From the IMG/VR virus record IMGVR_UViG_3300044691_000274, positions 1-64,000 of that record: 64,000 nt of DNA, one strand, 5' to 3'. The DNA is from a virus. Under the pieces are notes generated by a model, which was not told the origin of the DNA, searched no databases, and was given only the letters and a program-made list of their open reading frames with translations. The position numbers and the translations under genes are program-made. Below, one piece after another: positions 1-64,000 of this stretch; positions within the stretch are counted from its first letter, which is position 1; every line of letters begins with the position of its first letter.

Positions 1-2
1 AC

Positions 3-641
3 GCGGTCGTGGCGGATATGAAGGAGCTGAAGCTGCTGAAGCCGCCGTTTCGGAGCTTCGACATCAAGGTGTCGGCACGCGGCATGAAGACCTTGGCCGT
101 GGATATGGGGTTCAGCGACAACGGGGCGCCAGTCATGCACCGGGGCATGACCGTCCAAGCCGAGTTTGATACAGATTACAATGAATTCGGGTTCGACCTC
201 GTGCCGGACGGAATGCGGCCGGGCTACTCAGCCATGTCGTTCGTTAAGACTCGAAAGCCAGAAGAGCAGGCGGGTTTCAAGCAGACCTTCTCTGCGATCT
301 GCCGCGACATCATCAAGGTGTTGATCGTGGTGCTCTCCATTCGCAACGTCGAGAAGACGGTCAAAGCCAACAAGCTCGCCAAGCTCGGGATCGGCAAGAA
401 CCCTTACGCGCACACGACCACGCTCTCCATCGGCAAGATCACAGAGCGCGTCACGGGCCGCCTATCCCCGGCAACCGGCGGGGAGGTTCGCCCGCACCTG
501 CGCCGAGGTCACAAGCGCATGCAGCACCATGGACCTGGCAACTCGCTCGTGAAGGAAATTCGCATCGAGCCGACCATAGTCCACGCCGATCGCGGCTGGA
601 TCAGCGAGCGCACCGCGTACAAGGTTCGCAAGGCGGCCTAA
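3..641 (+). CDS. Conserved phage protein, 5'-truncated by the window edge
   Basis: The frame is open to the first bases of the window, so the true start probably lies upstream; the first internal candidates are GTG at 9 and ATG at 18. No enzyme motif is visible. The C-terminal third carries a basic stretch (HLRRGHKRMQHHGPG) followed by IEPTIVHAD. I know this R-HLRRGH-R-HGPG arrangement from C-termini of uncharacterised phage proteins. It ends just before a dyad site at 643 and the DUF5681 gene. Function unknown; the family resemblance is from memory. Confidence 0.7.
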   Translation, partial: AVVADMKELKLLKPPFRSFDIKVSARGMKTLAVDMGFSDNGAPVMHRGMTVQAEFDTDYNEFGFDLVPDGMRPGYSAMSFVKTRKPEEQAGFKQTFSAICRDIIKVLIVVLSIRNVEKTVKANKLAKLGIGKNPYAHTTTLSIGKITERVTGRLSPATGGEVRPHLRRGHKRMQHHGPGNSLVKEIRIEPTIVHADRGWISERTAYKVRKAA

Positions 642-642
642 A

Positions 643-656
643 TGCAGTTGACTGCA
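643..656. repeat. TGCA-N6-TGCA dyad, spacer gttgac
   Basis: Exact dyad two bases after the stop of the first gene. A TA-rich hexamer follows at 666, which would give an 18-bp spacing if the left half served as a -35 element. It is the only element in the 131-base gap upstream of the DUF5681 gene apart from an imperfect hairpin near 694-712. Confidence 0.75.
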
Positions 657-772
657 CCTGTGGCCTAGTGGTATCAGTAGGTCTGCACTAGGTTTTGGCA
701 CTTCTTTAAGGTGTCAGGTGGTCAAGGAGGACTGCCTAAAACCGGATCGCATCAATTTCCGGGGGCTAAACG

Positions 773-1228
773 GTGTCCGACGAACAAGAACCACCCGCAC
801 CAGTCGGCCGTGAGAAAGGCTACGCCAACCTGCGTCCGAAGCCATGGAAGAAGGGCCAGTCCGGCAACCCAAGCGGTCGGCCGAAGAACTTGGCGCGCAT
901 CGGCGACCTCTTCACAAAAGAGATGTTCAAGAGCGTCCCCGTCAAGATGGAGGGGATGATCGTGAATAAGCTGCAGGCCGAAATCCTGGTGTCCCAGATG
1001 GTGAAGCAGGCCATCTCCAAGGGCGGCCAGGCGACTAGGCTCGCGCTTCAATTCATGGAGCAGCATGAGGCCCGCGAAGAGCGCCGAGAAGAGCGCAAAG
1101 CCAAACAGATCGCCGAGGGCTTGGTCGAGTTCGACTGGGATGCGGAGAAACATGAGCTAGCCGAGCGGCTGATTAGGAAGGCCGAGCTGTTGCGATTACC
1201 TGCACCGACACCGAAGGACGAAACCTAA
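773..1228 (+). CDS. DUF5681-type phage protein
   Basis: This 151-residue protein has the diagnostic N-terminal motif KKGQSGNPSGRPKN near residues 25-40, characteristic of DUF5681 proteins, which usually sit beside DNA methylase and terminase genes in phages of alphaproteobacteria. The middle is helical and charged (EAREERREERKAKQ). The GTG start at 773 is used; the stop overlaps the ATG of the methylase gene at 1228. The biochemical role of the family is unknown; a DNA-packaging or small-terminase-like role is only suggested by context. Confidence 0.8.
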   Translation: MSDEQEPPAPVGREKGYANLRPKPWKKGQSGNPSGRPKNLARIGDLFTKEMFKSVPVKMEGMIVNKLQAEILVSQMVKQAISKGGQATRLALQFMEQHEAREERREERKAKQIAEGLVEFDWDAEKHELAERLIRKAELLRLPAPTPKDET

Positions 1229-2784
1229 TGGCCGCCAAGAAGAACTACCACAAGCCCCCGGAAGACCCGCGCACGATTGGCGGAGGTCTCAAGGCTGCCG
1301 GCCGCGAGCGCCGCGAGAAGCTGTCCATGATCATCAACACGACGCCGCGAAACATCCGCAACGATCTGATGCCGTCGATGGAATTGCAGACACTTGCAAT
1401 CAAAGACCTCGTCATGCCCAAGAACATGGTGCGCAAGATGGACGAAGGGCACATCAAGGAGATCGCCAACGGCATCCAGGCGATGGGCTTCTCTGTCCCA
1501 GTGCTGGTCGGCAAGGGCAACGTCATCCTCAACGGCGCCTCATCCGTCAAGGCGGCCGAGAGCCTGGGGATGACCGACGTCCCGTGCGTGCTGCTAAGCC
1601 ACCTCTCCGACGACGAGCAGCGCGTGCTTCGCATCTCCATCAACCGCATGAGCCAGAAGGGAACCTGGGACCTCGACGAACTGAAGAAAGAGTTCGAGGA
1701 GCTGATCAACAACGACGCGCCGCTCGCAAACTCGGGCTTCCAGCCGGATGAGATCGACCAGATCATCATGGGCGACGACCTCGACGTGATCGAAGAGGGA
1801 GACCTCACCCCGCACACCGTCGCGACCGCGCGCGCCGGAGACATCTGGGAGCTTGGCCCGCACAGGCTCATCTGCGCCTCGTCGACCGATCCGGAGACCT
1901 TCAAGGCAATCACCGCTGGCGACCCGCCGGCCCGCTTCGTCCTGACCGACGAGCCATACAACGTCAAGATCGACGGCAACGTGTCGAACAGCGGCCATCG
2001 CGAGTTCCTCATGGCGTCCGGCGAGATGACCGACCAGGAATTCCTCAACTTCAACGAGCAATGGATGGCGGCTGTGCTGCCCTGCCTCTGCGACGGCGGC
2101 ATCCTGGGGACGTTCATCGATTGGCGTGGCCTCGTCACCGTGCAAGTGTCTGCAAACAAGCTCGGCCTGCACCCGCTCAACCTGATCGTGTGGGCAAAGA
2201 CCAACGCTGGCATGGGCGGGCTATATCGCTCCCAGCATGAGCTGCTGCCGCTGTTCAAGGTCGGCAACGCCAAGAACGTCAACAACATCGAGCTTGGCAA
2301 GCGCGGACGCTGGCGCTCCAACATCTGGACCTATCCCGGCGCCTCGTCGTTTGGCTCGGACGCCCAGAAGGGCCTCAAGGATCACCCGACGGTCAAGCCG
2401 ACGCTCATGCTCAAGGACGCCCTGCTCGACCTCACCAACCGGGGTGACATCGTCATCGACCCGTTCCTGGGCTCAGGCTCCACCCTCATGGCTGCTGAGG
2501 CCACAGGGCGCGTTTGCAGGGGCGTGGAGCTGGACCCGATCTTCGTGGACGTCATCATCCGCCGATACGAGCTTGTCAGCAAAGGCGTGCTGGCCCGCCT
2601 CATCTCGACCGGTGAGAGCTTCGCCGAAGTCGTGGCGCGCCGCGCGCTGGAGGCAAGCGAGCAGGTCAAGGCCGCCGCGATCGCAATCTCGACTGAAGAG
2701 ATCGTCCTATCCAAGGACGGAACACCAGAGCCCAGCATCGACGTGGGGCCGTTTGAGGAGAAGACCGATGGTCAAGAAGACTAA
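1228..2784 (+). CDS. ParB-domain fused DNA methyltransferase
   Basis: The 518-residue protein has a ParB/Spo0J-like domain around residues 50-160 (LVMPKNMVRKMDEGHIKEI, then GNVILNGASSVKAA) followed by an amino-methyltransferase domain. The catalytic motif reads TDEPYN at 240-245, with Glu in place of the first Pro of DPPY, and the SAM-binding motif is DPFLGSGST at 411-419, in the order seen in beta-class N4/N6 enzymes. It would methylate adenine N6 or cytosine N4 in DNA, probably protecting the phage genome. The start overlaps the DUF5681 stop and the end overlaps the next gene by 17 bases. Two dyad sites (1385, 2141) lie inside it. Recognition sequence not predictable. Confidence 0.9.
   Translation: MAAKKNYHKPPEDPRTIGGGLKAAGRERREKLSMIINTTPRNIRNDLMPSMELQTLAIKDLVMPKNMVRKMDEGHIKEIANGIQAMGFSVPVLVGKGNVILNGASSVKAAESLGMTDVPCVLLSHLSDDEQRVLRISINRMSQKGTWDLDELKKEFEELINNDAPLANSGFQPDEIDQIIMGDDLDVIEEGDLTPHTVATARAGDIWELGPHRLICASSTDPETFKAITAGDPPARFVLTDEPYNVKIDGNVSNSGHREFLMASGEMTDQEFLNFNEQWMAAVLPCLCDGGILGTFIDWRGLVTVQVSANKLGLHPLNLIVWAKTNAGMGGLYRSQHELLPLFKVGNAKNVNNIELGKRGRWRSNIWTYPGASSFGSDAQKGLKDHPTVKPTLMLKDALLDLTNRGDIVIDPFLGSGSTLMAAEATGRVCRGVELDPIFVDVIIRRYELVSKGVLARLISTGESFAEVVARRALEASEQVKAAAIAISTEEIVLSKDGTPEPSIDVGPFEEKTDGQED
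1385..1398. repeat. TGCA-N6-TGCA dyad, spacer gacact
   Basis: Exact dyad inside the ParB-methylase gene; the spacer fits RNYRNY. Confidence 0.5.
2141..2154. repeat. TGCA-N6-TGCA dyad, spacer agtgtc
   Basis: Exact dyad inside the ParB-methylase gene; the spacer fits RNYRNY. Confidence 0.5.
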
Positions 2785-3103
2785 GGCAGCAACTGATCCG
2801 CTTGAGAAAAAGCAGGTTGTGCGCACTCGTGCAGTGGTGCGTCAGCGAGGCGAAAAAGTGTGGCTAGCGAAGGAAAAAGTGCTGGCCACAGAGGCGCTTG
2901 GGTTTCGCCACACTGACGCCGAAGTAACCCAAGCGGTTCGCCGGGCATATCTCCGGGGCTATGGCGACGGCGTTGAGGGCAAGCCTGCTGACTTCGTGAC
3001 GACAGGCATTCCCCCGATCGACACTGGCGAGCTTCGGCGCACCAAGGCCGATCGCCTCAAGAGCAACCCGCAGCTCATCCGCGAAGCAATGGTCACCCTC
3101 TAA
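2768..3103 (+). CDS. Small basic hypothetical protein
   Basis: The 111-residue product begins MVKKTKAATDP and is Lys/Arg-rich throughout its N-terminal half; the second half contains TDAEVTQAVRRAYLRGYGDG. Its ATG at 2768 overlaps the end of the methylase gene, and it is followed after one base by another possible start. A methylase accessory or DNA-binding role is possible from the charge and overlap but not shown. No family recognised. Confidence 0.7.
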   Translation: MVKKTKAATDPLEKKQVVRTRAVVRQRGEKVWLAKEKVLATEALGFRHTDAEVTQAVRRAYLRGYGDGVEGKPADFVTTGIPPIDTGELRRTKADRLKSNPQLIREAMVTL

Positions 3104-3104
3104 C

Positions 3105-3308
3105 ATGCTGCCCGGCCTGCGCCCCATGTTCCGATCCCCGGAGGAGCGCAGGTGCTGGGAGCAATCCGTCCTCGACTATCGAGCCAAACGCAAGGAAGCC
3201 AAGCTATGCCAAAACGAAGTGACGTCTACGCAGCCATCGACGGAGAGCGCTTCTATCAAGAGCGCAAGTGGGGAGCAGAGCAAGATTTGCTACCCGACCG
3301 TACGCTGA
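3105..3308 (+). CDS. Possible small protein, overlaps next gene
   Basis: This 67-codon frame starts one base after the previous stop (MLPGLRPMFRSPEERRCWEQ). It overlaps the better-supported gene at 3206 by about 100 bases. The N-terminal part looks protein-like, the overlapped part is Ser/Thr-rich and looks like out-of-frame sequence. It may be real only in its first half, or be a translational lead-in. Confidence 0.3.
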   Translation: MLPGLRPMFRSPEERRCWEQSVLDYRAKRKEAKLCQNEVTSTQPSTESASIKSASGEQSKICYPTVR

Positions 3309-3724
3309 GCATCGGCGAGGAAATCCTGCTCGCGGGAGAGTACCTCGACAAGGCGCGCCACGAATGGTCGATCGCCAAGCGGCCGGAGACCAAGGCGCTG
3401 GACATGATCCGCAAGGCAGCCGCCATCCTCGTTCATGCGATGGAAGACCACGGCATCGTCGAGCGTGACAACTATGGCTTCCCGGTTGAGCTGACGCTGG
3501 ACAACGCGGCCCAAGTGTTCCTCGACGACTGCCACTCACTGGCCCGTCGAATAAGCGACCGCAACGACCACATCGCAGAGTTAGACACCAAAATGGGCAT
3601 GAAGAACAGCCACATCGAGAATTTGGAAGCAACTATCCGCTCGATGCAAACAACTGCACTGGACATGGCGGGCAAACTAGCGTCTTATCACAAGGCGTTC
3701 GGCGAGATCACCACTCACGCCTGA
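3206..3724 (+). CDS. Conserved phage protein with C-terminal coiled coil
   Basis: The 172-residue product starts at ATG 3206 (MPKRSDVYAAIDGERFYQERKWG). Residues 5-95 match a common phage pattern, ERFYQ-KWG, then GEEILLAGEYLDKA and IRKAAAILVHAMEDHG. I associate it with uncharacterised small all-helical proteins near nucleotide-metabolism genes; a MazG-like relation is conceivable but the EExxE/ExxD metal motif is not evident. The C-terminal third is a predicted coiled coil. A dyad lies inside at 3645. tRNA-Asn follows directly. Confidence 0.75.
   Translation: MPKRSDVYAAIDGERFYQERKWGAEQDLLPDRTLSIGEEILLAGEYLDKARHEWSIAKRPETKALDMIRKAAAILVHAMEDHGIVERDNYGFPVELTLDNAAQVFLDDCHSLARRISDRNDHIAELDTKMGMKNSHIENLEATIRSMQTTALDMAGKLASYHKAFGEITTHA
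3645..3658. repeat. TGCA-N6-TGCA dyad, spacer aacaac
   Basis: Exact dyad near the 3' end of the preceding gene, about 75 bases before the tRNA; the spacer fits RNYRNY. Confidence 0.5.
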
Positions 3725-3733
3725 CCGAATACT

Positions 3734-3809
3734 TGCCGAGTAGCTCAGTTGGTAGAGCGCCTGACTGTTAATCAGGATGTCGCTGGTTCGAGCCCAGCCT
3801 TGGCAGCCA
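3734..3809 (+). tRNA. tRNA-Asn (anticodon GTT), CCA encoded
   Basis: A complete cloverleaf is visible. The seven-pair acceptor stem is TGCCGAG with CTTGGCA (one G-T pair), the D arm is TAGCTCAGTTGGTAGAGC, the anticodon stem CCTGA/TCAGG holds the loop CTGTTAA with anticodon GTT at 3767-3769, and the T arm has the canonical GGTTCGAGCCC. Discriminator G is followed by a genomically encoded CCA (3807-3809). It is the only convincing tRNA in the window. Confidence 0.96.
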
Positions 3810-3849
3810 CTTTTGGCCGATCTGTTGGCCGATCTTTACGAGGAAGCAA

Positions 3850-4317
3850 ATGACTGTTTTGTCTGCCCAGGCAATACGACAGCGCGGCATCTTCACCCCG
3901 TTCTGCGAACGCTCCAAGGTTTTTGGGATGAGCTATGGACTCAGCCCGTGCGGCTATGACATCCGCATCGAGCAGGGCTTCAAGCTGTTCCCCGGCGAGT
4001 TCAAGCTTGGCTCGACCGTCGAGCACTTCATCATGCCGGCCGACCTGGTGGGGATCGTCCACGACAAGTCGACCTGGGCGCGCCTTGGCATCGCGGTGCA
4101 GAACACCGTCATCGAGCCAGGCTGGCGCGGTCAATTGGTCGTTGAGTTGACCAACCACAGCGACCTCGTTCGCGAGATCATGGCCGGCTCGCCGATCGCC
4201 CAGGTGGTGCTCCACAAGCTCGACGAAGAGACCGAGCAGCCCTATCGAGGAAAGTATCAAGACCAGCTGGGCGTGCAGGCTCCGATCTTCGAGCAAAGCG
4301 AACTTTCCATCGTCTGA
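3850..4317 (+). CDS. dcd: dCTP deaminase (Dcd/dUTPase superfamily)
   Basis: The 155-residue protein converts dCTP to dUTP, feeding dTMP synthesis. Visible family motifs are SPCGYDIR near residue 37, the KSTWARLGI helix near 75-85, the active-site segment NTVIEPGWRGQLVVEL containing the catalytic Glu, and a C-terminal TEQPYRGKYQDQ. It is shorter than the cellular enzyme (about 190 residues), as is common in phage versions. It starts 40 bases after tRNA-Asn and precedes the C5 methylase. A bifunctional dCTP deaminase/dUTPase cannot be excluded from sequence. Confidence 0.92.
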   Translation: MTVLSAQAIRQRGIFTPFCERSKVFGMSYGLSPCGYDIRIEQGFKLFPGEFKLGSTVEHFIMPADLVGIVHDKSTWARLGIAVQNTVIEPGWRGQLVVELTNHSDLVREIMAGSPIAQVVLHKLDEETEQPYRGKYQDQLGVQAPIFEQSELSIV

Positions 4318-4321
4318 CGTG

Positions 4322-4335
4322 TGCAGGTAATTGCA
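4322..4335. repeat. TGCA-N6-TGCA dyad, spacer ggtaat
   Basis: Exact dyad filling the gap between dcd and the C5 methylase; it ends one base before the preferred ATG at 4337 and covers the upstream TTG alternative, so a protein bound here would sit on the start region. Confidence 0.8.
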
Positions 4336-4336
4336 A

Positions 4337-5020
4337 ATGTTGCGAGCCCTCGATCTGTTCTGCGGCGCCGGAGGAGCCACCAAGGGCCTGCAGCTTGCTG
4401 GCTTCCACGTGACCGGCGTCGACTTCGAGCCGCAACCCCACTATTGCGGCGACCAGTTCATCCAGAAGAGCGTGTTCGACCTAGAGCCGTGGGTCTTCAA
4501 CCTGTTCGACCTGCTCTGGGCCTCGCCCAAGTGCCAAGCCAGCACCATCCTCAAGCACATGCACAACGCCAAGAAGCACGAGGACCAAATCCCCGCGACG
4601 CGCGCGCTGCTGCAGAAGACGGGCAAGCCTTACATCATCGAGAACGTGATGGGCGCCTCGCTGCTCAAGCCGTTCGTCCTGGACGGCACCATGTTCGGGC
4701 TGGAGACATCGTGCGGCGCGCAGCTGCTCCGGCCACGACAATTCGAGACCAGCTTCGAGTTCGGCCCGACGCCGCTCAGCAACAAGATCAAGGGCCGCAA
4801 GGTGATTGGCGTCTACGGCGGCCACCTGCGCTGTCGCATCCGTCGTGATGGATCGCACGCGCGCGGCATCCAGGACTTCCCGATCGCTGAGGGCTATCGC
4901 GCCATGGGCATCGACTGGATGACCCTTGGTGAATTGAGCCAAGCAATTCCCCCGGCCTATTCCAAGTTCATCGCCAACCGTTGGAGGCAGCACGTGCAAA
5001 CGTCTGCAATCGCGGCATGA
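4337..5020 (+). CDS. C5-cytosine methyltransferase-like protein
   Basis: The product (227 residues) begins with the SAM-binding motif ALDLFCGAGGATKGLQLAGF, as in DNA cytosine-5 methylases. The catalytic-loop position reads ASPKCQAS, with Cys66 preceded by Lys instead of the usual Pro, and a motif VI-like IENV follows. The short length and weak target-recognition region resemble phage C5-methylase-like proteins that often read SPxCxxxS. It could make 5-methylcytosine in phage DNA or act on free nucleotides. ATG 4337 is preferred over TTG 4331. The stop overlaps the terminase ATG at 5017. Confidence 0.82.
   Translation: MLRALDLFCGAGGATKGLQLAGFHVTGVDFEPQPHYCGDQFIQKSVFDLEPWVFNLFDLLWASPKCQASTILKHMHNAKKHEDQIPATRALLQKTGKPYIIENVMGASLLKPFVLDGTMFGLETSCGAQLLRPRQFETSFEFGPTPLSNKIKGRKVIGVYGGHLRCRIRRDGSHARGIQDFPIAEGYRAMGIDWMTLGELSQAIPPAYSKFIANRWRQHVQTSAIAA
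4995..5008. repeat. TGCA-N6-TGCA dyad, spacer aacgtc
   Basis: Exact dyad over the last codons of the C5 methylase gene, eight bases before the terminase start codon. Confidence 0.7.
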
Positions 5021-6945
5021 GCGCGCTCGCCTTCACGCCGTACATCGAAGTCTTGGACGAGTTCCGCGCGTTCGGTAAAGCCGGCGATTACGTGTGGGCC
5101 AACTCCAAGGAAATTCAGGACGAAGACGAGCGTCTCGAATACCTGAAGGATGCAATCGTTTGGCTGACCCTCAAGCTGGCCGAGAAAGGCAAATGGCGCG
5201 AGACGCCGGTCGACTTCCGCACCTTCGTCGAGCACGCCTCGCTGCTGAACAAGCGGAACATCCTCTATCCAGAGGTGATGCGCTGCGGCATCGAGATGAA
5301 CTCCGGCCGCTATGTAGAGGCGGTGCTGACGGGAGGCATCGGCGTGGGCAAGACCCATCTGTCGATCTATTCGATGGCGTATCAAGTCTACCTGCTAAGC
5401 TGCATGGCCAACCCGCACAAGATGTATGGCCTCGACCCGGCCTCGTTTATTGTGATGATCTTCCAGTCGATCAACAAGAACCTGGCGATGGACGTCGATT
5501 ACCGCGCGTTCCGCGAAGTGGTTGAACACAGTCCTTACTTCGAGAACCACTATCGCTTCGACCACCAGAAGCTCTCGGAGATGGCCTTCCCGAACAGCTT
5601 GCTGATCAAGCCGGTCTCAGGCGCCATCACGGCCTCCATTGGACAGAACGTCATCGGGGGCATCCTCGACGAGGTGAACTTCATGGCGGTGATTGAGGAG
5701 TCGAAGCTGTCGCGCGACGGCTCGGTCTTCGATCAGGCGGCGGCGAATTACAACTCGATCGCTCGACGTCGTGAGTCGCGCTTCATGAAGATGGGCGTGT
5801 TGCCGGGCCTGCTGTGCCTCGTGTCGTCCAAGAACTATCCAGGCGGGCTCACGGACCGCAAGGTGGAAGAGGCGCGCACGAACAAGCTGATCTACGTCTA
5901 CGAGAAGCGCGTCTGGGACATCAAGCCTTACGACTTCAAGCCCGAGCGCTTCCGCGTGTTCGCGGGCGACCCGACCCGCCATCCCCGAATTCTAACCGAC
6001 GAGGACGTTGTCCCGGAGGCCGACGAGCGTCTCGTGATCGAGGTGCCTTACGAATATCGCTTCCGCTTCGAGAACAACCTGATCGACTCGATCCGCGACA
6101 TCGCGGGCTTCTCGACGCAAGCCTTGCACCCGTTCATCCTCAACACCGAAGCGGTCAACCGATGCTTCGGCAGCGTGAAGTCGATCCTGTCGCGCGACGA
6201 CGCCGACTTCAAGGTGACGTTCCTGAAAGGCTATCCCGATTTCATCCAGAACAGGGAAGAGCCGCGCTTCGCCCACGTCGACTTGTCCCAAACGAGGGAC
6301 AGCACGGGGGTCGCGATGGGCCACGTGCCAGGCTTCAAGATGTGCAGTCGCGGGGTCGATGGGTGGGAGAAGCTGCCGATCATCCAGTTCGACTTCCTGC
6401 TGGAGGTCAAGCCACCGGCCGGCGGGGAAATCCTGTTAGAGAACGTGCGCTCGGTCATTTACAAGTGCCGCGAAAATCTGCACCTGGACGTCCGCTGGGT
6501 CAGCTTCGACGCTTTCCAATCGAGCGACTCCAAACAGCTGATGGCGCTCAAAGGCTTCTCGACCGGCCACCAGTCCGTTGACAAGACGACGATGCCTTAC
6601 GACCTGCTCAAGCAAGCGCTCTACGACGGTCGCGTCATCGCGCCCAAGCATGAGAAGGCGCTGAGGGAACTCTGCACCCTGGAATTCGACGCCAAGCACC
6701 AGAAGGTCGATCATCCCCCGCAAGGCTCGAAGGACATAAGCGATGCGATGGCGGGCGTCGTCTACGGGCTCACGATGCGGAGCGCGACGTGGATCAATCA
6801 CGGCGTCGAGACGCGGGAAGCACCATCCATCATGGCGGCGGTCGGCGCCGATCAGGTCAAGCAGCAGGCGAACACGACCTACGTCAACACGATGCGCGGC
6901 CAGCGCGGCGTCGGCCCATTGGAGACAGATGATGGCGACTTTTAG
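5017..6945 (+). CDS. terL: Terminase large subunit
   Basis: The packaging motor ATPase/nuclease (642 residues from ATG 5017). The N-terminal ATPase has Walker A GGIGVGKT with Lys112 and a Walker B segment GGILDEVNF. The C-terminal RNase H-like nuclease shows HVDLSQTRDSTGVA, the later WVSFDAFQSSDS, and a final KDISDAMAG acidic motif. It powers DNA translocation into the procapsid and cuts concatemers. The start overlaps the C5 methylase stop. Two tiny genes follow at once. No convincing small terminase was recognised nearby; DUF5681 is only a positional candidate. Confidence 0.95.
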   Translation: MSALAFTPYIEVLDEFRAFGKAGDYVWANSKEIQDEDERLEYLKDAIVWLTLKLAEKGKWRETPVDFRTFVEHASLLNKRNILYPEVMRCGIEMNSGRYVEAVLTGGIGVGKTHLSIYSMAYQVYLLSCMANPHKMYGLDPASFIVMIFQSINKNLAMDVDYRAFREVVEHSPYFENHYRFDHQKLSEMAFPNSLLIKPVSGAITASIGQNVIGGILDEVNFMAVIEESKLSRDGSVFDQAAANYNSIARRRESRFMKMGVLPGLLCLVSSKNYPGGLTDRKVEEARTNKLIYVYEKRVWDIKPYDFKPERFRVFAGDPTRHPRILTDEDVVPEADERLVIEVPYEYRFRFENNLIDSIRDIAGFSTQALHPFILNTEAVNRCFGSVKSILSRDDADFKVTFLKGYPDFIQNREEPRFAHVDLSQTRDSTGVAMGHVPGFKMCSRGVDGWEKLPIIQFDFLLEVKPPAGGEILLENVRSVIYKCRENLHLDVRWVSFDAFQSSDSKQLMALKGFSTGHQSVDKTTMPYDLLKQALYDGRVIAPKHEKALRELCTLEFDAKHQKVDHPPQGSKDISDAMAGVVYGLTMRSATWINHGVETREAPSIMAAVGADQVKQQANTTYVNTMRGQRGVGPLETDDGDF

Positions 6946-7120
6946 CTTTCCTGGTCGGGCCAACGCTAGGCTGTTCACCTGGGACCTAGACACGATGGCG
7001 GTCTATTACGACTGGCCCGACGACGTGACCGTGCATGTGACCCCCGACGACCGGCTGGACGAGGTTCGCATCAAGGCCAAGCAGCTAGGCGGCAGGGAGA
7101 TCGAAGATGCCCGCGTTTAG
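6932..7120 (+). CDS. Small hypothetical protein
   Basis: A 62-residue frame (MATFSFPGRANARLFTWDLD) overlapping the end of terL and the next gene; ATG at 6929 is an equally possible start. Acidic with several aromatic residues and no recognised family. Supported mainly by tight overlap with its neighbours. Confidence 0.6.
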   Translation: MATFSFPGRANARLFTWDLDTMAVYYDWPDDVTVHVTPDDRLDEVRIKAKQLGGREIEDARV

Positions 7121-7487
7121 GTTCGGCTCCGACACCAACGAGCAGCTGTTCGCCGACGCGCTCAAGGATCGCAACGAGCCGTTCGACGTGCTCGACGGCG
7201 GCATCCTCACCTTCCGCGACGATCCTGAGCTGGAGGCGCTCGCCCGCGACCTTGGCTGGGACGTGCCCGACCCGCGCTCCACGACGGGCGTCAACGCCTG
7301 GACGGACATCAGCGCGCAAAGCGTCCGCGCCAATCCTCCGGCCTACGCACGAGGCGGACAGCCCCTTGTGGAGCGGAGAATTCAGACCACGTTCGTCGGG
7401 GGCGATCCAGAGCCTGTGATGGACAACACCACTCGCCTGCTCGGCATCCTGCCAGCGCGACGTTCAACCCGAGGACAACCGCTATGA
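7107..7487 (+). CDS. Hypothetical protein
   Basis: A 126-residue protein starting MPAFRFGSDTNEQLF. The first half is a compact alpha/beta-like segment (FDVLDGGILTFRDDPELEALARDLGW), the second half is extended and proline-rich. It overlaps the genes on both sides by 4-14 bases, so it is probably co-translated with the terminase operon. No family recognised. Confidence 0.7.
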   Translation: MPAFRFGSDTNEQLFADALKDRNEPFDVLDGGILTFRDDPELEALARDLGWDVPDPRSTTGVNAWTDISAQSVRANPPAYARGGQPLVERRIQTTFVGGDPEPVMDNTTRLLGILPARRSTRGQPL

Positions 7488-8017
7488 CCAGCAACACCGC
7501 GCGCGCCAACCTGCGCAACAAGGACGCCGAGATCATCTCGACCGCAGTTCCGGCCCATATGATGCTGCTCATGGTCGAGCAGTGCCAGAAGGTCGGAGTC
7601 GACGTCCGGCTCGACGTGATGAAGCATTTGGTCAACGCTGTGGTCGCGCCGCTCGCGCGCTGCGACTCCGCGACCGTCTCCCGCCTCACCCGTCGGATCG
7701 ATGACACGGCGACGACGCTGCTCCACGACCTGAGCCCAGACGACCCACGGCACGGCCTTTATTGCTGCGCCATGTTCTGCATGAAGCTGGTCGACGAGAA
7801 GCGCTTCCCCGACGCGCGCAACCAGGCGGTCTTGGTCTCGATGCTGCTGATGGACGACATCAAGGACGATCGGCCGGACGTGAATGGCGAGCTGCCGGTC
7901 TGGCGCCTGCAGGAGGCAAGCTGGATCGCCGAGGCCAATCGCTTGATCGGACGAGCCAATCTTTTGGGGCTTTACTTGAAGGACGATCTGGTGCCCCAGG
8001 TGCAAGATGCCTTATAA
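7484..8017 (+). CDS. Hypothetical helical protein
   Basis: A 177-residue protein (MTSNTARANLRNKDAEII), mostly helical, with hydrophobic helices such as AHMMLLMVEQC and LYCCAMFCMKLV but no clear membrane span. It overlaps its neighbours by 4 and 11 bases. Its place at the end of the terminase operon suggests a packaging or head accessory, but this is context only. Confidence 0.75.
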   Translation: MTSNTARANLRNKDAEIISTAVPAHMMLLMVEQCQKVGVDVRLDVMKHLVNAVVAPLARCDSATVSRLTRRIDDTATTLLHDLSPDDPRHGLYCCAMFCMKLVDEKRFPDARNQAVLVSMLLMDDIKDDRPDVNGELPVWRLQEASWIAEANRLIGRANLLGLYLKDDLVPQVQDAL

Positions 8018-8465
8018 GAATAAAGAGGATAAGGCTGCCAATAACCGCGCCTGGACTAAGAACAACCGAGAGAAGAGGCGCGCGCATACTAGCGCGTGGG
8101 CGAAGCGTAACCCTGACAAAACCAGTGGCTACGCCAGGGCCTATGGCAGAAAGACTTACGTCAAGACACAGAGGGCTGCTGCCGTGCCAAAGGATGCTAG
8201 CTATTATCGGTTAAAGCGTTACGGTTTGTCCAAGGAGGCGTACTCAGCTTTGTTGGACAAGCAGGATGGCAAGTGCGCGATCTGCCGCGAGGAAATTGCA
8301 CTCCACGTTGATCACGATCATGCGACCGGAGACGTTCGCGGCCTGTTGTGTCGAGCCTGCAATAACGGCATCGGCAATTTCGCCGACGACCCGGCACGTC
8401 TGCAGGCTGCTATTGACTATCTCGCACCTCTAGTGCAATCAACTGCCCTGACGGCAGGAGCCTGA
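8007..8465 (+). CDS. EndoVII-like HNH endonuclease
   Basis: This 152-residue protein ends in a recombination endonuclease VII-type zinc/HNH domain: CAICREEI, then HVDHDHATGDVRGLLCRACNNGIG, giving the CxxC pairs and the DHDH catalytic core. The N-terminal half is very basic with short repeats (NNRAWTKNNREKRRAHTSAW), likely DNA-binding. Such stand-alone HNH genes behave like homing endonucleases in phages. GC content is visibly lower than in flanking genes, and a one-mismatch dyad lies near its end (8434). Confidence 0.88.
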   Translation: MPYKNKEDKAANNRAWTKNNREKRRAHTSAWAKRNPDKTSGYARAYGRKTYVKTQRAAAVPKDASYYRLKRYGLSKEAYSALLDKQDGKCAICREEIALHVDHDHATGDVRGLLCRACNNGIGNFADDPARLQAAIDYLAPLVQSTALTAGA

Positions 8466-8466
8466 T

Positions 8467-8811
8467 ATGTTCAAGGAAATTTTCAAGGGCATAGAAGAGT
8501 TCGAGGAATTCATGTCCGTGCTCCTGGACATGACCCGTTTTCTCAAGGAGCAAAGGAAAATCATGACACAAGCGACTGACGACCTCGGCCTGGCCCTCAC
8601 CGGCCTGGCGACTGCAGCGAACGCCGCGACAACGGCGATCTCCACCGAAGCCGCCACCATCGTCACGCAGCTTGCTGCGCTCGGTGTTAGCGACCCAGTG
8701 ATCGAAGCGGCTGCGGTCAACATCAACGCCATCAGCGCGCAGCTGACTTTGGCTGCGGCTGCGGTGATCCCGCCCGTGGCTCCGGCTCCCGCGCCGGCTC
8801 CCGCGAGCTGA
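8467..8811 (+). CDS. Small helical protein with Pro-Ala tail
   Basis: A 114-residue protein: an acidic amphipathic N-terminus (FKEIFKGIEEFEEFMSVLLDM), an Ala/Thr-rich helical middle (ATAANAATTAISTEAATIV) and a VAPAPAPAPAS tail. It resembles small virion-associated or coiled-coil proteins more than an enzyme. It follows the HNH gene by two bases and is followed by a terminator-like hairpin and two dyad sites, so it appears to end a transcription unit. Confidence 0.7.
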   Translation: MFKEIFKGIEEFEEFMSVLLDMTRFLKEQRKIMTQATDDLGLALTGLATAANAATTAISTEAATIVTQLAALGVSDPVIEAAAVNINAISAQLTLAAAAVIPPVAPAPAPAPAS

Positions 8812-8825
8812 ACGAACCTTTGCGG

Positions 8826-8852
8826 CCTCGGGCTTCGGTCCGGGGTCGTTTT
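8826..8852 (+). terminator. Probable intrinsic terminator
   Basis: A six-pair stem CCTCGG/CCGGGG with an eight-base loop, then a short T-rich tract (TCGTTTT), lies 15 bases after the stop of the preceding gene. The T tract is short, so efficiency is uncertain. Confidence 0.55.
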
Positions 8853-8854
8853 CG

Positions 8855-8868
8855 TGCAATCATTTGCA
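8855..8868. repeat. TGCA-N6-TGCA dyad, spacer atcatt
   Basis: Exact dyad (GTGCAATCATTTGCAC) right after the terminator, first of a close pair in the gap before the small-gene array. Confidence 0.8.
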
Positions 8869-8899
8869 CCACTGATTAACTCCGACGGCCTCTGCCGCT

Positions 8900-8913
8900 T
8901 GCAAGTGATTGCA
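8900..8913. repeat. TGCA-N6-TGCA dyad, spacer agtgat
   Basis: Second exact dyad of the pair, 45 bases centre to centre from the first and 72 bases upstream of the start at 8986; probably part of the control region of the small-gene array. Confidence 0.8.
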
Positions 8914-8985
8914 AAAAGAGCGATGGGTGGGGACGGAAGCTAAGGTAAGGGCCAACACGAGGTTGCCCTTCACGGAGTCGCTTTT

Positions 8986-9225
8986 ATGGTTCTCGTCTCT
9001 GTCAACGACGCTGCCATCGGCTTGGCTCTCGCTCGCGGGACGCTGACATACACCGAGTTCAAGACCCGCTTCTTCGGAGAGACCTGGATTTCGATCGCGG
9101 ACGAAGTTGGCGTGATCGAGGTTCACCCCTCGCTCGCTGACGCCGAGGCGGTCGTCAACAGGGTGAAAGAGCGCTACCCGGTCTGGAAGGACGTCGTGGT
9201 GCCGGTCAAGACGAGGGTCGCATGA
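8986..9225 (+). CDS. Small hypothetical protein
   Basis: A 79-residue protein (MVLVSVNDAAIGLALARGTL), first gene of a nine-gene array with 4-base overlaps. Contains an alpha/beta mix ending in VVPVKTRVA. No family recognised. The control region upstream has a terminator and two dyads. Confidence 0.7.
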   Translation: MVLVSVNDAAIGLALARGTLTYTEFKTRFFGETWISIADEVGVIEVHPSLADAEAVVNRVKERYPVWKDVVVPVKTRVA

Positions 9226-9431
9226 GCCGGGTCTGGGAAGGCGTCGAGAAGACCGACCGGCGCCAGCACAACCACCGATGCACCCTCTGCAAGCGCATCC
9301 TGGCCGATGGCGAACAGGCTCTCTTCTATCGCTTCAACAAGGGCACGCGGGCGGCTCATATCGAGTGCGCCGATGTGCCGGATGCGGGGATGACCACCCG
9401 CGAACGCTTTCACGCATGGGCAGCAGCATGA
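9222..9431 (+). CDS. Small zinc-finger-like protein
   Basis: A 69-residue protein with CTLCKRIL near residues 20-27 and AAHIEC near 44-49, a CxxC plus HxxC pattern able to bind one zinc. Phages encode many such small treble-clef-like proteins as host-interaction factors. Its ATG overlaps the previous stop. Confidence 0.7.
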   Translation: MSRVWEGVEKTDRRQHNHRCTLCKRILADGEQALFYRFNKGTRAAHIECADVPDAGMTTRERFHAWAAA

Positions 9432-9631
9432 GCCTGCGGTGCCGAAAAAGTGATTTGGTCAAGCCAGACCACATGACGCTGGACCAATGGGAAGTCTCAC
9501 TGCTCAGCGAGAAGCGGGACATCATCGCCCAAATTCGCCGCGAGGTTCACTCACGCGGGAACACGCATCAAGCGTACGCTGACCGCGTCGACCGCGCGCT
9601 GGCGTTTATCAAGGAGGGGGAGCTAACATGA
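9428..9631 (+). CDS. Small hypothetical protein
   Basis: 67 residues starting at ATG 9428 (MSLRCRKSDLVKPDHMTLDQWE), with a four-base ATGA overlap with the preceding gene deciding the start. Helical and charged; no family recognised. Confidence 0.65.
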   Translation: MSLRCRKSDLVKPDHMTLDQWEVSLLSEKRDIIAQIRREVHSRGNTHQAYADRVDRALAFIKEGELT

Positions 9632-9837
9632 GCCGGGCAAAACAGGTCCACCTCGACACTCCGGGCGACTTCCTAGTTGAGTGGCTGCCAGGTGGCAAGA
9701 CCGTCAAGCTGACCCTCAACAACGACACCGAGGAGTTGGCTTCCTATGAGATGCCCACAGAGAACCTCCACGCCTTTTTCACCGACATCAAGGCGACCCC
9801 CGCGCAGTTCGCTGCTCTACGTCAAGGAATGAACTGA
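9628..9837 (+). CDS. Small hypothetical protein
   Basis: 69 residues (MSRAKQVHLDTPGDFLVEWL) with a likely beta-rich core (GKTVKLTLNNDTEELASYEM). Overlaps both neighbours in ATGA fashion. No family recognised. Confidence 0.65.
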   Translation: MSRAKQVHLDTPGDFLVEWLPGGKTVKLTLNNDTEELASYEMPTENLHAFFTDIKATPAQFAALRQGMN

Positions 9838-10040
9838 TGAAATTGACCAACGAACAACTCACCCGGATGGCCGAGTTCGGCAACGATCCCGGACGGGAAG
9901 GCTCTTCCTCTGTGGCGACCGAGCTTCTCGCCGCCCGCGCGCTGTTGGGAGATGCGCTTGAGCACATGCCAGTCGGATACCCGCCGGACCCCGCCATAGT
10001 CGCCCTCCGCGCCGAGATCGAGGAGTTGAGGAAGCCATGA
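9837..10040 (+). CDS. Small hypothetical protein
   Basis: 67 residues (MKLTNEQLTRMAEFGNDPG). It opens with an ordinary amphipathic helix and ends with a second helix (DPAIVALRAEIEELRKP). The ATG overlaps the preceding TGA by one base. No family recognised. Confidence 0.65.
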   Translation: MKLTNEQLTRMAEFGNDPGREGSSSVATELLAARALLGDALEHMPVGYPPDPAIVALRAEIEELRKP

Positions 10041-10261
10041 GCGCCAGCCTTAGAGCCGCGCATATCGCGCTCGCCGCAGCGCTGAACGCAGCCGATGCCT
10101 GGCACACCGAAGCCTTGGCTGCGCTGCCGGACGGCCACACCTGGCGGGACGTAGACTTGCTGTCGATCGAGAAGAGCAAGCGCCACATGACCGCCTATGG
10201 GGCATACGACGTGGTCGCGGCTGAGTTCGATCGCCTGGTTGCAGAGGAGATGCTCAAATGA
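10037..10261 (+). CDS. Small hypothetical helical protein
   Basis: 74 residues (MSASLRAAHIALAAALNAAD), all-helical by appearance. ATGA overlaps with both neighbours. No family recognised. Confidence 0.6.
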   Translation: MSASLRAAHIALAAALNAADAWHTEALAALPDGHTWRDVDLLSIEKSKRHMTAYGAYDVVAAEFDRLVAEEMLK

Positions 10262-10518
10262 GCGACGTGAAGAGGCAGTTCGATAACGCCTTGGCTCTCG
10301 TGACCTGGCAGCACGATTGCGGGACTCGACCAGAGCAACGCCCTGATGGCTGGCCCACACGCAGCGACCTGCAGTGGTTCTCGGAAGCTGAGTGGGCGAT
10401 CCACAGGGCCATGGGTGCGGTTGAGTCGGCCGGCGGCAGCGTCGCGCTGACAGACGCCATCACGCTGCTTGCCAAGGCCAAGGCTCGCGTCGCGGATCAC
10501 GTGGAGGGCAAGCCATGA
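10258..10518 (+). CDS. Small hypothetical protein
   Basis: 86 residues (MSDVKRQFDNALALVTWQHD) with a Trp-rich middle (WPTRSDLQWFSEAEWAIHRA). Overlaps both neighbours by four bases. No family recognised. Confidence 0.65.
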   Translation: MSDVKRQFDNALALVTWQHDCGTRPEQRPDGWPTRSDLQWFSEAEWAIHRAMGAVESAGGSVALTDAITLLAKAKARVADHVEGKP

Positions 10519-10676
10519 CCGTCGCTCAGCTGATCGCCAAGCTCCAGGAGCTACCGCCGGACGCGATCGTCAACCGCATCGACAACGAGAGCTATTGCGC
10601 GATCCCGATCGAGAGGGTCGAGGTCAGCGCTGCAGACTGCTTTTTCGCTCCGCCCGGCCTGGTGGTGATTTTCTGA
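10515..10676 (+). CDS. Small protein, MTVAQL paralogue 1
   Basis: 53 residues beginning MTVAQLIAKLQELPPDAIV. The N-terminal 19 residues closely match the next gene and resemble the protein at 15006, so these are tandem or dispersed paralogues of a small phage family with a helical start followed by acidic strands. Function unknown. Start overlaps the previous stop. Confidence 0.7.
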   Translation: MTVAQLIAKLQELPPDAIVNRIDNESYCAIPIERVEVSAADCFFAPPGLVVIF

Positions 10677-10894
10677 TGACCGTAGCTCAGCTGACAGCCT
10701 GGCTACAACGCCAAGACCCCGACGCGCTCGTCATGAGCATGGGGTCGCTGACCGGCTGGAACGAGGTCTGGCACAACGAGGCGTTCGAAGTGAAGAAGCG
10801 CACTCCGAGGATCAAGGCTGCTGGGGATTTCATCTTCGTGCAGCGGACAGACAAGACCAAGGCCAAGCGCATCAAGGCCGTAACATTTTACTGA
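10676..10894 (+). CDS. Small protein, MTVAQL paralogue 2
   Basis: 72 residues beginning MTVAQLTAWLQRQDPDALV, paralogous to the gene immediately upstream with which it shares one base (TGATG). The C-terminal part is basic and differs from its sibling (RTDKTKAKRIKAVTFY). Function unknown. Confidence 0.7.
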   Translation: MTVAQLTAWLQRQDPDALVMSMGSLTGWNEVWHNEAFEVKKRTPRIKAAGDFIFVQRTDKTKAKRIKAVTFY

Positions 10895-10908
10895 AGGGAA
10901 GTTGCACC

Positions 10909-11037
10909 ATGACCAATAAACAAGCCCCCAAGATCAATCGTCGCGAAATCCCGATTGGGCCAGAAGCCTGGGCAGTCGGGCTGATCGTGTTCTTCACAGT
11001 GCTGATCGCTATCGCCTACGTGGGGTCCCCGCATTGA
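10909..11037 (+). CDS. Tiny single-span membrane protein
   Basis: 42 residues: a basic N-terminus (MTNKQAPKINRREIPIG), then one hydrophobic span (AWAVGLIVFFTVLIAIAYVG), then a short tail. AAGGGAAG lies about eight bases upstream of the ATG. Probably an inner-membrane host-interaction peptide, function unknown. Confidence 0.65.
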   Translation: MTNKQAPKINRREIPIGPEAWAVGLIVFFTVLIAIAYVGSPH

Positions 11038-11079
11038 GCGGTGAAATTAACTGCAGCCGGGGAAATGCAAGGTTTGGAC

Positions 11080-11256
11080 ATGAGAAAGCGTAAGCGCAAA
11101 GAGCCCACATGGCAGGCCGTCCTGCTTCGGGCGACGTTCGCTCAGCCGGAGAACAGGCCGCGCGTCATCCAGTCGAAGAAGCCCTATTCCAGAAAGGGCG
11201 CATTCACTCCAACGAATGCAAATACTTGCACGCGGGGCGAAGGAGAGCGATCGTGA
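11080..11256 (+). CDS. Small very basic protein
   Basis: 58 residues from ATG 11080 (MRKRKRKEPTWQAVLLRATF); GTG 11041 and ATG 11065 are in-frame alternatives. The product is Lys/Arg-rich. The stop overlaps the GTG start of the next gene. The GTG 11041 alternative would begin inside a one-mismatch dyad (11042-11055), and an exact dyad lies near the 3' end, so this may be partly regulatory rather than coding. Confidence 0.45.
   Translation: MRKRKRKEPTWQAVLLRATFAQPENRPRVIQSKKPYSRKGAFTPTNANTCTRGEGERS
11217..11230. repeat. TGCA-N6-TGCA dyad, spacer aatact
   Basis: Exact dyad over the end of the small basic gene, 22 bases upstream of the GTG start at 11253. Confidence 0.7.
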
Positions 11257-11519
11257 GTCACCCCAACGGAGTGACCCTGATGGCCAAGACCTTTTACGCC
11301 TCGATCTGGTTCCGCAAAGAGAAGCCCTATGGGGTCGGCAAGACCTCGCACGAGCGCCACTCTTACATCGTCGAGGGCTATCGCGGCGAGATCATCGGCG
11401 GGCTGCCAGCCGGCCGCATGGTCTACACCGGCTCTTGCGACACGCGCGACGAGGTCAAGACCGAACTCGTTCAGCATCTCAAGCGATTGGGCTATAGCGG
11501 CACCCTCAGCTTCGTTTGA
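11253..11519 (+). CDS. Small hypothetical protein
   Basis: 88 residues from GTG 11253, which has AAGGAGAG about eight bases upstream; ATG 11280 (MAKTFYASIWFRKEKPYGVG) is the alternative start. The sequence alternates strands and turns, ending HLKRLGYSGTLSFV. It lies between two dyads (11217 and 11526). No family recognised. Confidence 0.65.
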   Translation: MSHPNGVTLMAKTFYASIWFRKEKPYGVGKTSHERHSYIVEGYRGEIIGGLPAGRMVYTGSCDTRDEVKTELVQHLKRLGYSGTLSFV

Positions 11520-11525
11520 GTGGGT

Positions 11526-11539
11526 TGCAATTAAGTGCA
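11526..11539. repeat. TGCA-N6-TGCA dyad, spacer attaag
   Basis: Dyad in the gap before the PPDK-like gene; the spacer's last base breaks the RNY rule. A TATGGT hexamer lies 16 bases after the TTGCAA formed by its left half, a possible -35/-10 pair. Confidence 0.75.
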
Positions 11540-11581
11540 ATCTGAGTATGGTGCGGACTGCCAGGCAACATGGAGGTTCCT

Positions 11582-13504
11582 GTGGCGTCAAAGCATATCT
11601 ACCGCATATCGGGCTCGGTCTGCGACTATAGCGAGGACCCCAAGTCCAAGGAAGCCAAGGCGCTGCTCGGCGGCAAAGGCGCTGGCCTCGTGATGATGGC
11701 CAAGGCCGGCTGCAACGTACCTCCAGCCTTCACGATCACGACCGAGGTGTGCAACGCCTACCGCGAACTGAAGCCCAGCAAGCAGCAAGTGCTCCTGGTC
11801 GACCTCATGCTGGAGGTCATGGATCACATGAAGTGGTTGACCGAGCAGTTCGGCTATACGCCGCTGGTCTCGGTCCGCTCCGGCGCCCCGGTTTCGATGC
11901 CCGGCATGATGGACACCATCCTGAACGTCGGCATGACCGAAGGCAACTTCGACAATTGGGAGAAGCGGCTCGGCAACCGCGCGGCGATCGACAGCTGGCG
12001 CCGGCTGATCCAGATGTTGGGCTCGACCGGATATGGCATCGATATGGCCAAGTTCGACGACCAGCTGGCGGCGACCAAGAAGCTCTACAAGGTCGAGTCC
12101 GACACCGACCTGACCTCCGACATGCTCGACAACGTCCTGCAGCGCTACCGCAAGGTGTTCAAGGAGGCCATGGGGTTTGAGTTCCCCGACAACGACGCGG
12201 AGGTGCAGCTTCACGTTGCCATCAAAGCAGTGTTCGACTCCTGGATGAACCCGCGCGCGATCGAGTATCGCAAGATCAACCACATCGACGAGGGCATGGG
12301 CACAGCAGTCACCGTCCAAGCGATGGTCTTCGGCAACATGGGCGACGACTGCGGGACAGGCGTGCTGTTCTCCCGCGAGCCTTCGACCGGCCAGAAGTTC
12401 ATGATGGGGGAGTTCCTGACCAACGCGCAAGGCGAGGACGTGGTCGCCGGCATACGAACGCCGATGAGCGTCGAGCGGATGCACCCTTCACTCGTCCTCG
12501 AAGACATCCCGCACCAAGATATGTGGCATGACATATACACCACCCTGCTACACCTCTGCGCCCATCTGGAGGACGCTTATATGGACATGGTCGACATCGA
12601 GTTCACCGTCCAGAAGGGCGAGCTGTTCGTCCTCCAGAGCCGCTCGGGGAAGCGCAGCGCGCGGGCAGCGTTCCAGATCGCGACCGACCTGGTGTCAGAG
12701 GGCAAGATCACAAAGGATGCCGCCCTTGGCCGCCTCACGCGCGAGCAGTTCAAGGTAGTGCGGCGCCCGACCATCGACCCAAGCTTCAAGGGGAAGCCCG
12801 ATGACATCGGCCTGCCGGCGTGCCCCGGCGTGGTCAGCGGCATCCCCGTTTTCACATCCGAGGCTGCAGTCAATTGCAAGGAGCCCTGCATCCTGGTCCG
12901 GCATGAGACCGACCCCGACGACATCGCTGGCATGGCCAAGGCGGTTGGCATCCTAACACAGACCGGCGGCGCCACGAGTCACGCAGCGGTGGTCGCGCGC
13001 GCCATGGACAAGGCTTGCGTGGTTGGTTGCACGACCCTCGACATCCCAGACATCAAGGAGCAGGTGAAAAAGCTGACGATCGACGGCTCCACCGGCCGCG
13101 TGTGGTTCGACATCGACGTCCCGGTTATCGACAGCTCGGATGAGGAGTCGGTCAAGAAGGTGACGGCCTGGTGTATGGCGAAGCAGGGAGCAATAGAGGC
13201 GAGCCCAGTCGGACTAGGCGAGGAGCAGCATCTGGTGTTCGCCGCGCACTGGTGGGGCAGCGAGATCGCGGCCGAAGCCATCCTGGCCGACATGCCCAAG
13301 ACGGCGCTGCTCGACGACCGGCACCCACGAGCCTTCGCCAGCGCGAGCGACTTCGTGGTGCAGCATTGCTTCGGCGAGGTGGAGAGCGCTGGGTTCTTCC
13401 CGGTCCTCAAGAAGCTGGCGAAGGAGCACAAAGTGAAGTTCGCGCCAGTCCTTGGCAATGCCTGCCCAGGAGAATATGCGGTCTTTCAAACGCTGACGAG
13501 TTAG
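11582..13504 (+). CDS. PPDK-like phosphotransfer protein lacking the PEP/pyruvate barrel
   Basis: 640 residues from GTG 11582, chosen because GGAGG lies five bases upstream; ATG 11570 would swallow that site. Residues 1-380 match the pyruvate phosphate dikinase ATP-grasp domain: LGGKGAGLVMMAKAG, VRSGAPVSMPGMMDT, VFGNMGDDCGTGVLFSREPSTG, DIEFTVQKGELFVLQSR. Residues 390-510 are the swivelling phosphohistidine domain with GGATSHAAVVAR, His467 being the phosphoryl carrier. The normal C-terminal barrel (about 350 residues) that binds PEP and pyruvate is absent, replaced by about 130 unrecognised residues. It can be expected to transfer phosphate from ATP to His467; the final acceptor is unknown. 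Either a degenerate dikinase or a repurposed kinase, as rifampin phosphotransferase is. Confidence 0.9.
   Translation: MASKHIYRISGSVCDYSEDPKSKEAKALLGGKGAGLVMMAKAGCNVPPAFTITTEVCNAYRELKPSKQQVLLVDLMLEVMDHMKWLTEQFGYTPLVSVRSGAPVSMPGMMDTILNVGMTEGNFDNWEKRLGNRAAIDSWRRLIQMLGSTGYGIDMAKFDDQLAATKKLYKVESDTDLTSDMLDNVLQRYRKVFKEAMGFEFPDNDAEVQLHVAIKAVFDSWMNPRAIEYRKINHIDEGMGTAVTVQAMVFGNMGDDCGTGVLFSREPSTGQKFMMGEFLTNAQGEDVVAGIRTPMSVERMHPSLVLEDIPHQDMWHDIYTTLLHLCAHLEDAYMDMVDIEFTVQKGELFVLQSRSGKRSARAAFQIATDLVSEGKITKDAALGRLTREQFKVVRRPTIDPSFKGKPDDIGLPACPGVVSGIPVFTSEAAVNCKEPCILVRHETDPDDIAGMAKAVGILTQTGGATSHAAVVARAMDKACVVGCTTLDIPDIKEQVKKLTIDGSTGRVWFDIDVPVIDSSDEESVKKVTAWCMAKQGAIEASPVGLGEEQHLVFAAHWWGSEIAAEAILADMPKTALLDDRHPRAFASASDFVVQHCFGEVESAGFFPVLKKLAKEHKVKFAPVLGNACPGEYAVFQTLTS
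12865..12878. repeat. TGCA-N6-TGCA dyad, spacer gtcaat
   Basis: Exact dyad inside the PPDK-like gene; the spacer fits RNYRNY. Confidence 0.5.
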
Positions 13505-13510
13505 GCTATA

Positions 13511-13891
13511 GTGAAGTCAACTGCACAAATCGCGGCGATACGCGCCAGCCAAAAGGCATATCGGCTACGGAACAAGGAGGCTGTCGCCGCGCGCAAGCGA
13601 GCGTATCGTGCCACCAAACCGCCAGCCATTAAGAGGGCTTGGCAAAGGCGCAACGCCAAAGAGCCTTGGTTGGTGAACAGGTATGGGATCACGCAAGAGG
13701 AACGAGACGCGATGATCGCGGCGCAGGGCGGGCGGTGCCTGATCTGCCAAGAAGAGACGAAGCTGCACGTGGATCACTGCCACGAGACGAAAAAGGTTAG
13801 AGGCTTGTTATGCAGGGAGTGCAACACCGGCCTCGGAAAATTCAAGGAACGGGTCGACCTCTTGGAGAGAGCGATCCACTACTTAGCGTAA
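13511..13891 (+). CDS. EndoVII-like HNH endonuclease
   Basis: 126 residues from GTG 13511. The C-terminal domain has CLICQEE, HVDHCHETKKVRGLLCRECNTGLG, the same architecture as the genes at 8007 and 49624; the N-terminal half is a basic helix-rich segment. It is inserted between the PPDK-like gene and the CsrA-like gene. Its first codons overlap a one-mismatch dyad (13512-13525), so a control site and the start codon coincide. Likely a free-standing homing-type nuclease. Confidence 0.88.
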   Translation: MKSTAQIAAIRASQKAYRLRNKEAVAARKRAYRATKPPAIKRAWQRRNAKEPWLVNRYGITQEERDAMIAAQGGRCLICQEETKLHVDHCHETKKVRGLLCRECNTGLGKFKERVDLLERAIHYLA

Positions 13892-13907
13892 CTACACGGA
13901 GGCCGTC

Positions 13908-14189
13908 ATGCCCTTAGTTCTTCGCTTAAAGTCAGGGCAGGATTTCTTCGTCAAGGGCGTCCAGATCGTGGTCGACAAGCTCCACGGCGACGCGAAGTTC
14001 GACCTCAAGGTCCCGTCAACCGGCCGAGTCTATTCGATCGACGAAGACGCGGCGACGGAAATGCGGGAAGTCGAGGACGTCTTCCTATCGTCCGGCGGCC
14101 GAGTCCAAGCAGGCATCGCCAAGGTGATGATCGACGCACCCCGCTCGATCGACATCCAGCGCGGGGAAAACGTACGAGGGCACAAGTGA
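13908..14189 (+). CDS. CsrA-like RNA-binding protein (tentative)
   Basis: 93 residues. The start LVLRLKSGQDFFVKGVQIVV and the end GRVQAGIAKVMIDAPRSIDIQRGE resemble the first and last strands of CsrA (L-R-GE-I, then V-IGI-AP--V-V-REE), with roughly 35 extra residues between them. CsrA dimers bind GGA motifs in mRNA leaders and control translation; many phages carry CsrA-like genes. The longer middle means this could be a distant relative or convergent similarity. It overlaps the following GTG start. Confidence 0.5.
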   Translation: MPLVLRLKSGQDFFVKGVQIVVDKLHGDAKFDLKVPSTGRVYSIDEDAATEMREVEDVFLSSGGRVQAGIAKVMIDAPRSIDIQRGENVRGHK

Positions 14190-14389
14190 GCTTCCGGCTA
14201 TACGAGATCACAGAGGAGGTCGTCATCCAGGCCAAGCACCTGGGACTCTTCGGCGACACGAAGAAGAGGCTGCAGCGCGCGGCGCGCCGGAGCGTTCCTT
14301 ATACGAGTGACCTCGGCAATCGCCGCTTCCTAGATTTTGCATTGACCATCACTGACGATGTGGTGGTGAACATCGAGCGCATCCACTGA
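14186..14389 (+). CDS. Small hypothetical protein
   Basis: 67 residues from GTG 14186 (VSFRLYEITEEVVIQAKHLG), overlapping the CsrA-like stop by four bases. Basic middle (KKRLQRAARRSVPY) and a beta-like end (DFALTITDDVVVNIERIH). No family recognised. Confidence 0.65.
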   Translation: MSFRLYEITEEVVIQAKHLGLFGDTKKRLQRAARRSVPYTSDLGNRRFLDFALTITDDVVVNIERIH

Positions 14390-14398
14390 TTTGGTGGT

Positions 14399-14412
14399 TG
14401 CAATTGATTGCA
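14399..14412. repeat. TGCA-N6-TGCA dyad, spacer attgat
   Basis: Exact dyad upstream of the first phosphatase gene. TATCGT lies 16 bases after TTGCAA of the left half, again a possible -10. Confidence 0.8.
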
Positions 14413-14457
14413 ATTCGGTTATCGTCCACGCAGGCACCCAAACAGGAGGTTCGGGTC

Positions 14458-15006
14458 ATGAACAAGCCGATCCACGTACACGACTTTTCCAAGGGGACGC
14501 CTCCGCCAGGCGCCAACGGCACGATGCCGATCAAGATGGGCTTCAAGGGAGGCTACCTCTCGATCGAGATCATCGGCGGCCCGTTCGACAACTATCGCCC
14601 AGGCGAGAACGGCGACATCGGCATCTGCGTCCGCGCCGAGCGCGTTCCTGCGACCGCCAACATATGGGTGCCCATTCGTGACTTCGACGTCCCGAAGACG
14701 AAGGACTTGGCTCAAGTCGAGCATGCCCTGGAGTGGGCCATCGCGTCGGCGCTGGACGGCAAGCGGGTCTACGTGGGCTGCCAAGGCGGCTGGGGCCGCA
14801 CAGGGCTGTTCCTGGCGCTCATCGCCAAGGTCTGCGGGCTCAAGGACCCGGTCGACTATGTCCGGCACACGTACACGCCGCGCGCGGTCGAAACGAAGGA
14901 GCAGCAGGCATACGTCGACGACTTCGATGTGACCCAGCTGCAGCGCGACCTGCTCTACCGCGCCTGGGGCATCCGTTGGGCGCGCCTTTGGTTCTGGTGG
15001 ACGTGA
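14458..15006 (+). CDS. Tyrosine/dual-specificity phosphatase-like protein 1
   Basis: 182 residues. The P-loop reads VYVGCQGGWGRTGLF, a Cys-x5-Arg signature with nucleophile Cys108 and Arg114, and an upstream IRDFDVP segment supplies a candidate general-acid Asp. This is the cysteine phosphatase fold, acting on phosphotyrosine, phosphoserine/threonine or other phosphomonoesters. ATG 14458 follows AACAGGAGG. It shares one base with the next gene and has a larger relative at 16370. Being encoded near a PPDK-like phosphotransferase raises the idea of paired phosphorylation and dephosphorylation, which is inference. Confidence 0.85.
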   Translation: MNKPIHVHDFSKGTPPPGANGTMPIKMGFKGGYLSIEIIGGPFDNYRPGENGDIGICVRAERVPATANIWVPIRDFDVPKTKDLAQVEHALEWAIASALDGKRVYVGCQGGWGRTGLFLALIAKVCGLKDPVDYVRHTYTPRAVETKEQQAYVDDFDVTQLQRDLLYRAWGIRWARLWFWWT

Positions 15007-15233
15007 TGCGGGTCAAGGAACTGATAGCCTTACTCGCAAAGGCTGACCCAGAGACGTTTGTCGTTCTCGATGAAAGCGAGTTGCTCGTGCTTGTGAGCGA
15101 CGTGGAATACATCCTCCCGTACAAGCAGGGGAGCGTTATTCCGAAGGCCGTTATTCTCAGAGCACGCCTCTACAGTCCAAAAACCGTGCTTGGGTGGACT
15201 CCCATCGACCCGGCTGCGCGGTCCTCGATTTGA
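15006..15233 (+). CDS. Small protein, MTVAQL family paralogue 3
   Basis: 75 residues beginning MRVKELIALLAKADPETFVV, matching the N-terminal pattern of the small proteins at 10515 and 10676 (helix, then D-P-ET/DA-V). It overlaps the phosphatase stop by one base. Function unknown. Confidence 0.7.
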   Translation: MRVKELIALLAKADPETFVVLDESELLVLVSDVEYILPYKQGSVIPKAVILRARLYSPKTVLGWTPIDPAARSSI

Positions 15234-15235
15234 CT

Positions 15236-15249
15236 TGCAAGTAATTGCA
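15236..15249. repeat. TGCA-N6-TGCA dyad, spacer agtaat
   Basis: Exact dyad immediately after the preceding stop. TTGACT abuts it on the left, and TATGAC lies 17 bases after TTGCAA of the left half, making this one of the better candidate promoter/operator arrangements. Confidence 0.8.
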
Positions 15250-15296
15250 CGCGGAGCTATGACTCCGGGTGACACTAGGGCCAACAGGAGGTTGCC

Positions 15297-16367
15297 TTGG
15301 CGATAACCGATCCGCAAGACACTCTCGCCTACCACGCCTCGCGCGTGTTCTGCCAACAGCGGGACATGTCCGAGGTGTCGTGCGAGCAGGTCGCCAAGGT
15401 GGTTGCCGAGTTCAAGAGCAGCGATCCAAAGCCCAACACCGTGCCGGAGACCGACGCGCTCTGGTTCTATGGGATGAACCACGGTGTGGCGCTGATCGCC
15501 CAGCATCGCGCGCCGCTTGAGCCGCTCGATCCCTGGGAGCTGAGCTTCGTCCAGAAATACCACGAGTACATGGGGCCGAAGGCGGTCCGCGCGTTCTACT
15601 ATCTCATCTGGATTTGCATCCGCGAGGCGCGACACAACAAGTCGCTGACCGCCGACCTGCCGAAGATCGAGAAGCTGTTCGGCGAGAAGATGGCAGCCTT
15701 CATGAACGGCGCCGGCGGAGAGGACGGCATCTCGAAGCGCTTCCTCGACAACCCGCCTCCGATGACCATCGGAAACTTCGTCAAGGCGATAGCCTGGCAG
15801 TTCGACAACAGCACTTGGCACAAAGGTTATGGCGGCAAGAAGTGGGGCGTCGTGACCGATTGCCTCGTACGCTTCTGCACCGGCGAGTATAGTGCCGAAG
15901 TAATGTTGGATCAAGTCTGGACATTGGCACATAACGGGGGTCCCATCTTCAACAAGGGATTTTGTTATGACCATTACGACTCGATTGTACTCTATCGAAT
16001 ACTTGACGTTCAACGCTCTGGCCAGGTGCCGGAAGCTTGCCTGTTCGACGTGGACTGCAAACAATACGCTGCACTCGACCTGATCGCCCTCATGAAGGAC
16101 GTCAAGGACCGCTATCCCGTTATCGGCGACTATGTCGACTGGATCAAGGTCGAGGCGCTCGGGGCCGTCAAGACGTATGAGGCAGACATCGAGAACCAGA
16201 GCAAGACCCCGGAGCAGAAGGCGGCCGAGGCCGAGCTAGTCGCCAAGAAAAAGGCGCTGGCAGCGGCGGCGCAGCAAGCCATCTGGGAGAAGAAGAACAA
16301 GCAGGCCAAAGACTGGTTCCAGGTTATGCCTGGGCTCGAAGTCAAGAAAATCGTGAGGGCAGCATAG
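15297..16367 (+). CDS. Unrecognised 356-residue protein
   Basis: TTG start at 15297 preceded by a strong CAGGAGG site. The first 240 residues look globular (WFYGMNHGVALIAQH, YYLIWICIREARHNKS, VMLDQVWTLAHNGGPIFNKGF); the last 90 form a Lys/Ala-rich helix (KAAEAELVAKKKALAAAAQQA). No catalytic motif recognised. It sits two bases before the second phosphatase gene, so they are likely co-translated and may act together. Confidence 0.8.
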   Translation: MAITDPQDTLAYHASRVFCQQRDMSEVSCEQVAKVVAEFKSSDPKPNTVPETDALWFYGMNHGVALIAQHRAPLEPLDPWELSFVQKYHEYMGPKAVRAFYYLIWICIREARHNKSLTADLPKIEKLFGEKMAAFMNGAGGEDGISKRFLDNPPPMTIGNFVKAIAWQFDNSTWHKGYGGKKWGVVTDCLVRFCTGEYSAEVMLDQVWTLAHNGGPIFNKGFCYDHYDSIVLYRILDVQRSGQVPEACLFDVDCKQYAALDLIALMKDVKDRYPVIGDYVDWIKVEALGAVKTYEADIENQSKTPEQKAAEAELVAKKKALAAAAQQAIWEKKNKQAKDWFQVMPGLEVKKIVRAA

Positions 16368-16369
16368 TC

Positions 16370-17152
16370 ATGGGCAAGGGTCTAAACGACGCGATCCACG
16401 GCGACCGGGCGAAAATTCGGGGATACACTCCGCCGAAGGAGAAGACCTGGGACGAGTGGCTCAACTCGAAGAACGATCCCAAGCCGTCCGCCGGCTTCGC
16501 GGGCGATTATTTCAAGGGGGCCACGTCCTACGCCAACGACGCGAAAGGCGCGAAGGCGGGCTACGTCTCCTGCTATCACTCGCACCCGCCGCTCAAGCTG
16601 CCTGGCACTGAGCTGGTGATCTACGGCGGCTCCTGCAGCAGCCCGGTCGTCAAGGACGCCGACATCTACATCAGGTTCGACGCCGGCATGCTGCCAAGCA
16701 ACAACGAGACCAAGTTCCTGCCGGACCGCAAAGACATTTTCTACCGCATCTCCGACATGCGACCGCCGACCAACCCCAAGACGTTCGCCCAGCTCGTCGA
16801 CTGGACGGGCCAGCAGCTGGCGGACGGGAAGAAGGTCCACTGCGGCTGCATCGGCGGCCACGGCCGCACAGGGACGTTCCTAGCGGCCCTCGTCTCCCGC
16901 TTCGGCGAGTCGGACGCGATCGCCTACGTCCGGAAGAATTACTGCAAGAAGGTGGTCGAGAGCAGCGACCAGGTGAAGTTCCTCGGCGCGCACTTCGGAG
17001 TCAAGGCCGCCGCGCACACCAAGGAGTATGAGACCAAGCCCAAGAAAGCAGCCACCAAGTTCCTGACCTACTCGTCTGGGACAAAACAGTCGCAGGGCCG
17101 CGAGCCGATCAAGTTTACGAACGTTAGCGGCAACGGTTGCATCTGGGGATAG
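16370..17152 (+). CDS. Tyrosine/dual-specificity phosphatase-like protein 2
   Basis: 260 residues with P-loop VHCGCIGGHGRTGTF: Cys160, Arg166, in the Cys-x5-Arg arrangement. A YRISDMRPP segment upstream may provide the general acid. The N-terminal 100 residues and the Lys-rich C-terminal tail are extra relative to the first phosphatase. It is probably an active cysteine phosphatase. Position directly after the 356-residue unknown suggests a shared operon driven from the dyad region at 15236. Confidence 0.83.
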   Translation: MGKGLNDAIHGDRAKIRGYTPPKEKTWDEWLNSKNDPKPSAGFAGDYFKGATSYANDAKGAKAGYVSCYHSHPPLKLPGTELVIYGGSCSSPVVKDADIYIRFDAGMLPSNNETKFLPDRKDIFYRISDMRPPTNPKTFAQLVDWTGQQLADGKKVHCGCIGGHGRTGTFLAALVSRFGESDAIAYVRKNYCKKVVESSDQVKFLGAHFGVKAAAHTKEYETKPKKAATKFLTYSSGTKQSQGREPIKFTNVSGNGCIWG

Positions 17153-17243
17153 TTAACCTCTTCTTGGCCTTACTGTCGATGTCGCTGGACACACTACGGC
17201 GAACGAGTGATGGTGGGCCGGCCAACTAATCAAGGAGGATCAG

Positions 17244-18242
17244 GTGGCGTCTATACAATTAAAGGCTGCTGCGTTCAACGGCACTTCGTTCATGAAGGCC
17301 GTCGGCGTGGACGCCAAGGTGTTGGAACAGCTCAAATCTTTGGGCTGGGCAGTGCAAATGACTGCAAAAAAGCTCGTGCTTGCCAAAGAGGGCAGCGAGA
17401 TATCGACCCCGATCACGTCTGAGATGATCCACAAGGCGTATTCCGGGGAGCTGATGAACCATCCAATAATGCTGTCGGCGCTGGAGAACCTCGCGATGGA
17501 GGCGATCAACATCGTCGGCTTTGCCATTCCCAAGAATAAGGTCTCCTCTCTCAAGTTTGAAGACGTCTTCGATCAGTCGGGTGTGCTGGAGGCAGCCAAG
17601 CTGGGGCCGGCAACCGAGCAGCTGCTGAAGGCGGCAACAGCCGCTCCGCCGGCAACCACGCAGATGGTCAAGCAATTCTTCGCAGCGAACCTCGGGCTGC
17701 CGCAGTCCATCCTCATCAATAGCTACGCCAAAAAATTCGGGGTGTCTGCCTTCATCGCAGCCGACGCGGTGCAGACTTGGTTGAACGGGCACGCAACTGT
17801 GGTCGCCACCGGAGGCCCATCGTCCACCTTCGTCGTCGTCAACAGCGGATCATTTCCGACGTTCGACCTCGCCAAGATGGAGACCTCTCCGCCGGTCAAG
17901 CTCCGCGACGCGAACATGATGTACCAACCGGTCAAAGGTTCGTCAGATGGATCGCGCTATTTCATGATCGCTGCCAACAAAGACGTGCGCATCGCCGCGC
18001 GCTTTAAGGCGGACAAGCTCGGCATCCGGATCGAGGGGCCGAACTGGAAGAAACATCTCTCCGGGATCACGCAGCTCGGCATCGTGCAAGACTCCGGCGG
18101 CAAGGATTACGCCAGCCTGCACCTCGAAATACACGACATAGTGGTGGCCAAGAAGACCATGGGAGCCATCCTGATGGGCCTGAGCCTGCCGCTGGATACC
18201 CCGATGCCAAACATGGAAGTCATCTACGGGAAGGGAAGCTGA
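17244..18242 (+). CDS. Unrecognised 332-residue protein
   Basis: GTG start at 17244 with AAGGAGG nine bases upstream. The sequence mixes helical N-terminal segments with a beta-rich C-terminal half (FMIAANKDVRIAARFKADKLGIRIEGP). No motif identified. It has one dyad inside (17353). It shares its stop with the start of the following Cys-rich gene. The 91-base gap before it contains no dyad and no clear promoter. Confidence 0.75.
   Translation: MASIQLKAAAFNGTSFMKAVGVDAKVLEQLKSLGWAVQMTAKKLVLAKEGSEISTPITSEMIHKAYSGELMNHPIMLSALENLAMEAINIVGFAIPKNKVSSLKFEDVFDQSGVLEAAKLGPATEQLLKAATAAPPATTQMVKQFFAANLGLPQSILINSYAKKFGVSAFIAADAVQTWLNGHATVVATGGPSSTFVVVNSGSFPTFDLAKMETSPPVKLRDANMMYQPVKGSSDGSRYFMIAANKDVRIAARFKADKLGIRIEGPNWKKHLSGITQLGIVQDSGGKDYASLHLEIHDIVVAKKTMGAILMGLSLPLDTPMPNMEVIYGKGS
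17353..17366. repeat. TGCA-N6-TGCA dyad, spacer aatgac
   Basis: Exact dyad 109 bases into the 332-residue protein gene; the spacer fits RNYRNY. Confidence 0.5.
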
Positions 18243-18439
18243 TGCGCGCGATGCTGCGACGGTTCTGGGAGCGAGTTCGCCCCCGCGACGGCAAGCCAGG
18301 AGAGTGTGGCGCGGACGGCGACTTCCCATGCGTGCATCCCCGGTGCTGCCAGCCGGGCTGGGAACACGAGGGAAAATACGGACCCAATTGGGCTTCCGGC
18401 CGATGCTTCAAAATGCGCGACTGGAGTAAACCGCAATGA
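18242..18439 (+). CDS. Small Cys-rich protein
   Basis: 65 residues with an ordered CGADGDFPCVHPRCCQPGWEH stretch and a later Cys in SGRCF, so it could bind zinc or form a small knotted fold; the basic N-terminus (MRAMLRRFWERVRPRD) may bind nucleic acid. Start shares one base with the previous stop. No family recognised. Confidence 0.65.
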   Translation: MRAMLRRFWERVRPRDGKPGECGADGDFPCVHPRCCQPGWEHEGKYGPNWASGRCFKMRDWSKPQ

Positions 18440-18669
18440 TTTCGCTTGAGGATTTCGACTCGCTGCAGGTTGGAGACGTGCTTGAAGCGAACCCGATCTT
18501 CCCCGCGCTCGATCCGGGCACCCCGGTCAAGCTGCGGTGCGATCGCCGGGGCGACCTGAAGGGCAAGGACGAGGACTTGATGGTCGAGTTCGTGGCCACC
18601 TATTTCGGCGTCACGCTCGGCCGGTGGAAGTGCAAGAAAGAGGCGAGTGGACTCAAATGGGAACTCTGA
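18436..18669 (+). CDS. Small hypothetical protein
   Basis: 77 residues (MISLEDFDSLQVGDVLEANP) with a strand-turn pattern (GTPVKLRCDRRGDLKG, VTLGRWKCKKE) suggestive of a small beta-barrel. It overlaps both neighbouring genes. No family recognised. Confidence 0.65.
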   Translation: MISLEDFDSLQVGDVLEANPIFPALDPGTPVKLRCDRRGDLKGKDEDLMVEFVATYFGVTLGRWKCKKEASGLKWEL

Positions 18670-19082
18670 ACCGGCCGCTGATGTTCGTCTTGGCCGACGC
18701 ACTGGGGATGCCCCTGTCCGTGGACCCCGACACCAACGCGATCAACGGCGAGACGACGCGCGACGTGAACCTTGGCGGCCTGCGCCTCACGGTGCCCATC
18801 CGAGTGGTCAGCAGCGCGGTGGGCGACAGCTACCACATGGCGATCGTCAAGGTGTTCGGGAACTTGTCGATGCTGGTCTATTCGCGCCGGGTCGCCAACG
18901 CGGACGTCGTCTACCTCCACCTGCTCAACATCGCCAAGATCGACAAGATGTCGGGCTACCTGGAGAAGCTCGGCGCCTTCGGCCCGCTCGACGTATTGGA
19001 GAAGCTCAAGCCTGGCATCGTCGCGAGCTTCTATAAGAACACCCCCACCGTTTGGATGAAGCTTGAAGAAGCAAAAGCTTGA
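18657..19082 (+). CDS. Hypothetical protein
   Basis: 141 residues from ATG 18657 (MGTLNRPLMFVLADALGMPL), overlapping the preceding gene by 13 bases. A beta-rich middle (LRLTVPIRVVSSAVGDSYHMAIVKVFG) and an amphipathic C-terminus. It directly precedes the DNA polymerase gene. No family recognised. Confidence 0.7.
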   Translation: MGTLNRPLMFVLADALGMPLSVDPDTNAINGETTRDVNLGGLRLTVPIRVVSSAVGDSYHMAIVKVFGNLSMLVYSRRVANADVVYLHLLNIAKIDKMSGYLEKLGAFGPLDVLEKLKPGIVASFYKNTPTVWMKLEEAKA

Positions 19083-19113
19083 CTGCACAGCTTAGCTCGG
19101 GCACGGTTGGCTC

Positions 19114-21513
19114 ATGATTACTTTCTATACGTCAGCCAAGGCGGAGTCGGCAGAGGCCATCTTCGGCAAGTCGCTGAAGTCGTTCCGCCCGAACATCCCC
19201 ACCCATCGGTTCGTCCCGCGCAAGGAGGGCGTCGCGCTGCCCAAGCCTGAGCCGGGCGAGGTGGTCATCGTCTGCGGCCCGTGGTGCTTCCTGGACGTGC
19301 AATTGGCCGGCCTGGCGCCGAAGAACCGGTCCCTCAATTCAATGCGGGAGCGTGCAATTGCCTGCAATGGCGGCTGGTATCTGCTGACGTTCGACCCGAG
19401 CGTGCTCCAGACCGAGCCGGAGAAGCGGGAGATCATCGACTGGGACGTCCGCCTCGCCCACCGCCTGATGACCACCGGGGACCTTAAGCCCAAGGTCGGG
19501 GATTACGTTTGGGTGGCCTCCTATGCGCAGTTAATTGCAGACATCGAAGCCGAGTTCGAGAAGACCGGCAAGCCGGTGAAAGTCAGCTTCGACACCGAGA
19601 CCATGGGGCTTTACCCCTGGTATCCGAAAAAGGACTTCGTCTGCCTTCAGGTCACGCATCGCAAGGGCCGCTCCGAGCTGATCTACCTTGGCCAGTCCCG
19701 CGCGCACCCGATCGAGCTTGAGGCCGGCATCCTCGACCAAATCAAGTGGCTGCTGAACAGCCCCAAGGTCCGCCTGCGCATGGCGAACGGCAAATACGAC
19801 CTGATCTGGATCAAGGAGAAGTGGAACATCGACTGCACGAACTTCACGTTCGACACGCTGCTGGTCGGCTCACTGCTCGACGAGAACCGGAGCGGCTCCC
19901 TCAACATCCACGCCAAGCTGTTCACCGATTTCGGGGGCTACGACGACGACTTCAACGCCAAGTTCGACAAAGGCAAGATGGACGAGGTCCCGGTCGAGGA
20001 CATGCTCGTCTACGCGGGCGGGGACACCGACGCCTGCTACCAGGTGGCCGACATCATGCAGGCCGAGCTAGACGAGGACCCAGCGCTCAAACGGTTCTAC
20101 GTGACCATCCTGCACCCGGCGGCGCGCGCGTTCGAGAAGATCGAGCGGCGCGGAGTCCTGATCGACCAGGAGAAGTTCGCCATCCTCCGGCAGGACCTGC
20201 AGAAGGCCATCAAGGACAGCCAGAACGCCCAGATGGACCTGCTGCCGCCGAAGATGCGGATCAAGTGGATGGACCGCATCGACGACCAGCTGGCGCAGGG
20301 CAAGAACCCGCTGCTGCCCTCGATCGTCAACGAATACTTTTTCACCCCGCACGGCCTGAACCTCAAGCCGCAGCTCTACACGCCGAAGGACAAGAAGGCA
20401 TCGCTTGCGAAGGCCCACCTCCGCCTGGTTGGAGAAGGGCACCCGGTGGCCGGCAAGCTGATCGCGGAGATGACGATAGGCGACTCTGCGTCCAAGACGC
20501 TGTCGACCTTCGTGGACGGCTTCCTCAAGCACCTGCGTCCGGATGGCCGCTTCCACCCGAGCTACATGCTGTTCCACGGTGGCTTCGGCGACGGCGACGA
20601 GGACGACGCGGGCACCACCACCGGCCGGCTGAGCGCCAAGGAGCCCGCCTTCCAGATCATCCCCAAGAAGACCAAGTGGGCCAAGCGTATCCGCGAGTGT
20701 TACATCGCGCCTCCCGGCAAAGTCATCGTCTCGATCGACTATAGCCAAGGTGAACTGCGCGTCGTCGCGTGCTTCGCGCCAGAGAAGACGATGATCCAAG
20801 CCTACAAAGACAACCTTGATCTGCACGCGGTGACGGGCGCGCGGCTCGCGGGGGTGGACTTCAAGGAGTTCATCACCTGGAAAGACCACAGCGACAAAGA
20901 ATTGGCGGACCTTTTCGACAAGCACAGAGGGAACGCCAAGCCTGCGAACTTTGGGCTGCTCTATGGTCAGATGGCCCCAGGCTTCATGGCTTACGCTTAT
21001 GCCAACTACAATATCAAGCTTACACTGGCCCAAGCCGAAGAGATGCGGGACGCTTTCTTCAGCCTATACCCAGGGTTGCTTGACTTCCACAAACGCCAGA
21101 TCAACATCACTGGCCTGCACGGAGAAGTGCGCAGCCCGCTCGGCCGCATCCGCCACCTCCCCAACATCTGGAGCAAAATCGGCGCCATCCGAATGAAGGC
21201 GGAGCGCCAGGGGATCAACGCCCCGATCCAATCGTGCCTGGCCGACATGATGGAATGGGCGATCGCGCTCATAAACGACGCGTTCCCGAACGAAGAGGTC
21301 CAGGTGGTCGGCAACATCCACGACGCGCTCATCGCCTATATCGACGAGGACAAGGTCGAGGCCATCCTGCCGCAGGTCATGGAGATCATGTCCACCCTGC
21401 CGCTCCACAAGATGGATTGGCACCCGCAGGTGCAGTTCACGGTCGACGGCGAGTACGGCTCCAACCTGGCCAACATGAAGAAGTTCAAGCCAGCCCTAAA
21501 ACTTGCCGCCTGA
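19114..21513 (+). CDS. Family A DNA polymerase with 3'-5' exonuclease domain
   Basis: 799 residues. The exonuclease domain has DTE (Asp160, Glu162) and GGDTDACYQ near residue 298. The polymerase domain shows TTGRLSAKEPAFQIIP, motif A SIDYSQGELR with Asp542, and motif B K609PANFGLLYG. Motif C reads IHDALIAY: catalytic Asp737 is kept but the following Glu is Ala738. There is no 5'-3' nuclease domain. It should be the phage replicative polymerase. Exact and near-exact dyads lie at 19353 and 19526 inside the gene, and another right after its stop. Confidence 0.95.
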   Translation: MITFYTSAKAESAEAIFGKSLKSFRPNIPTHRFVPRKEGVALPKPEPGEVVIVCGPWCFLDVQLAGLAPKNRSLNSMRERAIACNGGWYLLTFDPSVLQTEPEKREIIDWDVRLAHRLMTTGDLKPKVGDYVWVASYAQLIADIEAEFEKTGKPVKVSFDTETMGLYPWYPKKDFVCLQVTHRKGRSELIYLGQSRAHPIELEAGILDQIKWLLNSPKVRLRMANGKYDLIWIKEKWNIDCTNFTFDTLLVGSLLDENRSGSLNIHAKLFTDFGGYDDDFNAKFDKGKMDEVPVEDMLVYAGGDTDACYQVADIMQAELDEDPALKRFYVTILHPAARAFEKIERRGVLIDQEKFAILRQDLQKAIKDSQNAQMDLLPPKMRIKWMDRIDDQLAQGKNPLLPSIVNEYFFTPHGLNLKPQLYTPKDKKASLAKAHLRLVGEGHPVAGKLIAEMTIGDSASKTLSTFVDGFLKHLRPDGRFHPSYMLFHGGFGDGDEDDAGTTTGRLSAKEPAFQIIPKKTKWAKRIRECYIAPPGKVIVSIDYSQGELRVVACFAPEKTMIQAYKDNLDLHAVTGARLAGVDFKEFITWKDHSDKELADLFDKHRGNAKPANFGLLYGQMAPGFMAYAYANYNIKLTLAQAEEMRDAFFSLYPGLLDFHKRQINITGLHGEVRSPLGRIRHLPNIWSKIGAIRMKAERQGINAPIQSCLADMMEWAIALINDAFPNEEVQVVGNIHDALIAYIDEDKVEAILPQVMEIMSTLPLHKMDWHPQVQFTVDGEYGSNLANMKKFKPALKLAA
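19353..19366. repeat. TGCA-N6-TGCA dyad, spacer attgcc
   Basis: Exact dyad inside the polymerase gene; the spacer fits RNYRNY. A one-mismatch copy (CGCA left arm) follows at 19526-19539. Confidence 0.5.
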
Positions 21514-21514
21514 G

Positions 21515-21528
21515 TGCAAATACTTGCA
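21515..21528. repeat. TGCA-N6-TGCA dyad, spacer aatact
   Basis: Exact dyad one base after the polymerase stop, upstream of the 50-residue gene at 21604. Confidence 0.8.
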
Positions 21529-21603
21529 AACCCTATTTGCAGGTGGCGCTCGACTCTGCCAACGATGAGAGCGATAGTGGCTTCGTTGAAACAGGAGCCC
21601 CCG

Positions 21604-21756
21604 ATGTTCGTGCTTGAGACCAAAGACAGCCAGCGCGCCAAATGGCGCCGTGTCAAATACCTTGCCGCCTTCGCAACGCGAGAGGCCGCGCAAGGTTGGA
21701 TCGACGACTTCGACAACGGCGGCGGCCAAGGCGTGTTCCGGATCACCGAACTCTGA
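21604..21756 (+). CDS. Very small hypothetical protein
   Basis: 50 residues (MFVLETKDSQRAKWRRVKYL), with a sequence pattern suggesting a strand-helix-strand fold (AAFATREAAQGWIDDF). AACAGGAG precedes the ATG. It is a stand-alone gene with dyads at 21515 and 21803 on either side and its own terminator, so it forms a self-contained cassette. Confidence 0.65.
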   Translation: MFVLETKDSQRAKWRRVKYLAAFATREAAQGWIDDFDNGGGQGVFRITEL

Positions 21757-21762
21757 ACTTAA

Positions 21763-21790
21763 AGAGGGGGCTTGAGGTCCCCCTTCTTTT
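21763..21790 (+). terminator. Intrinsic terminator
   Basis: AGGGGG and CCCCCT pair around an eight-base loop, followed by TCTTTT. It lies right after the 50-residue gene and separates polymerase-side genes from the portal operon. Confidence 0.8.
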
Positions 21791-21802
21791 CCTGTACGGT
21801 CA

Positions 21803-21816
21803 TGCAATCAACTGCA
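21803..21816. repeat. TGCA-N6-TGCA dyad, spacer atcaac
   Basis: Exact dyad between the terminator and the portal gene, first of two in this control region. Confidence 0.8.
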
Positions 21817-21870
21817 CTGACTCCCGGCTTGCCGGACCAGCAGTGCAGCGTCCGTAGGCGACGCAGTATG

Positions 21871-21884
21871 TGCAATTGATTGCA
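21871..21884. repeat. TGCA-N6-TGCA dyad, spacer attgat
   Basis: Exact dyad (GTGCAATTGATTGCAA) 28 bases upstream of the portal ATG. Confidence 0.8.
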
Positions 21885-21911
21885 AACGCTGCTGAGCCGG
21901 TGGAGGTTCGC

Positions 21912-23909
21912 ATGGTCGATCAAGTCGTCAAGGACGGCGAGAAGCCTGTTCAGCAAGTGCTGCGCTTGGTTGTGCCCAACGCTGGCATCCGCACGGACTT
22001 GGCCGGCCTACGCAAGGACCTCGGACCGCATGGTGGCAACACCAAAGGCAAGGACGGCACGGACGCCATCCAGGACAACGTCTTCGAGCCGGAAGACGAA
22101 TATCAGCAGCTCTACGTCGGCGCGACGCGCGACCAGGGCGTGATCCAGCCCCCGTACAATCCCCGCCAGCTCGACTATCTGAGCCAGCAGAACAACACGC
22201 TCGGCCCCTGCATCGAGGCGATGGTCACGAACGTCGACGGGACCGGCTACGACTTCGTCTCGGAAGACACCGACGAGGACGACGCCCAGGACGACCCGAA
22301 GGTCGACGAGCTAGAAGAGTTCTTCGCTCAGCCGTGGCCCGACATGTCCTTCCTGGAGATGCGCAAAATCCTGCGGCGCGACGAGGAGCGCACCGGCAAC
22401 GCCTATATCGAAGTCCTGCGGAACGCCCAAGACGAAGTCGTCATGTTCCGGCACATCGACGCGAAGATGATGCGGATGCTGCGCCTCGACGACGCCATCC
22501 CGGTAGACAAGACCGTGAACCGACAGGGCAAAGACATCACGCTCAAAGTCATGTCCCGAGAGCGCCGTTATTGCCAGCTCGTCAACGGCGTAACCCTGAT
22601 GTATTTCAAGGAGTTCGGCGCTTGCCGGGACCTCCATAAGAAGACGGCTGTGTGGTCGCCCCAAGGCCAGCGCCTGCCGGCGGCGCAGCGCGCGACCGAG
22701 GTCATTCACTTCACGCTGATCCCCGACGCGCACACGCCTTACGGCATCCCGCGCTGGATCATGCAGACCCCGTCCATCCTCGGCTCGCGCCAGGCGGAAG
22801 AGTTCAACCTTGAGTTTTTCAAGAGCGGCGGCATCCCGCCGGTGATGGTCATCCTGCAGGGGGGCACGCTCCAGGCCAAGACCCGCCAGGCGATCGAGAA
22901 CATGAACGCGGGCGACGCCTCGAAGAAGAACCGGATGCAGGTGCTCGAAGTCGAGCCCACGGCAGGCAGCCTGGACAAGGCAGGCGTAGCCAAGGTGACG
23001 GTCGAGCGCTTCGGGTCGGATCGCCAGAAGGACTCGATGTTCGAGGAATACGACGCCAAGTGCGAGGAGCGCGTCCGCCGCGCCTTCCGCCTGCCGCCGA
23101 TGTTCCTGGGGCAGTCCAAGGATTACAATTTCGCGACAGCCTTCGCCTCGTACACGGTGGCCGAGGCCCAGGTGTTCAAGCCGGAGCGCGAGGCGTTCGA
23201 CATGGTCATCTCGATGAAGCTCCTGCCCGCCATGGGCTACGAGGGCTATAAGATGCGGTCGAAGAAGTTGGTCATCGAAGACGCGACCCTGAAGCTGCAA
23301 GGCATGGAGGTGATCATGGCCATGGGCGACCAGGTGGAGCCAGGCGACGTGGTCAAGGCGGTCAACGACATCACCGGCACCACGCTCAAGGTCTCCGACA
23401 ACGCCCCCGACCTCGCCGCCAAGCAACAGCAGCAGGTCCAGCAGACGATGATGCAGCACCAGATCGGCATGGCGCAAGCGAACGCTGGCGCGGGCGCCGC
23501 GAACAAGGGAGCGATCAAGCCGATCAACCCCCAGCCCAAGTCTCCGACAGGTCTCCCCGTACCAGGCAGTATTAGGGCCAACGGCGGCAACCCAGGCGCC
23601 ATCAAGCCGAAGCAGTTGCCAGGCGTCATGGGAGGCGCCGGAACGCCTGTGGCCGCGCCTACGCGCAAGACCGACATGACGATCCCGGAGTTCGCCATGC
23701 ACGCCGTCAAGGCTCTGCGCAAGCGCGACCTTATCGAACTGGCTTGGGTCCTCCCGATCATCGGCGGCCTCGACGAGGACAGCCGGGCTCAGTTCGACGC
23801 GGCGACCGCCGACTTGGCGTTCGTCGACACCACCTACGATCCGGCGGGTCTCGCAGCCCTCGCCAGCGCGACGATGGACGTCATGGCCGGCTGCGGCCAC
23901 AGCCACTGA
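21912..23909 (+). CDS. Portal protein
   Basis: 665 residues from ATG 21912, which follows GGAGG. The order of segments fits PBSX/SPP1-type portals: LDYLSQQNNTLGPCIEAM, LRRDEERTGNAYIEVLRN, HTPYGIPRWI, GSRQAEEFNLEFFKSGGIPPVMVI, then FRLPPMFLGQSKDYNFATA. The portal dodecamer forms the DNA gate at one capsid vertex and docks the terminase. The C-terminal 200 residues are Gln/Gly/Pro-rich and probably flexible. It heads the head operon, downstream of two dyads. Confidence 0.92.
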   Translation: MVDQVVKDGEKPVQQVLRLVVPNAGIRTDLAGLRKDLGPHGGNTKGKDGTDAIQDNVFEPEDEYQQLYVGATRDQGVIQPPYNPRQLDYLSQQNNTLGPCIEAMVTNVDGTGYDFVSEDTDEDDAQDDPKVDELEEFFAQPWPDMSFLEMRKILRRDEERTGNAYIEVLRNAQDEVVMFRHIDAKMMRMLRLDDAIPVDKTVNRQGKDITLKVMSRERRYCQLVNGVTLMYFKEFGACRDLHKKTAVWSPQGQRLPAAQRATEVIHFTLIPDAHTPYGIPRWIMQTPSILGSRQAEEFNLEFFKSGGIPPVMVILQGGTLQAKTRQAIENMNAGDASKKNRMQVLEVEPTAGSLDKAGVAKVTVERFGSDRQKDSMFEEYDAKCEERVRRAFRLPPMFLGQSKDYNFATAFASYTVAEAQVFKPEREAFDMVISMKLLPAMGYEGYKMRSKKLVIEDATLKLQGMEVIMAMGDQVEPGDVVKAVNDITGTTLKVSDNAPDLAAKQQQQVQQTMMQHQIGMAQANAGAGAANKGAIKPINPQPKSPTGLPVPGSIRANGGNPGAIKPKQLPGVMGGAGTPVAAPTRKTDMTIPEFAMHAVKALRKRDLIELAWVLPIIGGLDEDSRAQFDAATADLAFVDTTYDPAGLAALASATMDVMAGCGHSH

Positions 23910-23919
23910 GGAGACGACA

Positions 23920-24375
23920 ATGTTGAATTTCGACAAGGTCAAGAAGGAAGAGATGCTGCGCGAGTCGCATGTCGACCCTCTGGTCGAGGGCCTGATCAAG
24001 GCCGAGAACGAGCGGCATCCGACGGGTCAGTTCAAGCTGGGTCCGGCCGGATCGCAGAAGAAGCTCGGCGGCATGGCGTTCGACGCCGCGCGCGAGCATA
24101 TCGACAATTGCGAGAAGGCGGCCCAGGCCGGCAAGGCCGACGAGGCGCAGTTCCACGCGAACATGTCGCAGCAATATGCGGGCATCGGCGTCCAGAACCA
24201 CATGATGGGCGGCTACCTCCAGAACCCCCAGCAGATGACTGGGTTCGGCGACGGAAGCAGAGCCGGAGCACCTCAGCCGGGAGCAGGAGCGGCGCCAGGC
24301 GGCGGGAAGCCGGCGCAGCGTCAGAAGTCCGACATCGACAAGGCCGTCGAAGCCATCAAGGCCCTCGGCGCGTAA
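23920..24375 (+). CDS. Small head-region protein
   Basis: 151 residues with a helical middle (FDAAREHIDNCEKAAQAGKADEAQFHANMSQQYAG) and a Gly/Ala/Pro-rich tail. Near the N-terminus HPTGQFKLG resembles the R-x-G-F/R-G short motif seen in the gene at 24880. It lies between portal and head morphogenesis genes, so it is probably a minor head or assembly protein; no family recognised. Confidence 0.7.
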   Translation: MLNFDKVKKEEMLRESHVDPLVEGLIKAENERHPTGQFKLGPAGSQKKLGGMAFDAAREHIDNCEKAAQAGKADEAQFHANMSQQYAGIGVQNHMMGGYLQNPQQMTGFGDGSRAGAPQPGAGAAPGGGKPAQRQKSDIDKAVEAIKALGA

Positions 24376-24379
24376 TCCG

Positions 24380-24393
24380 TGCAATCACTTGCA
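24380..24393. repeat. TGCA-N6-TGCA dyad, spacer atcact
   Basis: Exact dyad (GTGCAATCACTTGCAC) 18 bases upstream of the ATG at 24412, immediately before its ribosome binding site. Confidence 0.82.
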
Positions 24394-24411
24394 CTTCAAT
24401 AGGAGAGCACC

Positions 24412-24819
24412 ATGACGCATTTTGCTAGGGTTCCACCGGCGCGCGCGGCGCGCATGGTCAAGGACTCGAACTTCTTCTCGGGCGACCAAGGCGGGGCGGA
24501 CGCAGGCGCGGCCGGGCAGTCGATGCCAGCATACCCCCAGCCGTCGCCGGCCAGCCACATGAACGAGATCGCCGATCGCCACGATCGCGAGTCCGACCTG
24601 CACAGCAACATCTCGAACCAGACCGCGATGGCCAATATGCCCAAGCGATCGAACGAGCATCAGCAGATCGCTGACCAGCACAAGCTTGCGGCGGGCCACT
24701 ACCGCGCGGCGGCCAACTCCCTCGGAAACGGGGCCGACAAGGCAGCGGCGGCACCCCATCTCAAGCAAGCGCGCGCGTGCGCTGGACAAGCTGGCGAATT
24801 GAGCAAATGTGGGAACTGA
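24412..24819 (+). CDS. Hypothetical head-region protein (MTHF leader)
   Basis: 135 residues (MTHFARVPPARAARMVKDSN). His/Asn-rich helical centre (HMNEIADRHDRESDLHSNIS) and a second helical stretch (IADQHKLAAGHYRAAANSLG), resembling the protein at 23920 in its repeated helical bundle pattern. It is preceded and followed by dyads and starts with the same MTHF leader as the next gene. No family recognised. Confidence 0.65.
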   Translation: MTHFARVPPARAARMVKDSNFFSGDQGGADAGAAGQSMPAYPQPSPASHMNEIADRHDRESDLHSNISNQTAMANMPKRSNEHQQIADQHKLAAGHYRAAANSLGNGADKAAAAPHLKQARACAGQAGELSKCGN

Positions 24820-24853
24820 AAGTAACGGGACGCAGGCGCCTGCATGGCTAAAG

Positions 24854-24867
24854 TGCAAGTGCTTGCA
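24854..24867. repeat. TGCA-N6-TGCA dyad, spacer agtgct
   Basis: Exact dyad 12 bases upstream of ATG 24880. If translation began at ATG 24844 the dyad would be read as VQVLA. Confidence 0.75.
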
Positions 24868-24879
24868 GCGGAGACGACC

Positions 24880-25104
24880 ATGACCCACTTCACACGGATG
24901 GAAAAGGGCGATCAGCCCCGCGATGCCGACGGCAAGTTCGGCTCAGGCGGCGGGGAAGGACCCCGTGCTGAGGACAAGTTCAATAAAGGCCAGAAGGTCA
25001 AGACCCGCTACGGCGAGACAAAAACCGTCGCGAGCGTCAACCACCCGATGGTTACGACGACCGACGGCAGCGATTACCACCACACGAAGGTTTTCGCGAG
25101 CTAA
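24880..25104 (+). CDS. Small head-region protein with RDADGKFGSGGG motif
   Basis: 74 residues from ATG 24880 (MTHFTRMEKGDQPRDADGKF); ATG 24844 is an alternative that would place the dyad inside the coding region. The RD-x-x-GKF-GGG motif is common at N-termini of phage head proteins. The second half (NKGQKVKTRYGETKTVASVN) looks like a small beta-barrel. The leader matches that of the preceding gene, suggesting duplication. Confidence 0.65.
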   Translation: MTHFTRMEKGDQPRDADGKFGSGGGEGPRAEDKFNKGQKVKTRYGETKTVASVNHPMVTTTDGSDYHHTKVFAS

Positions 25105-25106
25105 CG

Positions 25107-27035
25107 GTGAAGATCGAACCCAAAGCCTTCCTCGCCATTGAGCGGTCAATGGCCGCAGCCATGCACGCCGAGTGGGACCGTCTGGCGTCCTCGGTGTTCG
25201 TGAAGCTGCGTGAGAAGCTTGAGGCCAAGGATTGGGCCGGCGCGGAGACGCTCGCCAATGAGCTGACGCTCAAAGGTGTGGTTCAATCCGTCCGGCCCAA
25301 GCTCGAAGAACTGGCGACCTCCGCCTTGCTCTTCGGCGCCCACCGGGTGACGGGGGACGTCTCCACGACCAAGTTCACCAAGGGCAAGGTCATCCCCAAG
25401 GAGCTGCACACGGCGATCGACCAGCTGGAGCACGCGATCGAGCACGACGCCTCCGATTTCGTCCGCAAGCAGCTGCACGGCAAGATCGCAGCCATGAAGG
25501 TGGCGGACCCCCGCGCGCACATGCAGAAGGACTCGATCTACGACGAGCCCTCCAAGCGACCGGACCGGCAGACCGACGAGGAATATCCTCCGGAGCCTGA
25601 CGAGGACGGCGAGACGGCGCGCGCGCAGGAGAAGCTCTACGGCCAGGCAGGCTACGCGGCGAAGGACGACCTGTCGACCGAACAGCTGGCAGAGACCGGG
25701 GGCCTCCTAGAGCCCGAGCAGTCCGAAAAATCCCGCAAACTTCGGACAAAGAAGTCAGTCGTTGAGACGCTCTACGTCTACCGGCCGCTGAAGAACGCCG
25801 AGCAAGTGATCGCTTGGGCGAAGGGCCAGGGGTTCGAGACCTGCCTGCAGCCGGACGACATGCACGTCACGATTTGCTACAGCAAGACCCCCGTGGACTG
25901 GACCCTCTTCGATCCGGACCCGAGCGTCCTAATCGTCTCGCCCGCGTTCGACCGCGACGTCCTGCAGTTCGGCAAGGCGGCGGTGCTGACGTTTCACTCG
26001 GACGCGCTGTTGGCCCGCCACGAGCACTTCGAGGCGGTCGGCGGTGCCAGCTACGATTTCGACGAATATAAGCCGCACGTCACGCTCAGCTGGAAAGACT
26101 GGGTCCCGGTGGACTCCACCTATCACGGCCCGCTCGTGTTCGGCCCGGAGGTGTTCGAGAAGATCGAGGACGACTGGGCGGCCGACATCGTCGAGAAGGC
26201 CGAGATCGACCTGATCTCCCAGCTCAACGACGCGGTCCAGAACGGCGGCAAGGTGGCGATCGACCTCGGCGCCAGCATGACCACCTCCCGCCTGGTCTCG
26301 CTCGGCTTCCTCTCGCAAGCGCAGGCGTCCGGCCACTCGAAGTATCGGGTGGACGAGGTGCTCGACGACAAGACCTGCCCGGTCTGCATGCAGATGAACG
26401 GCATGGAGTTCGACGTCGATCAGCAATATGGCCGCACGCTCCAGGCCCTGGGCACCAGCGATCCGGCCGAGCTAGCCTCTATCGCGCCTTGGCCCGAACT
26501 GGCCGACGTGCTGGGTGTGGACGCGGATGAGCTGCAGGGCAACGGCTACGGCGCGCCGCCATACCATCCGTTCTGCCGGGGCATGATGGAACTCGTCGAG
26601 GACGGCGACGTGCAGTTGACTGCGCCAGGCGTAGGAGGTTTCGGTGGGGACGAAGACGACTTGGGTGGAGCGGCCGTCGACATCGGGGCCGGGGCAGCCG
26701 GGCATGGAGGGAACGAGTGGAACGATGACGATGTCCAACAATTGGGTTGGGATCGTTTCGAAGTCACCGATCCCCACGTATTCGCAGACATTGATGCAGC
26801 GTTTGAGGAAGGGGACTACGACCAAGCGCAAGAGATGATCGAGGCGTGGAAGTCCAAGGCGGTGGCGAAGGAAGACATCACCGAAGGCCCCAACGTCCCG
26901 AAGAAAAAGAGGCGCGCGCAGACGCCGGCCGGAGACGCCCAGGACTACGACGACATCCAACAAGACAGCTCGAACGTCTCCTTTGACTCCGGTGTTTCCA
27001 ACGACATGAACGCTCCGCTGGACCGCGACGCCTAA
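25107..27035 (+). CDS. Head morphogenesis protein with inserted 2H phosphoesterase domain
   Basis: 642 residues from GTG 25107. The flanking parts fit Mu gpF-like head morphogenesis proteins: helical N-terminus, then LISQLNDAVQNGG, DDKTCPVCMQMNG near 420-435 and PPYHPFCRGMMELV near 480. Between about residues 210 and 355 lies a different domain: LYVYRPLKNAEQVIAWAK, then DMHVTICYS (His253, Thr255) and YKPHVTLSW (His324, Thr326). Two H-x-T motifs are the hallmark of 2H phosphoesterases (LigT, CPDases, anti-CBASS Acb1). It may cleave 2'-5' or cyclic nucleotide bonds and, if packaged, be delivered with the virion. The C-terminal 110 residues are acidic and low-complexity. Confidence 0.85.
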   Translation: MKIEPKAFLAIERSMAAAMHAEWDRLASSVFVKLREKLEAKDWAGAETLANELTLKGVVQSVRPKLEELATSALLFGAHRVTGDVSTTKFTKGKVIPKELHTAIDQLEHAIEHDASDFVRKQLHGKIAAMKVADPRAHMQKDSIYDEPSKRPDRQTDEEYPPEPDEDGETARAQEKLYGQAGYAAKDDLSTEQLAETGGLLEPEQSEKSRKLRTKKSVVETLYVYRPLKNAEQVIAWAKGQGFETCLQPDDMHVTICYSKTPVDWTLFDPDPSVLIVSPAFDRDVLQFGKAAVLTFHSDALLARHEHFEAVGGASYDFDEYKPHVTLSWKDWVPVDSTYHGPLVFGPEVFEKIEDDWAADIVEKAEIDLISQLNDAVQNGGKVAIDLGASMTTSRLVSLGFLSQAQASGHSKYRVDEVLDDKTCPVCMQMNGMEFDVDQQYGRTLQALGTSDPAELASIAPWPELADVLGVDADELQGNGYGAPPYHPFCRGMMELVEDGDVQLTAPGVGGFGGDEDDLGGAAVDIGAGAAGHGGNEWNDDDVQQLGWDRFEVTDPHVFADIDAAFEEGDYDQAQEMIEAWKSKAVAKEDITEGPNVPKKKRRAQTPAGDAQDYDDIQQDSSNVSFDSGVSNDMNAPLDRDA

Positions 27036-27041
27036 ACTACG

Positions 27042-27064
27042 CTTGGCTCGCGTTCTGCGCCAAG
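27042..27064 (+). other. Conserved hairpin, copy 1
   Basis: Six-pair stem CTTGGC/GCCAAG around the 11-base loop TCGCGTTCTGC, seven bases after the stop at 27035. A second copy at 33465 has almost the same loop and a compensating stem pair. No T tract follows, so it is not a classical terminator. Confidence 0.6.
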
Positions 27065-27067
27065 GTG

Positions 27068-27081
27068 TGCAATTACTTGCA
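27068..27081. repeat. TGCA-N6-TGCA dyad, spacer attact
   Basis: Exact dyad just after hairpin copy 1, first of two in the 131-base gap before the protease gene. Confidence 0.82.
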
Positions 27082-27126
27082 CGCGCCTGTTGCCCCCCTC
27101 GCTTCGATGTGTCACGTCTCTTCGTG

Positions 27127-27140
27127 TGCAGTTATTTGCA
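27127..27140. repeat. TGCA-N6-TGCA dyad, spacer gttatt
   Basis: Second exact dyad of the gap, 26 bases upstream of GTG 27167. Confidence 0.82.
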
Positions 27141-27166
27141 CGTGAGGTGATCTGGGGTTCGGACAA

Positions 27167-27811
27167 GTGACTGTGACTGCCCAATTGGTGAAAACCCGGA
27201 AGGCGATCACGGTCCAGGACGCGGTCCAGATCAAGAAGCTCGATCGTGAGGAGCAAGTCGTATTCGGCGAAGTGTACGCGCCAGGTTTTCCGGACTCGCA
27301 GGGCGACTTCATGTCACCCGACGAAATCAAGAAGATGGCCTACAACTTCATGCGTAAGGGGGCGTTGTCGAACATCGACACGAACCACACGCAGACGCCA
27401 AACGGCTCCTACGTGGTCGAAAGCTTCATCGCACGTGACGATGACCCTGTCTTTATTCCGGGTAGCTGGGTCTTGGGCGTCAAAGTCCCTGACCAGGGCG
27501 TCTGGCAGATGGTGAAGTCTGGAGAGCTGAACGGCTTTTCGCTTGATGGGTTCGGGGTCCGCACGGACTCGGTGTTCTCAGTCGAAATGCCCGAGCTGCT
27601 CAAAGGAGAGACCACCGAGGTCTCGGACCATAGCCACGTGTTCACAGTCAAGTTCGACCGCGCGGGCAACTTCCTGGGTGGGACGACTGATCCGGGGCGA
27701 GACGGACACGTGCATAAGATTGCACGAGGCACGGCGACTGAGCGAGCGGGCGTTCCCGCGCACAGCCACCGGTTCTCGTTCGTAGAGGGTGTTCTCAATG
27801 CCTCGTCTTGA
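27167..27811 (+). CDS. XkdF-like prohead protease
   Basis: 214 residues from GTG 27167. The first 130 residues match the XkdF-type putative serine protease family: QVVFGEVYAPGFPDSQGDFMS, the IDTNHTQ segment and SWVLGVKVPDQGVWQMVKSGELNGFSLDG. Its usual role is maturation cleavage of scaffold and capsid during head assembly. The His-rich tail (DHSHVF, GHVHKI, AHSHRF) may bind metal. It overlaps the following scaffold-like gene by 14 bases. The catalytic residues are inferred from family, not proven here. Confidence 0.85.
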   Translation: MTVTAQLVKTRKAITVQDAVQIKKLDREEQVVFGEVYAPGFPDSQGDFMSPDEIKKMAYNFMRKGALSNIDTNHTQTPNGSYVVESFIARDDDPVFIPGSWVLGVKVPDQGVWQMVKSGELNGFSLDGFGVRTDSVFSVEMPELLKGETTEVSDHSHVFTVKFDRAGNFLGGTTDPGRDGHVHKIARGTATERAGVPAHSHRFSFVEGVLNASS

Positions 27812-29417
27812 CCTGAAGGCCACAGAGCTGACGAACACGGACGTCGACTTCGTTGCTTTCGTTAAGCACGGAGCCAACCGAATTCCGTTCCGCATCACAA
27901 AGTCAGAGGACGAACCCATGGACCTTTACTCTCTCGGCCGGCGCTTCCTGAACAAGGCGGACCTGGTCCCCACCGTCGTCGCGATCATCAGCAAGTCTGA
28001 AGTCGCCCCCGAGGTCCTGAAGGTGCTCCTCCCCGGCGCGCTGAAGAAGTCCGAGCAGGACGGCATGTTCACGTTCGTCGCGGAAGGCGCCAAGAGCGAA
28101 GGCGGAGTCCTCGTCAAGCTGGACGAGAGCCTGGCCGTCATCATCACCAATTCCAACCTCCGCAAGGCGTTCCCCGCTTCCGAGTCGGTCAACGGCTTCG
28201 GCGCCGCGCGCGCTGAGCATGACTTCCTCGTGGCGGACGCCATCGCGAAGGCAGAGACCCCGGCGCTCGCCCGCGACGCTATCGCGAAGGCAGGCGAAGC
28301 TTTTGCGGCTCACGTCGAGCTGCTCGCGGCGGTCCTCCCGGCCAACATCTTCAAGGCTGAGCAGCTCCTCAAGATCGGCTCTGGCAACGCAGAAGGCGCG
28401 GCCGGCACCAACCAGGAGACCGGCGACGGCCTCGGCGACAAGGCCAACGGCAAGGCCAACGGCAAGGCCAAGAAGTCCTCGGACGGCAAGACCCTCTCCG
28501 ATGAGGGCGATCCCGGCGCGAAGGACCCGCTGATGCCCGGCGCAGACGCAGGCAAAGGCCCACAGCGCGCCGCCAAGGCCGATGCAGGCAAGAATGGCAC
28601 CGGAGCTGGCGTCGAACTCGGCGCGGGCACGGGGACCAACCCCAACGCCACGGACGACGACGAGGACGAAGAGATCAATGCGGCCCCCGGCGAGCGCGTG
28701 TCGGGAGACAATTCCGGCCTCCCCGCCAAGGTGAACGCCAAGAAGGCCGCGATCGCAGCTGCCATGCTTGCCCTCACCAAGGCGACCGAGATGGAAGACG
28801 ACGACTCGACCAACGGCGCCCAGAGCGACGTTCCGGCCAAGGTCAAGGCGCCGACCACCAAGGATGCCAACCTCGCTGAGGTCCGCACGGTCGGAGCCAG
28901 CGGCGAAGGCGCGCGCCAGGCTGCGGCCGACAGCAAGCTCGACCATCGAGACACCGTCACGGACGAAGTTGGGGCCGATGGCCTCAGCAAGCCCAAGGGC
29001 GCGACCCTAAGCACTGAAGGCGTCCCGGCCAAGCTTTTGGCCCCGACGACCAAGAACGACGGCGACGCCGACATCGGCAAGGACGGGAAGGGCAAAACTC
29101 TCCCCGAAGCCCAATCCGGTGCCGGCGCGCAGGAGAAGGACGTTCAGACCCTCAAGTCTGAGACGGCCATCATGGTCGCAATCCAGGCGCTCGCTAAGAG
29201 CGTCCAGGAGAGCGTTGCCGGCGTGACCAAGTCTGTCTCTGATCTGTCCGTGAGGGTGGATGAGGTGACCGGCATGGCGAAGAAGACCGACGCGGCCCTC
29301 AACGGGACCGTGTTCGCGGAGAGCGGAGACGATCGTCAAACTTGGGCGAAGACCACCAAGTCCGACGGAGCCCCGCCGCTTCTCGACACGGGCTATGGCC
29401 GTCGCAGGACCGCGTAA
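27798..29417 (+). CDS. Scaffold-like protein
   Basis: 539 residues from ATG 27798. Residues 1-190 look structured (VDFVAFVKHGANRIPFRI, DLYSLGRRFLNKADLVPTVV); residues 200-430 are low-complexity Gly/Ala/Lys/Asp (KANGKANGKAKKSSDGKTLS, PAKVKAPTTK repeats); the end is a coiled coil (VQESVAGVTKSVSDLSVRVDEV). Placement between protease and major capsid protein fits an internal scaffolding protein. The N-terminus resembles a second XkdF-associated domain; this is a weak impression. Confidence 0.7.
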   Translation: MPRLDLKATELTNTDVDFVAFVKHGANRIPFRITKSEDEPMDLYSLGRRFLNKADLVPTVVAIISKSEVAPEVLKVLLPGALKKSEQDGMFTFVAEGAKSEGGVLVKLDESLAVIITNSNLRKAFPASESVNGFGAARAEHDFLVADAIAKAETPALARDAIAKAGEAFAAHVELLAAVLPANIFKAEQLLKIGSGNAEGAAGTNQETGDGLGDKANGKANGKAKKSSDGKTLSDEGDPGAKDPLMPGADAGKGPQRAAKADAGKNGTGAGVELGAGTGTNPNATDDDEDEEINAAPGERVSGDNSGLPAKVNAKKAAIAAAMLALTKATEMEDDDSTNGAQSDVPAKVKAPTTKDANLAEVRTVGASGEGARQAAADSKLDHRDTVTDEVGADGLSKPKGATLSTEGVPAKLLAPTTKNDGDADIGKDGKGKTLPEAQSGAGAQEKDVQTLKSETAIMVAIQALAKSVQESVAGVTKSVSDLSVRVDEVTGMAKKTDAALNGTVFAESGDDRQTWAKTTKSDGAPPLLDTGYGRRRTA

Positions 29418-29445
29418 AAAGCGGATTTTTTAACCAGGAACCGAG

Positions 29446-29459
29446 TGCAGTTGTCTGCA
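29446..29459. repeat. TGCA-N6-TGCA dyad, spacer gttgtc
   Basis: Exact dyad (GTGCAGTTGTCTGCAC) between scaffold-like and capsid genes, only 14 bases before the capsid ATG. The distance is too short for a leadered promoter with the dyad at -35. Confidence 0.82.
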
Positions 29460-29473
29460 CGATAGGAGATGAT

Positions 29474-30466
29474 ATGTCTAGCAACGGAAGCCTGCTCCGC
29501 AAGGCCGACCTCGCCATCGCGGACCTAGCCACCAACGGTGGTGAACTCAACCCCGAACAGGGCGCCGCGTTCATTCGCGTGCTCATCAAGCAGCCGACGC
29601 TGATCCGCGTTTGCCGCGTGGTCGAGATGATTTCGCCCGAGCGCAAGATCAACAAGATCGGCTTCGGAGCGCGTATCCTTCGCGCCGCGACGTCGGGCGT
29701 TGCTCTGGCGGCCAACGACGGCACGCTCGGCACCCGCGCCAAGCCCACGACCAGCCAAATCCAGCTCAACACGAAAGAGCAGATCGCTGAAGTGCGCATC
29801 CCGTACGACGTGATGGAAGACAACATCGAGCGTGCGACGACCGCCGGCAACGAACTGCCGAACACCGGTCCGGCCGGCCTCCGCCAGACGATCATCGACC
29901 TGATCGCCGAGCGCGCTGCGTTGGACATGGAAGAGCTGGGCCTCCTGTCGAACCTGGGCTACACCAACGGCGCCGACGCGGGCGACCAGGCGTTCCTCAG
30001 CCAGTTCGCTGGTTGGCTGAACAACGGCTTGACCAACGGCAACGTCTTCGACGCGGCCGGGCAGTCGATCAACAAGTCGATTTTCAAGCAGGGCTTGAAG
30101 ACGATGCCGTCGCAGTATCAGCGCAACAAGGCCGCTCTCAACCACTTCGTCTCCGTGAACAACGAGACCGAGTATCGGGACACCTTGGCTGATCGCGGCA
30201 CGGCGCTCGGCGACCAGATGACCCAGGGCACGACTTCGACGTTTGCCTTCGGTTCGCCGGTCGTTCCGGTCGCTCTCATGCCCGAGAGCAACGGCCTCTA
30301 CACGGACCCTGCCAACCTGATCTTCGGCATCCAGCGCCAGGTCTCGATGGAGTTCGACAAGGACATCACTGCCCGCGTCTACATCATCGTCCTGACCGCC
30401 CGCGTTGCCTTCCAGATCGAGGAAGCTACGGCGCTCGTCGCGTACGAGAACATTCAGACGATCTAA
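29474..30466 (+). CDS. Major capsid protein (HK97 fold)
   Basis: 330 residues from ATG 29474 with AGGAG upstream. It begins with a helical arm (LLRKADLAIADLATNGGELN) and contains EQIAEVRIPYDVMEDNIE, LIAERAALDMEELGLLSN, then a C-terminal IFGIQRQVSMEFDKDITARVYIIVLTARVAFQIEE, the strand-rich P-domain style ending seen in HK97-fold capsids of this portal class. Position after protease and scaffold, and own terminator downstream, support it. Confidence 0.88.
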   Translation: MSSNGSLLRKADLAIADLATNGGELNPEQGAAFIRVLIKQPTLIRVCRVVEMISPERKINKIGFGARILRAATSGVALAANDGTLGTRAKPTTSQIQLNTKEQIAEVRIPYDVMEDNIERATTAGNELPNTGPAGLRQTIIDLIAERAALDMEELGLLSNLGYTNGADAGDQAFLSQFAGWLNNGLTNGNVFDAAGQSINKSIFKQGLKTMPSQYQRNKAALNHFVSVNNETEYRDTLADRGTALGDQMTQGTTSTFAFGSPVVPVALMPESNGLYTDPANLIFGIQRQVSMEFDKDITARVYIIVLTARVAFQIEEATALVAYENIQTI

Positions 30467-30475
30467 ACGAACCGT

Positions 30476-30489
30476 TGCAATTAACTGCA
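30476..30489. repeat. TGCA-N6-TGCA dyad, spacer attaac
   Basis: Exact dyad between the capsid stop and the terminator. TAGGCT lies 17 bases after TTGCAA of the left half, but those bases also form the terminator stem. Confidence 0.8.
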
Positions 30490-30493
30490 TAGC

Positions 30494-30523
30494 GGGGTAG
30501 GCTTTCGGGCCTGCCCCTTTTTT
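30494..30523 (+). terminator. Intrinsic terminator after the capsid gene
   Basis: A nine-pair stem GGGGTAGGC/GCCTGCCCC with a short loop and six T residues. The strongest terminator in the window. Its right arm and T tract are repeated at 30915-30930 on the other side of the HNH gene. Confidence 0.88.
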
Positions 30524-30536
30524 ATATGGTGCCACC

Positions 30537-30881
30537 GTGAGCGCGCGACGAAAGCCTGAACCAGGAACGGTTCGCGGCCTGTGCGTCAACCGCTGCGGGC
30601 GCCTGCAGATGAGTCGTGGCGACGGCAGGTTTCGGGCAGAGTGCCCAGCCTGTCATTCGCGTGCGTACGGGATCGAGCGTAATCCGGACACCAGGCACAC
30701 GGCGGGCTACCGGAAGCATAAGAAATTGATCTGCGCGGGATGCGGGTTCGAGCCGGTGCATAGGTGCCAGCTGGACGTACACCACAAAGACGGGAACCAC
30801 GAAAACGACGATCCGGGCAATCTGGAGACATTGTGCGCGAATTGTCATCGCCTGGTCAGTTGGAAGCAGAAGTGCAGTTGA
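30537..30881 (+). CDS. HNH endonuclease with CxxC zinc pairs
   Basis: 114 residues from GTG 30537. Two zinc-ribbon-like pairs (CPACHS, CAGCGF) precede an HNH core DVHHKDGNHENDDPGNLETLCANCHR. This type differs from the EndoVII-like genes at 8007, 13511 and 49624. It is inserted between the capsid gene and the connector genes, with dyads at both ends and a 16-bp direct repeat flanking it, consistent with a mobile homing-type gene. Confidence 0.88.
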   Translation: MSARRKPEPGTVRGLCVNRCGRLQMSRGDGRFRAECPACHSRAYGIERNPDTRHTAGYRKHKKLICAGCGFEPVHRCQLDVHHKDGNHENDDPGNLETLCANCHRLVSWKQKCS

Positions 30882-30886
30882 TTGCA
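30873..30886. repeat. TGCA-N6-TGCA dyad, spacer gttgat
   Basis: Exact dyad over the last codons and stop of the HNH gene. TTGACG starts two bases after it (30888), with TAAATG 16 bases further on, a possible promoter for the gene at 30964. Confidence 0.8.
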
Positions 30887-30914
30887 TTTGACGAGTGGTG
30901 TAGGGTCCGTAAAT

Positions 30915-30930
30915 GGGCCTGCCCCTTTTT
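30915..30930 (+). repeat. Direct repeat of terminator arm (GGGCCTGCCCCTTTTT)
   Basis: Sixteen bases identical to 30507-30522, 408 bases upstream, so the HNH gene is flanked by direct repeats. The copy keeps the T tract but not the full left stem arm; GCCCC can instead pair with GGGGC at 30937-30941. Confidence 0.7.
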
Positions 30931-30963
30931 CGTCAGGGGCCGCTCTCGACAAAGGAGTGTCGC

Positions 30964-31152
30964 GTGACATCGAAAGTGACAGTTGAGGCGGACGGAAGTC
31001 TTCCTATCCGGGTGACCGAGAAGACGTTGGCGTATCCGTTCGTCGTGAGCGAGATCGCACACGTCTTGAAGCCGGGCGAGAGCCGGGTGTTCCACGTCCA
31101 CTCCGGCATGGACCTCGACGTCCACGAAGTCGCATCCACGGACGATGTGTGA
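30964..31152 (+). CDS. Small head-region protein
   Basis: 62 residues from GTG 30964, with AAAGGAGTG upstream. Beta-rich (VTVEADGSLPIRVTEKTLAY, GESRVFHVHSGMDLDVHEVA), possibly a small decoration or jelly-roll-like protein. It lies between the capsid/HNH block and the connectors. No family recognised. Confidence 0.65.
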   Translation: MTSKVTVEADGSLPIRVTEKTLAYPFVVSEIAHVLKPGESRVFHVHSGMDLDVHEVASTDDV

Positions 31153-31162
31153 GGAGCACCAA

Positions 31163-31624
31163 ATGGAAGTAGTTCTGCACGGCCCGGCCCGCCTGAACAA
31201 GCACGGTCACGTCTTCAACAAGGGCGTCCGGACACCGGTCAAGCCCAACCCTGCGCTGGAGCACGCGTTGCTTAGCGACGACCGGTTCGAGATTTTCGGC
31301 GAGCCCTCGGGCGAAGTCGACGCGGTCAACAGCCCGGCTCGGCGCCTCGACATGATCGAGGAAGCGATCGGCTTGCTTGAGCCGGACGACGGAAATTTCG
31401 ACGAAGCCACCGGCAAGGCCAATATCAAGGTCCTCAGCGAACGCACCGGCATCGCTGTCACAGAAGAAGAGCGTGACGCCGCCATGCGCCGGAGCGCCGT
31501 GCGTGACGACAAGCCCGCTCTCACGCCGATCACGACCGCCGACGTTGCGCAGGCCAAGCTCGATCGCGTCAAGCGCACGAACCTGCACTTCACTCGCCCT
31601 CCCGCCAACTCGGTGGACATGTAA
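31163..31624 (+). CDS. Hypothetical head-region protein
   Basis: 153 residues from ATG 31163; GGAGCACC upstream rules out the in-frame ATG 31145. The N-terminus MEVVLHGPARLNKHGHVFNK looks structured, the rest is acidic and helical. It overlaps the connector gene by one base. Possibly a minor head protein; no family recognised. Confidence 0.7.
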   Translation: MEVVLHGPARLNKHGHVFNKGVRTPVKPNPALEHALLSDDRFEIFGEPSGEVDAVNSPARRLDMIEEAIGLLEPDDGNFDEATGKANIKVLSERTGIAVTEEERDAAMRRSAVRDDKPALTPITTADVAQAKLDRVKRTNLHFTRPPANSVDM

Positions 31625-32292
31625 TGCTCCTCGCTCAAGTCTCCGACATCCTGAGTGACCTCGGCTTCGACGCTATGACCGACATCACGTTTGCAGCAGT
31701 GCAGGCGCTTGATGCGGCCGAGCAACAGCTGGCGGCTGCAATGGATACGGAGTTTGAGCAGGGGACGTTCACCGACACCTTCTTCGTGACAGAGCCCCGC
31801 TATCGGCAGGGCCGCGTCTTCCAAACAGAGTTCAGGCTCAATCGCGCGTTCGTGACGAGCCTGACCTCAATCTACGCGAACAGCAGCATCGACGCGCTCT
31901 ACGGCACGGCCTCACCCCTCGGATCGTGGAGCAACCCCGTCGTCGGGACGCCCACCCCCGACACGACTCCGGACCTGTCTGCGTTCGTCACGCTCGAAGC
32001 TGAGAAGGGAGTCATCCGGGACATCCGGAACCCCTACCGCAACCAATATGTCCAGATCACGTACACCGCCGGCTTTCCGGTGGACCCCAGCTTGCCGAAC
32101 AGCTACCTCATCAGCGCTGTGCCGACGTGGCTGCAGCAGGCCGCTAAGATCGCGGCAATGATCGCCCTCTCCGACAGCCCGTCGCTGACCGAGGCGGATA
32201 TCAAGGTCGACACCAAGCTGCTCGGCCTCACCCTCAACTCGCTGCTCGGCCGCAAAATGCGGTACGCACCGATGTCGATCCTGCCCATCTGA
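31624..32292 (+). CDS. Head-tail connector-like protein
   Basis: 222 residues. Helical start (LLAQVSDILSDLGF, FAAVQALDAAEQQLAAAMD), then a beta-rich domain (FQTEFRLNRAFVTSLTSIYA, YVQITYTAGFPVDPSLP), then a helical end. This arrangement and position downstream of the capsid fit gp6/YqbG-like connectors that join the portal to the tail. Assignment rests on order and composition. Confidence 0.6.
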   Translation: MLLAQVSDILSDLGFDAMTDITFAAVQALDAAEQQLAAAMDTEFEQGTFTDTFFVTEPRYRQGRVFQTEFRLNRAFVTSLTSIYANSSIDALYGTASPLGSWSNPVVGTPTPDTTPDLSAFVTLEAEKGVIRDIRNPYRNQYVQITYTAGFPVDPSLPNSYLISAVPTWLQQAAKIAAMIALSDSPSLTEADIKVDTKLLGLTLNSLLGRKMRYAPMSILPI

Positions 32293-32300
32293 GGGCAGCC

Positions 32301-32951
32301 ATGTCGACCGCCTTCACGATGGAATTCGACTTCCGAGGCCAGCGCTTCAACGACGCAGCGGTGGGCCTTCAGGAGTTCTACAAGGTCCTGGAGAAGGACT
32401 GGGACGGCGCGGCCTCCCAGCTCTCGAAGTCGATGCGCGAGTTCCTCACCCAAGTCGTGCAGGCAATTGCAACGCGCGACGGTGGGGCGTGGCCCGGCGG
32501 CACGAGCGCGACTTCGCTCTCCAAGCGCAGCGGCGACCTGATCGCGGCGATCGCCGGCAGCGTCAAAGTCAACGGCTCAACCTTCGCGACGATTGAGGGC
32601 GAGATCGGGGCGCCTGGCATCCCATACGCGCGCATCCAGGAGACCGGCGGCACGATCAGCGCGAAGAACGGGAAGTTCCTTTGCATCCCGCTCCCCAGCG
32701 CGCTCGATGGCTCGGGGCGCCCGCTGCAGTCCAGCCCCCGAAATTGGCCCAACACGTTCTGCGCGCGGTCCAAGGCCGGCAACCTGCTCATCTTCCAGAA
32801 GCGCGGGACCCAGATCATCCCGCTCTACGTCCTCAAGACCTCCGTCACGCTACCGCCGCGCCTGAACATGCGCACGACGATCGAAGCCGGGGTCCCCTAC
32901 TTCGTCAACCGCGCGATGGACGACCTTGTCCGCGCCGTCCAGAAGGGCTGA
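32301..32951 (+). CDS. Neck or tail-completion-like protein
   Basis: 216 residues. Contains WDGAASQLSKSMREFLTQVV, a short loop with WPGGTSATSLSKRSGDL, and IPYARIQETGGTISAKNGKFLCIPL, the pattern of phage virion-morphogenesis and HK97 gp10-like neck proteins. One exact dyad lies inside (32458). It is part of the connector operon. Confidence 0.65.
   Translation: MSTAFTMEFDFRGQRFNDAAVGLQEFYKVLEKDWDGAASQLSKSMREFLTQVVQAIATRDGGAWPGGTSATSLSKRSGDLIAAIAGSVKVNGSTFATIEGEIGAPGIPYARIQETGGTISAKNGKFLCIPLPSALDGSGRPLQSSPRNWPNTFCARSKAGNLLIFQKRGTQIIPLYVLKTSVTLPPRLNMRTTIEAGVPYFVNRAMDDLVRAVQKG
32458..32471. repeat. TGCA-N6-TGCA dyad, spacer ggcaat
   Basis: Exact dyad inside the neck-protein gene; the spacer fits RNYRNY. 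Confidence 0.5.
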
Positions 32952-32955
32952 CACC

Positions 32956-33462
32956 ATGGCCGAGAGTGATCGCAACCCGCTCGCCAACATGACTTCGATC
33001 AGGCTCAAAATCCTGGGGGCCATGGCCAACTCCTTCTCGGCCATGGACGCGTTCCATCCGCCGGAGGACCCATACGGGATCACCTTCGGGACGGTGGCGA
33101 TCGGCCCGCTGATGAAGGCCGATAACCGCAAGCGATATTCGCTCGGCATCGTGGCCGGTCACGAGAAGGAGGCGTTCGAGATGCCGTTCGTCATGTGCTT
33201 CCTGACGGTCAACGTCGAATTCCGGGTGACGATCAACAGCGACGACACGGCGCCAGGCATCATGATCGAAGAGGCGCTCACGGTCGTGAAGCGCAAGCTC
33301 ACGGAAGACCGGGGCTGGGGCGGCCTGGCGATCGACACCAAGGTCGTCAATTCCGAAGTCGACATGATCACGTATGGCGACCGCGCACCCCATGGAGTCT
33401 GCGTCGCCGTGGTGCAATATCGCTATGGGCAGCAGGACCCGCGCAACGACATGCCGACCTGA
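32956..33462 (+). CDS. Tail terminator-like protein (tentative)
   Basis: 168 residues from ATG 32956. Alpha/beta pattern (IRLKILGAMANSFSAMDAFH, PFVMCFLTVNVEFRVTINSD, DMITYGDRAPHGVCVAVVQY) resembling gpU-like tail terminator or completion proteins, which cap the tail tube. Position just before the tail tube region fits. Weak assignment. Confidence 0.6.
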   Translation: MAESDRNPLANMTSIRLKILGAMANSFSAMDAFHPPEDPYGITFGTVAIGPLMKADNRKRYSLGIVAGHEKEAFEMPFVMCFLTVNVEFRVTINSDDTAPGIMIEEALTVVKRKLTEDRGWGGLAIDTKVVNSEVDMITYGDRAPHGVCVAVVQYRYGQQDPRNDMPT

Positions 33463-33464
33463 TC

Positions 33465-33487
33465 CCTGGCTTGCGTTCTGCGCCAGG
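33465..33487 (+). other. Conserved hairpin, copy 2
   Basis: Six-pair stem CCTGGC/GCCAGG around the 11-base loop TTGCGTTCTGC, three bases after the stop at 33462. Compared with copy 1 at 27042 the second stem pair changes from T-A to C-G and only one loop base differs. Confidence 0.6.
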
Positions 33488-33519
33488 CTTCGGAAAATAG
33501 GTTGACCCGGTTCGCTGCG

Positions 33520-33533
33520 TGCAGTTACTTGCA
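33520..33533. repeat. TGCA-N6-TGCA dyad, spacer gttact
   Basis: Exact dyad in the 127-base gap. TTGACC at 33501 lies 17 bases before the spacer, so the dyad would cover the -10 region if that is a promoter. Confidence 0.82.
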
Positions 33534-33589
33534 CATAGCTTGGAGCCGGAATTAGCCCCCGGCGCACCACAACAGGAAAAGGTGCTCCA

Positions 33590-34945
33590 GTGACCGAACT
33601 CTCCGTGAAAGTTAAGACCGGCCAGTTTTCCGCCCTCAGCCACGTCTATGGTCGTGAGAAGGCCGGGCTCGCCAACATCATCCGCCAGATGCTCGTGACG
33701 ACAGCTCAGAACAAGGTTTGGGGCGCGTCCCTCAGCTCTTTCACCGATAACTCGACTGGCACCAGCACGCTCGGCGCCGTCGCCAATTTCGTGCAGCCGC
33801 CCTCTTCGACGGTCACAGCATCGCTCGGCGAAGCGACCGCGTCCCTCACGACCTCGCTCGGCAAGACCAAGAACGCCACGCTGGTCATGATGAACACCCT
33901 GAACACCACCCGCAAGCTGCTCGGCCTGCCGATCCTTAGCTACACGGAAGGCACGCAGGCTGCGGCCAACACCGTCCCGGCGCAAGACACGTCGGGCACT
34001 GGCGCGGTGGTTGGCTCGACCGTCACTTACGGTTCGGCTCTTGCCGCTACGGTCGCGGTCAAGACGAACATCTACGAGCTGCGCCAGGCGCTCAATGAAA
34101 TACTGGTCGCCATCGGCGCCCCGGTCGTTGGTGGAACCTTCAAGCACAATGATACCACGCCGTTCGTGGTGCTCCAGGCCATCCCGGCTCTTGCCTCCAG
34201 CGCGGACGGCACGAACTCGGTCCTGGTCACGGACGCCACCACGTTCCTGGCGTCGGTCGCCAACGCCTTCGCTTCGCTCGCGGCGACGTATAACAAGTAC
34301 GTCCCTGCGGCGGCCACGTTCGCTCTGACCGACAGCACCACGGGCACCTCGGCTGCGGTGCTCGCAGCCAACGCATCCCCGGCGCCTGCGGCCGGCGCGG
34401 CGACGACCTCGGCTCCCAAGGCTGGGTTCGACACCGTCCTCGGCGTCATCAAGAACGCAGTCAGCTCGCTGGCGTTCGCCTACAACGAACTCGCTCTCGA
34501 AGCGGGCGCGCCGTCGGCGGCTCTGGTCGTCGACAACTCAGGCGGCACGGTCTCCTCGACCTTGGCGGCCATCGCTGCTCTGACTGCGGTTGACGGTTCG
34601 ACCGGCACAGTCGCGGTCGACCAGGCCACGGCACTCGCGCGCATGACGGTGGTCAGCAACTCGCTCTCCAGCCTTGGAGCGGCAGTCTCGTCGCTGGCCC
34701 GCAACTTCGACAACGTCCCGCCGCTCGGCGTCGATGCTCTCGGAGGTGTGGTCGGCCAGACCTTGTCGGCGATTGCCTCCACGGGAACGGGCGTCGGCGG
34801 AGTGACCAACGTCACGCTCCTCAACGCGGCAGTGACCACTTGGTTGGCTGGGACGGCGAGCAACATCGCCTCCATCGCCACGGTCATCAACGCGGCGAAC
34901 GCGATGATGGTCACGACCAAGCCGCTCTTGGTCATCGCAGGTTAA
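33590..34945 (+). CDS. Ala/Thr/Ser-rich repeat protein, probable virion component
   Basis: 451 residues from GTG 33590. The sequence is built of recurring helical heptad-like units separated by Thr/Ser/Gly linkers: NIYELRQALNEILVAIGAP, ANAFASLAATYNKYVPA, IKNAVSSLAFAYNELALEAGAP, SNSLSSLGAAVSSLARNF, ASIATVINAANAMM. Cys is absent. Such composition suits an extended fibre, decoration or tail-sheath-like structural protein. It sits between neck and tail tube genes with its own upstream hairpin and dyad. No family recognised. Confidence 0.7.
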   Translation: MTELSVKVKTGQFSALSHVYGREKAGLANIIRQMLVTTAQNKVWGASLSSFTDNSTGTSTLGAVANFVQPPSSTVTASLGEATASLTTSLGKTKNATLVMMNTLNTTRKLLGLPILSYTEGTQAAANTVPAQDTSGTGAVVGSTVTYGSALAATVAVKTNIYELRQALNEILVAIGAPVVGGTFKHNDTTPFVVLQAIPALASSADGTNSVLVTDATTFLASVANAFASLAATYNKYVPAAATFALTDSTTGTSAAVLAANASPAPAAGAATTSAPKAGFDTVLGVIKNAVSSLAFAYNELALEAGAPSAALVVDNSGGTVSSTLAAIAALTAVDGSTGTVAVDQATALARMTVVSNSLSSLGAAVSSLARNFDNVPPLGVDALGGVVGQTLSAIASTGTGVGGVTNVTLLNAAVTTWLAGTASNIASIATVINAANAMMVTTKPLLVIAG

Positions 34946-34983
34946 GGGCAGCCATCGCGCACTCACACAAGAGGAATTGAACG

Positions 34984-36597
34984 ATGTCTGTCCTTCTGAC
35001 CCGCAAGGCCGTCCTCCAGGCCGCCATGGAAAGCGTGTACAACACGCCCCAGGCGGTCGGGGTCAACGACGGCTTCCTGATCTCGAACCCGATGTTCACC
35101 ATCAAGCCGAACGTCCTGGAACGAAACTTCGTCCGCAACGACCTGTCGCCGATGCCCATCATCATCGGCCGCAAGATCGCCTCCATGGAGTTCGAGACCG
35201 AGCTGCGAAGCAACGGCAACTCGAACACCGCCGCGTCGATGGTCCCCGCGCTGATCACCCGCCTCTTCCGGGCGTGCGGTTACGCGCTCACCAGCAATCG
35301 CGGCCCTGTCGTCAAGGGGCCATACGACTCGGGCACGTACCCGGTCGAGATCACCTGGACGCCGGTTGGCGCCGGGGCGACGGCCTCCGACGTCTTCACC
35401 GCAACGGCGCAGTTCGCCACTGGCGACATCGTCCATATCGGCTCGAAGGCGTACACCTTCCAGGCGTCGCTGACCAACGTGGACGGTAACGTCTGGATTG
35501 GCGCGAACGAGGCGGCTGGCTTGGCCAACCTGATGAACGCGGCCAACCTCGGCCCAGGCGCGGGCATTGCCTACGCTGCGGCGACGGTGAAGCAGCCTGA
35601 CGGGGTCATCGCGACCTCGACCGGCACCACGCTCACGGCGACGGCTCCGGCGATCGGCGCGTCGTATAACAGCGTCGCGACGACCTACACGCCAATCGGC
35701 TCTTCGGAAGGCTCCTGGGCGCATGCCACCCTACAGGGCGGCGTGGACCTCGCGACCAACACCGACGTGATCCTGTATCAGCTGACCTGCACGGTCGCCG
35801 GCCCATCCGGCACCGCCCAGATCGCTGTGACCTCGGACACGCTCGGAGAAGCGACAGCGGCAGCGGTCGTCACCTCGGCGACGCCGTTCACGATCGGCAC
35901 CAAGGGGCTGACCATCACGCCAGTGTTCGCGGGCAGCCTCACAGCTGGTCAGACCTGGTCGGCATGGCTGATGCCCGCTGGTTGGTCGCTCGACCCGATC
36001 TCGGACGTTTTCGAGAGCGCGACCCTCGTCATGCACAAGGACGGCGTGAAGCACGTCATGCCCGGCACGTTCGGCACCTTCGACATCACCGCGCAGGCCG
36101 GCAACTTCGCGACCATCAAGTGGATATTCACCGGCAGCTGGGTCGAACCGACTGACGATCCGAACCCGCCGCCGATCTTCGAGCGGACCTTGCCTGCGCA
36201 GGTGCAGTTCGCGCGGCTCCAGATCGGGACGTTCAAGGCGACGGTCGAGAAGTTCACCTTCAACCAGATGAACGACGTCCAAATCCGCCCCGACGTGAAC
36301 GCGCAAGACGGCTACAACGGCACTCGCATCGTGGCGCGCAAGCCCGAAGGCGGGATCAACCCCGAAGCCGACCTCGTCGCCAACAACGACTTCTGGGGCC
36401 AGTTCGCTGCCGCCCAGGAGATGCCCTTCCAGATGCGCGTCGGCAACGTCGCGGGCAACACGGTGTGGATGCTCGCAGCCAACGTGCAGTATTCCGGCAT
36501 GACCTACGGCGATCGAAGCGGCATCCTCGTCTACGACGCTGGCCTGCGGTTCGCCCGCTCGCTGGGCAATGATGAGGCCACGTTTTATTTTTGCTAG
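34984..36597 (+). CDS. Tail tube protein with Ig-like insertion
   Basis: 537 residues from ATG 34984. The N- and C-terminal parts (LLTRKAVLQAAMESVYNTPQ, MEFETELRSNGNSNTAASM, and ATIKWIFTGSWVEPTDD, MNDVQIRPDVNAQDGYN) fit the phage tail tube family. Around residues 130-230 a TATAQFATGDIVHIGSKAYTF domain, followed by a second beta module, is inserted, as in other tail tube proteins with surface-exposed domains. It polymerises into the tail tube. A terminator follows. Confidence 0.78.
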   Translation: MSVLLTRKAVLQAAMESVYNTPQAVGVNDGFLISNPMFTIKPNVLERNFVRNDLSPMPIIIGRKIASMEFETELRSNGNSNTAASMVPALITRLFRACGYALTSNRGPVVKGPYDSGTYPVEITWTPVGAGATASDVFTATAQFATGDIVHIGSKAYTFQASLTNVDGNVWIGANEAAGLANLMNAANLGPGAGIAYAAATVKQPDGVIATSTGTTLTATAPAIGASYNSVATTYTPIGSSEGSWAHATLQGGVDLATNTDVILYQLTCTVAGPSGTAQIAVTSDTLGEATAAAVVTSATPFTIGTKGLTITPVFAGSLTAGQTWSAWLMPAGWSLDPISDVFESATLVMHKDGVKHVMPGTFGTFDITAQAGNFATIKWIFTGSWVEPTDDPNPPPIFERTLPAQVQFARLQIGTFKATVEKFTFNQMNDVQIRPDVNAQDGYNGTRIVARKPEGGINPEADLVANNDFWGQFAAAQEMPFQMRVGNVAGNTVWMLAANVQYSGMTYGDRSGILVYDAGLRFARSLGNDEATFYFC

Positions 36598-36605
36598 TCT
36601 GAAAA

Positions 36606-36634
36606 GGGCCGGGGGAAACTCCGGCCTCTTTCAT
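36606..36634 (+). terminator. Intrinsic terminator after the tail tube gene
   Basis: GGCCGG/CCGGCC stem with a short loop, then CTTTCATTTT. It lies nine bases after the stop at 36597. Confidence 0.75.
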
Positions 36635-36636
36635 TT

Positions 36637-36650
36637 TGCAAGTAGCTGCA
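36637..36650. repeat. TGCA-N6-TGCA dyad, spacer agtagc
   Basis: Exact dyad right after the terminator and 10 bases before the ATG of the 66-residue gene. Confidence 0.82.
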
Positions 36651-36660
36651 CGGGGGCGAC

Positions 36661-36861
36661 ATGGCCTACGAGGTCAAAGTCTACGTCGTGCAGAAGGGCG
36701 ATCACGAGGGGAACCTCGGAGAGATACTCGCCGTCAAGCTGACTTACGGCGCGGCTCACGCGGTCGCCAAGCAGCACGCTCCCGCCAAGGTCCATTTCGC
36801 TGTCGCCGATAAGGCCGAGAGCCGAAACATTTTCGCGCACGGCGGCCTCCCGTTCAAATAG
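36661..36861 (+). CDS. Small accessory protein bracketed by dyads
   Basis: 66 residues (MAYEVKVYVVQKGDHEGNLG), an alpha/beta small protein without a recognised family. It stands alone between a terminator and the tail chaperone operon, with a dyad 10 bases before its ATG and another seven bases after its stop, a cassette-like arrangement. Confidence 0.65.
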   Translation: MAYEVKVYVVQKGDHEGNLGEILAVKLTYGAAHAVAKQHAPAKVHFAVADKAESRNIFAHGGLPFK

Positions 36862-36868
36862 CCACTTG

Positions 36869-36882
36869 TGCAGCTAACTGCA
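36869..36882. repeat. TGCA-N6-TGCA dyad, spacer gctaac
   Basis: Exact dyad 51 bases upstream of the tail chaperone ATG. TAGTGT follows 15 bases after GTGCAG. This is the only dyad outside coding regions before the roughly 12.6-kb tail operon, so it may control that whole unit. Confidence 0.82.
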
Positions 36883-36933
36883 AAGAGCTAGTGTGCTGCC
36901 ATCGACCAACGCCATACAGCCCAGGAGGCAGCC

Positions 36934-37458
36934 ATGGCCCTAATTGCGATGACGACGAGCGACCAGCTCGATTACGTTTCAATCCTTGATCCCGCCAAGA
37001 AGCTCGTCAAAAAGCCCGTCAAGCAGAGCGAAGCCGATCTCGCTGCCGGCCTTGAGGAAAAGGAAAAGTTCGTCGAAGAGTTCGAGATCGGACCCGGCGC
37101 AACCGTATTCAAGCTGCGTGGTTTGGACGTGTTCCTGATGGGGCACATCTATGACAACGCCTCGTCCCTGTCCGGCAAGTCCGGCTCCGATGAAGTCGGC
37201 ATCCACACCAAGGTCAATGCGACCAACCTTGAGACCGTCCGCCACGGCCTCATGGGCTTCGTCAACTTCGCGGACAGCAAGGGCGGCCAGGTCGTCTACA
37301 AAACCGAAAAAGCCGTGGTCAACGGGCGCAAGTACGACGTGGTCTCCGAGGAAACCATGAACGCCTTGGGCATACGGCTGATCCAGGAGCTGTCGAGCGA
37401 GGTCAAGCGCATCAGCGAGGTCTCGCGGGCAGAGGAAAAAAACTCCGTCGGGGCATAA
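36934..37458 (+). CDS. Tail assembly chaperone, gpG-like
   Basis: 174 residues. The product matches the usual first tail chaperone in position (between tail tube and tape measure) and style: acidic, helical, with LKKPVKQSEADLAAGLEEKEKF and MNALGIRLIQELSSEVKR. Near its end the codons GAA AAA AAC create the slippery heptamer A-AAA-AAC at 37437-37443. A -1 shift there bypasses the stop and enters the next frame without interruption, giving a longer gpGT-like fusion. The chaperones wrap the tape measure during tail assembly and are absent from the virion. Confidence 0.85.
   Translation: MALIAMTTSDQLDYVSILDPAKKLVKKPVKQSEADLAAGLEEKEKFVEEFEIGPGATVFKLRGLDVFLMGHIYDNASSLSGKSGSDEVGIHTKVNATNLETVRHGLMGFVNFADSKGGQVVYKTEKAVVNGRKYDVVSEETMNALGIRLIQELSSEVKRISEVSRAEEKNSVGA
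37437..37443 (+). promoter_or_regulatory. Programmed -1 ribosomal frameshift site (A-AAA-AAC)
   Basis: Seven A residues and a C positioned in the zero frame as A AAA AAC, 13 bases before the gpG stop. The -1 frame from 37443 is open through the ATG at 37473 to 37916. A GC-rich stretch follows, which could stall ribosomes. Confidence 0.85.
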
Positions 37459-37472
37459 CCGCGATCCGGTTG

Positions 37473-37916
37473 ATGCCCGAGCGGCAGTGTCACAAGTGCA
37501 AGCGTCAAACGGAATGGGGATGTGAGGCGAGCCGCTTCGTCTCTTCGGAAGAAGACCCCAACGCCGCGAAAGACGCTGATGGAATTTGGTGGGCCTGGTC
37601 GAAGCCGTCCATGCTCCCCATGACCGTAGACGACGAGGAAAGCTGGGCCTGTCCGCGCCAAGACATCAAACAGCGCGGGCCGGTCTGGAGCAAAATCCTC
37701 TTCTACTACGGGTTCTACAAGAAGGGCCATCTGCCGCAAGCCGGCGGCCTGGAAGACCAGTCGAACAAGGCCATCGCGCTGTTCCGCATCTTCGACAACG
37801 TCAATGCGGAGTGCGACGGGGTCGAGGTCGACCGGAGCCACGTAGGAGAGGATCGAGCCAGGCAACTGGCCCCGATAGTAGCGGAGCGGGACAAACACGA
37901 TGTCAGACGCGGGTGA
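37473..37916 (+). CDS. Tail chaperone extension, gpT-like, made by -1 frameshift
   Basis: 147 residues if counted from ATG 37473, but probably made as the C-terminal part of a gpGT fusion of about 327 residues through the slippery site. The first part has CHKCKRQTEWGCEASRF, a possible zinc-binding CxxC. It contains several Trp residues (GIWWAWSKPS). The end overlaps the tape measure start by 17 bases, typical of the chaperone-tape measure junction. No ribosome binding site is evident before the ATG, supporting the frameshift route. Confidence 0.78.
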   Translation: MPERQCHKCKRQTEWGCEASRFVSSEEDPNAAKDADGIWWAWSKPSMLPMTVDDEESWACPRQDIKQRGPVWSKILFYYGFYKKGHLPQAGGLEDQSNKAIALFRIFDNVNAECDGVEVDRSHVGEDRARQLAPIVAERDKHDVRRG

Positions 37917-40900
37917 GCTGAGCTTTCTCCTGAAAATGCGCGATGAGGCTTCGGCCGTCATTCGCGGATTTGCGGGCGCGGTTCAGTCCTCCAGCGCAGC
38001 TCACCAAACCGCGTCCTCTGCCGCCAAAGAGCACGGCGCCAGCCTCGACCATCTCGTCAACAAGGCCAAGGAAGCCGCAGAGGCGTTTGCCGCTGTGTGG
38101 ACGGCCAATGAGATGAGCCGCGAGACGTTGGGCGCTTGGGCCAAGCTCGAAGTCTCCATGACCCGCATCCAGCAGGTGTCTGGTCAGACCCAAGCCTCGC
38201 TCGACGGGCTTCAAGGGACGCTCGAAGAGCTGGCGGGCCACAGCCTAGATCAGACAGCCGGCCAACTCGCCAATGTCGCGCTGCAGGCCACGCGCCTCGG
38301 CGTCTCGGGCACGCAGGTCAAGGAGTTCACAACCACCGTCAGCCAGCTGGCCACGGCCACCGGCATGTCCACGTCGGCGATCGAGCACGGCATGTCGACC
38401 ATCCTTGCTGCGACCGGCGAGAGCGCTAACGGCGCGAAGCATTTCGGCGAGGTGTTCGCGGAGCTGGCCAACAAGACGCGCGACGGCGGTGAGGGCCTCA
38501 TGCAGGCCGCCCAAGCCCTGACCATGATGACGGCTGGCATGGGCTTGTCGTCGGAGAAGACCCTCGCCCTATCGTCCGCCTTGGGGAACCTCGGGCTACG
38601 CTCGCGCACGGCGGGCATGGCGGTCGGCCAGGCGATGCAGGAGTTCGAAAAGCTCGCGACCAACGACAAGATGTCCGACCAGCTCGGGCAGATGTCGCTG
38701 GCGCTTGGCATGACGGCCGAGCAGTTCAAGGAGATGCAGAAGAACGACCCGTCTGGGGTCCTGATCAAGTTCGAGGAGGCGATCCGGAAGGTCCAGGCGT
38801 CGGGTGGCAGCGTCGATGCGTTCCTCAAGCAGTTCAACCTGTCGGGGCGCATGACAGAGACAACGTTCATCGCGCTCTCCAAGCAGCTCGACCAGGTCAA
38901 AGAGAAGATGGACGCCGCTGCCAACTCGGCAGGTAGCACCAAGCTTAAGGACGACGCAGAGGCGCTGTCCAACACGCTGACCGGGCAGTTCCACGCCGCA
39001 GCCATGGCGGTGGAGGATTTCGGCATCGCGATCGGCAAGGCCGCAGAGCCGCTGGCGCTGCCCGTCATCAAGCAGGCCGTGGCCGACATCCACATGCTTT
39101 TCGACGCGTTCGAAGCGTTGCCTGAGCCAATCAAGGAGGTCGTCGCGGGGCTGCTGATCGGCGTGCCCATGTTCATCGCCGCCGCGACCGCATTCAAGTT
39201 CCTGACCGAAGTCATCCTGACCGGTATGGGGACCCTCCGCAGCATGAGCGGCATCCTGGGTGTCGTCACCAAGGTGATGATGACCTTCAGGGACGCTGAG
39301 GAGCTGGTGGCTCTCGAAGGCGCGCATGTCGCCGCAGGCTCGGCCGCCGCAGCTGAAGGCATCGCAGCGACAGGCGCAGCCGCGCGCACCGCAGAGGTGG
39401 GCTTCGCCGGGCTTGCCGGCCGCCTTCTGTCCATCACGACCTATTTCCTCGCCGCGCGTGAAGCAGGCATCCTGGCCGGGGGCTTCCTGAACTCGGTGTT
39501 GCCTGACAGCGTCAAGCAGGGCGTCCAGAGCTTCCGTCAGAACACGACCATCGGCCAGGGCATGAGCTGGGTCGGCAGCCACGTGCTGGGCGTCAATAGC
39601 GCTGAGCAAGACGCTCAGAAGAAGCAGGAAGAGGAAGAGCGAGCCAAGCGCGAGGCCGACGACGAGAGCTTCCGCAACAGCCCGTCCGGCATGGCGCGCG
39701 GGCGGCAGGCTGAGCGTTCGACGTCGGGGGCCAACGACAATGGTGGCGGTGGCAACCCGCAAGCCGCCATGTGGGAAGGCGCGCTCAAGGGCCTGGACGA
39801 TTACGAGACGAAATTGGGCGAGCTGAAGACCCAGCTCGACGCCATCAAGAACCTGCAGGCGCTGCCGGCTGACCAAAGGACAATTTCCAGCGAGCAGCTG
39901 CAGATCGAGAAGAACATCGTCGCGGAGAAAATCCGGGCGCTCGACCCAATGAACAAGATGCGGGACAGCTGGCGCGAACAGCTGCAGGCCGCGACCGCTT
40001 ATACGAAGGTCCAGCAGGAGCAAGCCGCGATCGAGAAGGCGGTTGCCGACGCACGTCGCTCGAACCCGCGTTTCAGCGCCTCGGACGAGACCGAGATGCG
40101 CGGCGCGATGAAGGCCACGAACACGGCTGAGCACAATAAGTCGTTCGCCGAGGACATGACCACGGCCAACCAGCAGCTCGCCGCTGCCGCCGCGATCTCC
40201 CAGACGTCTAAGGATCAGCTGCAGATCGACCAGCAGATCGCCGCCGTCGCCAAGACGAAAGGCTGGACCGACGCGCAGATCGCTCAGTACAAGCAGGTCC
40301 TGGAGCTGACCAAGCAGATCGAGGAGCGGACAGCGCAGTTCAAGGCCCTGAACCCGCAGGCTGCCTCGATCCAGAGCTATAACGACCAGCTCATGCTCCT
40401 GAAGAAGAACCTCGACGCCGGCAACATGAGCCAGGGCGAGTACAACCGCGAGAAGGCCAAGCTCGACGAGGACACACTCAGCGCGCGCGACCCGATCGGC
40501 GCCATCGTCGAGTCGCAGCAGGAAGAGATCGCCCAGCTGGGCGTCATCGGCCAATACCGCGAAGCCGATCTCAAGACACTGCAGGAGATCACCGCCCTCA
40601 AGAAGCAGGGCATCAAGGTCGACGACCAGACGGCTGGCCAGCTCCAAGGAGGCAATCGCGCGATCCAGGACATCAAGGAGGCTCAGTCCCAGATGCAGGG
40701 GCTGGAGGACAGCTTCGGCTCTGGCCTCGGCAACGCGATCTCCGGCGCGCTCTCGGGCCAGAAGGGCGCGTTCCAGAAGTTTGCCGCTGACTTCGGCAAG
40801 CAACTGTTCGACAGCGCGTGGAAGAACATCTGGAAGCAGATCGAAGGCCAGATGAGCGGCGGCATGAATGGGATGCTCGGCGGCCTCTTCGGCAAGGCCA

Positions 40901-42513
40901 AGGACGCGACCAGCTCGCTCGCCGGGGCCGGCGAAAAGCAGATGGCCGACACTATGTCGACTGCCGCCATGACCGTGCAGGCGGCGAACGTCACCATCAA
41001 CAGCGCGACCGCAGCGGCCACCGCAGCGACGGGCGGAGCCACGGCTGAAGGCGCCGCGCCCGACGTGACCGGCAGCACCGGCAACCAGGCGACGGCTCCG
41101 AGTGCAGGTATCAGCAAGTTGGTCTCGACTGGCGCAGGCGCAGCCAACGACAACAGCCCGAGCGGCAGCGCGAGCGGGGGCATAGGCTCGGACGCGCATA
41201 TCGCCACGATCGCCAAGGCCATCACGTCGGGAGGGGGTGGCATCGGGTCTGACTTCAAGGCCAGCGGTGGCATGGGTGTCAAAGACCTGATCTCGAAGGC
41301 GCAGAGCGCGCTGAAGGGCGCGAGTGGCATTGGTTCGGACGCAGTAGCGGGCGGTGCTGCGGCTGGCGCTGCGGGCGGCGCTGCGGGCGGCGGGGATGGC
41401 CTAGCCGCGTCCATGAAGGCATTGAAGGGCTTCGAGGGCTTCGCACCCAAGGCGAAGTGGGACGTCAACCATTACCGTGCCGGCTACGGCTCTGACACGA
41501 CGACCGACCCGAAGACCGGCGCTGTCCGTTCGATCCAGAAGGGTGACACCGTCTCGCGCGCTGAGGGCGACGCAGACTTGCAGCGTCGCGTCCAGACGGA
41601 GTTCATGCCGAAGGTTCGCGGGCAGGTGGGCGGCGACAAGTTCGACGGCATGAGCCCAGAGCAGCAGGGCGCCCTGACGTCCATGGGCTACAACTACGGC
41701 AAGTTGCCGAAGGACGTGGCCAGGGCGGCGCGCAGTGGCAGCACGGAAGACGTCGAGAAAGCCATGCGGGCGCACGAGCACGACAACGGTGGGATCAATC
41801 TCAAGCGTCGCGACCAGGAAGCCGACCTGTTCGGCGGCAAACAGCAGATGGATCAGGCCGCCAAGCTCGCTTCCCAGACCAAGGAGCAGGCCAAGGCCAT
41901 GCAGGACCAGGTGCAGGCGGCCAGCAAGGCTACGCAAGGGATCGGCAGTCTGAACAGCGGCATCGGCGAAATCGGCACGAAGGCGGCCGGCGCGGTGCCT
42001 GACATGAGTTCGTTCTCGGGTTCGATCGAGAAGATGGTCTCCAGTTTGGCGAGCGGAGCTGGTGGCGGGGGCGGTGGTGGCCTCGGCGGGATCGGCGGCG
42101 TGGTCAGCGGGCTGTTCTCGGCGGCGCATACCGGCGGCGTCGTCGGCTCGATGAACACCGGCATGTTGCGCTCGGTCAACCCGAACGTCTTCAACTTCGC
42201 CCCGCGTTTCCACGACGGCATGGGCAGCGACGAGTTCCCGGCTGTCCTGCAGAAGGGCGAACGGGTGCTGACCCAGAACCAGGACCAGCGCTCGACCGCG
42301 CTCATGAGCCGCATGGCAGCTGCGCTTTCCAACAAATCGACCCCCGCTGGGTCGGCTCCGGTCACGAACCCGGCATCGGGCGCTCAGGCGCGCGGCGGGC
42401 ACACAACCGTCAACGTCTACACGCCCAACGCGAGCAGCTTCCGCAGCTCGCAGTCCCAGATCGCAGCGACGACGCACGCCACCATGCGCCGCGCCAACGC
42501 CAAGCATAATTGA
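37900..42513 (+). CDS. Tape measure protein with GH24-type lysozyme domain
   Basis: 1537 residues. The N-terminal 400 residues are helical and match tail tape measure proteins (LEVSMTRIQQVSGQTQASLD, AATGMSTSAIEHGMSTILAA); a hydrophobic segment follows near residues 405-450 (VVAGLLIGVPMFIAAATAF). Residues 620-950 are coiled coil. A lysozyme-like domain lies near 1172-1312: KALKGFEGFAPKAKWD with candidate catalytic Glu1179, YRAGYGSDTTTD, and GALTSMGYNYGKLP. Gly/Ala-rich linkers flank it. It sets tail length and may locally open peptidoglycan during DNA entry. No dyads with exact arms occur in its 4.6 kb, only one near match at 41103. Confidence 0.93.
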   Translation: MSDAGELSFLLKMRDEASAVIRGFAGAVQSSSAAHQTASSAAKEHGASLDHLVNKAKEAAEAFAAVWTANEMSRETLGAWAKLEVSMTRIQQVSGQTQASLDGLQGTLEELAGHSLDQTAGQLANVALQATRLGVSGTQVKEFTTTVSQLATATGMSTSAIEHGMSTILAATGESANGAKHFGEVFAELANKTRDGGEGLMQAAQALTMMTAGMGLSSEKTLALSSALGNLGLRSRTAGMAVGQAMQEFEKLATNDKMSDQLGQMSLALGMTAEQFKEMQKNDPSGVLIKFEEAIRKVQASGGSVDAFLKQFNLSGRMTETTFIALSKQLDQVKEKMDAAANSAGSTKLKDDAEALSNTLTGQFHAAAMAVEDFGIAIGKAAEPLALPVIKQAVADIHMLFDAFEALPEPIKEVVAGLLIGVPMFIAAATAFKFLTEVILTGMGTLRSMSGILGVVTKVMMTFRDAEELVALEGAHVAAGSAAAAEGIAATGAAARTAEVGFAGLAGRLLSITTYFLAAREAGILAGGFLNSVLPDSVKQGVQSFRQNTTIGQGMSWVGSHVLGVNSAEQDAQKKQEEEERAKREADDESFRNSPSGMARGRQAERSTSGANDNGGGGNPQAAMWEGALKGLDDYETKLGELKTQLDAIKNLQALPADQRTISSEQLQIEKNIVAEKIRALDPMNKMRDSWREQLQAATAYTKVQQEQAAIEKAVADARRSNPRFSASDETEMRGAMKATNTAEHNKSFAEDMTTANQQLAAAAAISQTSKDQLQIDQQIAAVAKTKGWTDAQIAQYKQVLELTKQIEERTAQFKALNPQAASIQSYNDQLMLLKKNLDAGNMSQGEYNREKAKLDEDTLSARDPIGAIVESQQEEIAQLGVIGQYREADLKTLQEITALKKQGIKVDDQTAGQLQGGNRAIQDIKEAQSQMQGLEDSFGSGLGNAISGALSGQKGAFQKFAADFGKQLFDSAWKNIWKQIEGQMSGGMNGMLGGLFGKAKDATSSLAGAGEKQMADTMSTAAMTVQAANVTINSATAAATAATGGATAEGAAPDVTGSTGNQATAPSAGISKLVSTGAGAANDNSPSGSASGGIGSDAHIATIAKAITSGGGGIGSDFKASGGMGVKDLISKAQSALKGASGIGSDAVAGGAAAGAAGGAAGGGDGLAASMKALKGFEGFAPKAKWDVNHYRAGYGSDTTTDPKTGAVRSIQKGDTVSRAEGDADLQRRVQTEFMPKVRGQVGGDKFDGMSPEQQGALTSMGYNYGKLPKDVARAARSGSTEDVEKAMRAHEHDNGGINLKRRDQEADLFGGKQQMDQAAKLASQTKEQAKAMQDQVQAASKATQGIGSLNSGIGEIGTKAAGAVPDMSSFSGSIEKMVSSLASGAGGGGGGGLGGIGGVVSGLFSAAHTGGVVGSMNTGMLRSVNPNVFNFAPRFHDGMGSDEFPAVLQKGERVLTQNQDQRSTALMSRMAAALSNKSTPAGSAPVTNPASGAQARGGHTTVNVYTPNASSFRSSQSQIAATTHATMRRANAKHN

Positions 42514-42522
42514 GGAACGACC

Positions 42523-43632
42523 ATGGCTCTCCTTTGGATCGACGGGTTTGACGCCTACTCGCCAACAAGCGGCACGGTCATAGAGACGGTGCTGAACCAG
42601 CAGGGCTACATCGTGGTGGACCCCAACACGACGGACCTGCGCGCAAGCAACGTCACGCAGAGCGGCATCGGCTTCAGCCTGGATTTCGTCGGCACCGGCA
42701 CGTTGACACTGCCGTTCGGCAACTCGCCGGGGGTCATCGTCGGGTTCCGGTTCAATTCGCCGGTCGCGCTCGGCACTATCTTCGAGCTGAAATACAACAA
42801 CCTGCTCGGGGTGTTCACGACGCAGCTGGTTGTTTGGCTGAACGATCAGAACGGTATTTCGGTCGGGACGCAGGACGGCGACATCCTAGCCTCGACCCCG
42901 GTCAACTCGGTCCTGACGAACACCTGGTATTACCTGGAGCTGCTCTACGTCCCGAGCCCGACCAACGCCGGCACCGTTAAGCTCAGGATCGACGGCGTCG
43001 AACTCATCACCATCTCTGCAACAAAGACGGCCTTCGCCAACATCGCGAGCACGGTGGGCCAGGTCACGTCGAGCCTCGTCAACCAGATCAGCTTCAATTG
43101 GGTCGGCGGAGAATTCTCGCCAGGAGCCTTTAACGTTATGCCGGCCTTCGGCGGCTCTATCGACGACTTTTACCTGCTCGACACGACGGGCACGTTGTTC
43201 AACACGTTCCTGGGGGACGTGGTCGTTCATGCGGTGTTCCCGGCCTCCGATGCTGGCACGAACACCATGAGCCAGGTGGGCGGCGGCGCGGGGCATTTCA
43301 CCTCGGTCAAGGAAGTCGCGCCCGATGGCGACAGCAGCTATGTCTTCGGCAGCACCTCGGGGCTGAAGGAGCTGTACACGGTCTCGACACTGCCCGCCGA
43401 CATCATCGACGTGCTCGCAGTCAGCGTAGACGTCATGGCGCGCAAGGCCGCGATCGGCGACGGTTCGTATGAGAGCGCCTTGGTCTACAACACGGTCGAA
43501 GTCGACAGCCAGGCGTTCCCAGCCGCGTCCTCGTACACGGCGACCCACTTCATTGTCACGACGCCGCCAGGCGGGGGCTCGTGGACGCTCTCACTCGTGC
43601 AGAGCGCTAAGATCGGGTTCAAACTGCCGTGA
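42523..43632 (+). CDS. Tail protein with concanavalin/laminin-G-like fold
   Basis: 369 residues (MALLWIDGFDAYSPTSGTVI). WIDGFD-Y at the start and a beta-sandwich pattern of strands (FSLDFVGTGTLTLPF, GVIVGFRFNSP, AGTVKLRIDGVELITI) are typical of phage LamG/concanavalin-like lectin domain proteins. It sits between the tape measure and the DUF2460 gene, so it is likely exposed at the tail tip and may bind host glycans. The stop overlaps the next ATG. Confidence 0.72.
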   Translation: MALLWIDGFDAYSPTSGTVIETVLNQQGYIVVDPNTTDLRASNVTQSGIGFSLDFVGTGTLTLPFGNSPGVIVGFRFNSPVALGTIFELKYNNLLGVFTTQLVVWLNDQNGISVGTQDGDILASTPVNSVLTNTWYYLELLYVPSPTNAGTVKLRIDGVELITISATKTAFANIASTVGQVTSSLVNQISFNWVGGEFSPGAFNVMPAFGGSIDDFYLLDTTGTLFNTFLGDVVVHAVFPASDAGTNTMSQVGGGAGHFTSVKEVAPDGDSSYVFGSTSGLKELYTVSTLPADIIDVLAVSVDVMARKAAIGDGSYESALVYNTVEVDSQAFPAASSYTATHFIVTTPPGGGSWTLSLVQSAKIGFKLP

Positions 43633-44819
43633 GCGTCACCTTCCTGATCACGGACACACAGTTCACCCGAGGCAAGCTGGAGGTGGTCGGCGTCCCCACG
43701 CCCCCAGACGTGTCGCTGACGCGCGCAGTTTTGCAAGTAGCTGCAACGGCGCCGGCCAACCCAGCCATCCGGCTCGGTCGGGAGAGCATGCAGGTGATGG
43801 GGCAGGTCCCAGCGCCGATCGTCCATTTAGGCCGCGCGGTGATGCAGGTCCTCTGCACGCACACGCCCAACTATGCGAGAATTCCCGTGATCGTATCAGA
43901 CGTGTTCCCATACGACATCTCTTACGACTCTGTCGGCTCGACCCGGTTCGCGACGGACGTCCTCGTCGTGGACTCGGGCGACGATCAGCGGACCCAGCGT
44001 TGGGATCAGCCCGTCATGGAATACGACGTCGCCTATGGCGTCCGTACCATGGAGCAACTGATCGCGCTGGTGGCCTTCTTCCGCTCGATGCGGGGCCGGG
44101 CTATCGCGTTCAACTATCAGGACAATGTCGATTACACGTCCTCGATCCCGACGCGGTTCGAGTCGCGCGCGGCGCCGCCCATCACGCCCTTCGACCAGGG
44201 GTTCGCGGTCGGCGACAGCAACACGATGACGTTCCAGCTCTACAAGACCTACGCCACGGCGACGCAGACCCAGCCGCGCCCGATCACACGTCCGATCCCC
44301 GGCACGACTCGCATCGGGGTGAACGGCGTCGAGGTCACCAACTGGACCGTCGACACGAACACCGGCCTCGTCACCTTCAGCTCAGCGTTCTTCAAGCTGT
44401 TCACGGACGCGCTGACGACCTCGGTCCTCACCGGCAACACCGGGCGGCTTAGCGGCGTGGCCAACGACTTCAACGGTTTCAAGCCGTTCGTCGGCTACCG
44501 GGTGACGACCTCGGGCTTCGTCAACGCCCAGAACAACGTGCCGCTGACCCAAGTCGCGACCATCGGCGCGGTGGCCGCTAACGGCTCGACGATGGACATC
44601 AATTTCCCGGCGAGCTTCGGCGGCGTGGTCGAGATCACAGCCAACGCAACGGTGTCGCTCCATCCGGCGCCGCAGTCGGGGTCGTCGCTCACCGCAGGCT
44701 TCTGGTTCTATGTGCCAGTCCGCTTCGACACGGACACGCTGCCTTTGACTATTGCGGATTACGGTGTCGGCGGCGCGAACAGCGTCAAGCTGATCGAAGT
44801 CCGGCCGAACGCATTCTGA
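43629..44819 (+). CDS. DUF2460 distal tail protein (GTA gp12-like)
   Basis: 396 residues. From about residue 85 the sequence follows DUF2460 (TIGR02217): FPYDISYDSVGSTRFATDVL, DQRTQRWDQPVMEYDVAYG, MEQLIALVAFFRSMRGRAIA, FNYQDNVDYTS. It forms the distal tail ring at the tube end. The extra N-terminal 85 residues contain three repeats of a T/GRAVLQV-like unit (TRAVLQVAA, GRESMQVMG, GRAVMQVLC). The first repeat contains an exact dyad at 43732. Gene order with the next four genes copies the GTA tail tip. Confidence 0.88.
   Translation: MSVTFLITDTQFTRGKLEVVGVPTPPDVSLTRAVLQVAATAPANPAIRLGRESMQVMGQVPAPIVHLGRAVMQVLCTHTPNYARIPVIVSDVFPYDISYDSVGSTRFATDVLVVDSGDDQRTQRWDQPVMEYDVAYGVRTMEQLIALVAFFRSMRGRAIAFNYQDNVDYTSSIPTRFESRAAPPITPFDQGFAVGDSNTMTFQLYKTYATATQTQPRPITRPIPGTTRIGVNGVEVTNWTVDTNTGLVTFSSAFFKLFTDALTTSVLTGNTGRLSGVANDFNGFKPFVGYRVTTSGFVNAQNNVPLTQVATIGAVAANGSTMDINFPASFGGVVEITANATVSLHPAPQSGSSLTAGFWFYVPVRFDTDTLPLTIADYGVGGANSVKLIEVRPNAF
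43732..43745. repeat. TGCA-N6-TGCA dyad, spacer agtagc
   Basis: Exact dyad inside the DUF2460 gene, translated as LQVAA. It is the only exact copy between 36883 and 49588. Confidence 0.55.
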
Positions 44820-44826
44820 GGGCGTC

Positions 44827-45615
44827 ATGAAAAGCATCCCTTCACCGCTGTTCACCGAGCTGCGATCTTCGAACCCCCGCATCGCGACGGGTTGGCTCGT
44901 CACGCGCAAGGACGGGGCGCAATATGGCTTCACGACGTCCGACATCGAGTTCGTCTACCAAGGACTCCTGTTCACGCCAGCCAACGGCTTCAACCCGTCC
45001 GCGATCGTCTCCAAGGCCGACGCCTCGGTCGACAACCTGGAGGCCCAGGTGCTCCTGTCCGATGTGATCACCGAGGAGGACCTGCGCGGCGGGGTGTGGA
45101 ACAACGCTGCGATCAAAGTCTTCTGGATTTGCCCGTTCCATCCGGAGTGGGGAGTCGTCCCGCTGCGCGGCGGCATCTTCGGCGAGGTGGTCATCAAGGA
45201 GGGGGATTTCACCGTCCAGCTCCGCGCGCTGTTCGAGCAGCTCCAGCTGCCGTTCGGTTATCAGTATTCGCTCCAGTGCCAGGCCCAACTCGGCGACGCG
45301 CGGTGCAAGGTGAAAGTAACTGCACCGGTCTGGCAGCCGAACCACACGTACAGGCTCGGGCTGATCTCGGACGCGGGCATCGGGGACATCGTTCAGCCGA
45401 CCGTCCCGAACGGCTTCTGGTACGTGGCCGCATACACGACCGAGGTGGGCCTCCAGTCAGAGCGCCTGCCGACGCTGCCAGGCCAAGGGCTCTCGGGCAA
45501 CGACGACCTGGGTCCGAACGACGACACCCAGACCGCTGTCGGGCCGGCGCAGGACAACTTCACCGAGTTCCATCCGATCTCGCCGGTCATGGACATTTTC
45601 GGGATTGAAATCTGA
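44827..45615 (+). CDS. DUF2163 tail tip protein, N-terminal half (GTA gp13-like)
   Basis: 262 residues. Residues 1-165 match the DUF2163 domain: SSNPRIATGWLVTRKDGAQYG, FTTSDIEFVYQGLLFTPANG, ASVDNLEAQVLLSDVITEED, LEQLQLPFGYQYSLQCQAQLGD. In gene transfer agents and most prophages the same polypeptide continues into a BR0599 C-terminal domain. Here a different 95-residue tail follows and the gene ends; the BR0599-like part is in the next gene. Stop and next ATG share one base. Confidence 0.83.
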   Translation: MKSIPSPLFTELRSSNPRIATGWLVTRKDGAQYGFTTSDIEFVYQGLLFTPANGFNPSAIVSKADASVDNLEAQVLLSDVITEEDLRGGVWNNAAIKVFWICPFHPEWGVVPLRGGIFGEVVIKEGDFTVQLRALFEQLQLPFGYQYSLQCQAQLGDARCKVKVTAPVWQPNHTYRLGLISDAGIGDIVQPTVPNGFWYVAAYTTEVGLQSERLPTLPGQGLSGNDDLGPNDDTQTAVGPAQDNFTEFHPISPVMDIFGIEI

Positions 45616-46460
45616 TGGGCGGCAAGAGCAGCAACAATAGCGGGTACAACGCGCTGCAGGGCGGGAGAGGTGCCATCATCGCCGACCCGACGCCACCGAC
45701 CGCGACCTCAGTTTCGGGCGCCACGGAGCCCGTGTGGCCCACGTCGCCCGGCGCGACCATTCCTGATGGCGGCGTCAGCGGACCTCCGGTCATCACGGTG
45801 ATCATCGAGACGGCGCTGACGAACAGCAATTTCATCATCCGAGGGATCGACACGACCCACCTGACCGTGGGCATGCGCGTCTCGTGCGGGGGCCTGTATT
45901 ATCCGGCAAACACGGTGATCCAGTCGATCGGCACATTCGGTTCGGGGTCCATCGTCACCAGCAATCCACCAACGTTGCCCACGGAGTTCGTCGGTCCCGT
46001 TTTCCTCACGTTCCAGAGCGGCGGGGGCGGCACGGGCGCGATCATTTGGACCGCGATCCCAGCGCGCCAGAGCCTGCCGGGGACCGTGACGGCCATCCTG
46101 AACGAGGCGACCTTCAACCACGACCTCGGCCTCTACCCGAGCCATTATTTTCAATATGGGACCGTGACCTGGCTCACAGGGGACAACGCCGGCTTCACTT
46201 GCGACGTGCGCGACTCGCTCGCCAGCGTGCGGGGGTCCCAGCCTTACGTCTACATGCTGGAGATCGCCCCGAACCCGATCCAGGTGGGCGACACGTTCAC
46301 GGCACTCGTCGGCTGCTCGAAGATCAGGAGCAAGTGCCAGGCGTTCAACAATCTCGACAACCATCGAGCCTTCCCGGACATGCCGACCGAGGAGCGCGCG
46401 CTGGCGACGCCGAACATTTCGAACCAGGGCTTCTCGCCCAACAGCTCAAGCTCGAAGTGA
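45615..46460 (+). CDS. BR0599-like domain protein, C-terminal half of a split GTA gp13
   Basis: 281 residues. The last 90 residues match the C-terminal BR0599 domain normally fused to DUF2163: YFQYGTVTWLTGDNAGFTCD, then VGDTFTALVGCSKIRSKCQAF with paired Cys, and NNLDNHRAFPDMPTEER. The N-terminal 180 residues are Gly/Thr/Pro-rich and unrelated to that domain. So a domain usually in one polypeptide is encoded separately, with an added N-terminal module. It follows the DUF2163 gene with a one-base overlap. Confidence 0.78.
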   Translation: MGGKSSNNSGYNALQGGRGAIIADPTPPTATSVSGATEPVWPTSPGATIPDGGVSGPPVITVIIETALTNSNFIIRGIDTTHLTVGMRVSCGGLYYPANTVIQSIGTFGSGSIVTSNPPTLPTEFVGPVFLTFQSGGGGTGAIIWTAIPARQSLPGTVTAILNEATFNHDLGLYPSHYFQYGTVTWLTGDNAGFTCDVRDSLASVRGSQPYVYMLEIAPNPIQVGDTFTALVGCSKIRSKCQAFNNLDNHRAFPDMPTEERALATPNISNQGFSPNSSSSK

Positions 46461-46464
46461 CGCC

Positions 46465-46929
46465 ATGAAGCCCGAAGAGCTGCCAGTCGCCTACACCGTC
46501 AGCCGCCGCGAGATCATCAGGGTCGCGCGCGAGTGGATCGGCGCGCCTTATCGCCATCAGGGTCGCGGCAAGCGCGGCATCGATTGCGTTGGCCTGCTCA
46601 TTGAGGTCGCAGCCGGGGTCGGCCATCCAGTCGTGGCGCCGCACGCCTATTCGACCATGCCACAGGGCTGGCAGCTGCTGGTGCCGTGTGACGAGCAGCT
46701 GTGGAAGCCGGTTCGCCAGGCGCCAATCCCCGGCGACCTGGTCGTGTTCTGGGGCTGGCACCCGGCCGAGCCGCAGCACTTCGCCTTCGTCGCGGAGCAC
46801 GCCGGCCGCATCACGATCATCCATTCGTTCTCGAAGTTCGCCAAGGTCGTCGAGCAGGGCTGGAACCGGCATTGGACCGGGAAATTCCACTGCCTCTACA
46901 ACCTGCCAGGCACAGAGGAGATCTACTGA
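46465..46929 (+). CDS. NlpC/P60-type tail peptidase (GTA gp14-like)
   Basis: 154 residues. The catalytic Cys lies in GKRGIDCVGLLIEVA, the His in AEPQHFAFVAEH, matching NlpC/P60 cysteine peptidases of phage tail tips; YRHQGR precedes the Cys motif as usual. It is thought to cleave peptidoglycan stem peptides while the tail penetrates the cell wall. It lies between the split gp13-like gene and the hub gene, as in gene transfer agents. Confidence 0.9.
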   Translation: MKPEELPVAYTVSRREIIRVAREWIGAPYRHQGRGKRGIDCVGLLIEVAAGVGHPVVAPHAYSTMPQGWQLLVPCDEQLWKPVRQAPIPGDLVVFWGWHPAEPQHFAFVAEHAGRITIIHSFSKFAKVVEQGWNRHWTGKFHCLYNLPGTEEIY

Positions 46930-46930
46930 A

Positions 46931-49588
46931 ATGGCCGCCCTCGCAGTAGAACTCGTCATCGGCCTCGGCGGCATGCTGCTGACGTCGCTGTTCCAGCCGA
47001 AGCCCAAACCACAGTATGGTTCCAGGCTCTCAAACATCAACGTCCCGCCTGTTTCGGTGGGCAACACGATCCCGCGCGTCTGGGGCACGTTCAAGGTGCC
47101 TGGCCAGATGATCTTCGCCTCGCCGCTGATCGAGACGATGCACACCCATCACGCGGCCAAGAAGGGCGGCGGCAAGGGCATGGGCGGGGGAGGCAACAGC
47201 GCCACGACCTACACGTACACGTATTCGGTCGACATCGCGGTCGCGGTCTGCGCGGGACCGGTCTACCGCATCAACCGCGTCTGGGCGAACCAGAAGCTGC
47301 TCTATATCGACCCGACGGTGGCGGCGCGCGAGCAGATCGACTTCGACGCGGCCTACCAGTCGGAGGCGACCCGCCTGATCGACGAAGAGGGCTTGGACGT
47401 GGCGCAAGCTGCCGCATCCGCCTACATTTTCGCCTATAACAATTTCTACACCTTCGAGGTCACGAACCTGACCGTCGACCTGGCGGCTGTCTACGTCACG
47501 ACGCACCCGATCGACGACACGCAGGGCATCACCGGGCAGATGCTCCTTCCGGGGCCGGAAGTGCTGACCATCCTGAACCAGCTGTTCAGCGGCATCAACA
47601 CGAACAACACTTTCGAGGCCCAGATCAACCGCTTCGACGTGATCGAGATTTTCCTCGGGTCCGACCGGCAGGGTCCGAGCGGCTTGCTCGAAGGCTACCT
47701 GGGCATCGGCAACGTGCCAGCGTTCCGGAACTGCTGCTATTTCGTGCTGACCAACCTGCAGCTGATGGACTTCGGCAACACGGTGCCGTCGATGACCGTT
47801 GAGGTCCAGACCAGCCCCTCGGGGACGACTAGCCTCGTCGAGGTGATCACGTCCATGTGCTTCCAGTCAGGGCTGGCCGACGACCAGTTCGACGCTACCT
47901 CGAACGTGGACGACACGCCGTTCCAAGGCTTCGCAGTGCTGGCCAACACCTCAGTCCGTGAGACGGTGAGCGAGCTGCAGAAGGTGTTCCCGATCGACGC
48001 GGCCGAGACCGGCTACGGGATCGTCTTCTCGATGGTCAACAAGCGCGCCTCCCAGATTTTTAATCGACCGGACCTCGGAACGCACCAGGACTCGGAGGCG
48101 CTGCCGCCGTCGATGGAAACGACCATCACGTCGGATTACGACCTGCCGTATCGGATCAACCTGAAATATCAGGAGGCGGCGCGCAGCTATTCGCCGAATA
48201 TGCTCTACGCCATGCGGTCGAACACGCCCTCGAAGACCGTCGAGGACAACGACGTGACTGTGGCGCTCGATCGCGCGGTGGCGCAGAACGCGGTCTCGAA
48301 CCTGCTCGCCCATCGCATGTTTGGCCGGCGCTCGTACAAGATGTCGTTCCCTCGCCAGTACGTCACGGTGGAGCCGACCGACGTCTTCAAGATGCCGAAC
48401 AAGGTCAATGCCGCGTTCATGGACCAATATTACGTGACGGAGGTTCATGTTGGGGCCAACGGCATCGTCAGTCTGACGGCTGTAGACCACATTTACGTCG
48501 ATCCGAACCTGAACCCTCTTGACCAGGTGTCGCAAGACTTCGACGTTGCTGTCGGAGGCAACACCTCGCTGCCCACGACCTCGCAGACGGTGCCGTTCCT
48601 GCTCGACACGCCGCTCCTGACCGACGTCGACACGGACGGGCCGGGCTTCTACGTCGTGCTCTCAGGCGCCTTCAACGGCTGGTCTGGGGGCTCGCTCTTC
48701 GTCGATGCGGCGGCGCCGACAGTCTCGACCGCCTACGGCCTGGACATCCTGACGCCAACGGCGGGCTCGGCATGGACGACGATCGCCTCGAACGGCATCA
48801 ACGTCCCCCAGGGGACCGCACTAGGCACACTCGCGCCGAATATGGTCTCCTGCTACTGGGATCGAACCAGCGTGCTCCTGGTCCGGATCGCCAACGGCAT
48901 GGACTTGGTGGCAGCCGCCGAGGACGACATCCTCGTGCAACCGCTGAACGTGACCATGATCGGCAACGAAGTCGTCCAATATGCCAACGTCGTCGACAGG
49001 GGGAACGGCCTCTGGCAGGTCTCGACCTTCTTGCGGGGACTGAAGGGCACCGAGCGCTGGATCAACAGCCATGTGGCTGGAGAGAGGTTCGTCCGCCTGA
49101 CCAGCGCCATGAAGCGCGTCAGGACGACCATCGCCGACGTGAACCAGAGCGACAACTTTCAGGCCATCAGCAACAGCCAGCCTGCGTCCACGGCCGTTTC
49201 GTTCTCCTTCAGCGACACCGGCAATTCCATGCGGCCGCTCACGGTGGCGGTCGAGCGCAAGTTCCGGAACGTGACTGGGGCGATCGAGGTGGACTGGGTC
49301 CCGCGCGTGCGGCAGAACGGCTCGTGGCTCTCCCTGTCCGACGTCAAGCTCGCGGCGAACGATCTGCCGGAGCAATATCAGGTGGACGTCTGCACGACGG
49401 CCGATCCGACCACGGCGGTGGCGACCTATACAATCACGCCGACGCCTGGCGCCCTCGCGGGGACGTTCGTTTACACGACAGCTCAGCAAGTGACGGACCT
49501 TGGCGCGGCGGCCAACCCCGTTCATCTGGCGATCTATCAAATGTCCGCTGTTATTGGTCGTGGCTTCGGACTCGGTGTGAAAGTGTGA
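46931..49588 (+). CDS. Tail tip hub protein (GTA gp15-like)
   Basis: 885 residues from ATG 46931. The N-terminus is hydrophobic (LAVELVIGLGGMLLTSLFQP), followed by NVPPVSVGNTIPRVWGTFKV, an HHAAKKGGGKGMGGGG linker and SVDIAVAVCAGPVYRINRVWA, matching the large baseplate hub of this tail type. A C-terminal NGLWQVSTFLRGLKGTERWI segment is typical of the family. It likely joins tail tube, NlpC/P60 enzyme and fibres. A dyad follows its stop directly. Confidence 0.88.
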   Translation: MAALAVELVIGLGGMLLTSLFQPKPKPQYGSRLSNINVPPVSVGNTIPRVWGTFKVPGQMIFASPLIETMHTHHAAKKGGGKGMGGGGNSATTYTYTYSVDIAVAVCAGPVYRINRVWANQKLLYIDPTVAAREQIDFDAAYQSEATRLIDEEGLDVAQAAASAYIFAYNNFYTFEVTNLTVDLAAVYVTTHPIDDTQGITGQMLLPGPEVLTILNQLFSGINTNNTFEAQINRFDVIEIFLGSDRQGPSGLLEGYLGIGNVPAFRNCCYFVLTNLQLMDFGNTVPSMTVEVQTSPSGTTSLVEVITSMCFQSGLADDQFDATSNVDDTPFQGFAVLANTSVRETVSELQKVFPIDAAETGYGIVFSMVNKRASQIFNRPDLGTHQDSEALPPSMETTITSDYDLPYRINLKYQEAARSYSPNMLYAMRSNTPSKTVEDNDVTVALDRAVAQNAVSNLLAHRMFGRRSYKMSFPRQYVTVEPTDVFKMPNKVNAAFMDQYYVTEVHVGANGIVSLTAVDHIYVDPNLNPLDQVSQDFDVAVGGNTSLPTTSQTVPFLLDTPLLTDVDTDGPGFYVVLSGAFNGWSGGSLFVDAAAPTVSTAYGLDILTPTAGSAWTTIASNGINVPQGTALGTLAPNMVSCYWDRTSVLLVRIANGMDLVAAAEDDILVQPLNVTMIGNEVVQYANVVDRGNGLWQVSTFLRGLKGTERWINSHVAGERFVRLTSAMKRVRTTIADVNQSDNFQAISNSQPASTAVSFSFSDTGNSMRPLTVAVERKFRNVTGAIEVDWVPRVRQNGSWLSLSDVKLAANDLPEQYQVDVCTTADPTTAVATYTITPTPGALAGTFVYTTAQQVTDLGAAANPVHLAIYQMSAVIGRGFGLGVKV

Positions 49589-49602
49589 TGCAATTAACTG
49601 CA
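49589..49602. repeat. TGCA-N6-TGCA dyad, spacer attaac
   Basis: Exact dyad beginning at the base after the hub stop. TAGAGT lies 17 bases after ATGCAA, and the ATG of the HNH gene follows at 49624. Confidence 0.82.
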
Positions 49603-49623
49603 CGATAGGATAGAGTTCCTGTT

Positions 49624-50067
49624 ATGACTTGGGGCGCGTTGCGAGGTTTATCTGAAGAGGAACGCCGCGCGCATAAGCGTAGCGTCCATAAGGTGTGGCG
49701 TGCCAAGAACGCGGAGCACATACATAATTATCAGACGGAATACAGAGCTAAAGACCCTGAGAAGGCTAGGGTGGATAACGCCATTTGGCGCAAGAAAAAC
49801 ATAGATCACGTACGGGCAAAGAATAGAGTAAACAAACTGAAAAGTATGTATGGCCTTACCGTGCCAGCTCTTGAAGCCATGAAACAAGCGCAAGCGTTTA
49901 GGTGTTTACTCTGCGATAAAGAGAAGCCACTGAACGTAGATCATTGTCATAAAACGGGGCAAGTACGCGGGTTACTATGTACGGACTGTAATACCTCGTT
50001 AGGTAAGTTCAACGATGACCCGAATATGCTACGCCGTGCTACTGCATATTTAGAAGGAACGCTGTGA
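49624..50067 (+). CDS. EndoVII-like HNH endonuclease, AT-rich
   Basis: 147 residues. C-terminal domain CLLCDKEKPLNVDHCHKTGQVRGLLCTDCNTSLGKF matches the two other EndoVII-like genes; the N-terminal half is basic (RRAHKRSVHKVWRAKNAEHI). Its GC content is clearly lower (near half) than the neighbouring genes, with different codon choice, suggesting recent arrival. It is inserted between the hub and fibre genes, and its stop overlaps the fibre ATG. Confidence 0.9.
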   Translation: MTWGALRGLSEEERRAHKRSVHKVWRAKNAEHIHNYQTEYRAKDPEKARVDNAIWRKKNIDHVRAKNRVNKLKSMYGLTVPALEAMKQAQAFRCLLCDKEKPLNVDHCHKTGQVRGLLCTDCNTSLGKFNDDPNMLRRATAYLEGTL

Positions 50068-51437
50068 TGGCTGTCACTCCCAACCTGGGCTTGACCTTAA
50101 TGAGTAGTTCCCAAGCGCAGAAGGAGGCGGTGTTCAACAACGCCATCGTCGCCTTTGATGCGCTGTTCAAGGGCTCGGTCATCAGCTTGGCGCTGAACAC
50201 TCCGCCTGGCTCGCCTAGTGCGGGCGACATTTACATCGTGGCGTCCGGAGGCAGCGGGCTGTGGTCGGGCCACGATCACTCGATCACGTTCTATTTCAAC
50301 GGCTGGCAGTTCTTCACTCCGCCCCTAAAACTCACGCTTTTCGACCAAAACACGGCTGAATTCTACACTTATCAGGGAGGTTCGACCTTCTGGGTCGCCA
50401 ATCCTTCGGGCCTCGTCGCGGTCCTGAACGACCTCACGAACGTCGCCGGCACGCCGACCAACGGGCAGGTGCTGACGTACAATACGAGCACAAGCAAGTG
50501 GGGTCCGGTCACGCCGTCCGCAGGCGCGCTCTCGGTGTTGACAGACGTCAACGTCACAGAGGGCAGCCCGATCGACGGCCAATACCTCATGTGGAACAAT
50601 GGGACGAGCAAGTGGGTCGCCCACGCCGTCCCGACATACCCGACTGCTCTCACCGGCCTGACCGACGTCAATGTGACGGAAAGCTCGGGCATCGACACTT
50701 ATTTGCTGTCCTGGCACAACTCGACTGGCAAGTGGGTCGCCATCGCGCCGACCGCGCTGACCTCGCTGGCCTCGCTCGCCGGGGTGGGCGACGTCACATA
50801 CGGTTCAGGGCCGACGATCGGCGACGGCCTGGTCTGGAGCGGCTCGCACTGGGCGCCTTCGTCCTCGACCATGAGCTATAAGTTCGAGAGTCTGACGGAC
50901 GGCCCCGGCCTGTTCGCGGGCCACGGCGGCTCGGTCGTCATGGTGGACGTCAGCGAGACGACGCTCGACTATATGACGCTGCCCACGCTCGCTTCGAACA
51001 TGAACGCCAGCCTGGCCTACGCCGGCCTGAACGACGTCACCATCACCTCGCTGGCGACCGGTCAAGTCATGGTGTGGAGTGGAACGAAGTGGACGAACCA
51101 AGCCCACGTCGATTTCCCATGCGGGTCCGCCGTAGTCTCGACCGGCACGCACAACGTTGATCGCAGCGTCGGCGAAGTCCAGCGACTCAGCCTGACGGGC
51201 AACACCACCCTAACCGTATCCAACTGGCCGGCCTCGGGGCTCTTCGGGCGCCTGGTCCTAGAAATCCAGAACACCGGGGCGTTCAACATCACGACCTGGC
51301 CCACCGGCACGATCTGGCCGGGCGGCACCGTGCCGACCATCACGCCGGGCAGCGGCAAGAAGGACGTCATCATCCTGATGTCGTTCGACGGCGGCACGAC
51401 GATTTATGGTAGTGCAGCGGGACAGAATTTCAGCTAA
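50067..51437 (+). CDS. Tail fibre protein, DUF2793 N-terminus
   Basis: 456 residues from ATG 50067. The N-terminal 95 residues follow DUF2793 (LGLTLMSSSQAQKEAVFNNA, DALFKGSVISLALNTPP, GSPSAGDIYIV). Then come four repeats of about 45 residues with L-DVNVTE, DGQ-L-WNN-TSKWV, typical of fibre shafts, and a beta-rich end (LSLTGNTTLTVSNWP). It is probably a receptor-binding fibre attached at the tail tip. Confidence 0.82.
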   Translation: MAVTPNLGLTLMSSSQAQKEAVFNNAIVAFDALFKGSVISLALNTPPGSPSAGDIYIVASGGSGLWSGHDHSITFYFNGWQFFTPPLKLTLFDQNTAEFYTYQGGSTFWVANPSGLVAVLNDLTNVAGTPTNGQVLTYNTSTSKWGPVTPSAGALSVLTDVNVTEGSPIDGQYLMWNNGTSKWVAHAVPTYPTALTGLTDVNVTESSGIDTYLLSWHNSTGKWVAIAPTALTSLASLAGVGDVTYGSGPTIGDGLVWSGSHWAPSSSTMSYKFESLTDGPGLFAGHGGSVVMVDVSETTLDYMTLPTLASNMNASLAYAGLNDVTITSLATGQVMVWSGTKWTNQAHVDFPCGSAVVSTGTHNVDRSVGEVQRLSLTGNTTLTVSNWPASGLFGRLVLEIQNTGAFNITTWPTGTIWPGGTVPTITPGSGKKDVIILMSFDGGTTIYGSAAGQNFS

Positions 51438-51441
51438 GGTG

Positions 51442-51455
51442 TGCAATCAATTGCA
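51442..51455. repeat. TGCA-N6-TGCA dyad, spacer atcaat
   Basis: Exact dyad (GTGCAATCAATTGCAC, a perfect 16-bp palindrome apart from the centre) four bases after the fibre stop and 19 before the next ATG. Confidence 0.85.
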
Positions 51456-51474
51456 CCACAAATAGGAGAGCATG

Positions 51475-51918
51475 ATGCCCGGTGGAAAAGGACCGACCTT
51501 CGATGGTCAGCTTCTTGGACTAATTCTGAATGGCTCACCGATCGCGAACATCGCGGACAACGCCGCGTCCTCGCCATTGACGAACCTGTATTTGTCGCTG
51601 CACACGGCGACTCCCACGGGAGGCAACCAAGGCACCAGTGAGGCGGCTTACACCAGCTACGCGCGCAAGGCGCTAGCCCGCAGCACCGGCAGTCCGTCGT
51701 GGACCATCTCGGGCGCGGTCGCGACCCTGGCGGCCATCCAGTCGTTCGTCGCGGCGACCGGCGGCTCTGAGACAGAACAGTTTTGGGGCATTGGCGTGTC
51801 TGCCACCGCGCATGACACTGGCGAACTCCTTTACTGGGGTCCAGTCACTCCAAACATCGTGGTTTCCAGCGGTGTCACCCCGCAGCTCGGCACCGGGACG
51901 ACTATCACCGAAGCCTGA
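51475..51918 (+). CDS. Tail fibre-associated protein
   Basis: 147 residues (ATG 51472 is an equal alternative). The segment LTNLYLSLHTATPTGGNQGT, then YTSYARKALARS and FVAATGGSETEQFWGIGV, is widespread in phages as a small fibre or tail-tip protein of unknown function. It is a single gene bracketed by dyads at 51442 and 51928. Confidence 0.72.
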   Translation: MPGGKGPTFDGQLLGLILNGSPIANIADNAASSPLTNLYLSLHTATPTGGNQGTSEAAYTSYARKALARSTGSPSWTISGAVATLAAIQSFVAATGGSETEQFWGIGVSATAHDTGELLYWGPVTPNIVVSSGVTPQLGTGTTITEA

Positions 51919-51927
51919 TCTCAGGTT

Positions 51928-51941
51928 TGCAAGTAACTGCA
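51928..51941. repeat. TGCA-N6-TGCA dyad, spacer agtaac
   Basis: Exact dyad (TTGCAAGTAACTGCAA) nine bases after the preceding stop and 17 before ATG 51959. Confidence 0.83.
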
Positions 51942-51958
51942 ACAGAAGGACCATGCCA

Positions 51959-52612
51959 ATGCGCGCTTCTCTCTTCGCTCTCGGACTCGCCGCTCTTCTC
52001 TCCAGCCCAGCCGCAGCGGCGCTCGTCAACGAGGGTGAGTGGACCCTCGACACGACCACGAACCTGGAGTGGCGACATCCACAGCTAACGCGAGGTGTTG
52101 AAGACCCGTTGGGCGCAGGCGGCTTGGCAGGTGCAGGGTGGAACTACGCAAGCGGTGATGAGTTTTTGGCCCTTGTGACCGATTACGTTGGCCCTGCAGT
52201 AGGAGCTTTGCCACCGATAGACCTAAGCGCAGACGGGAACGTCGTGGGGTACAGCACGTCCTATTTTCTGCCAGTAATTCAATTAATAGGGGCATTAGGC
52301 GGGCCTACCTACGCTGTAAGCTACAACGATCCGGGGGCATATCGTGTGCACAGTACCCAGTACGAGCAGATGTCTATTTGGGGCATACTTGAGGTGAGCC
52401 CTAACCAATACGCTGAAGGTTACCTTATTTCGGACCTGTGGCCGACGTCTGCGGGCGCGTGGGCCTACGGAGACTCCAACGGCGGGGTAGCACAGTTCGA
52501 AGGCAGCTTCTTAGTTCGGGAGGCCCCTGCTCCAGAAATCTCGACCATGCTCATGATGCTCATGGGCTTCGTGGGCCTCGGTTACGCCGGTCGGCGCCGC
52601 GCGGTGATCTAA
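51959..52612 (+). CDS. Secreted protein with PEP-CTERM-like sorting signal
   Basis: 217 residues from ATG 51959, about eight bases after AGAAGGA; ATG 51953 is possible. The N-terminus is a signal peptide (MRASLFALGLAALLSSPAAA). The end reads APEISTMLMMLMGFVGLGYAGRRRAVI: a PEP-like motif, a hydrophobic helix and an Arg cluster, the layout of PEP-CTERM signals handled by exosortase. The middle has WTLDTTTNLEWRHPQLTRG. The gene is lower in GC than its neighbours. It would be exported and perhaps anchored or released at the host surface by host exosortase; a host-derived cargo gene is the simplest explanation. Confidence 0.82.
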   Translation: MRASLFALGLAALLSSPAAAALVNEGEWTLDTTTNLEWRHPQLTRGVEDPLGAGGLAGAGWNYASGDEFLALVTDYVGPAVGALPPIDLSADGNVVGYSTSYFLPVIQLIGALGGPTYAVSYNDPGAYRVHSTQYEQMSIWGILEVSPNQYAEGYLISDLWPTSAGAWAYGDSNGGVAQFEGSFLVREAPAPEISTMLMMLMGFVGLGYAGRRRAVI

Positions 52613-52613
52613 G

Positions 52614-54623
52614 ATGGCCTACGCTAACGCAGCCGGGCAATACGTCAACTACGGCAATGGCACGACGACCGGCTATTACGCCCTGACCAAGTGGGCGGCC
52701 GGCGCGGCGGTGACCGTTGGCATGCTGCGCCGACAGCTTACGGTGACAGGGTTCGTAGCCGAGCGGGTGTTCGTCTGCATAGTCGCCGGCACCACTGGAT
52801 CGACTGAGCCTACGTGGGTGTTGACCAAAGGCGCGCGGTCGCCCGCTACAGGCACTGACGGCACAGCTGTTGTCTGGATGGAAGTGACTGGGCAGCCAGG
52901 CGTCAACGGCGACGTGACAGCGAGGACAGACGGCGTCGTCAACTGCCCTCAGTGGACTGTCAGCTCGACCCCGGCCCTTGGCACAATCATCTACGTCCCG
53001 AGCAACGGGTCACTGCAAATATGCACCACCTCGGGAGCTGGCGGAGCCACTATACCAGGAACGTTCAGCACGACGCCAAGCACCCCAGCAGCAGATGGCT
53101 CGGCGTCGTGGACCAGCCTTGGATTGGCCAGCAGCTTCAGCATATGGAGCGCGCCACACGCGCGCCTGAATAACGCCTGGACGTCCACGTGGGGCTTCGC
53201 CGGACAAGATTTCTACGTCTCCTCGATCCACGCGGAGACCCAGAGCACTGCGATGACGCTCACTAGCCCAGGCACGGTCACGACGCCGTGCCGAGTGATC
53301 TGCGTCGCCCAGTCGCCAGCCTCAACGCCTCCCGGCTCGGCTGACGTGACCACAGGCGCGTCGATCTCGACGAGTGGCAACACCGACATGAGCCTGTGCC
53401 CTGGCACGAACATGACCTATATCTACGGCGTCGCGTTCACGTGCAGCAACGGAGCGGGCGCGAGCGGGACCTTCTCGATGGCGGTAGGCGTCGCCACTCT
53501 CACGCTCGAAAACTGCTCAGTCGTTTTGGGTACGACGTTTGGCAATCCGTTGAAGGTCGGACCGGCCACCGCCAGCCAGCAGGCGACTGTGCTCTGGAAC
53601 AACGTCAAGTGGGCATCCGGCAATTCGGCCCAGGCGATCCAGGTACAACAGGCGGATTTCACCTGGAGGAACACGCCAAGCGGCGCGTTCAGCGGGGCGC
53701 AAGCCGGCAACCCTGCTGTTCAGGCCAACCCCGGTCCATGCAACATTTTGTTGGAAGGGCTCGATCTCAGCAACAACACGCACCCTGTCGTTGGTTCGGT
53801 ATCCGGCGGGACAGGCTACGCTTGCGTCAAAGACTGCAAACTGCCCCCTGGTATAGCTTGGGGGGTAGCAGGGACCGGGGCCAATTTCACGGTAGACTTG
53901 GTGCGCAGCGACACTGCTGGGGCCACGTATCGCAATGAGCGCCTCTCGTCCCAAGGGTCGCAGACGACCGACACCCAATTCTATCGAAACGGCGGCGCGT
54001 CGGATGGCACCACGCCGGTCTCACATATGATCGTCACTTCTTCGAATGGCTTGCTCTCGACCTGGAACCCGTTCCTTGGCCTCCCGATCGCCATCTGGAA
54101 CGGCACGACGGGGTCGAGCGTGCATGTCACGCTGTTCGGTATTGTCAACGCAGCGGTGGTGCCTAACAACGACGGGTTCTGGTTTGAAGCCGAATATCTC
54201 GGGACGTCGGGGTCCGCCGTCGGCTCCTTCGCTTCGGCCTTCAAGGCGAACGTCCTAGCAGCTCCAGCCGCGCTCACGGCTGACAGCACTTCGAGCTGGT
54301 CCGTAGGCGCACCCTTGCGAACCAACGGTGGATCGTACAGCCCTGCCGACCCCCCGATCGCGGTGGCGAGCAACCCCGGTCGGCTGTTTTTCTGCACCAC
54401 TACCGGAAACTCAGCAGGCTCCGAGCCGACAGGCGTTGGCGGCTATAGCGCGTGTATCGACGGTGGCTCCGTGACGGATAACACAGCGGTGTTCCGCGCA
54501 GGCTGCCGGTTCTCGGTGAGCCTCAACGTCACTCCGCAGCAGGCCGGCTACATCTACGCTTATCCGAAATATGCGCAGATGAGCACGTCCTACTTTATCG
54601 ACCCGCTGATCGTGCTGACCTAA
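52614..54623 (+). CDS. Large fibre or tail spike-like protein
   Basis: 669 residues. Beta-rich, Thr/Ser/Gly-rich throughout. Residues 180-420 contain strand repeats typical of a beta-helix (MTYIYGVAFTCSNGAGASGT, VATLTLENCSVVLG, FTWRNTPSGAFSGAQAGNP). Both the N-terminus (VGMLRRQLTVTGFVAERVFVC) and a later segment (AVASNPGRLFFCTTTGNSAG) resemble short adaptor modules. Probably a receptor-binding or depolymerase-like spike; no catalytic residues recognised. Confidence 0.7.
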   Translation: MAYANAAGQYVNYGNGTTTGYYALTKWAAGAAVTVGMLRRQLTVTGFVAERVFVCIVAGTTGSTEPTWVLTKGARSPATGTDGTAVVWMEVTGQPGVNGDVTARTDGVVNCPQWTVSSTPALGTIIYVPSNGSLQICTTSGAGGATIPGTFSTTPSTPAADGSASWTSLGLASSFSIWSAPHARLNNAWTSTWGFAGQDFYVSSIHAETQSTAMTLTSPGTVTTPCRVICVAQSPASTPPGSADVTTGASISTSGNTDMSLCPGTNMTYIYGVAFTCSNGAGASGTFSMAVGVATLTLENCSVVLGTTFGNPLKVGPATASQQATVLWNNVKWASGNSAQAIQVQQADFTWRNTPSGAFSGAQAGNPAVQANPGPCNILLEGLDLSNNTHPVVGSVSGGTGYACVKDCKLPPGIAWGVAGTGANFTVDLVRSDTAGATYRNERLSSQGSQTTDTQFYRNGGASDGTTPVSHMIVTSSNGLLSTWNPFLGLPIAIWNGTTGSSVHVTLFGIVNAAVVPNNDGFWFEAEYLGTSGSAVGSFASAFKANVLAAPAALTADSTSSWSVGAPLRTNGGSYSPADPPIAVASNPGRLFFCTTTGNSAGSEPTGVGGYSACIDGGSVTDNTAVFRAGCRFSVSLNVTPQQAGYIYAYPKYAQMSTSYFIDPLIVLT

Positions 54624-54627
54624 GCCC

Positions 54628-55029
54628 ATGGCTCGCCAGGCAGGTCTATACACGAACGGCCTCGGAGCGATCTTCGTCAATGAGACGAGGGCGGGCCAAG
54701 TCGGCTTGCCTGGCGAGTTCTTCGACGAGACGTCTGGCCTCACGGTCCACGCCGCGACAGGCTCAGCCACGGGCCAGGCTTCGGTGTCCGGCCAGGGCAA
54801 GGCGCTGTTCACCGGCAACGGCAGCGCGACCGGCCAGGCGTCAGTGTCGGGCTCGTCGTCCTCGGGCAAGCTCGTGACGGGCACTGCCGCAGGGCAGGCG
54901 TCGGTCTCAGGGCAGGGCCAGTCGAAGGCTCTGGCCAACGGCTCCGCCACCGGCCAGGCGTCCGTCTCGGGGCAAGGACGATCCATCACAAGGAACGGCG
55001 GGGCCATCTTTCTGCTGATCGGGGTGTGA
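54628..55029 (+). CDS. Fibre-like protein with GSATGQASVSG repeats
   Basis: 133 residues. A conserved N-terminal 35 residues (ARQAGLYTNGLGAIFVNETR) is followed by four copies of G-ATGQASVSG-G spaced about 20-25 residues apart, then TRNGGAIFLLIGV. The repeats suggest an elastic or trimeric fibre tip. It follows the spike gene by four bases. Confidence 0.65.
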   Translation: MARQAGLYTNGLGAIFVNETRAGQVGLPGEFFDETSGLTVHAATGSATGQASVSGQGKALFTGNGSATGQASVSGSSSSGKLVTGTAAGQASVSGQGQSKALANGSATGQASVSGQGRSITRNGGAIFLLIGV

Positions 55030-55136
55030 CCTCCACACATAGGTCATGTTTCCGCGATTAACCAAAAGAATTGCGGCTATCGCCAGTTGCTAAAAAGTCC
55101 AAAGCGTGCAATTAAATTCATTCTCAGGAGCCTGTC

Positions 55137-56096
55137 ATGTCCGTAGGCGATTTCCCAAAAGCGCTCCTCCGCATCCTCGTCTATGAGGGCGGCAAGGTCG
55201 ACAATCCCAAGGACCCAGGTGGGCGCACGAACAAAGGCATCACCCAGGGGACCTATAACGCCTATCGCCGTCAGATCGGCAAGGCGCCGCAGGACGTCTA
55301 CCTGATTTCGGACGCCGAAGTCGCGACGATCTACCAGCTCCGATACTGGAACGTCATGGCGTGCGACAGCCTGCCGGCCGGGCTCGACCTGGCTGTCATG
55401 GACGGCGGCGTCAACTCGGGCTGTGGCCAGTCCGGCAAGTGGCTCCAGCACGCCCTGGGCGACACGTTCACCGGCACGGTCGACGGCCTCATGGGGCCGA
55501 AGACGATCCAGGCGATCGAGGACTACGGCGACGTCGAGAAGCTGATCGGCGCATACTGCTCGCGGCGCCTCGCCACCCTCCACAGCCTTAAGACCTGGAA
55601 GACCTTCGGGCCTGGCTGGTCCGCGCGCATCGCCAACGTTCTCAAGACCTCGGACGCCTGGGCATCGGGAGCAGAGGCTCCGCACCCGGTAGACGTCACA
55701 GCGGCCGGCGGCCACCAGAAGGCCAAGGTCACCGACATCAAGCCGGCCCCAATCTCGCAGATCACAGCCCACGCTACGGCCGGCATCAGCGGCATCGGCG
55801 CGGTCGCAAGCAACTCAGCCGACCAGCTCAAGCCGCTCACCGACACGCTCCCGCACTGGCAGTGGCTCACGTATGGCATGTCTGGGCTCGCCATTACCGG
55901 AGTGCTTGCCGGCATCGCGGTCAAGATCATCAACGACGTCCGCAACCAGGCCGAGAAGGGCTCAGCCACGGCAACGGTCGATCTGGACGCCGACAGCGCG
56001 CATCCGCAGGTCGCGGTCAACGACAACGCGGCTCCGGCCATCGCATTCGACCCTGATGCGGCCAAGCTGTTGCAAGTAACTGCACAGGCGGCCTGA
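55137..56096 (+). CDS. GH108 endolysin with C-terminal membrane span
   Basis: 319 residues. The N-terminal domain has YEGGKVDNPKDPGGRTNKGIT with candidate catalytic Glu17, the GH108 (DUF847/ZliS-like) signature, followed by its peptidoglycan-binding half (GKWLQHALGDTFTG, GLMGPKTIQAIEDYG). After a Pro/Ala linker, residues 240-265 are a hydrophobic span (WLTYGMSGLAITGVLAGIAV) and a short acidic tail. It hydrolyses glycan strands for lysis. The membrane span is unusual for GH108 and may tether it until release. The last codons contain a dyad (LQVTA). Confidence 0.88.
   Translation: MSVGDFPKALLRILVYEGGKVDNPKDPGGRTNKGITQGTYNAYRRQIGKAPQDVYLISDAEVATIYQLRYWNVMACDSLPAGLDLAVMDGGVNSGCGQSGKWLQHALGDTFTGTVDGLMGPKTIQAIEDYGDVEKLIGAYCSRRLATLHSLKTWKTFGPGWSARIANVLKTSDAWASGAEAPHPVDVTAAGGHQKAKVTDIKPAPISQITAHATAGISGIGAVASNSADQLKPLTDTLPHWQWLTYGMSGLAITGVLAGIAVKIINDVRNQAEKGSATATVDLDADSAHPQVAVNDNAAPAIAFDPDAAKLLQVTAQAA
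56071..56084. repeat. TGCA-N6-TGCA dyad, spacer agtaac
   Basis: Exact dyad over the last codons of the endolysin gene (translated LQVTA), 14 bases upstream of the spanin ATG. Confidence 0.75.
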
Positions 56097-56098
56097 CC

Positions 56099-56353
56099 AT
56101 GCTCGCAATCGCCACGTTCTTCATCGGCCCGATCGGTCGCTACGTCGCTCTCGCCCTCGCGGCAGGGGCGGCTCTCGGCTGGTACACGGTCCACGAGCGG
56201 AACATTGGCGCAGCGAAGGTCACGACTCAAATCGAAGAGCAGAACAAGGAAGCTGATCATGAAGCGGAAGGCATACGCAACGGGGTTCAGCGTAATTGCG
56301 CTGTTGTCCCTCTCCCTGCTGACTGCGTGCGCGACGGTTGGTCCCGAGACTAA
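56099..56353 (+). CDS. Inner-membrane spanin (Rz-like)
   Basis: 84 residues: an N-terminal membrane span (IGRYVALALAAGAALGWYTV), a helical periplasmic part (TTQIEEQNKEADHEAEGIRN) and two Cys near the end. The gene contains the start of a second lipoprotein gene in another frame, the Rz/Rz1 arrangement. It would span the periplasm and join the outer-membrane partner to fuse both membranes at lysis. Confidence 0.8.
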   Translation: MLAIATFFIGPIGRYVALALAAGAALGWYTVHERNIGAAKVTTQIEEQNKEADHEAEGIRNGVQRNCAVVPLPADCVRDGWSRD

Positions 56354-56483
56354 AGCCGGGGCCTGCAACATCTTCAAGCCGATCACGACGTCGGTCCAGG
56401 ACACACAGCCGACCAAGACGCAGGTTTTCGCTCACAACGCAGTGGGCCACAAAGAATGCGGATGGACTCCGCCCAAGTCCTAA
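56259..56483 (+). CDS. Outer-membrane spanin lipoprotein (Rz1-like)
   Basis: 74 residues from ATG 56259, in a different frame and starting inside the i-spanin gene, with AAGGAAG upstream. MKRKAYATGFSVIALLSLSL is a signal peptide and LTACATVG a lipobox with the lipidated Cys. The mature part is short (about 49 residues) with two further Cys. Partially embedded spanin pairs of this design are known in many siphophages. Confidence 0.8.
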   Translation: MKRKAYATGFSVIALLSLSLLTACATVGPETKAGACNIFKPITTSVQDTQPTKTQVFAHNAVGHKECGWTPPKS

Positions 56484-56507
56484 GTTTGTCACCCGTGAGT
56501 AACCCCC

Positions 56508-56834
56508 ATGGCCGATCCAGCAGCCGCCTTCGATTGGTACGAGGTGCTCAAACAGTGGTCGAACCCGGCTGCGATCATCGGGATCGGGGCTGTGGTCTGG
56601 AGAGTCGCGAGGGGCAAAGTGGCAGCCGGGCTTGAACACTTGCAGCTGCGTCACGACCACGACGAGCTGAAGACGTCCCACGAGAAGCTGGCTGAGAAGG
56701 TCACCGCCGTCCGCGAGGCGATCGCCACGCTGGCCACGAAAGACGACTTGATGAAGCTCGGAGACCGAGTAGCCGACCGCGTAGACGCGAACTTCGGCCA
56801 CCTGGTCAACCTGCTCAAAAAAGAGCACCAGTAA
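56508..56834 (+). CDS. Membrane-anchored coiled-coil protein, possible holin
   Basis: 108 residues with one weak hydrophobic segment near the N-terminus (NPAAIIGIGAVVWRVARG) and a long charged helix (RHDHDELKTSHEKLAEKVTA). Position in the lysis cassette suggests a holin or holin-regulating protein. A single short span makes a classical holin uncertain; alternatives are a DNA-entry or tail-associated protein. Confidence 0.6.
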   Translation: MADPAAAFDWYEVLKQWSNPAAIIGIGAVVWRVARGKVAAGLEHLQLRHDHDELKTSHEKLAEKVTAVREAIATLATKDDLMKLGDRVADRVDANFGHLVNLLKKEHQ

Positions 56835-56846
56835 GGAGAGTTCGGT

Positions 56847-58457
56847 ATGGCCAGGACGCTTTCTGACAAAGAAGCCGCCCGCACGAAACGTGCATTCGAA
56901 CTCAGCGACCATAATGTTACCGAGACCGCCCGCCGGATGGGCATAAGCCGCACCACCATCCGGGACCGCCTCATTAAGATGGGGCTCACGGACAACGCCA
57001 AGACCACCAAGAAGCCGGACGTCGTCGGCGCCAAGAAGGTCTGGGCTGCGCCCGCTAAGACGCGCGTCGTCATCATGACCGGAGTGCAGGACGACTCGGG
57101 CATGGTGCCTGGCTGGCAGAACCTGCTGGCCTATACCAAGAAGCGCGACGGCGAGTTCCTCGTCGGGGGCTTCACCTACGACAAGAAGCTCTACACGGAT
57201 CACGAGACCAAGACGGCGTTGTTCCATCACGACGTGCTGCCTTACATGAACGGCGAGATCATGCAGCTTGCGCCGCGCCTCGTCTGGTACGGCGACTTCA
57301 ACGTGCTGCCGACCGCCGCCGACCCGCTCACCGGCTGGGACACGAACACCAAGGACAGTTGGGCCGTGTTCCCTCACGCCAAGATCGGCCTGAAGTGTGT
57401 CCCGACGATGCCAGGCCGGCCAGGCAAGCAGATCATGACCACCGGGGTCATCAGCCGCGCGAATTACATCCGCAAGAACGCCGGCCAGAAGGCCGAGTTC
57501 CATCACACCCACGGCGCCACAATCGCCGAGATCAAGCCGGACGGCACGTTCTTCTGCCGCCAGCTGATCCTGCTCAAGGACGGATCGTTCCAGGACCTGG
57601 ACGTTATGGTCAAGGACGGGAAGGTCACAAAAGGGCCGCCGGTAGAGGCCATCACCTGGGGCGACATCCACCGGGAATGGCTCGACCCGACCGTCGCGCG
57701 CGTCTGCTGGGGTTTCGACGTCGAGACCGGTGCAGTTAACGGCACGTCGATGCTCGACGACCTTCGGCCGCGCCACCAGTTCTTCCACGACTCGTTCGAC
57801 TTCAAGGCCCGGAACCACTGGACCCGCAACGACCCGCACGAGCGGCAGAAGCGCAACTACGAGAACTGCAACAGCGTCACGGACATGCTGGACAGCACCG
57901 CGCAGTTCCTCTCCGCGACCCGCCGCGACTTCTCGAAGAGCGTCCACGTTAGCTCGAACCACAACGACGCGCTCGACCGCTGGCTGAAGTCGCCGGACGG
58001 CCACATGGACGCGAAGAACGCCCAAATCTGGCATGAGCTGAACGCGGCTTGGCACGGCGCGATCAAGGAGGGTGACCTCCGGTTCGAGGCGTTCGCCTAC
58101 GCGCTGCAGAAGCGGGACTGGAACCTCGACGACGTCGCCTTCGTCCGGCGCGGCGAGAGCTACACCATCTGCCAAGCCACACAGCCGGTCGAGTGCGGCC
58201 TTCACATGGACGTGGGTCCACGCGGCGCGCGCGGCAGCGCCAAGGGCCTCAGCAAGATCGTGGAGCGCGTCAACGGCGCCCACACGCATGAGCCCGCGAT
58301 CGTCGAAGGCGTCTACGTCGCCGGCACCAGCACGGTCCTGGACATCCCTTACGCCACGCGCGGCCCGACCGGCTGGGCGCAGGCTGAGATCATCACTTAC
58401 GAGAGCGGGAAGCGCGCGATCGTGACCATCAGCAACGGAGGATACCGTGCGTCTTAG
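56847..58457 (+). CDS. HTH plus metallophosphoesterase protein, T5 A1-like
   Basis: 536 residues from ATG 56847. Residues 23-47 form a Fis-type helix-turn-helix (NVTETARRMGISRTTIRDRL). The rest carries calcineurin/Mre11-type metallophosphoesterase motifs: GDIHREW with Asp273 and His275, SSNHND with His372, and AHTHEP with His479 and His481. The same domain pair is, as I recall, found in T5 first-step transfer protein A1, which is linked to host DNA degradation and DNA transfer. A nuclease acting early on host DNA is therefore the leading guess. It lies downstream of the lysis cassette and overlaps the DUF4406 gene. Confidence 0.8.
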   Translation: MARTLSDKEAARTKRAFELSDHNVTETARRMGISRTTIRDRLIKMGLTDNAKTTKKPDVVGAKKVWAAPAKTRVVIMTGVQDDSGMVPGWQNLLAYTKKRDGEFLVGGFTYDKKLYTDHETKTALFHHDVLPYMNGEIMQLAPRLVWYGDFNVLPTAADPLTGWDTNTKDSWAVFPHAKIGLKCVPTMPGRPGKQIMTTGVISRANYIRKNAGQKAEFHHTHGATIAEIKPDGTFFCRQLILLKDGSFQDLDVMVKDGKVTKGPPVEAITWGDIHREWLDPTVARVCWGFDVETGAVNGTSMLDDLRPRHQFFHDSFDFKARNHWTRNDPHERQKRNYENCNSVTDMLDSTAQFLSATRRDFSKSVHVSSNHNDALDRWLKSPDGHMDAKNAQIWHELNAAWHGAIKEGDLRFEAFAYALQKRDWNLDDVAFVRRGESYTICQATQPVECGLHMDVGPRGARGSAKGLSKIVERVNGAHTHEPAIVEGVYVAGTSTVLDIPYATRGPTGWAQAEIITYESGKRAIVTISNGGYRAS

Positions 58458-58827
58458 GGGCAAGATCAGCAAACTCTACCTGGCAGGCCCGATGCGGGGC
58501 TACCCACGGTTCAACGGCGATGCGTTCGAGTATTGGGCGGAGACGCTGCGCGAGGCCGGCTACGAGGTGTTCAGCCCACGCGAGAACTCGATCAAACTGT
58601 TCGGCAAGGCCGTCTACGAAAATGCCGACGGAGACGAAGGCGCGATGGGCGGGGACGAAGAGCACATCTCGCGGACGGTCTTCGCGATCGACTGCCACTG
58701 GATTTGCACGCAGGCGCACGCCGTCGCGCTCATCAAGGGCTGGGAAAAGAGCAGGGGCGCGAGCGCCGAGTCAGCCGTCGGCCTGGCCATCCCGATGCTC
58801 GTTCTGCCGGTCGAGGAATATATCTGA
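58447..58827 (+). CDS. DUF4406 nucleoside deoxyribosyltransferase-like protein
   Basis: 126 residues (KLYLAGPMRGYPRFNGDAFE). YLAGPMRG at the start, then AETLREAGYEVFSPRENS and a D-HWI segment with LIKGWEKSRGASAE, are the hallmarks of DUF4406, related to nucleoside 2-deoxyribosyltransferases. It may process modified or free nucleosides. It overlaps the preceding gene by 11 bases. Confidence 0.85.
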   Translation: MRLRGKISKLYLAGPMRGYPRFNGDAFEYWAETLREAGYEVFSPRENSIKLFGKAVYENADGDEGAMGGDEEHISRTVFAIDCHWICTQAHAVALIKGWEKSRGASAESAVGLAIPMLVLPVEEYI

Positions 58828-58831
58828 GCAG

Positions 58832-58845
58832 TGCAATCACTTGCA
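58832..58845. repeat. TGCA-N6-TGCA dyad, spacer atcact
   Basis: Exact dyad (GTGCAATCACTTGCAC) four bases after the preceding stop, 12 bases before ATG 58858. Confidence 0.83.
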
Positions 58846-58857
58846 CGGGAGCGCGTA

Positions 58858-59328
58858 ATGAGTGAAACCACCGACCTCATGGACCAGCCAGACGCGAAGT
58901 CTTTGCTTGCCGTGCAGGCCGACGGCACCCCCGCGCCGCTGTTCGCCAACGCCTCCGACAACCCCGACAACCCGAAGGACAAGTTCGGCAAGGCCAAGGT
59001 CTGCGTCCACTTCATCCCCATGATCGCGATGGCCATGGAGGCAATCGTTATGCGGGTTGGCGCCATCAAATACGGATGGTTCAACTGGCGCGAGAAGAAG
59101 GTCGAGGCGGAAACCTACCTCGACGGCATGTGGCGGCACTACGCGCTCTGGCAAGCGGGCGAGGACAACGACGACGAGACCGGGGTGAGCCACCTGGCCT
59201 CCGTCCGCGCCGGCTGCGGCATCCTGATCGACGCGCAAGCGCAGGGCATGCTGATCGACAACCGCAAGCCAGACGCGGCGCTGATCGCATTCATCAAGTC
59301 GCAGGTGAAACCTGTCAGCATGATCTGA
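58858..59328 (+). CDS. dATP/dGTP diphosphohydrolase-like protein (DUF5664)
   Basis: 156 residues from ATG 58858. Residues 65-145 show MRVGAIKYGWFNWREKKVEA, TYLDGMWRHYALWQAGEDND, DETGVSHLASVRAGCGILID, the all-helical DUF5664/dATP-dGTP pyrophosphohydrolase pattern with acidic metal ligands. It would remove dATP or dGTP, perhaps to shape the nucleotide pool or favour a modified base. No PurZ homologue is visible in this window, so that link is unproven. Confidence 0.78.
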   Translation: MSETTDLMDQPDAKSLLAVQADGTPAPLFANASDNPDNPKDKFGKAKVCVHFIPMIAMAMEAIVMRVGAIKYGWFNWREKKVEAETYLDGMWRHYALWQAGEDNDDETGVSHLASVRAGCGILIDAQAQGMLIDNRKPDAALIAFIKSQVKPVSMI

Positions 59329-59338
59329 GGAGCGCGCC

Positions 59339-59800
59339 GTGTACCAAGTGCGAGAGGCGGACGGCAAGAACGCTCTAACCAGGATGATCCTGCGCGACCT
59401 CCACGAGGAGGTGTTTGGGGACTCGGCGCCCCAGGTGGTGACGGAGGAGGGCTGGTGGTGGCTCGCATGGTCTGGAAAGACACCTGTCGGATTTGCTGGG
59501 CTGCGGCTCGCCGCCGCGACGCCGGGCACAGCGTACCTGAACCGTTCCGGTGTTTTGCTTGCTCACCGTGGGCATGGGCTGCAACAGAGGTTCATCCGAC
59601 TCCGGGAGCGGAAGGCGATCAAGCTGGGCCTAAACCGGATGATCTCGGACACAAGCGCCAACAATCCCTCAGCGAACTCATTGATACGTGAGGGCTACCA
59701 GCTGTTCGACCCAGACTGGAAATGGGCCTTCGGCTATTCACTGTATTGGCAGAAGGCGTTGACCATAGATGGCCGCGCCGACTGCCGGGTGAGTAGTTAA
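59339..59800 (+). CDS. GNAT-family N-acetyltransferase
   Basis: 153 residues from GTG 59339. WWWLAWSGKTPVGFAGLRLA leads to LNRSGVLLAHRGHGLQQRFI, the acetyl-CoA binding motif A (R/Q-x-x-G-x-G variant), then NPSANSLIREGYQLFDPD as in GNAT enzymes. It presumably acetylates a host or phage protein, small molecule or antitoxin-like target; substrate unknown. It ends just before a degenerate dyad at 59792. Confidence 0.85.
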   Translation: MYQVREADGKNALTRMILRDLHEEVFGDSAPQVVTEEGWWWLAWSGKTPVGFAGLRLAAATPGTAYLNRSGVLLAHRGHGLQQRFIRLRERKAIKLGLNRMISDTSANNPSANSLIREGYQLFDPDWKWAFGYSLYWQKALTIDGRADCRVSS

Positions 59801-59805
59801 CTGCA
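59792..59805. repeat. Degenerate dyad (AGTA-gttaac-TGCA)
   Basis: The spacer and right arm fit, the left arm has two mismatches. TTGACT follows at 59814. It overlaps the last codons and stop of the acetyltransferase gene, in the control region of the small membrane protein and AAA+ genes. Confidence 0.4.
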
Positions 59806-59869
59806 ATTTCCCCTTGACTCCTGCCCGCACCAGAGTCATCGGTACGGGACCCGCAAACAGGAGGTTTCG

Positions 59870-60010
59870 GTGAGCCTCAGACACGTCGTTGTAATCACGC
59901 TGGGCACGGTCGGCGCTTATGCCGTAAGCAGCGGCAACTTGCTGGCCTTCGGGTTGGTTTTGGTGGTCGCAGCCCTGTCCGGCTATTTTTCGAAAGATTT
60001 GGGGCTCTGA
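59870..60010 (+). CDS. Tiny membrane protein
   Basis: 46 residues from GTG 59870 (VSLRHVVVITLGTVGAYAVS), preceded by AACAGGAGG. Two short hydrophobic segments, the second being LLAFGLVLVVAALSGYF. Its stop shares one base with the AAA+ ATPase ATG. Function unknown. Confidence 0.65.
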   Translation: MSLRHVVVITLGTVGAYAVSSGNLLAFGLVLVVAALSGYFSKDLGL

Positions 60011-61245
60011 TGCTCAAGCTTGCCATCGCCGCGCACCTGCCCCTCGTGGCAGTTGCGACCCGTGACACGATCAACCTGGCTGCGGTCATCAAGAACCTGA
60101 CCAAGAAAGAAATCGAGCCCTTCCCGATGAAGGCGACCGAGTTCAAGAAGCACGTGGTCTACTTTTTCGTCTTCTATCCGGACAAGAAGGTCTCGCTGGA
60201 ATACGAGATGATCTACAGCCAAATGACCAGCGCCGAGAGCACCCTGCTGCTCGTGAACCCGCCGAGGATTTACGACATCATGTTCAATGCCGGCGAGGTG
60301 CCCGTCCCGCGCCCGCTGGTCCAGGAGTTCCTCCAGGTGGTAGTGACGGACAAGAAGACGGCTGATGCCCTCACACGGGGCCTCGGTGGCTGCACAATCA
60401 AGGAGACGGCCGAACTCTGCGGGCTCACCATGGCGCGCGACGGCAGCCTCACGGTGCCCGGCCTGATGCTCACCCGCAAGGAGTCCTTCGCCGGGCAGCA
60501 GGGGCTCACCCAAATTGACACGAAACAGGCATTTTACCAGCCGCCGGCAGAGCTTGCGGAGTGGGTCTCCAAGGAGCGCCACGCATTCCTCACCGCCGAG
60601 GACGTGCGGCTGCGGGCGAGGGGCCTGGTCCTGGACGGCGATCCCGGTGTCGGCAAGACGTCGGGCGCCAAGTGGATGGCCGAGCAGTTCGGGGTGCCGC
60701 TGTTCCGGCTCGACCTGGCCGGCACCAAGAACAAATACATCGGCGACAGCGAGCGCAATCTACAGTCCCATCTGAGCCGGGCTGATCAGGAAGAGCCGTG
60801 CATGTTGCTGATCGACGAGGTCGAGAAGATCATGGGCTCATCCGTGGACGACAAGTCGGGGGTCACGACCAGCATGCTCTCCCAGCTGCTCTGGTGGCTC
60901 GCTGAGCACAAGTCTCGGGTGCTGATCATCATGACCACGAACGACCGGAAGGTGCTGCCTCCGGAGCTATATCGCGAGGGCCGCGTCGACAAGGTGATGG
61001 TGTTCGAGGGCCTTGAGTCAGGCCCAGCCATGGACTTCATCGACAGCGTGCTGAAGACCTTCCCCAAGCTCAAATATACGACGCCCGACGTCGCTGCGCT
61101 GCACGAAAAGGTTTTCGGCAAGAGCTGGGTCGTGCCCGGCGGCACAACTAAGAAAGTATCCCAATCTGCCCTGACAACAGCCGTATATGGTTGGGTCAAG
61201 GCTAACCAGACTCCCGGTCCGCACTTGCAAGTAATTGCAAAATAG
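60010..61245 (+). CDS. AAA+ ATPase
   Basis: 411 residues. The N-terminal 190 residues are a non-catalytic domain. The ATPase has Walker A GDPGVGKT with Lys216, Walker B LLIDEVEK with Asp269-Glu270, sensor-like MTTNDRK and an Arg-containing YREGRVDKV. The ordering fits classical AAA+ (FtsH/Rubisco-activase-like) rather than helicase loaders. It may remodel replication or transcription complexes. The last residues (LQVIAK) are encoded by an exact dyad at 61226. Confidence 0.88.
   Translation: MLKLAIAAHLPLVAVATRDTINLAAVIKNLTKKEIEPFPMKATEFKKHVVYFFVFYPDKKVSLEYEMIYSQMTSAESTLLLVNPPRIYDIMFNAGEVPVPRPLVQEFLQVVVTDKKTADALTRGLGGCTIKETAELCGLTMARDGSLTVPGLMLTRKESFAGQQGLTQIDTKQAFYQPPAELAEWVSKERHAFLTAEDVRLRARGLVLDGDPGVGKTSGAKWMAEQFGVPLFRLDLAGTKNKYIGDSERNLQSHLSRADQEEPCMLLIDEVEKIMGSSVDDKSGVTTSMLSQLLWWLAEHKSRVLIIMTTNDRKVLPPELYREGRVDKVMVFEGLESGPAMDFIDSVLKTFPKLKYTTPDVAALHEKVFGKSWVVPGGTTKKVSQSALTTAVYGWVKANQTPGPHLQVIAK
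61226..61239. repeat. TGCA-N6-TGCA dyad, spacer agtaat
   Basis: Exact dyad over the last codons of the AAA+ gene, 55 bases before ATG 61295. Confidence 0.78.
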
Positions 61246-61294
61246 CGCACAGGACGAGTGTAGCGAAAGTCCAAGTCTGAGCAAGGAGGCTCTA

Positions 61295-62083
61295 ATGGCA
61301 AAAAAGGCAGTTAAGGCAGTGATCGACCCGGCCAGCTTCACGCTGATGTCGGGGACCAGCAGCAAGGGGACCTATCTCCCGTTCGCGCGCAAGGGCGACA
61401 TCCTTCTCGGCGTCAAGCCGGAGGGTGCAGTTAACGGCGGCACCATGGGAGTTCCACACACCGTCTATTTCTGCGCTCGCCTGCGCGCGGCGCCGAACAA
61501 CGGACTGCTCGATCAGGCAGCAGAGGGCAACGTTGTCACGCTCAAGCCCAAGGCGACCGGCAAGCCAGGCGATGCCTTCGGCGGCATCGAATGGGACAAC
61601 GACGGCACCTCGCGCGCGTCGACCACGGTCGGAGCGTTCATCCCCGGCGACTTCAGCGTCAGCAACGAGAAGCTGCTCGCGGAGCTGAAGGAGGGCCTGG
61701 CCAACAGCGCCATGACGATCAAGATGGCTGACTACCTGCTCTCGCTCGCGGGGTCCGCCGACCTTCTCCACACGAAGGAGGAAATCGTCGCCTGGCTCGA
61801 CAGCGTCTATGACCCGCAGATCAACGCGGTGTTCGAGGGCATCAGCAAGCAGCTGGAGGTCCAGGCGGCCATGACCGCATCGGTTGGCGCCTTCGGCATC
61901 CAATCGGCCCTGCTCAAGAAAATATACGCCGAGAAGAAGGCGGCAAAGGGCGAGCCGGGGCTGGAGGAGGAGCAAATTCTCGAAGACCACTCGGACGACA
62001 TGGACGCCGAGATGAACGGAGACGACAGTGAATACGCCGTCGACGACAGTGGATACGCCGTCGACCCGCAAGACGGGGAGTGA
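61295..62083 (+). CDS. Unknown protein with acidic tail, possible ssDNA-binding protein
   Basis: 262 residues from ATG 61295 after AAGGAGG. The first 60 residues look like a beta-rich module (FTLMSGTSSKGTYLPFARKG); the middle is helical; the last 40 are strongly acidic (EEEQILEDHSDDMDAEMNGD), the arrangement of phage ssDNA-binding proteins. Proximity to replication genes agrees. No OB-fold signature is certain, so this is a guess from shape and place. Confidence 0.6.
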   Translation: MAKKAVKAVIDPASFTLMSGTSSKGTYLPFARKGDILLGVKPEGAVNGGTMGVPHTVYFCARLRAAPNNGLLDQAAEGNVVTLKPKATGKPGDAFGGIEWDNDGTSRASTTVGAFIPGDFSVSNEKLLAELKEGLANSAMTIKMADYLLSLAGSADLLHTKEEIVAWLDSVYDPQINAVFEGISKQLEVQAAMTASVGAFGIQSALLKKIYAEKKAAKGEPGLEEEQILEDHSDDMDAEMNGDDSEYAVDDSGYAVDPQDGE

Positions 62084-62135
62084 GATCAAGCCCGAAGGAC
62101 CGCGCGTGGTCTGAGGTGGGTTAGGGGTCCCGTTC

Positions 62136-63263
62136 ATGGAGGGGATTGTTCCCGAGGGTGTTGCCCGTTTGCAAGCGGGACCTCGGTGCCCCATTGAAGT
62201 GGGCGGGACCCCGCCGGTATTTTTGAAAGAGCCCGTGTCGATTGACCCTGCCGTAAAAAAGCAACCGCTCGCCCGCTGCATAGAGGCAACCAAGACTCTG
62301 GCTGCGGGCATTTTGCTTTACCGGGTCTGGCAATTCGCCCAGTGGAAGGGCATCGAGCGTGGTGGCCACGAGTGGAGCGTCAACGCAATGGAGCGGTGGC
62401 AGTTCGAGACCGGGCTGACACCAAAGCAGATGCGCGGCGCCTTCGACGAGCTACGCGAACGGAACCTAATCGTCACGGAGAGGCACGTGTTCAAGAACGT
62501 GATCCACGTGTTCGCGCGCCTCGTGCATTCTGCCCCCAAGGGCGAAATCCATTTTGCCCCAGAGGGCATAATCAGTTCTGCCCCAGAGGGCACAATCGAA
62601 GTTGCCCCGTGCGGCACAATCGGTTCTGCCCCAGAGGGCGAAATCATGTGTAAAGAAGAGCTGGAACTTGAGCTGGAACTAGAACTGAAATTGGGCGGAG
62701 CAAAGTCCGCCAATGTACCGGGTGAAGAAAAAGAGGAAACGGAAGAGATGTTGAAATTGAAAAGTCTGAGTGAGTTGATAGTGTTGACGGGAGCTGAGAA
62801 AGCATCCGCTCTACTGCATAAGCCCGTGAAGGATGAGAAAGTCTCTCTAGCGTGGAAGCATGGGTGGGCAAAAGCATATCCGGGGATGTTCTCTGGCCTC
62901 AGCGGCAAGGAGCTGGGCCAACTCCGGAACTTTGAAAAGGGGTGCCCCGCCGGCACCGCGCCCGCGATCCTCCTCTGGGTGCTTTCCGACTGGATCACGG
63001 TCGCGAAGAGCGCGGTGGAAATGAAGGGCAGCAAGGCGACACCAACTATGCCGGACGTCGGTTTTCTCTTGTATCACCGGCCACAGATCGTTATGTTATT
63101 TCAATCCAAGAAAGAGCCCGAAGTGCAAGAGGCGCCAGAGGCTATTATCGCGGCGGAGCAAGTGCAAGTAACTGCAATTCAACCGACCCCAGTCGAGCCG
63201 GAGCCCGCCTCCAAGAAACTGACTTGGGAAGAGCTGTCGGCCATCATCGACAAGGATGACTAA
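62136..63263 (+). CDS. Replication initiator-like protein carrying internal iterons
   Basis: 375 residues. Residues 70-125 resemble a winged helix-turn-helix (WSVNAMERWQFETGLTPKQM, FDELRERNLIVTE), as in phage replisome organisers. Residues 132-171 are five 8-residue repeats (SAPKGEIH, FAPEGIIS, SAPEGTIE, VAPCGTIG, SAPEGEIM) encoded by 24-bp DNA iterons; an EELELELELELKL stretch follows. The C-terminal half is helical. Lambda O has its origin iterons inside its own gene, and the following genes here look like loader and helicase, so an O-like initiator is favoured. Confidence 0.72.
   Translation: MEGIVPEGVARLQAGPRCPIEVGGTPPVFLKEPVSIDPAVKKQPLARCIEATKTLAAGILLYRVWQFAQWKGIERGGHEWSVNAMERWQFETGLTPKQMRGAFDELRERNLIVTERHVFKNVIHVFARLVHSAPKGEIHFAPEGIISSAPEGTIEVAPCGTIGSAPEGEIMCKEELELELELELKLGGAKSANVPGEEKEETEEMLKLKSLSELIVLTGAEKASALLHKPVKDEKVSLAWKHGWAKAYPGMFSGLSGKELGQLRNFEKGCPAGTAPAILLWVLSDWITVAKSAVEMKGSKATPTMPDVGFLLYHRPQIVMLFQSKKEPEVQEAPEAIIAAEQVQVTAIQPTPVEPEPASKKLTWEELSAIIDKDD
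62531..62650 (+). repeat. Five 24-bp iterons, candidate replication origin
   Basis: Copies start at 62531, 62555, 62579, 62603 and 62627 with exact 24-bp spacing. The conserved core is TGCCCCAGAGGGC followed by a variable base and AATC. Each core is itself a dyad (GCCC-N4-GGGC). Copy 1 (CCAA centre) and copy 4 (GTGC) deviate most. An AT-richer purine-rich stretch of about 150 bp follows (62651-62800), like a DNA-unwinding element. Confidence 0.75.
63163..63176. repeat. TGCA-N6-TGCA dyad, spacer agtaac
   Basis: Exact dyad inside the 3' part of the initiator gene, read as VQVTA, about 90 bases before its stop and upstream of the loader-like gene. Confidence 0.65.
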
Positions 63264-63827
63264 ATGTTGACCGACCCGTACGCCACCGGGGTCCTGGACA
63301 AAGAAATCCACGGCCGCCTCGTTCAGAACCTTGAGCACTATGCCAAGGACGCCGGCATCATGCCCTTCTGGGTCTGGACGAAGCTTTCCGACACCTGCGG
63401 GCCTGACGAACTCGACTACGCGCGGCAGTTCAACATCCACCGCGCCAAGGGCCTGACTCAGGGGCTCTGCTATCTCCGCGCCACCACCAAGGCCGATCCG
63501 GTCGACCATATGTTCGCGCTGGCGGGCGCGCTGGTGCGGAACTTCATCCGCGCGCGGGTGATGACGCTCTCCAAGGTCATCGAGCACATCAACGGGGGCG
63601 GCGTAGACGCCACGGCGCTCCTGATCCCAAACTTCTGCCTGAGCAAGCAAGAGGGTGGCAACATCCACCAGTGGCAAGCCCAGGTGATGAACGACCTGCT
63701 GATGCAGCGCGCGCAGGAGGGGAACCAAACGATCCTCTACGCGACCTCGCTGGACGACATCAAGAACGCCTACGGACTCGTGACCCAACAGCTGGTCAAG
63801 ACCCGCTTCCTCAAGATCGAGATTTGA
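63264..63827 (+). CDS. Possible helicase loader-like protein
   Basis: 187 residues with ATG directly after the preceding stop. There is no clear Walker A, but ATALLIPNFCLSKQEGGNIHQ then VMNDLLMQRAQEGNQTILYATSLDDIKNAYG resembles the Walker B to sensor 1 layout of DnaC-like loaders, with a degenerate ATPase core. The location between an initiator-like gene and a probable helicase start supports a loader. This is a weak structural analogy. Confidence 0.5.
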   Translation: MLTDPYATGVLDKEIHGRLVQNLEHYAKDAGIMPFWVWTKLSDTCGPDELDYARQFNIHRAKGLTQGLCYLRATTKADPVDHMFALAGALVRNFIRARVMTLSKVIEHINGGGVDATALLIPNFCLSKQEGGNIHQWQAQVMNDLLMQRAQEGNQTILYATSLDDIKNAYGLVTQQLVKTRFLKIEI

Positions 63828-63831
63828 TCGC

Positions 63832-64000
63832 ATGACCGTCGGCAAAGACTTCCTGGCGGCCGTCGCTGCCAAAGGCACCATCTCGGACATCCTGCAACAA
63901 GGCCCGATCACCCATCTGTTCACTGGGACCGAGGTCGAGGTCTGGAAGTTCGTCCACGAGTTCGTGAAGAAATACGGCTCTTTCCCAACCCCGGAGACGA
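63832..64000 (+). CDS. Start of a probable replicative helicase (cut by window end)
   Basis: 56 codons visible (MTVGKDFLAAVAAKGTISDI). WKFVHEFVKKYGSFPTPET resembles the N-terminal domain of phage DnaB-type helicases, which usually contain VF-F-x-x-HxxKYG-xPS. The catalytic domain lies outside the window. The gene begins five bases after the previous stop. Confidence 0.55.
   Translation, partial: MTVGKDFLAAVAAKGTISDILQQGPITHLFTGTEVEVWKFVHEFVKKYGSFPTPET

What the first reader, a model, noticed from the sequence alone, without database searches (positions are those of the whole stretch)
25107..27035. 2H phosphoesterase domain inserted in a head morphogenesis protein
Two H-x-T motifs (His253/Thr255, His324/Thr326), 71 residues apart, lie between the N-terminal part and the CxxC part of a Mu gpF-like protein. 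2H enzymes include the anti-CBASS protein Acb1, which destroys cyclic nucleotide signals, and RNA 2'-5' phosphodiesterases. As part of the head the domain would be present from the moment of DNA injection, an attractive way to deliver a counter-defence enzyme.
Basis: partly seen in the sequence, partly recalled or inferred. Interest (0 to 1): 0.8.

Follow-up and report, generated by a model that had tools for sequence, protein, structure and literature searches.

The report
Anti-CBASS enzyme inside phage head protein
A phage head protein carries, inserted in its middle, an intact-looking copy of Acb1, an enzyme that destroys the alarm molecules of the bacterial CBASS defence, which suggests, but does not prove, that the virus brings the enzyme with it when it injects its DNA.

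Summary
ORF 25107-27035 (642 aa) lies between portal and prohead protease and holds an Acb1 domain at residues 221-359 (Pfam PF23474, E=1.9e-33). AlphaFold gives a confident 2H fold whose best PDB match is Acb1 of phage FBB1. The four catalytic residues are present (H253/T255, H324/T326), as are Y223, F318, E351 and W357; only the equivalent of T4 W74 is missing. A search blind to Acb1, using the MuF-like C-terminal half, found 38 relatives. Twelve carry Acb1, all with intact HxT/HxT. L093 is the same protein with the site empty. Other relatives carry Zeta toxin plus Nudix at this site, or ADP-ribosyltransferase, Zeta or ParB-like domains at the C-terminus; L109 has both Acb1 and ADP-ribosyltransferase. 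The protein therefore looks like a cargo carrier. The idea of head packaging, injection and counter-signalling was already published for 2H-MuF and 2H-portal fusions (Iyer 2017 PMC5512222; Iyer 2022 PMC9503650). It is a new member of a known kind. Enzyme identity is strongly supported; virion presence, injection and activity are untested.

The parts
25107..27035 (+). MuF/SPP1-gp7-like minor head protein with inserted Acb1 domain, 642 aa, GTG start 2 nt after the stop of the upstream ORF
25107..25505 (+). N-terminal helical domain (residues 1-133), shared with Acb1-less relatives
25506..25751 (+). Flexible acidic linker (residues 134-215), mostly low confidence in the model; its 3' part is shared with the Acb1-less L093
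25767..26183 (+). Acb1 2H phosphoesterase domain (residues 221-359)
25863..25871 (+). First catalytic motif H253-V-T255 (T4 Acb1 H44/T46)
26076..26084 (+). Second catalytic motif H324-V-T326 (T4 Acb1 H113/T115)
26211..26606 (+). MuF core (residues 369-500) with CPVC at 424-427 and HPFC at 487-490
26607..27032 (+). C-terminal tail (residues 501-642), mostly predicted disordered
19114..21513 (+). DNA polymerase A upstream of the head genes (same order in the Vibrio and IMG/VR relatives)
21870..23909 (+). Portal protein; has no Acb1 domain
27167..27811 (+). Prohead protease
27789..29417 (+). Probable scaffold, by position and homology in relatives
29342..30466 (+). Major capsid protein (homology begins near residue 42, so the true start is probably downstream)

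Best explanation
The gene encodes a low-copy minor head protein of the MuF/SPP1-gp7 type that serves as a carrier for effector enzymes. Here the cargo is a catalytically competent Acb1, placed on flexible linkers between the N-terminal helices and the MuF core so that the head part still folds. Proposed steps: (1) the protein is built into the prohead at the portal vertex [inferred]; (2) it leaves with the DNA on infection [inferred]; (3) Acb1 hydrolyses cyclic di- and trinucleotide CBASS signals that contain adenosine, through the HxT/HxT pair [inferred from intact residues and fold], before the phage's own genes are expressed; (4) late synthesis in the same cell adds more enzyme [inferred].
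For: Acb1 identity. Catalytic tetrad and most ligand residues intact by T4 numbering. Purifying selection on the domain: dN/dS 0.067 between L015 and L018, against 0.031 and 0.039 in the flanking domains. Insertion shown by Acb1-less homologues in the same gene position, J26, and by L093, which keeps both flanks and lacks the domain. The search blind to Acb1 found other effectors on the same scaffold: Zeta toxin and Nudix at the same junction in L100; ADP-ribosyltransferase in L105, L113, L117, L118, L123; Zeta in L120; Acb1 plus ADP-ribosyltransferase in L109 and ParB-like nuclease in Stenotrophomonas phages DLP_5 and Summit. Three related isolate genomes (RcZahn, RHph_Y1_11, RHph_TM16) have no detectable copy of this head protein, so it is not needed for assembly in all of them. 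Published precedent: 80alpha gp44, a minor capsid protein carried in the virion and needed after infection; MuF toxins proposed to be injected.
Against: No proteomics, ejection or enzyme data. At the copy number reported for 80alpha gp44 (about two), injected enzyme could be too scarce to clear an established signal. Acb1 also sits on portals (most hits), which are not expected to enter the cell, so injection cannot explain every head fusion. The experimentally tested T4-type Acb1 is on a long branch away from the fused clade, and T4 W74 and E141 are not conserved across that clade, so substrate range may differ. MuF matches are below curated cut-offs. No host is known, so no CBASS can be pointed to.
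Confidence: 0.6

Rival explanations
1. Late-expression coupling: fusion to a late structural gene makes Acb1 whenever head proteins are made, when CBASS is thought to be triggered by late products. The enzyme works in the producing cell; presence in virions is incidental.
For: Acb1 is fused to several different late head proteins, including portals and prohead proteases that would not be injected. Stand-alone T4 Acb1 works by expression in the infected cell.
Against: Does not explain why the MuF carrier also holds ADP-ribosyltransferase, Zeta, Nudix and ParB-like domains, a set reported for injected head proteins. A separate late gene would do the same without burdening a head protein.
Confidence: 0.22
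2. The domain acts on other substrates: 2'-5' oligoadenylates or RNA ends, as a repair or RNase 2H enzyme (the first alternative in Iyer 2017).
For: The 2H superfamily includes LigT and Usb1; LigT is the next structural match. T4 E141, the adenosine contact, varies in the fused clade, and W74 is replaced.
Against: Sequence and fold are closest to Acb1 by a wide margin; the window itself keeps the equivalents of Y12, F107, E141 and W147; Hobbs 2022 found all nine tested homologues cleaved 3'3'-cGAMP and cAAA.
Confidence: 0.12
3. The 2H domain has become a structural or binding element of the head and is no longer an enzyme.
For: It is embedded in a structural protein, and the 2H fold could in principle bind nucleotides without turnover (inference).
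Against: Catalytic His are invariant in all Acb1-bearing members found by a search blind to the motif; the domain is dispensable to the protein (L093, J26).
Confidence: 0.06

Closest known systems
2H phosphoesterase-MuF and 2H-portal fusions (Iyer et al. 2017, PMC5512222; Iyer et al. 2022, PMC9503650)
   Same: Same domain pair and same proposed role: packaged in the head, injected, degrading nucleotide immune signals.
   Different: Those papers do not name Acb1 (2022 text: 0 occurrences; 2017 predates it). Here the domain is Acb1, inserted between the N-terminal helices and the MuF core, with an empty-site relative.
Acb1 (T4 gp57B, FBB1 Acb1; Hobbs et al. 2022, PMC9117128)
   Same: 2H fold, HxT/HxT tetrad, Y12, F107, E141 and W147 equivalents.
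   Different: T4 Acb1 is a 152-aa stand-alone protein; W74 is not conserved; only about 30-36% identity to the T4-like member Acj61.
MuF polymorphic toxins (Jamet et al. 2017, PMC5576092)
   Same: MuF head protein with exchangeable enzymatic domains, proposed to be injected.
   Different: Reported toxin-bearing MuF proteins are of temperate phages, with variable C-terminal domains; here Acb1 is internal, a counter-defence enzyme rather than a toxin, and no relative was found in bacterial genomes.
Pam3-type portal with C-terminal Acb1 domain (PDB 8hds sequence; PF06381 portals)
   Same: Acb1 attached to a head structural protein.
   Different: Different carrier (portal) and C-terminal position; annotated only as portal.
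80alpha gp44 ejection protein (PMC7290940)
   Same: Minor capsid protein encoded between portal and scaffold, carried in the virion and acting after infection.
   Different: Binds genome ends; carries no such enzyme domain as far as the paper says; homology to the window protein was not tested here.

Membership tests
Acb1 (PF23474) | Profile match over the curated cut-off across the whole domain | tested here: met
   115.7 bits against 27; profile 2-143 of 144
Acb1 (PF23474) | 2H fold closest to solved Acb1 | tested here: met
   pLDDT 92.3; Foldseek best 7t26, E=1.2e-8, TM 0.76 by target length; LigT far weaker
Acb1 (PF23474) | HxT/HxT catalytic tetrad (T4 H44, T46, H113, T115) | tested here: met
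   H253, T255, H324, T326
Acb1 (PF23474) | Ligand-contact residues Y12, W74, F107, E141, W147 | tested here: inconclusive
   Y223, F318, E351 and W357 present; W74 aligns to L286, and W is rare or absent at this position throughout the fused clade
Acb1 (PF23474) | Cleavage of cyclic di- and trinucleotides, not cA4 | not testable with these tools
   needs an assay
MuF / SPP1 gp7-like minor head protein | Profile match over curated cut-off | tested here: not met
   PF04233 19.9 of 29.6 bits; TIGR01641 27.1 of 39.65 bits. The claim is therefore 'MuF-like', supported by PHROG head families and gene order
MuF / SPP1 gp7-like minor head protein | Gene between portal and protease/scaffold/capsid genes | tested here: met
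MuF / SPP1 gp7-like minor head protein | Present in the virion | not testable with these tools
   needs virion mass spectrometry
2H-MuF head fusions with exchangeable effectors (Iyer 2017; Jamet 2017) | Effector domain attached to a MuF-type carrier, exchanged between relatives | tested here: met
   Acb1, Zeta+Nudix, ADP-ribosyltransferase, Zeta, ParB-like, or none, on homologous carriers

The most novel reading that the evidence does not exclude
The virion carries a cargo protein with a swap-in site, and in this phage group the cargo is a ready-made anti-CBASS enzyme that disarms cyclic-nucleotide signalling before any phage gene is expressed. This would be a pre-emptive, virion-borne form of signal-degrading counter-defence.
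Probability: 0.45. Interest if true: 0.75.

Novelty: new member of a known kind. Interest (0 to 1): 0.52.

Why it matters
Known Acb1 is studied as a protein made after infection. If the enzyme arrives with the DNA, phages can counter CBASS from the first moment. The MuF-Acb1 family, with members having Acb1, other effectors or an empty site, makes a published but untested prediction testable with simple biochemistry and virion proteomics.

Tried and rejected
A single-sequence scan of IMG/VR with the window protein found nothing; alignments were needed. The genome-contig scan found no relative, so no prophage and no host could be named. HxT spacing alone was rejected as evidence (2.6% of shuffles). 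E348, which first looked like T4 E141 because it is nearly invariant, was rejected once the T4 sequence was fetched: E141 aligns to E351. The figure of 88 of 88 for the first HxT is partly circular, because the Acb1 search used that motif as its seed; the members recovered through the C-terminal domain are the fair sample. dN/dS for distant pairs was dropped because synonymous sites are near saturation or the ratio is unstable. No PADLOC match. No paper naming Acb1 together with MuF or portal fusions was found in the open library, which does not cover most subscription journals. Searching the paper library for BCSR5 showed nothing on its phosphodiesterase in titles or abstracts.

Full report
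OBSERVATION. The ORF at 25107-27035 is real and as described. The two HxT motifs are at 253-255 and 324-326 and are the only H-x-[ST] motifs in the protein. Motif spacing alone would not be convincing (2.6% of shuffles). The profile evidence is: PF23474 Acb1, E=1.9e-33, residues 221-359, 115.7 bits against a cut-off of 27; PHROG 755, 1.3e-20; PDB chains 8hds (Pam3 portal C-terminus) 3e-16 and 7t26 (Acb1) 2e-11 from the single sequence, and 1e-44 and 3e-19 with a profile.

FOLD AND ACTIVE SITE. AlphaFold2 with a 41-sequence alignment gives pLDDT 92 for the domain. Foldseek against the PDB puts FBB1 Acb1 first (7t26, 1.2e-8; 7t27), then the Burkholderia phage BCSR5 protein deposited as Acb1, and E. 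coli LigT only at about 1e-3. Against the T4 sequence: Y12=Y223, H44=H253, T46=T255, F107=F318, H113=H324, T115=T326, E141=E351, W147=W357; W74 aligns to L286 and is not conserved. Hobbs et al. 2022 (PMC9117128) assign catalysis to H44/T46/H113/T115, base stacking to Y12, W74, F107 and W147, and an adenosine contact to E141, and report that nine further homologues cleave 3'3'-cGAMP and cAAA. Across the fused clade E141 is E, A, Q or K, so specificity may vary. In the tree the T4-like solo proteins form a separate long branch; function in the fused clade is therefore inferred, not shown.

THE CARRIER. The rest of the protein is MuF/SPP1-gp7-like: TIGR01641 4e-6 and PF04233 1e-3, both below cut-off, several head-morphogenesis PHROGs, and position in the order DNA polymerase, portal, this gene, protease, scaffold, capsid. 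The full-length model (pLDDT 74) shows helices 6-133, a mostly disordered stretch up to residue 215, the compact Acb1 domain, a long helix 369-407, the MuF core to about 496, and a largely disordered tail.

AN INSERTED CASSETTE. Vibrio phage J26 has the same gene in the same place, 360 aa: window 42-127 matches J26 41-122 and window 363-512 matches J26 134-288, so Acb1 is an insert. A search of IMG/VR with only the C-terminal domain, blind to Acb1, gave 40 loci, 38 of them with long matches. Twelve of these carry Acb1 and 26 do not (some loci are duplicates or truncated). In one Acb1-bearing member, L092, the N-terminal helices were not recognised. All Acb1-bearing members keep HxT/HxT. L093, 55% identical to the window protein, keeps both flanking linkers and lacks just the domain. 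Seven records with the fusion have exactly one Acb1 each; nine records without it have none elsewhere, although these may be fragments. The window's own 103.5-kb record has one. The gpF-type Acb1 domains need two label changes on the tree (bootstrap range 1-4), consistent with one or a few acquisitions. Between L015 and L018 dN/dS is 0.067 in Acb1, close to the flanking domains.

OTHER CARGO ON THE SAME CARRIER. Pfam finds Zeta toxin and Nudix inserted at the same junction in L100; C-terminal Zeta in L120; C-terminal ADP-ribosyltransferase in L105, L113, L117, L118 and L123; Acb1 plus C-terminal ADP-ribosyltransferase in L109; and ParB-like nuclease in the Stenotrophomonas phages DLP_5 and Summit. 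By eye L107 ends in a GNAT-like and L121 in an HExxH metallopeptidase-like domain (sequences). The related isolates RcZahn, RHph_Y1_11 and RHph_TM16 have portal followed directly by protease and no detectable copy of the carrier. This pattern fits a carrier of effectors better than an essential assembly part.

OTHER ACB1 HEAD FUSIONS. Most IMG/VR Acb1 domains found are at the C-terminus of proteins of about 600 aa. The examples scanned were PF06381 portals (L034, L045, L062); others are PF04860 portal (L021), DUF2213 (L086), Peptidase_S78_2 (L032) and Peptidase_S78 (L038) proteins. The sample is biased by the search pattern, so proportions mean little.

PRIOR ART. Iyer et al. 2017 describe 2H domains fused to MuF or portal domains and suggest that they degrade nucleotides of nucleotide-activated defence; Iyer et al. 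2022 say that such fusions suggest packaging in heads, injection and countering of SMODS, cyclic mononucleotide and CRISPR signalling. Jamet et al. 2017 describe MuF polymorphic toxins and propose injection. For 80alpha gp44, a minor capsid protein of about two copies per virion acts after infection. New here, as far as the open library shows: the domain is Acb1 itself with an intact active site, sits inside the carrier, and has an empty-site relative and alternative cargo in the same family.

MECHANISM AND DOUBT. Shown by computation: Acb1 identity, intact catalytic residues, insertion, exchange of cargo. Inferred: packaging, injection, enzyme activity, CBASS as target. The main rival is coupling to late expression, since Acb1 also sits on portals, which should not be injected. 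Few injected copies may not suffice against an active CBASS. Virion proteomics, an enzyme assay and an in-trans virion test would decide.

Noticed in passing
L100:857-4846 (IMGVR_UViG_3300047444_000378): Same head protein family with a roughly 920-aa insert at the Acb1 site that holds Nudix and Zeta-toxin domains and a further region matching PHROG 3170 (unknown function).
   Followed up: partly
L109:3062-4975 (IMGVR_UViG_2785511464_000001): One head protein with both internal Acb1 and C-terminal ADP-ribosyltransferase.
   Followed up: partly
L118:2093-6751 and L119:3548-8206, 1553 aa: Head protein with a roughly 1270-aa C-terminal extension ending in an ADP-ribosyltransferase; most of the extension has no Pfam match.
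   Followed up: no
L133, L134, L135 (RcZahn, RHph_Y1_11, RHph_TM16): Related roughly 100-kb isolate phages have no detectable copy of this head protein; portal is followed directly by protease.
   Followed up: partly
L008:2272-4137 (Pam3) and PDB 8hds: The Pam3 portal sequence ends in an Acb1 domain but is named only portal; it was not among the 50 listed fold matches, so that part may not be modelled in the structure.
   Followed up: partly
L028:627-6386: 1920-aa phage protein combining an FAD-dependent oxidoreductase region with an Acb1 domain.
   Followed up: no
window 11570-13504: Phage gene with PPDK_N and PEP-utilizers domains (PEP synthase-like), unusual cargo.
   Followed up: no
window 30537-30881: HNH endonuclease directly downstream of the major capsid gene.
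   Followed up: no
window 23920-25104: Three small ORFs between portal and head protein with no PHROG match; the first two have homologues in L017 and L020 only.
   Followed up: no
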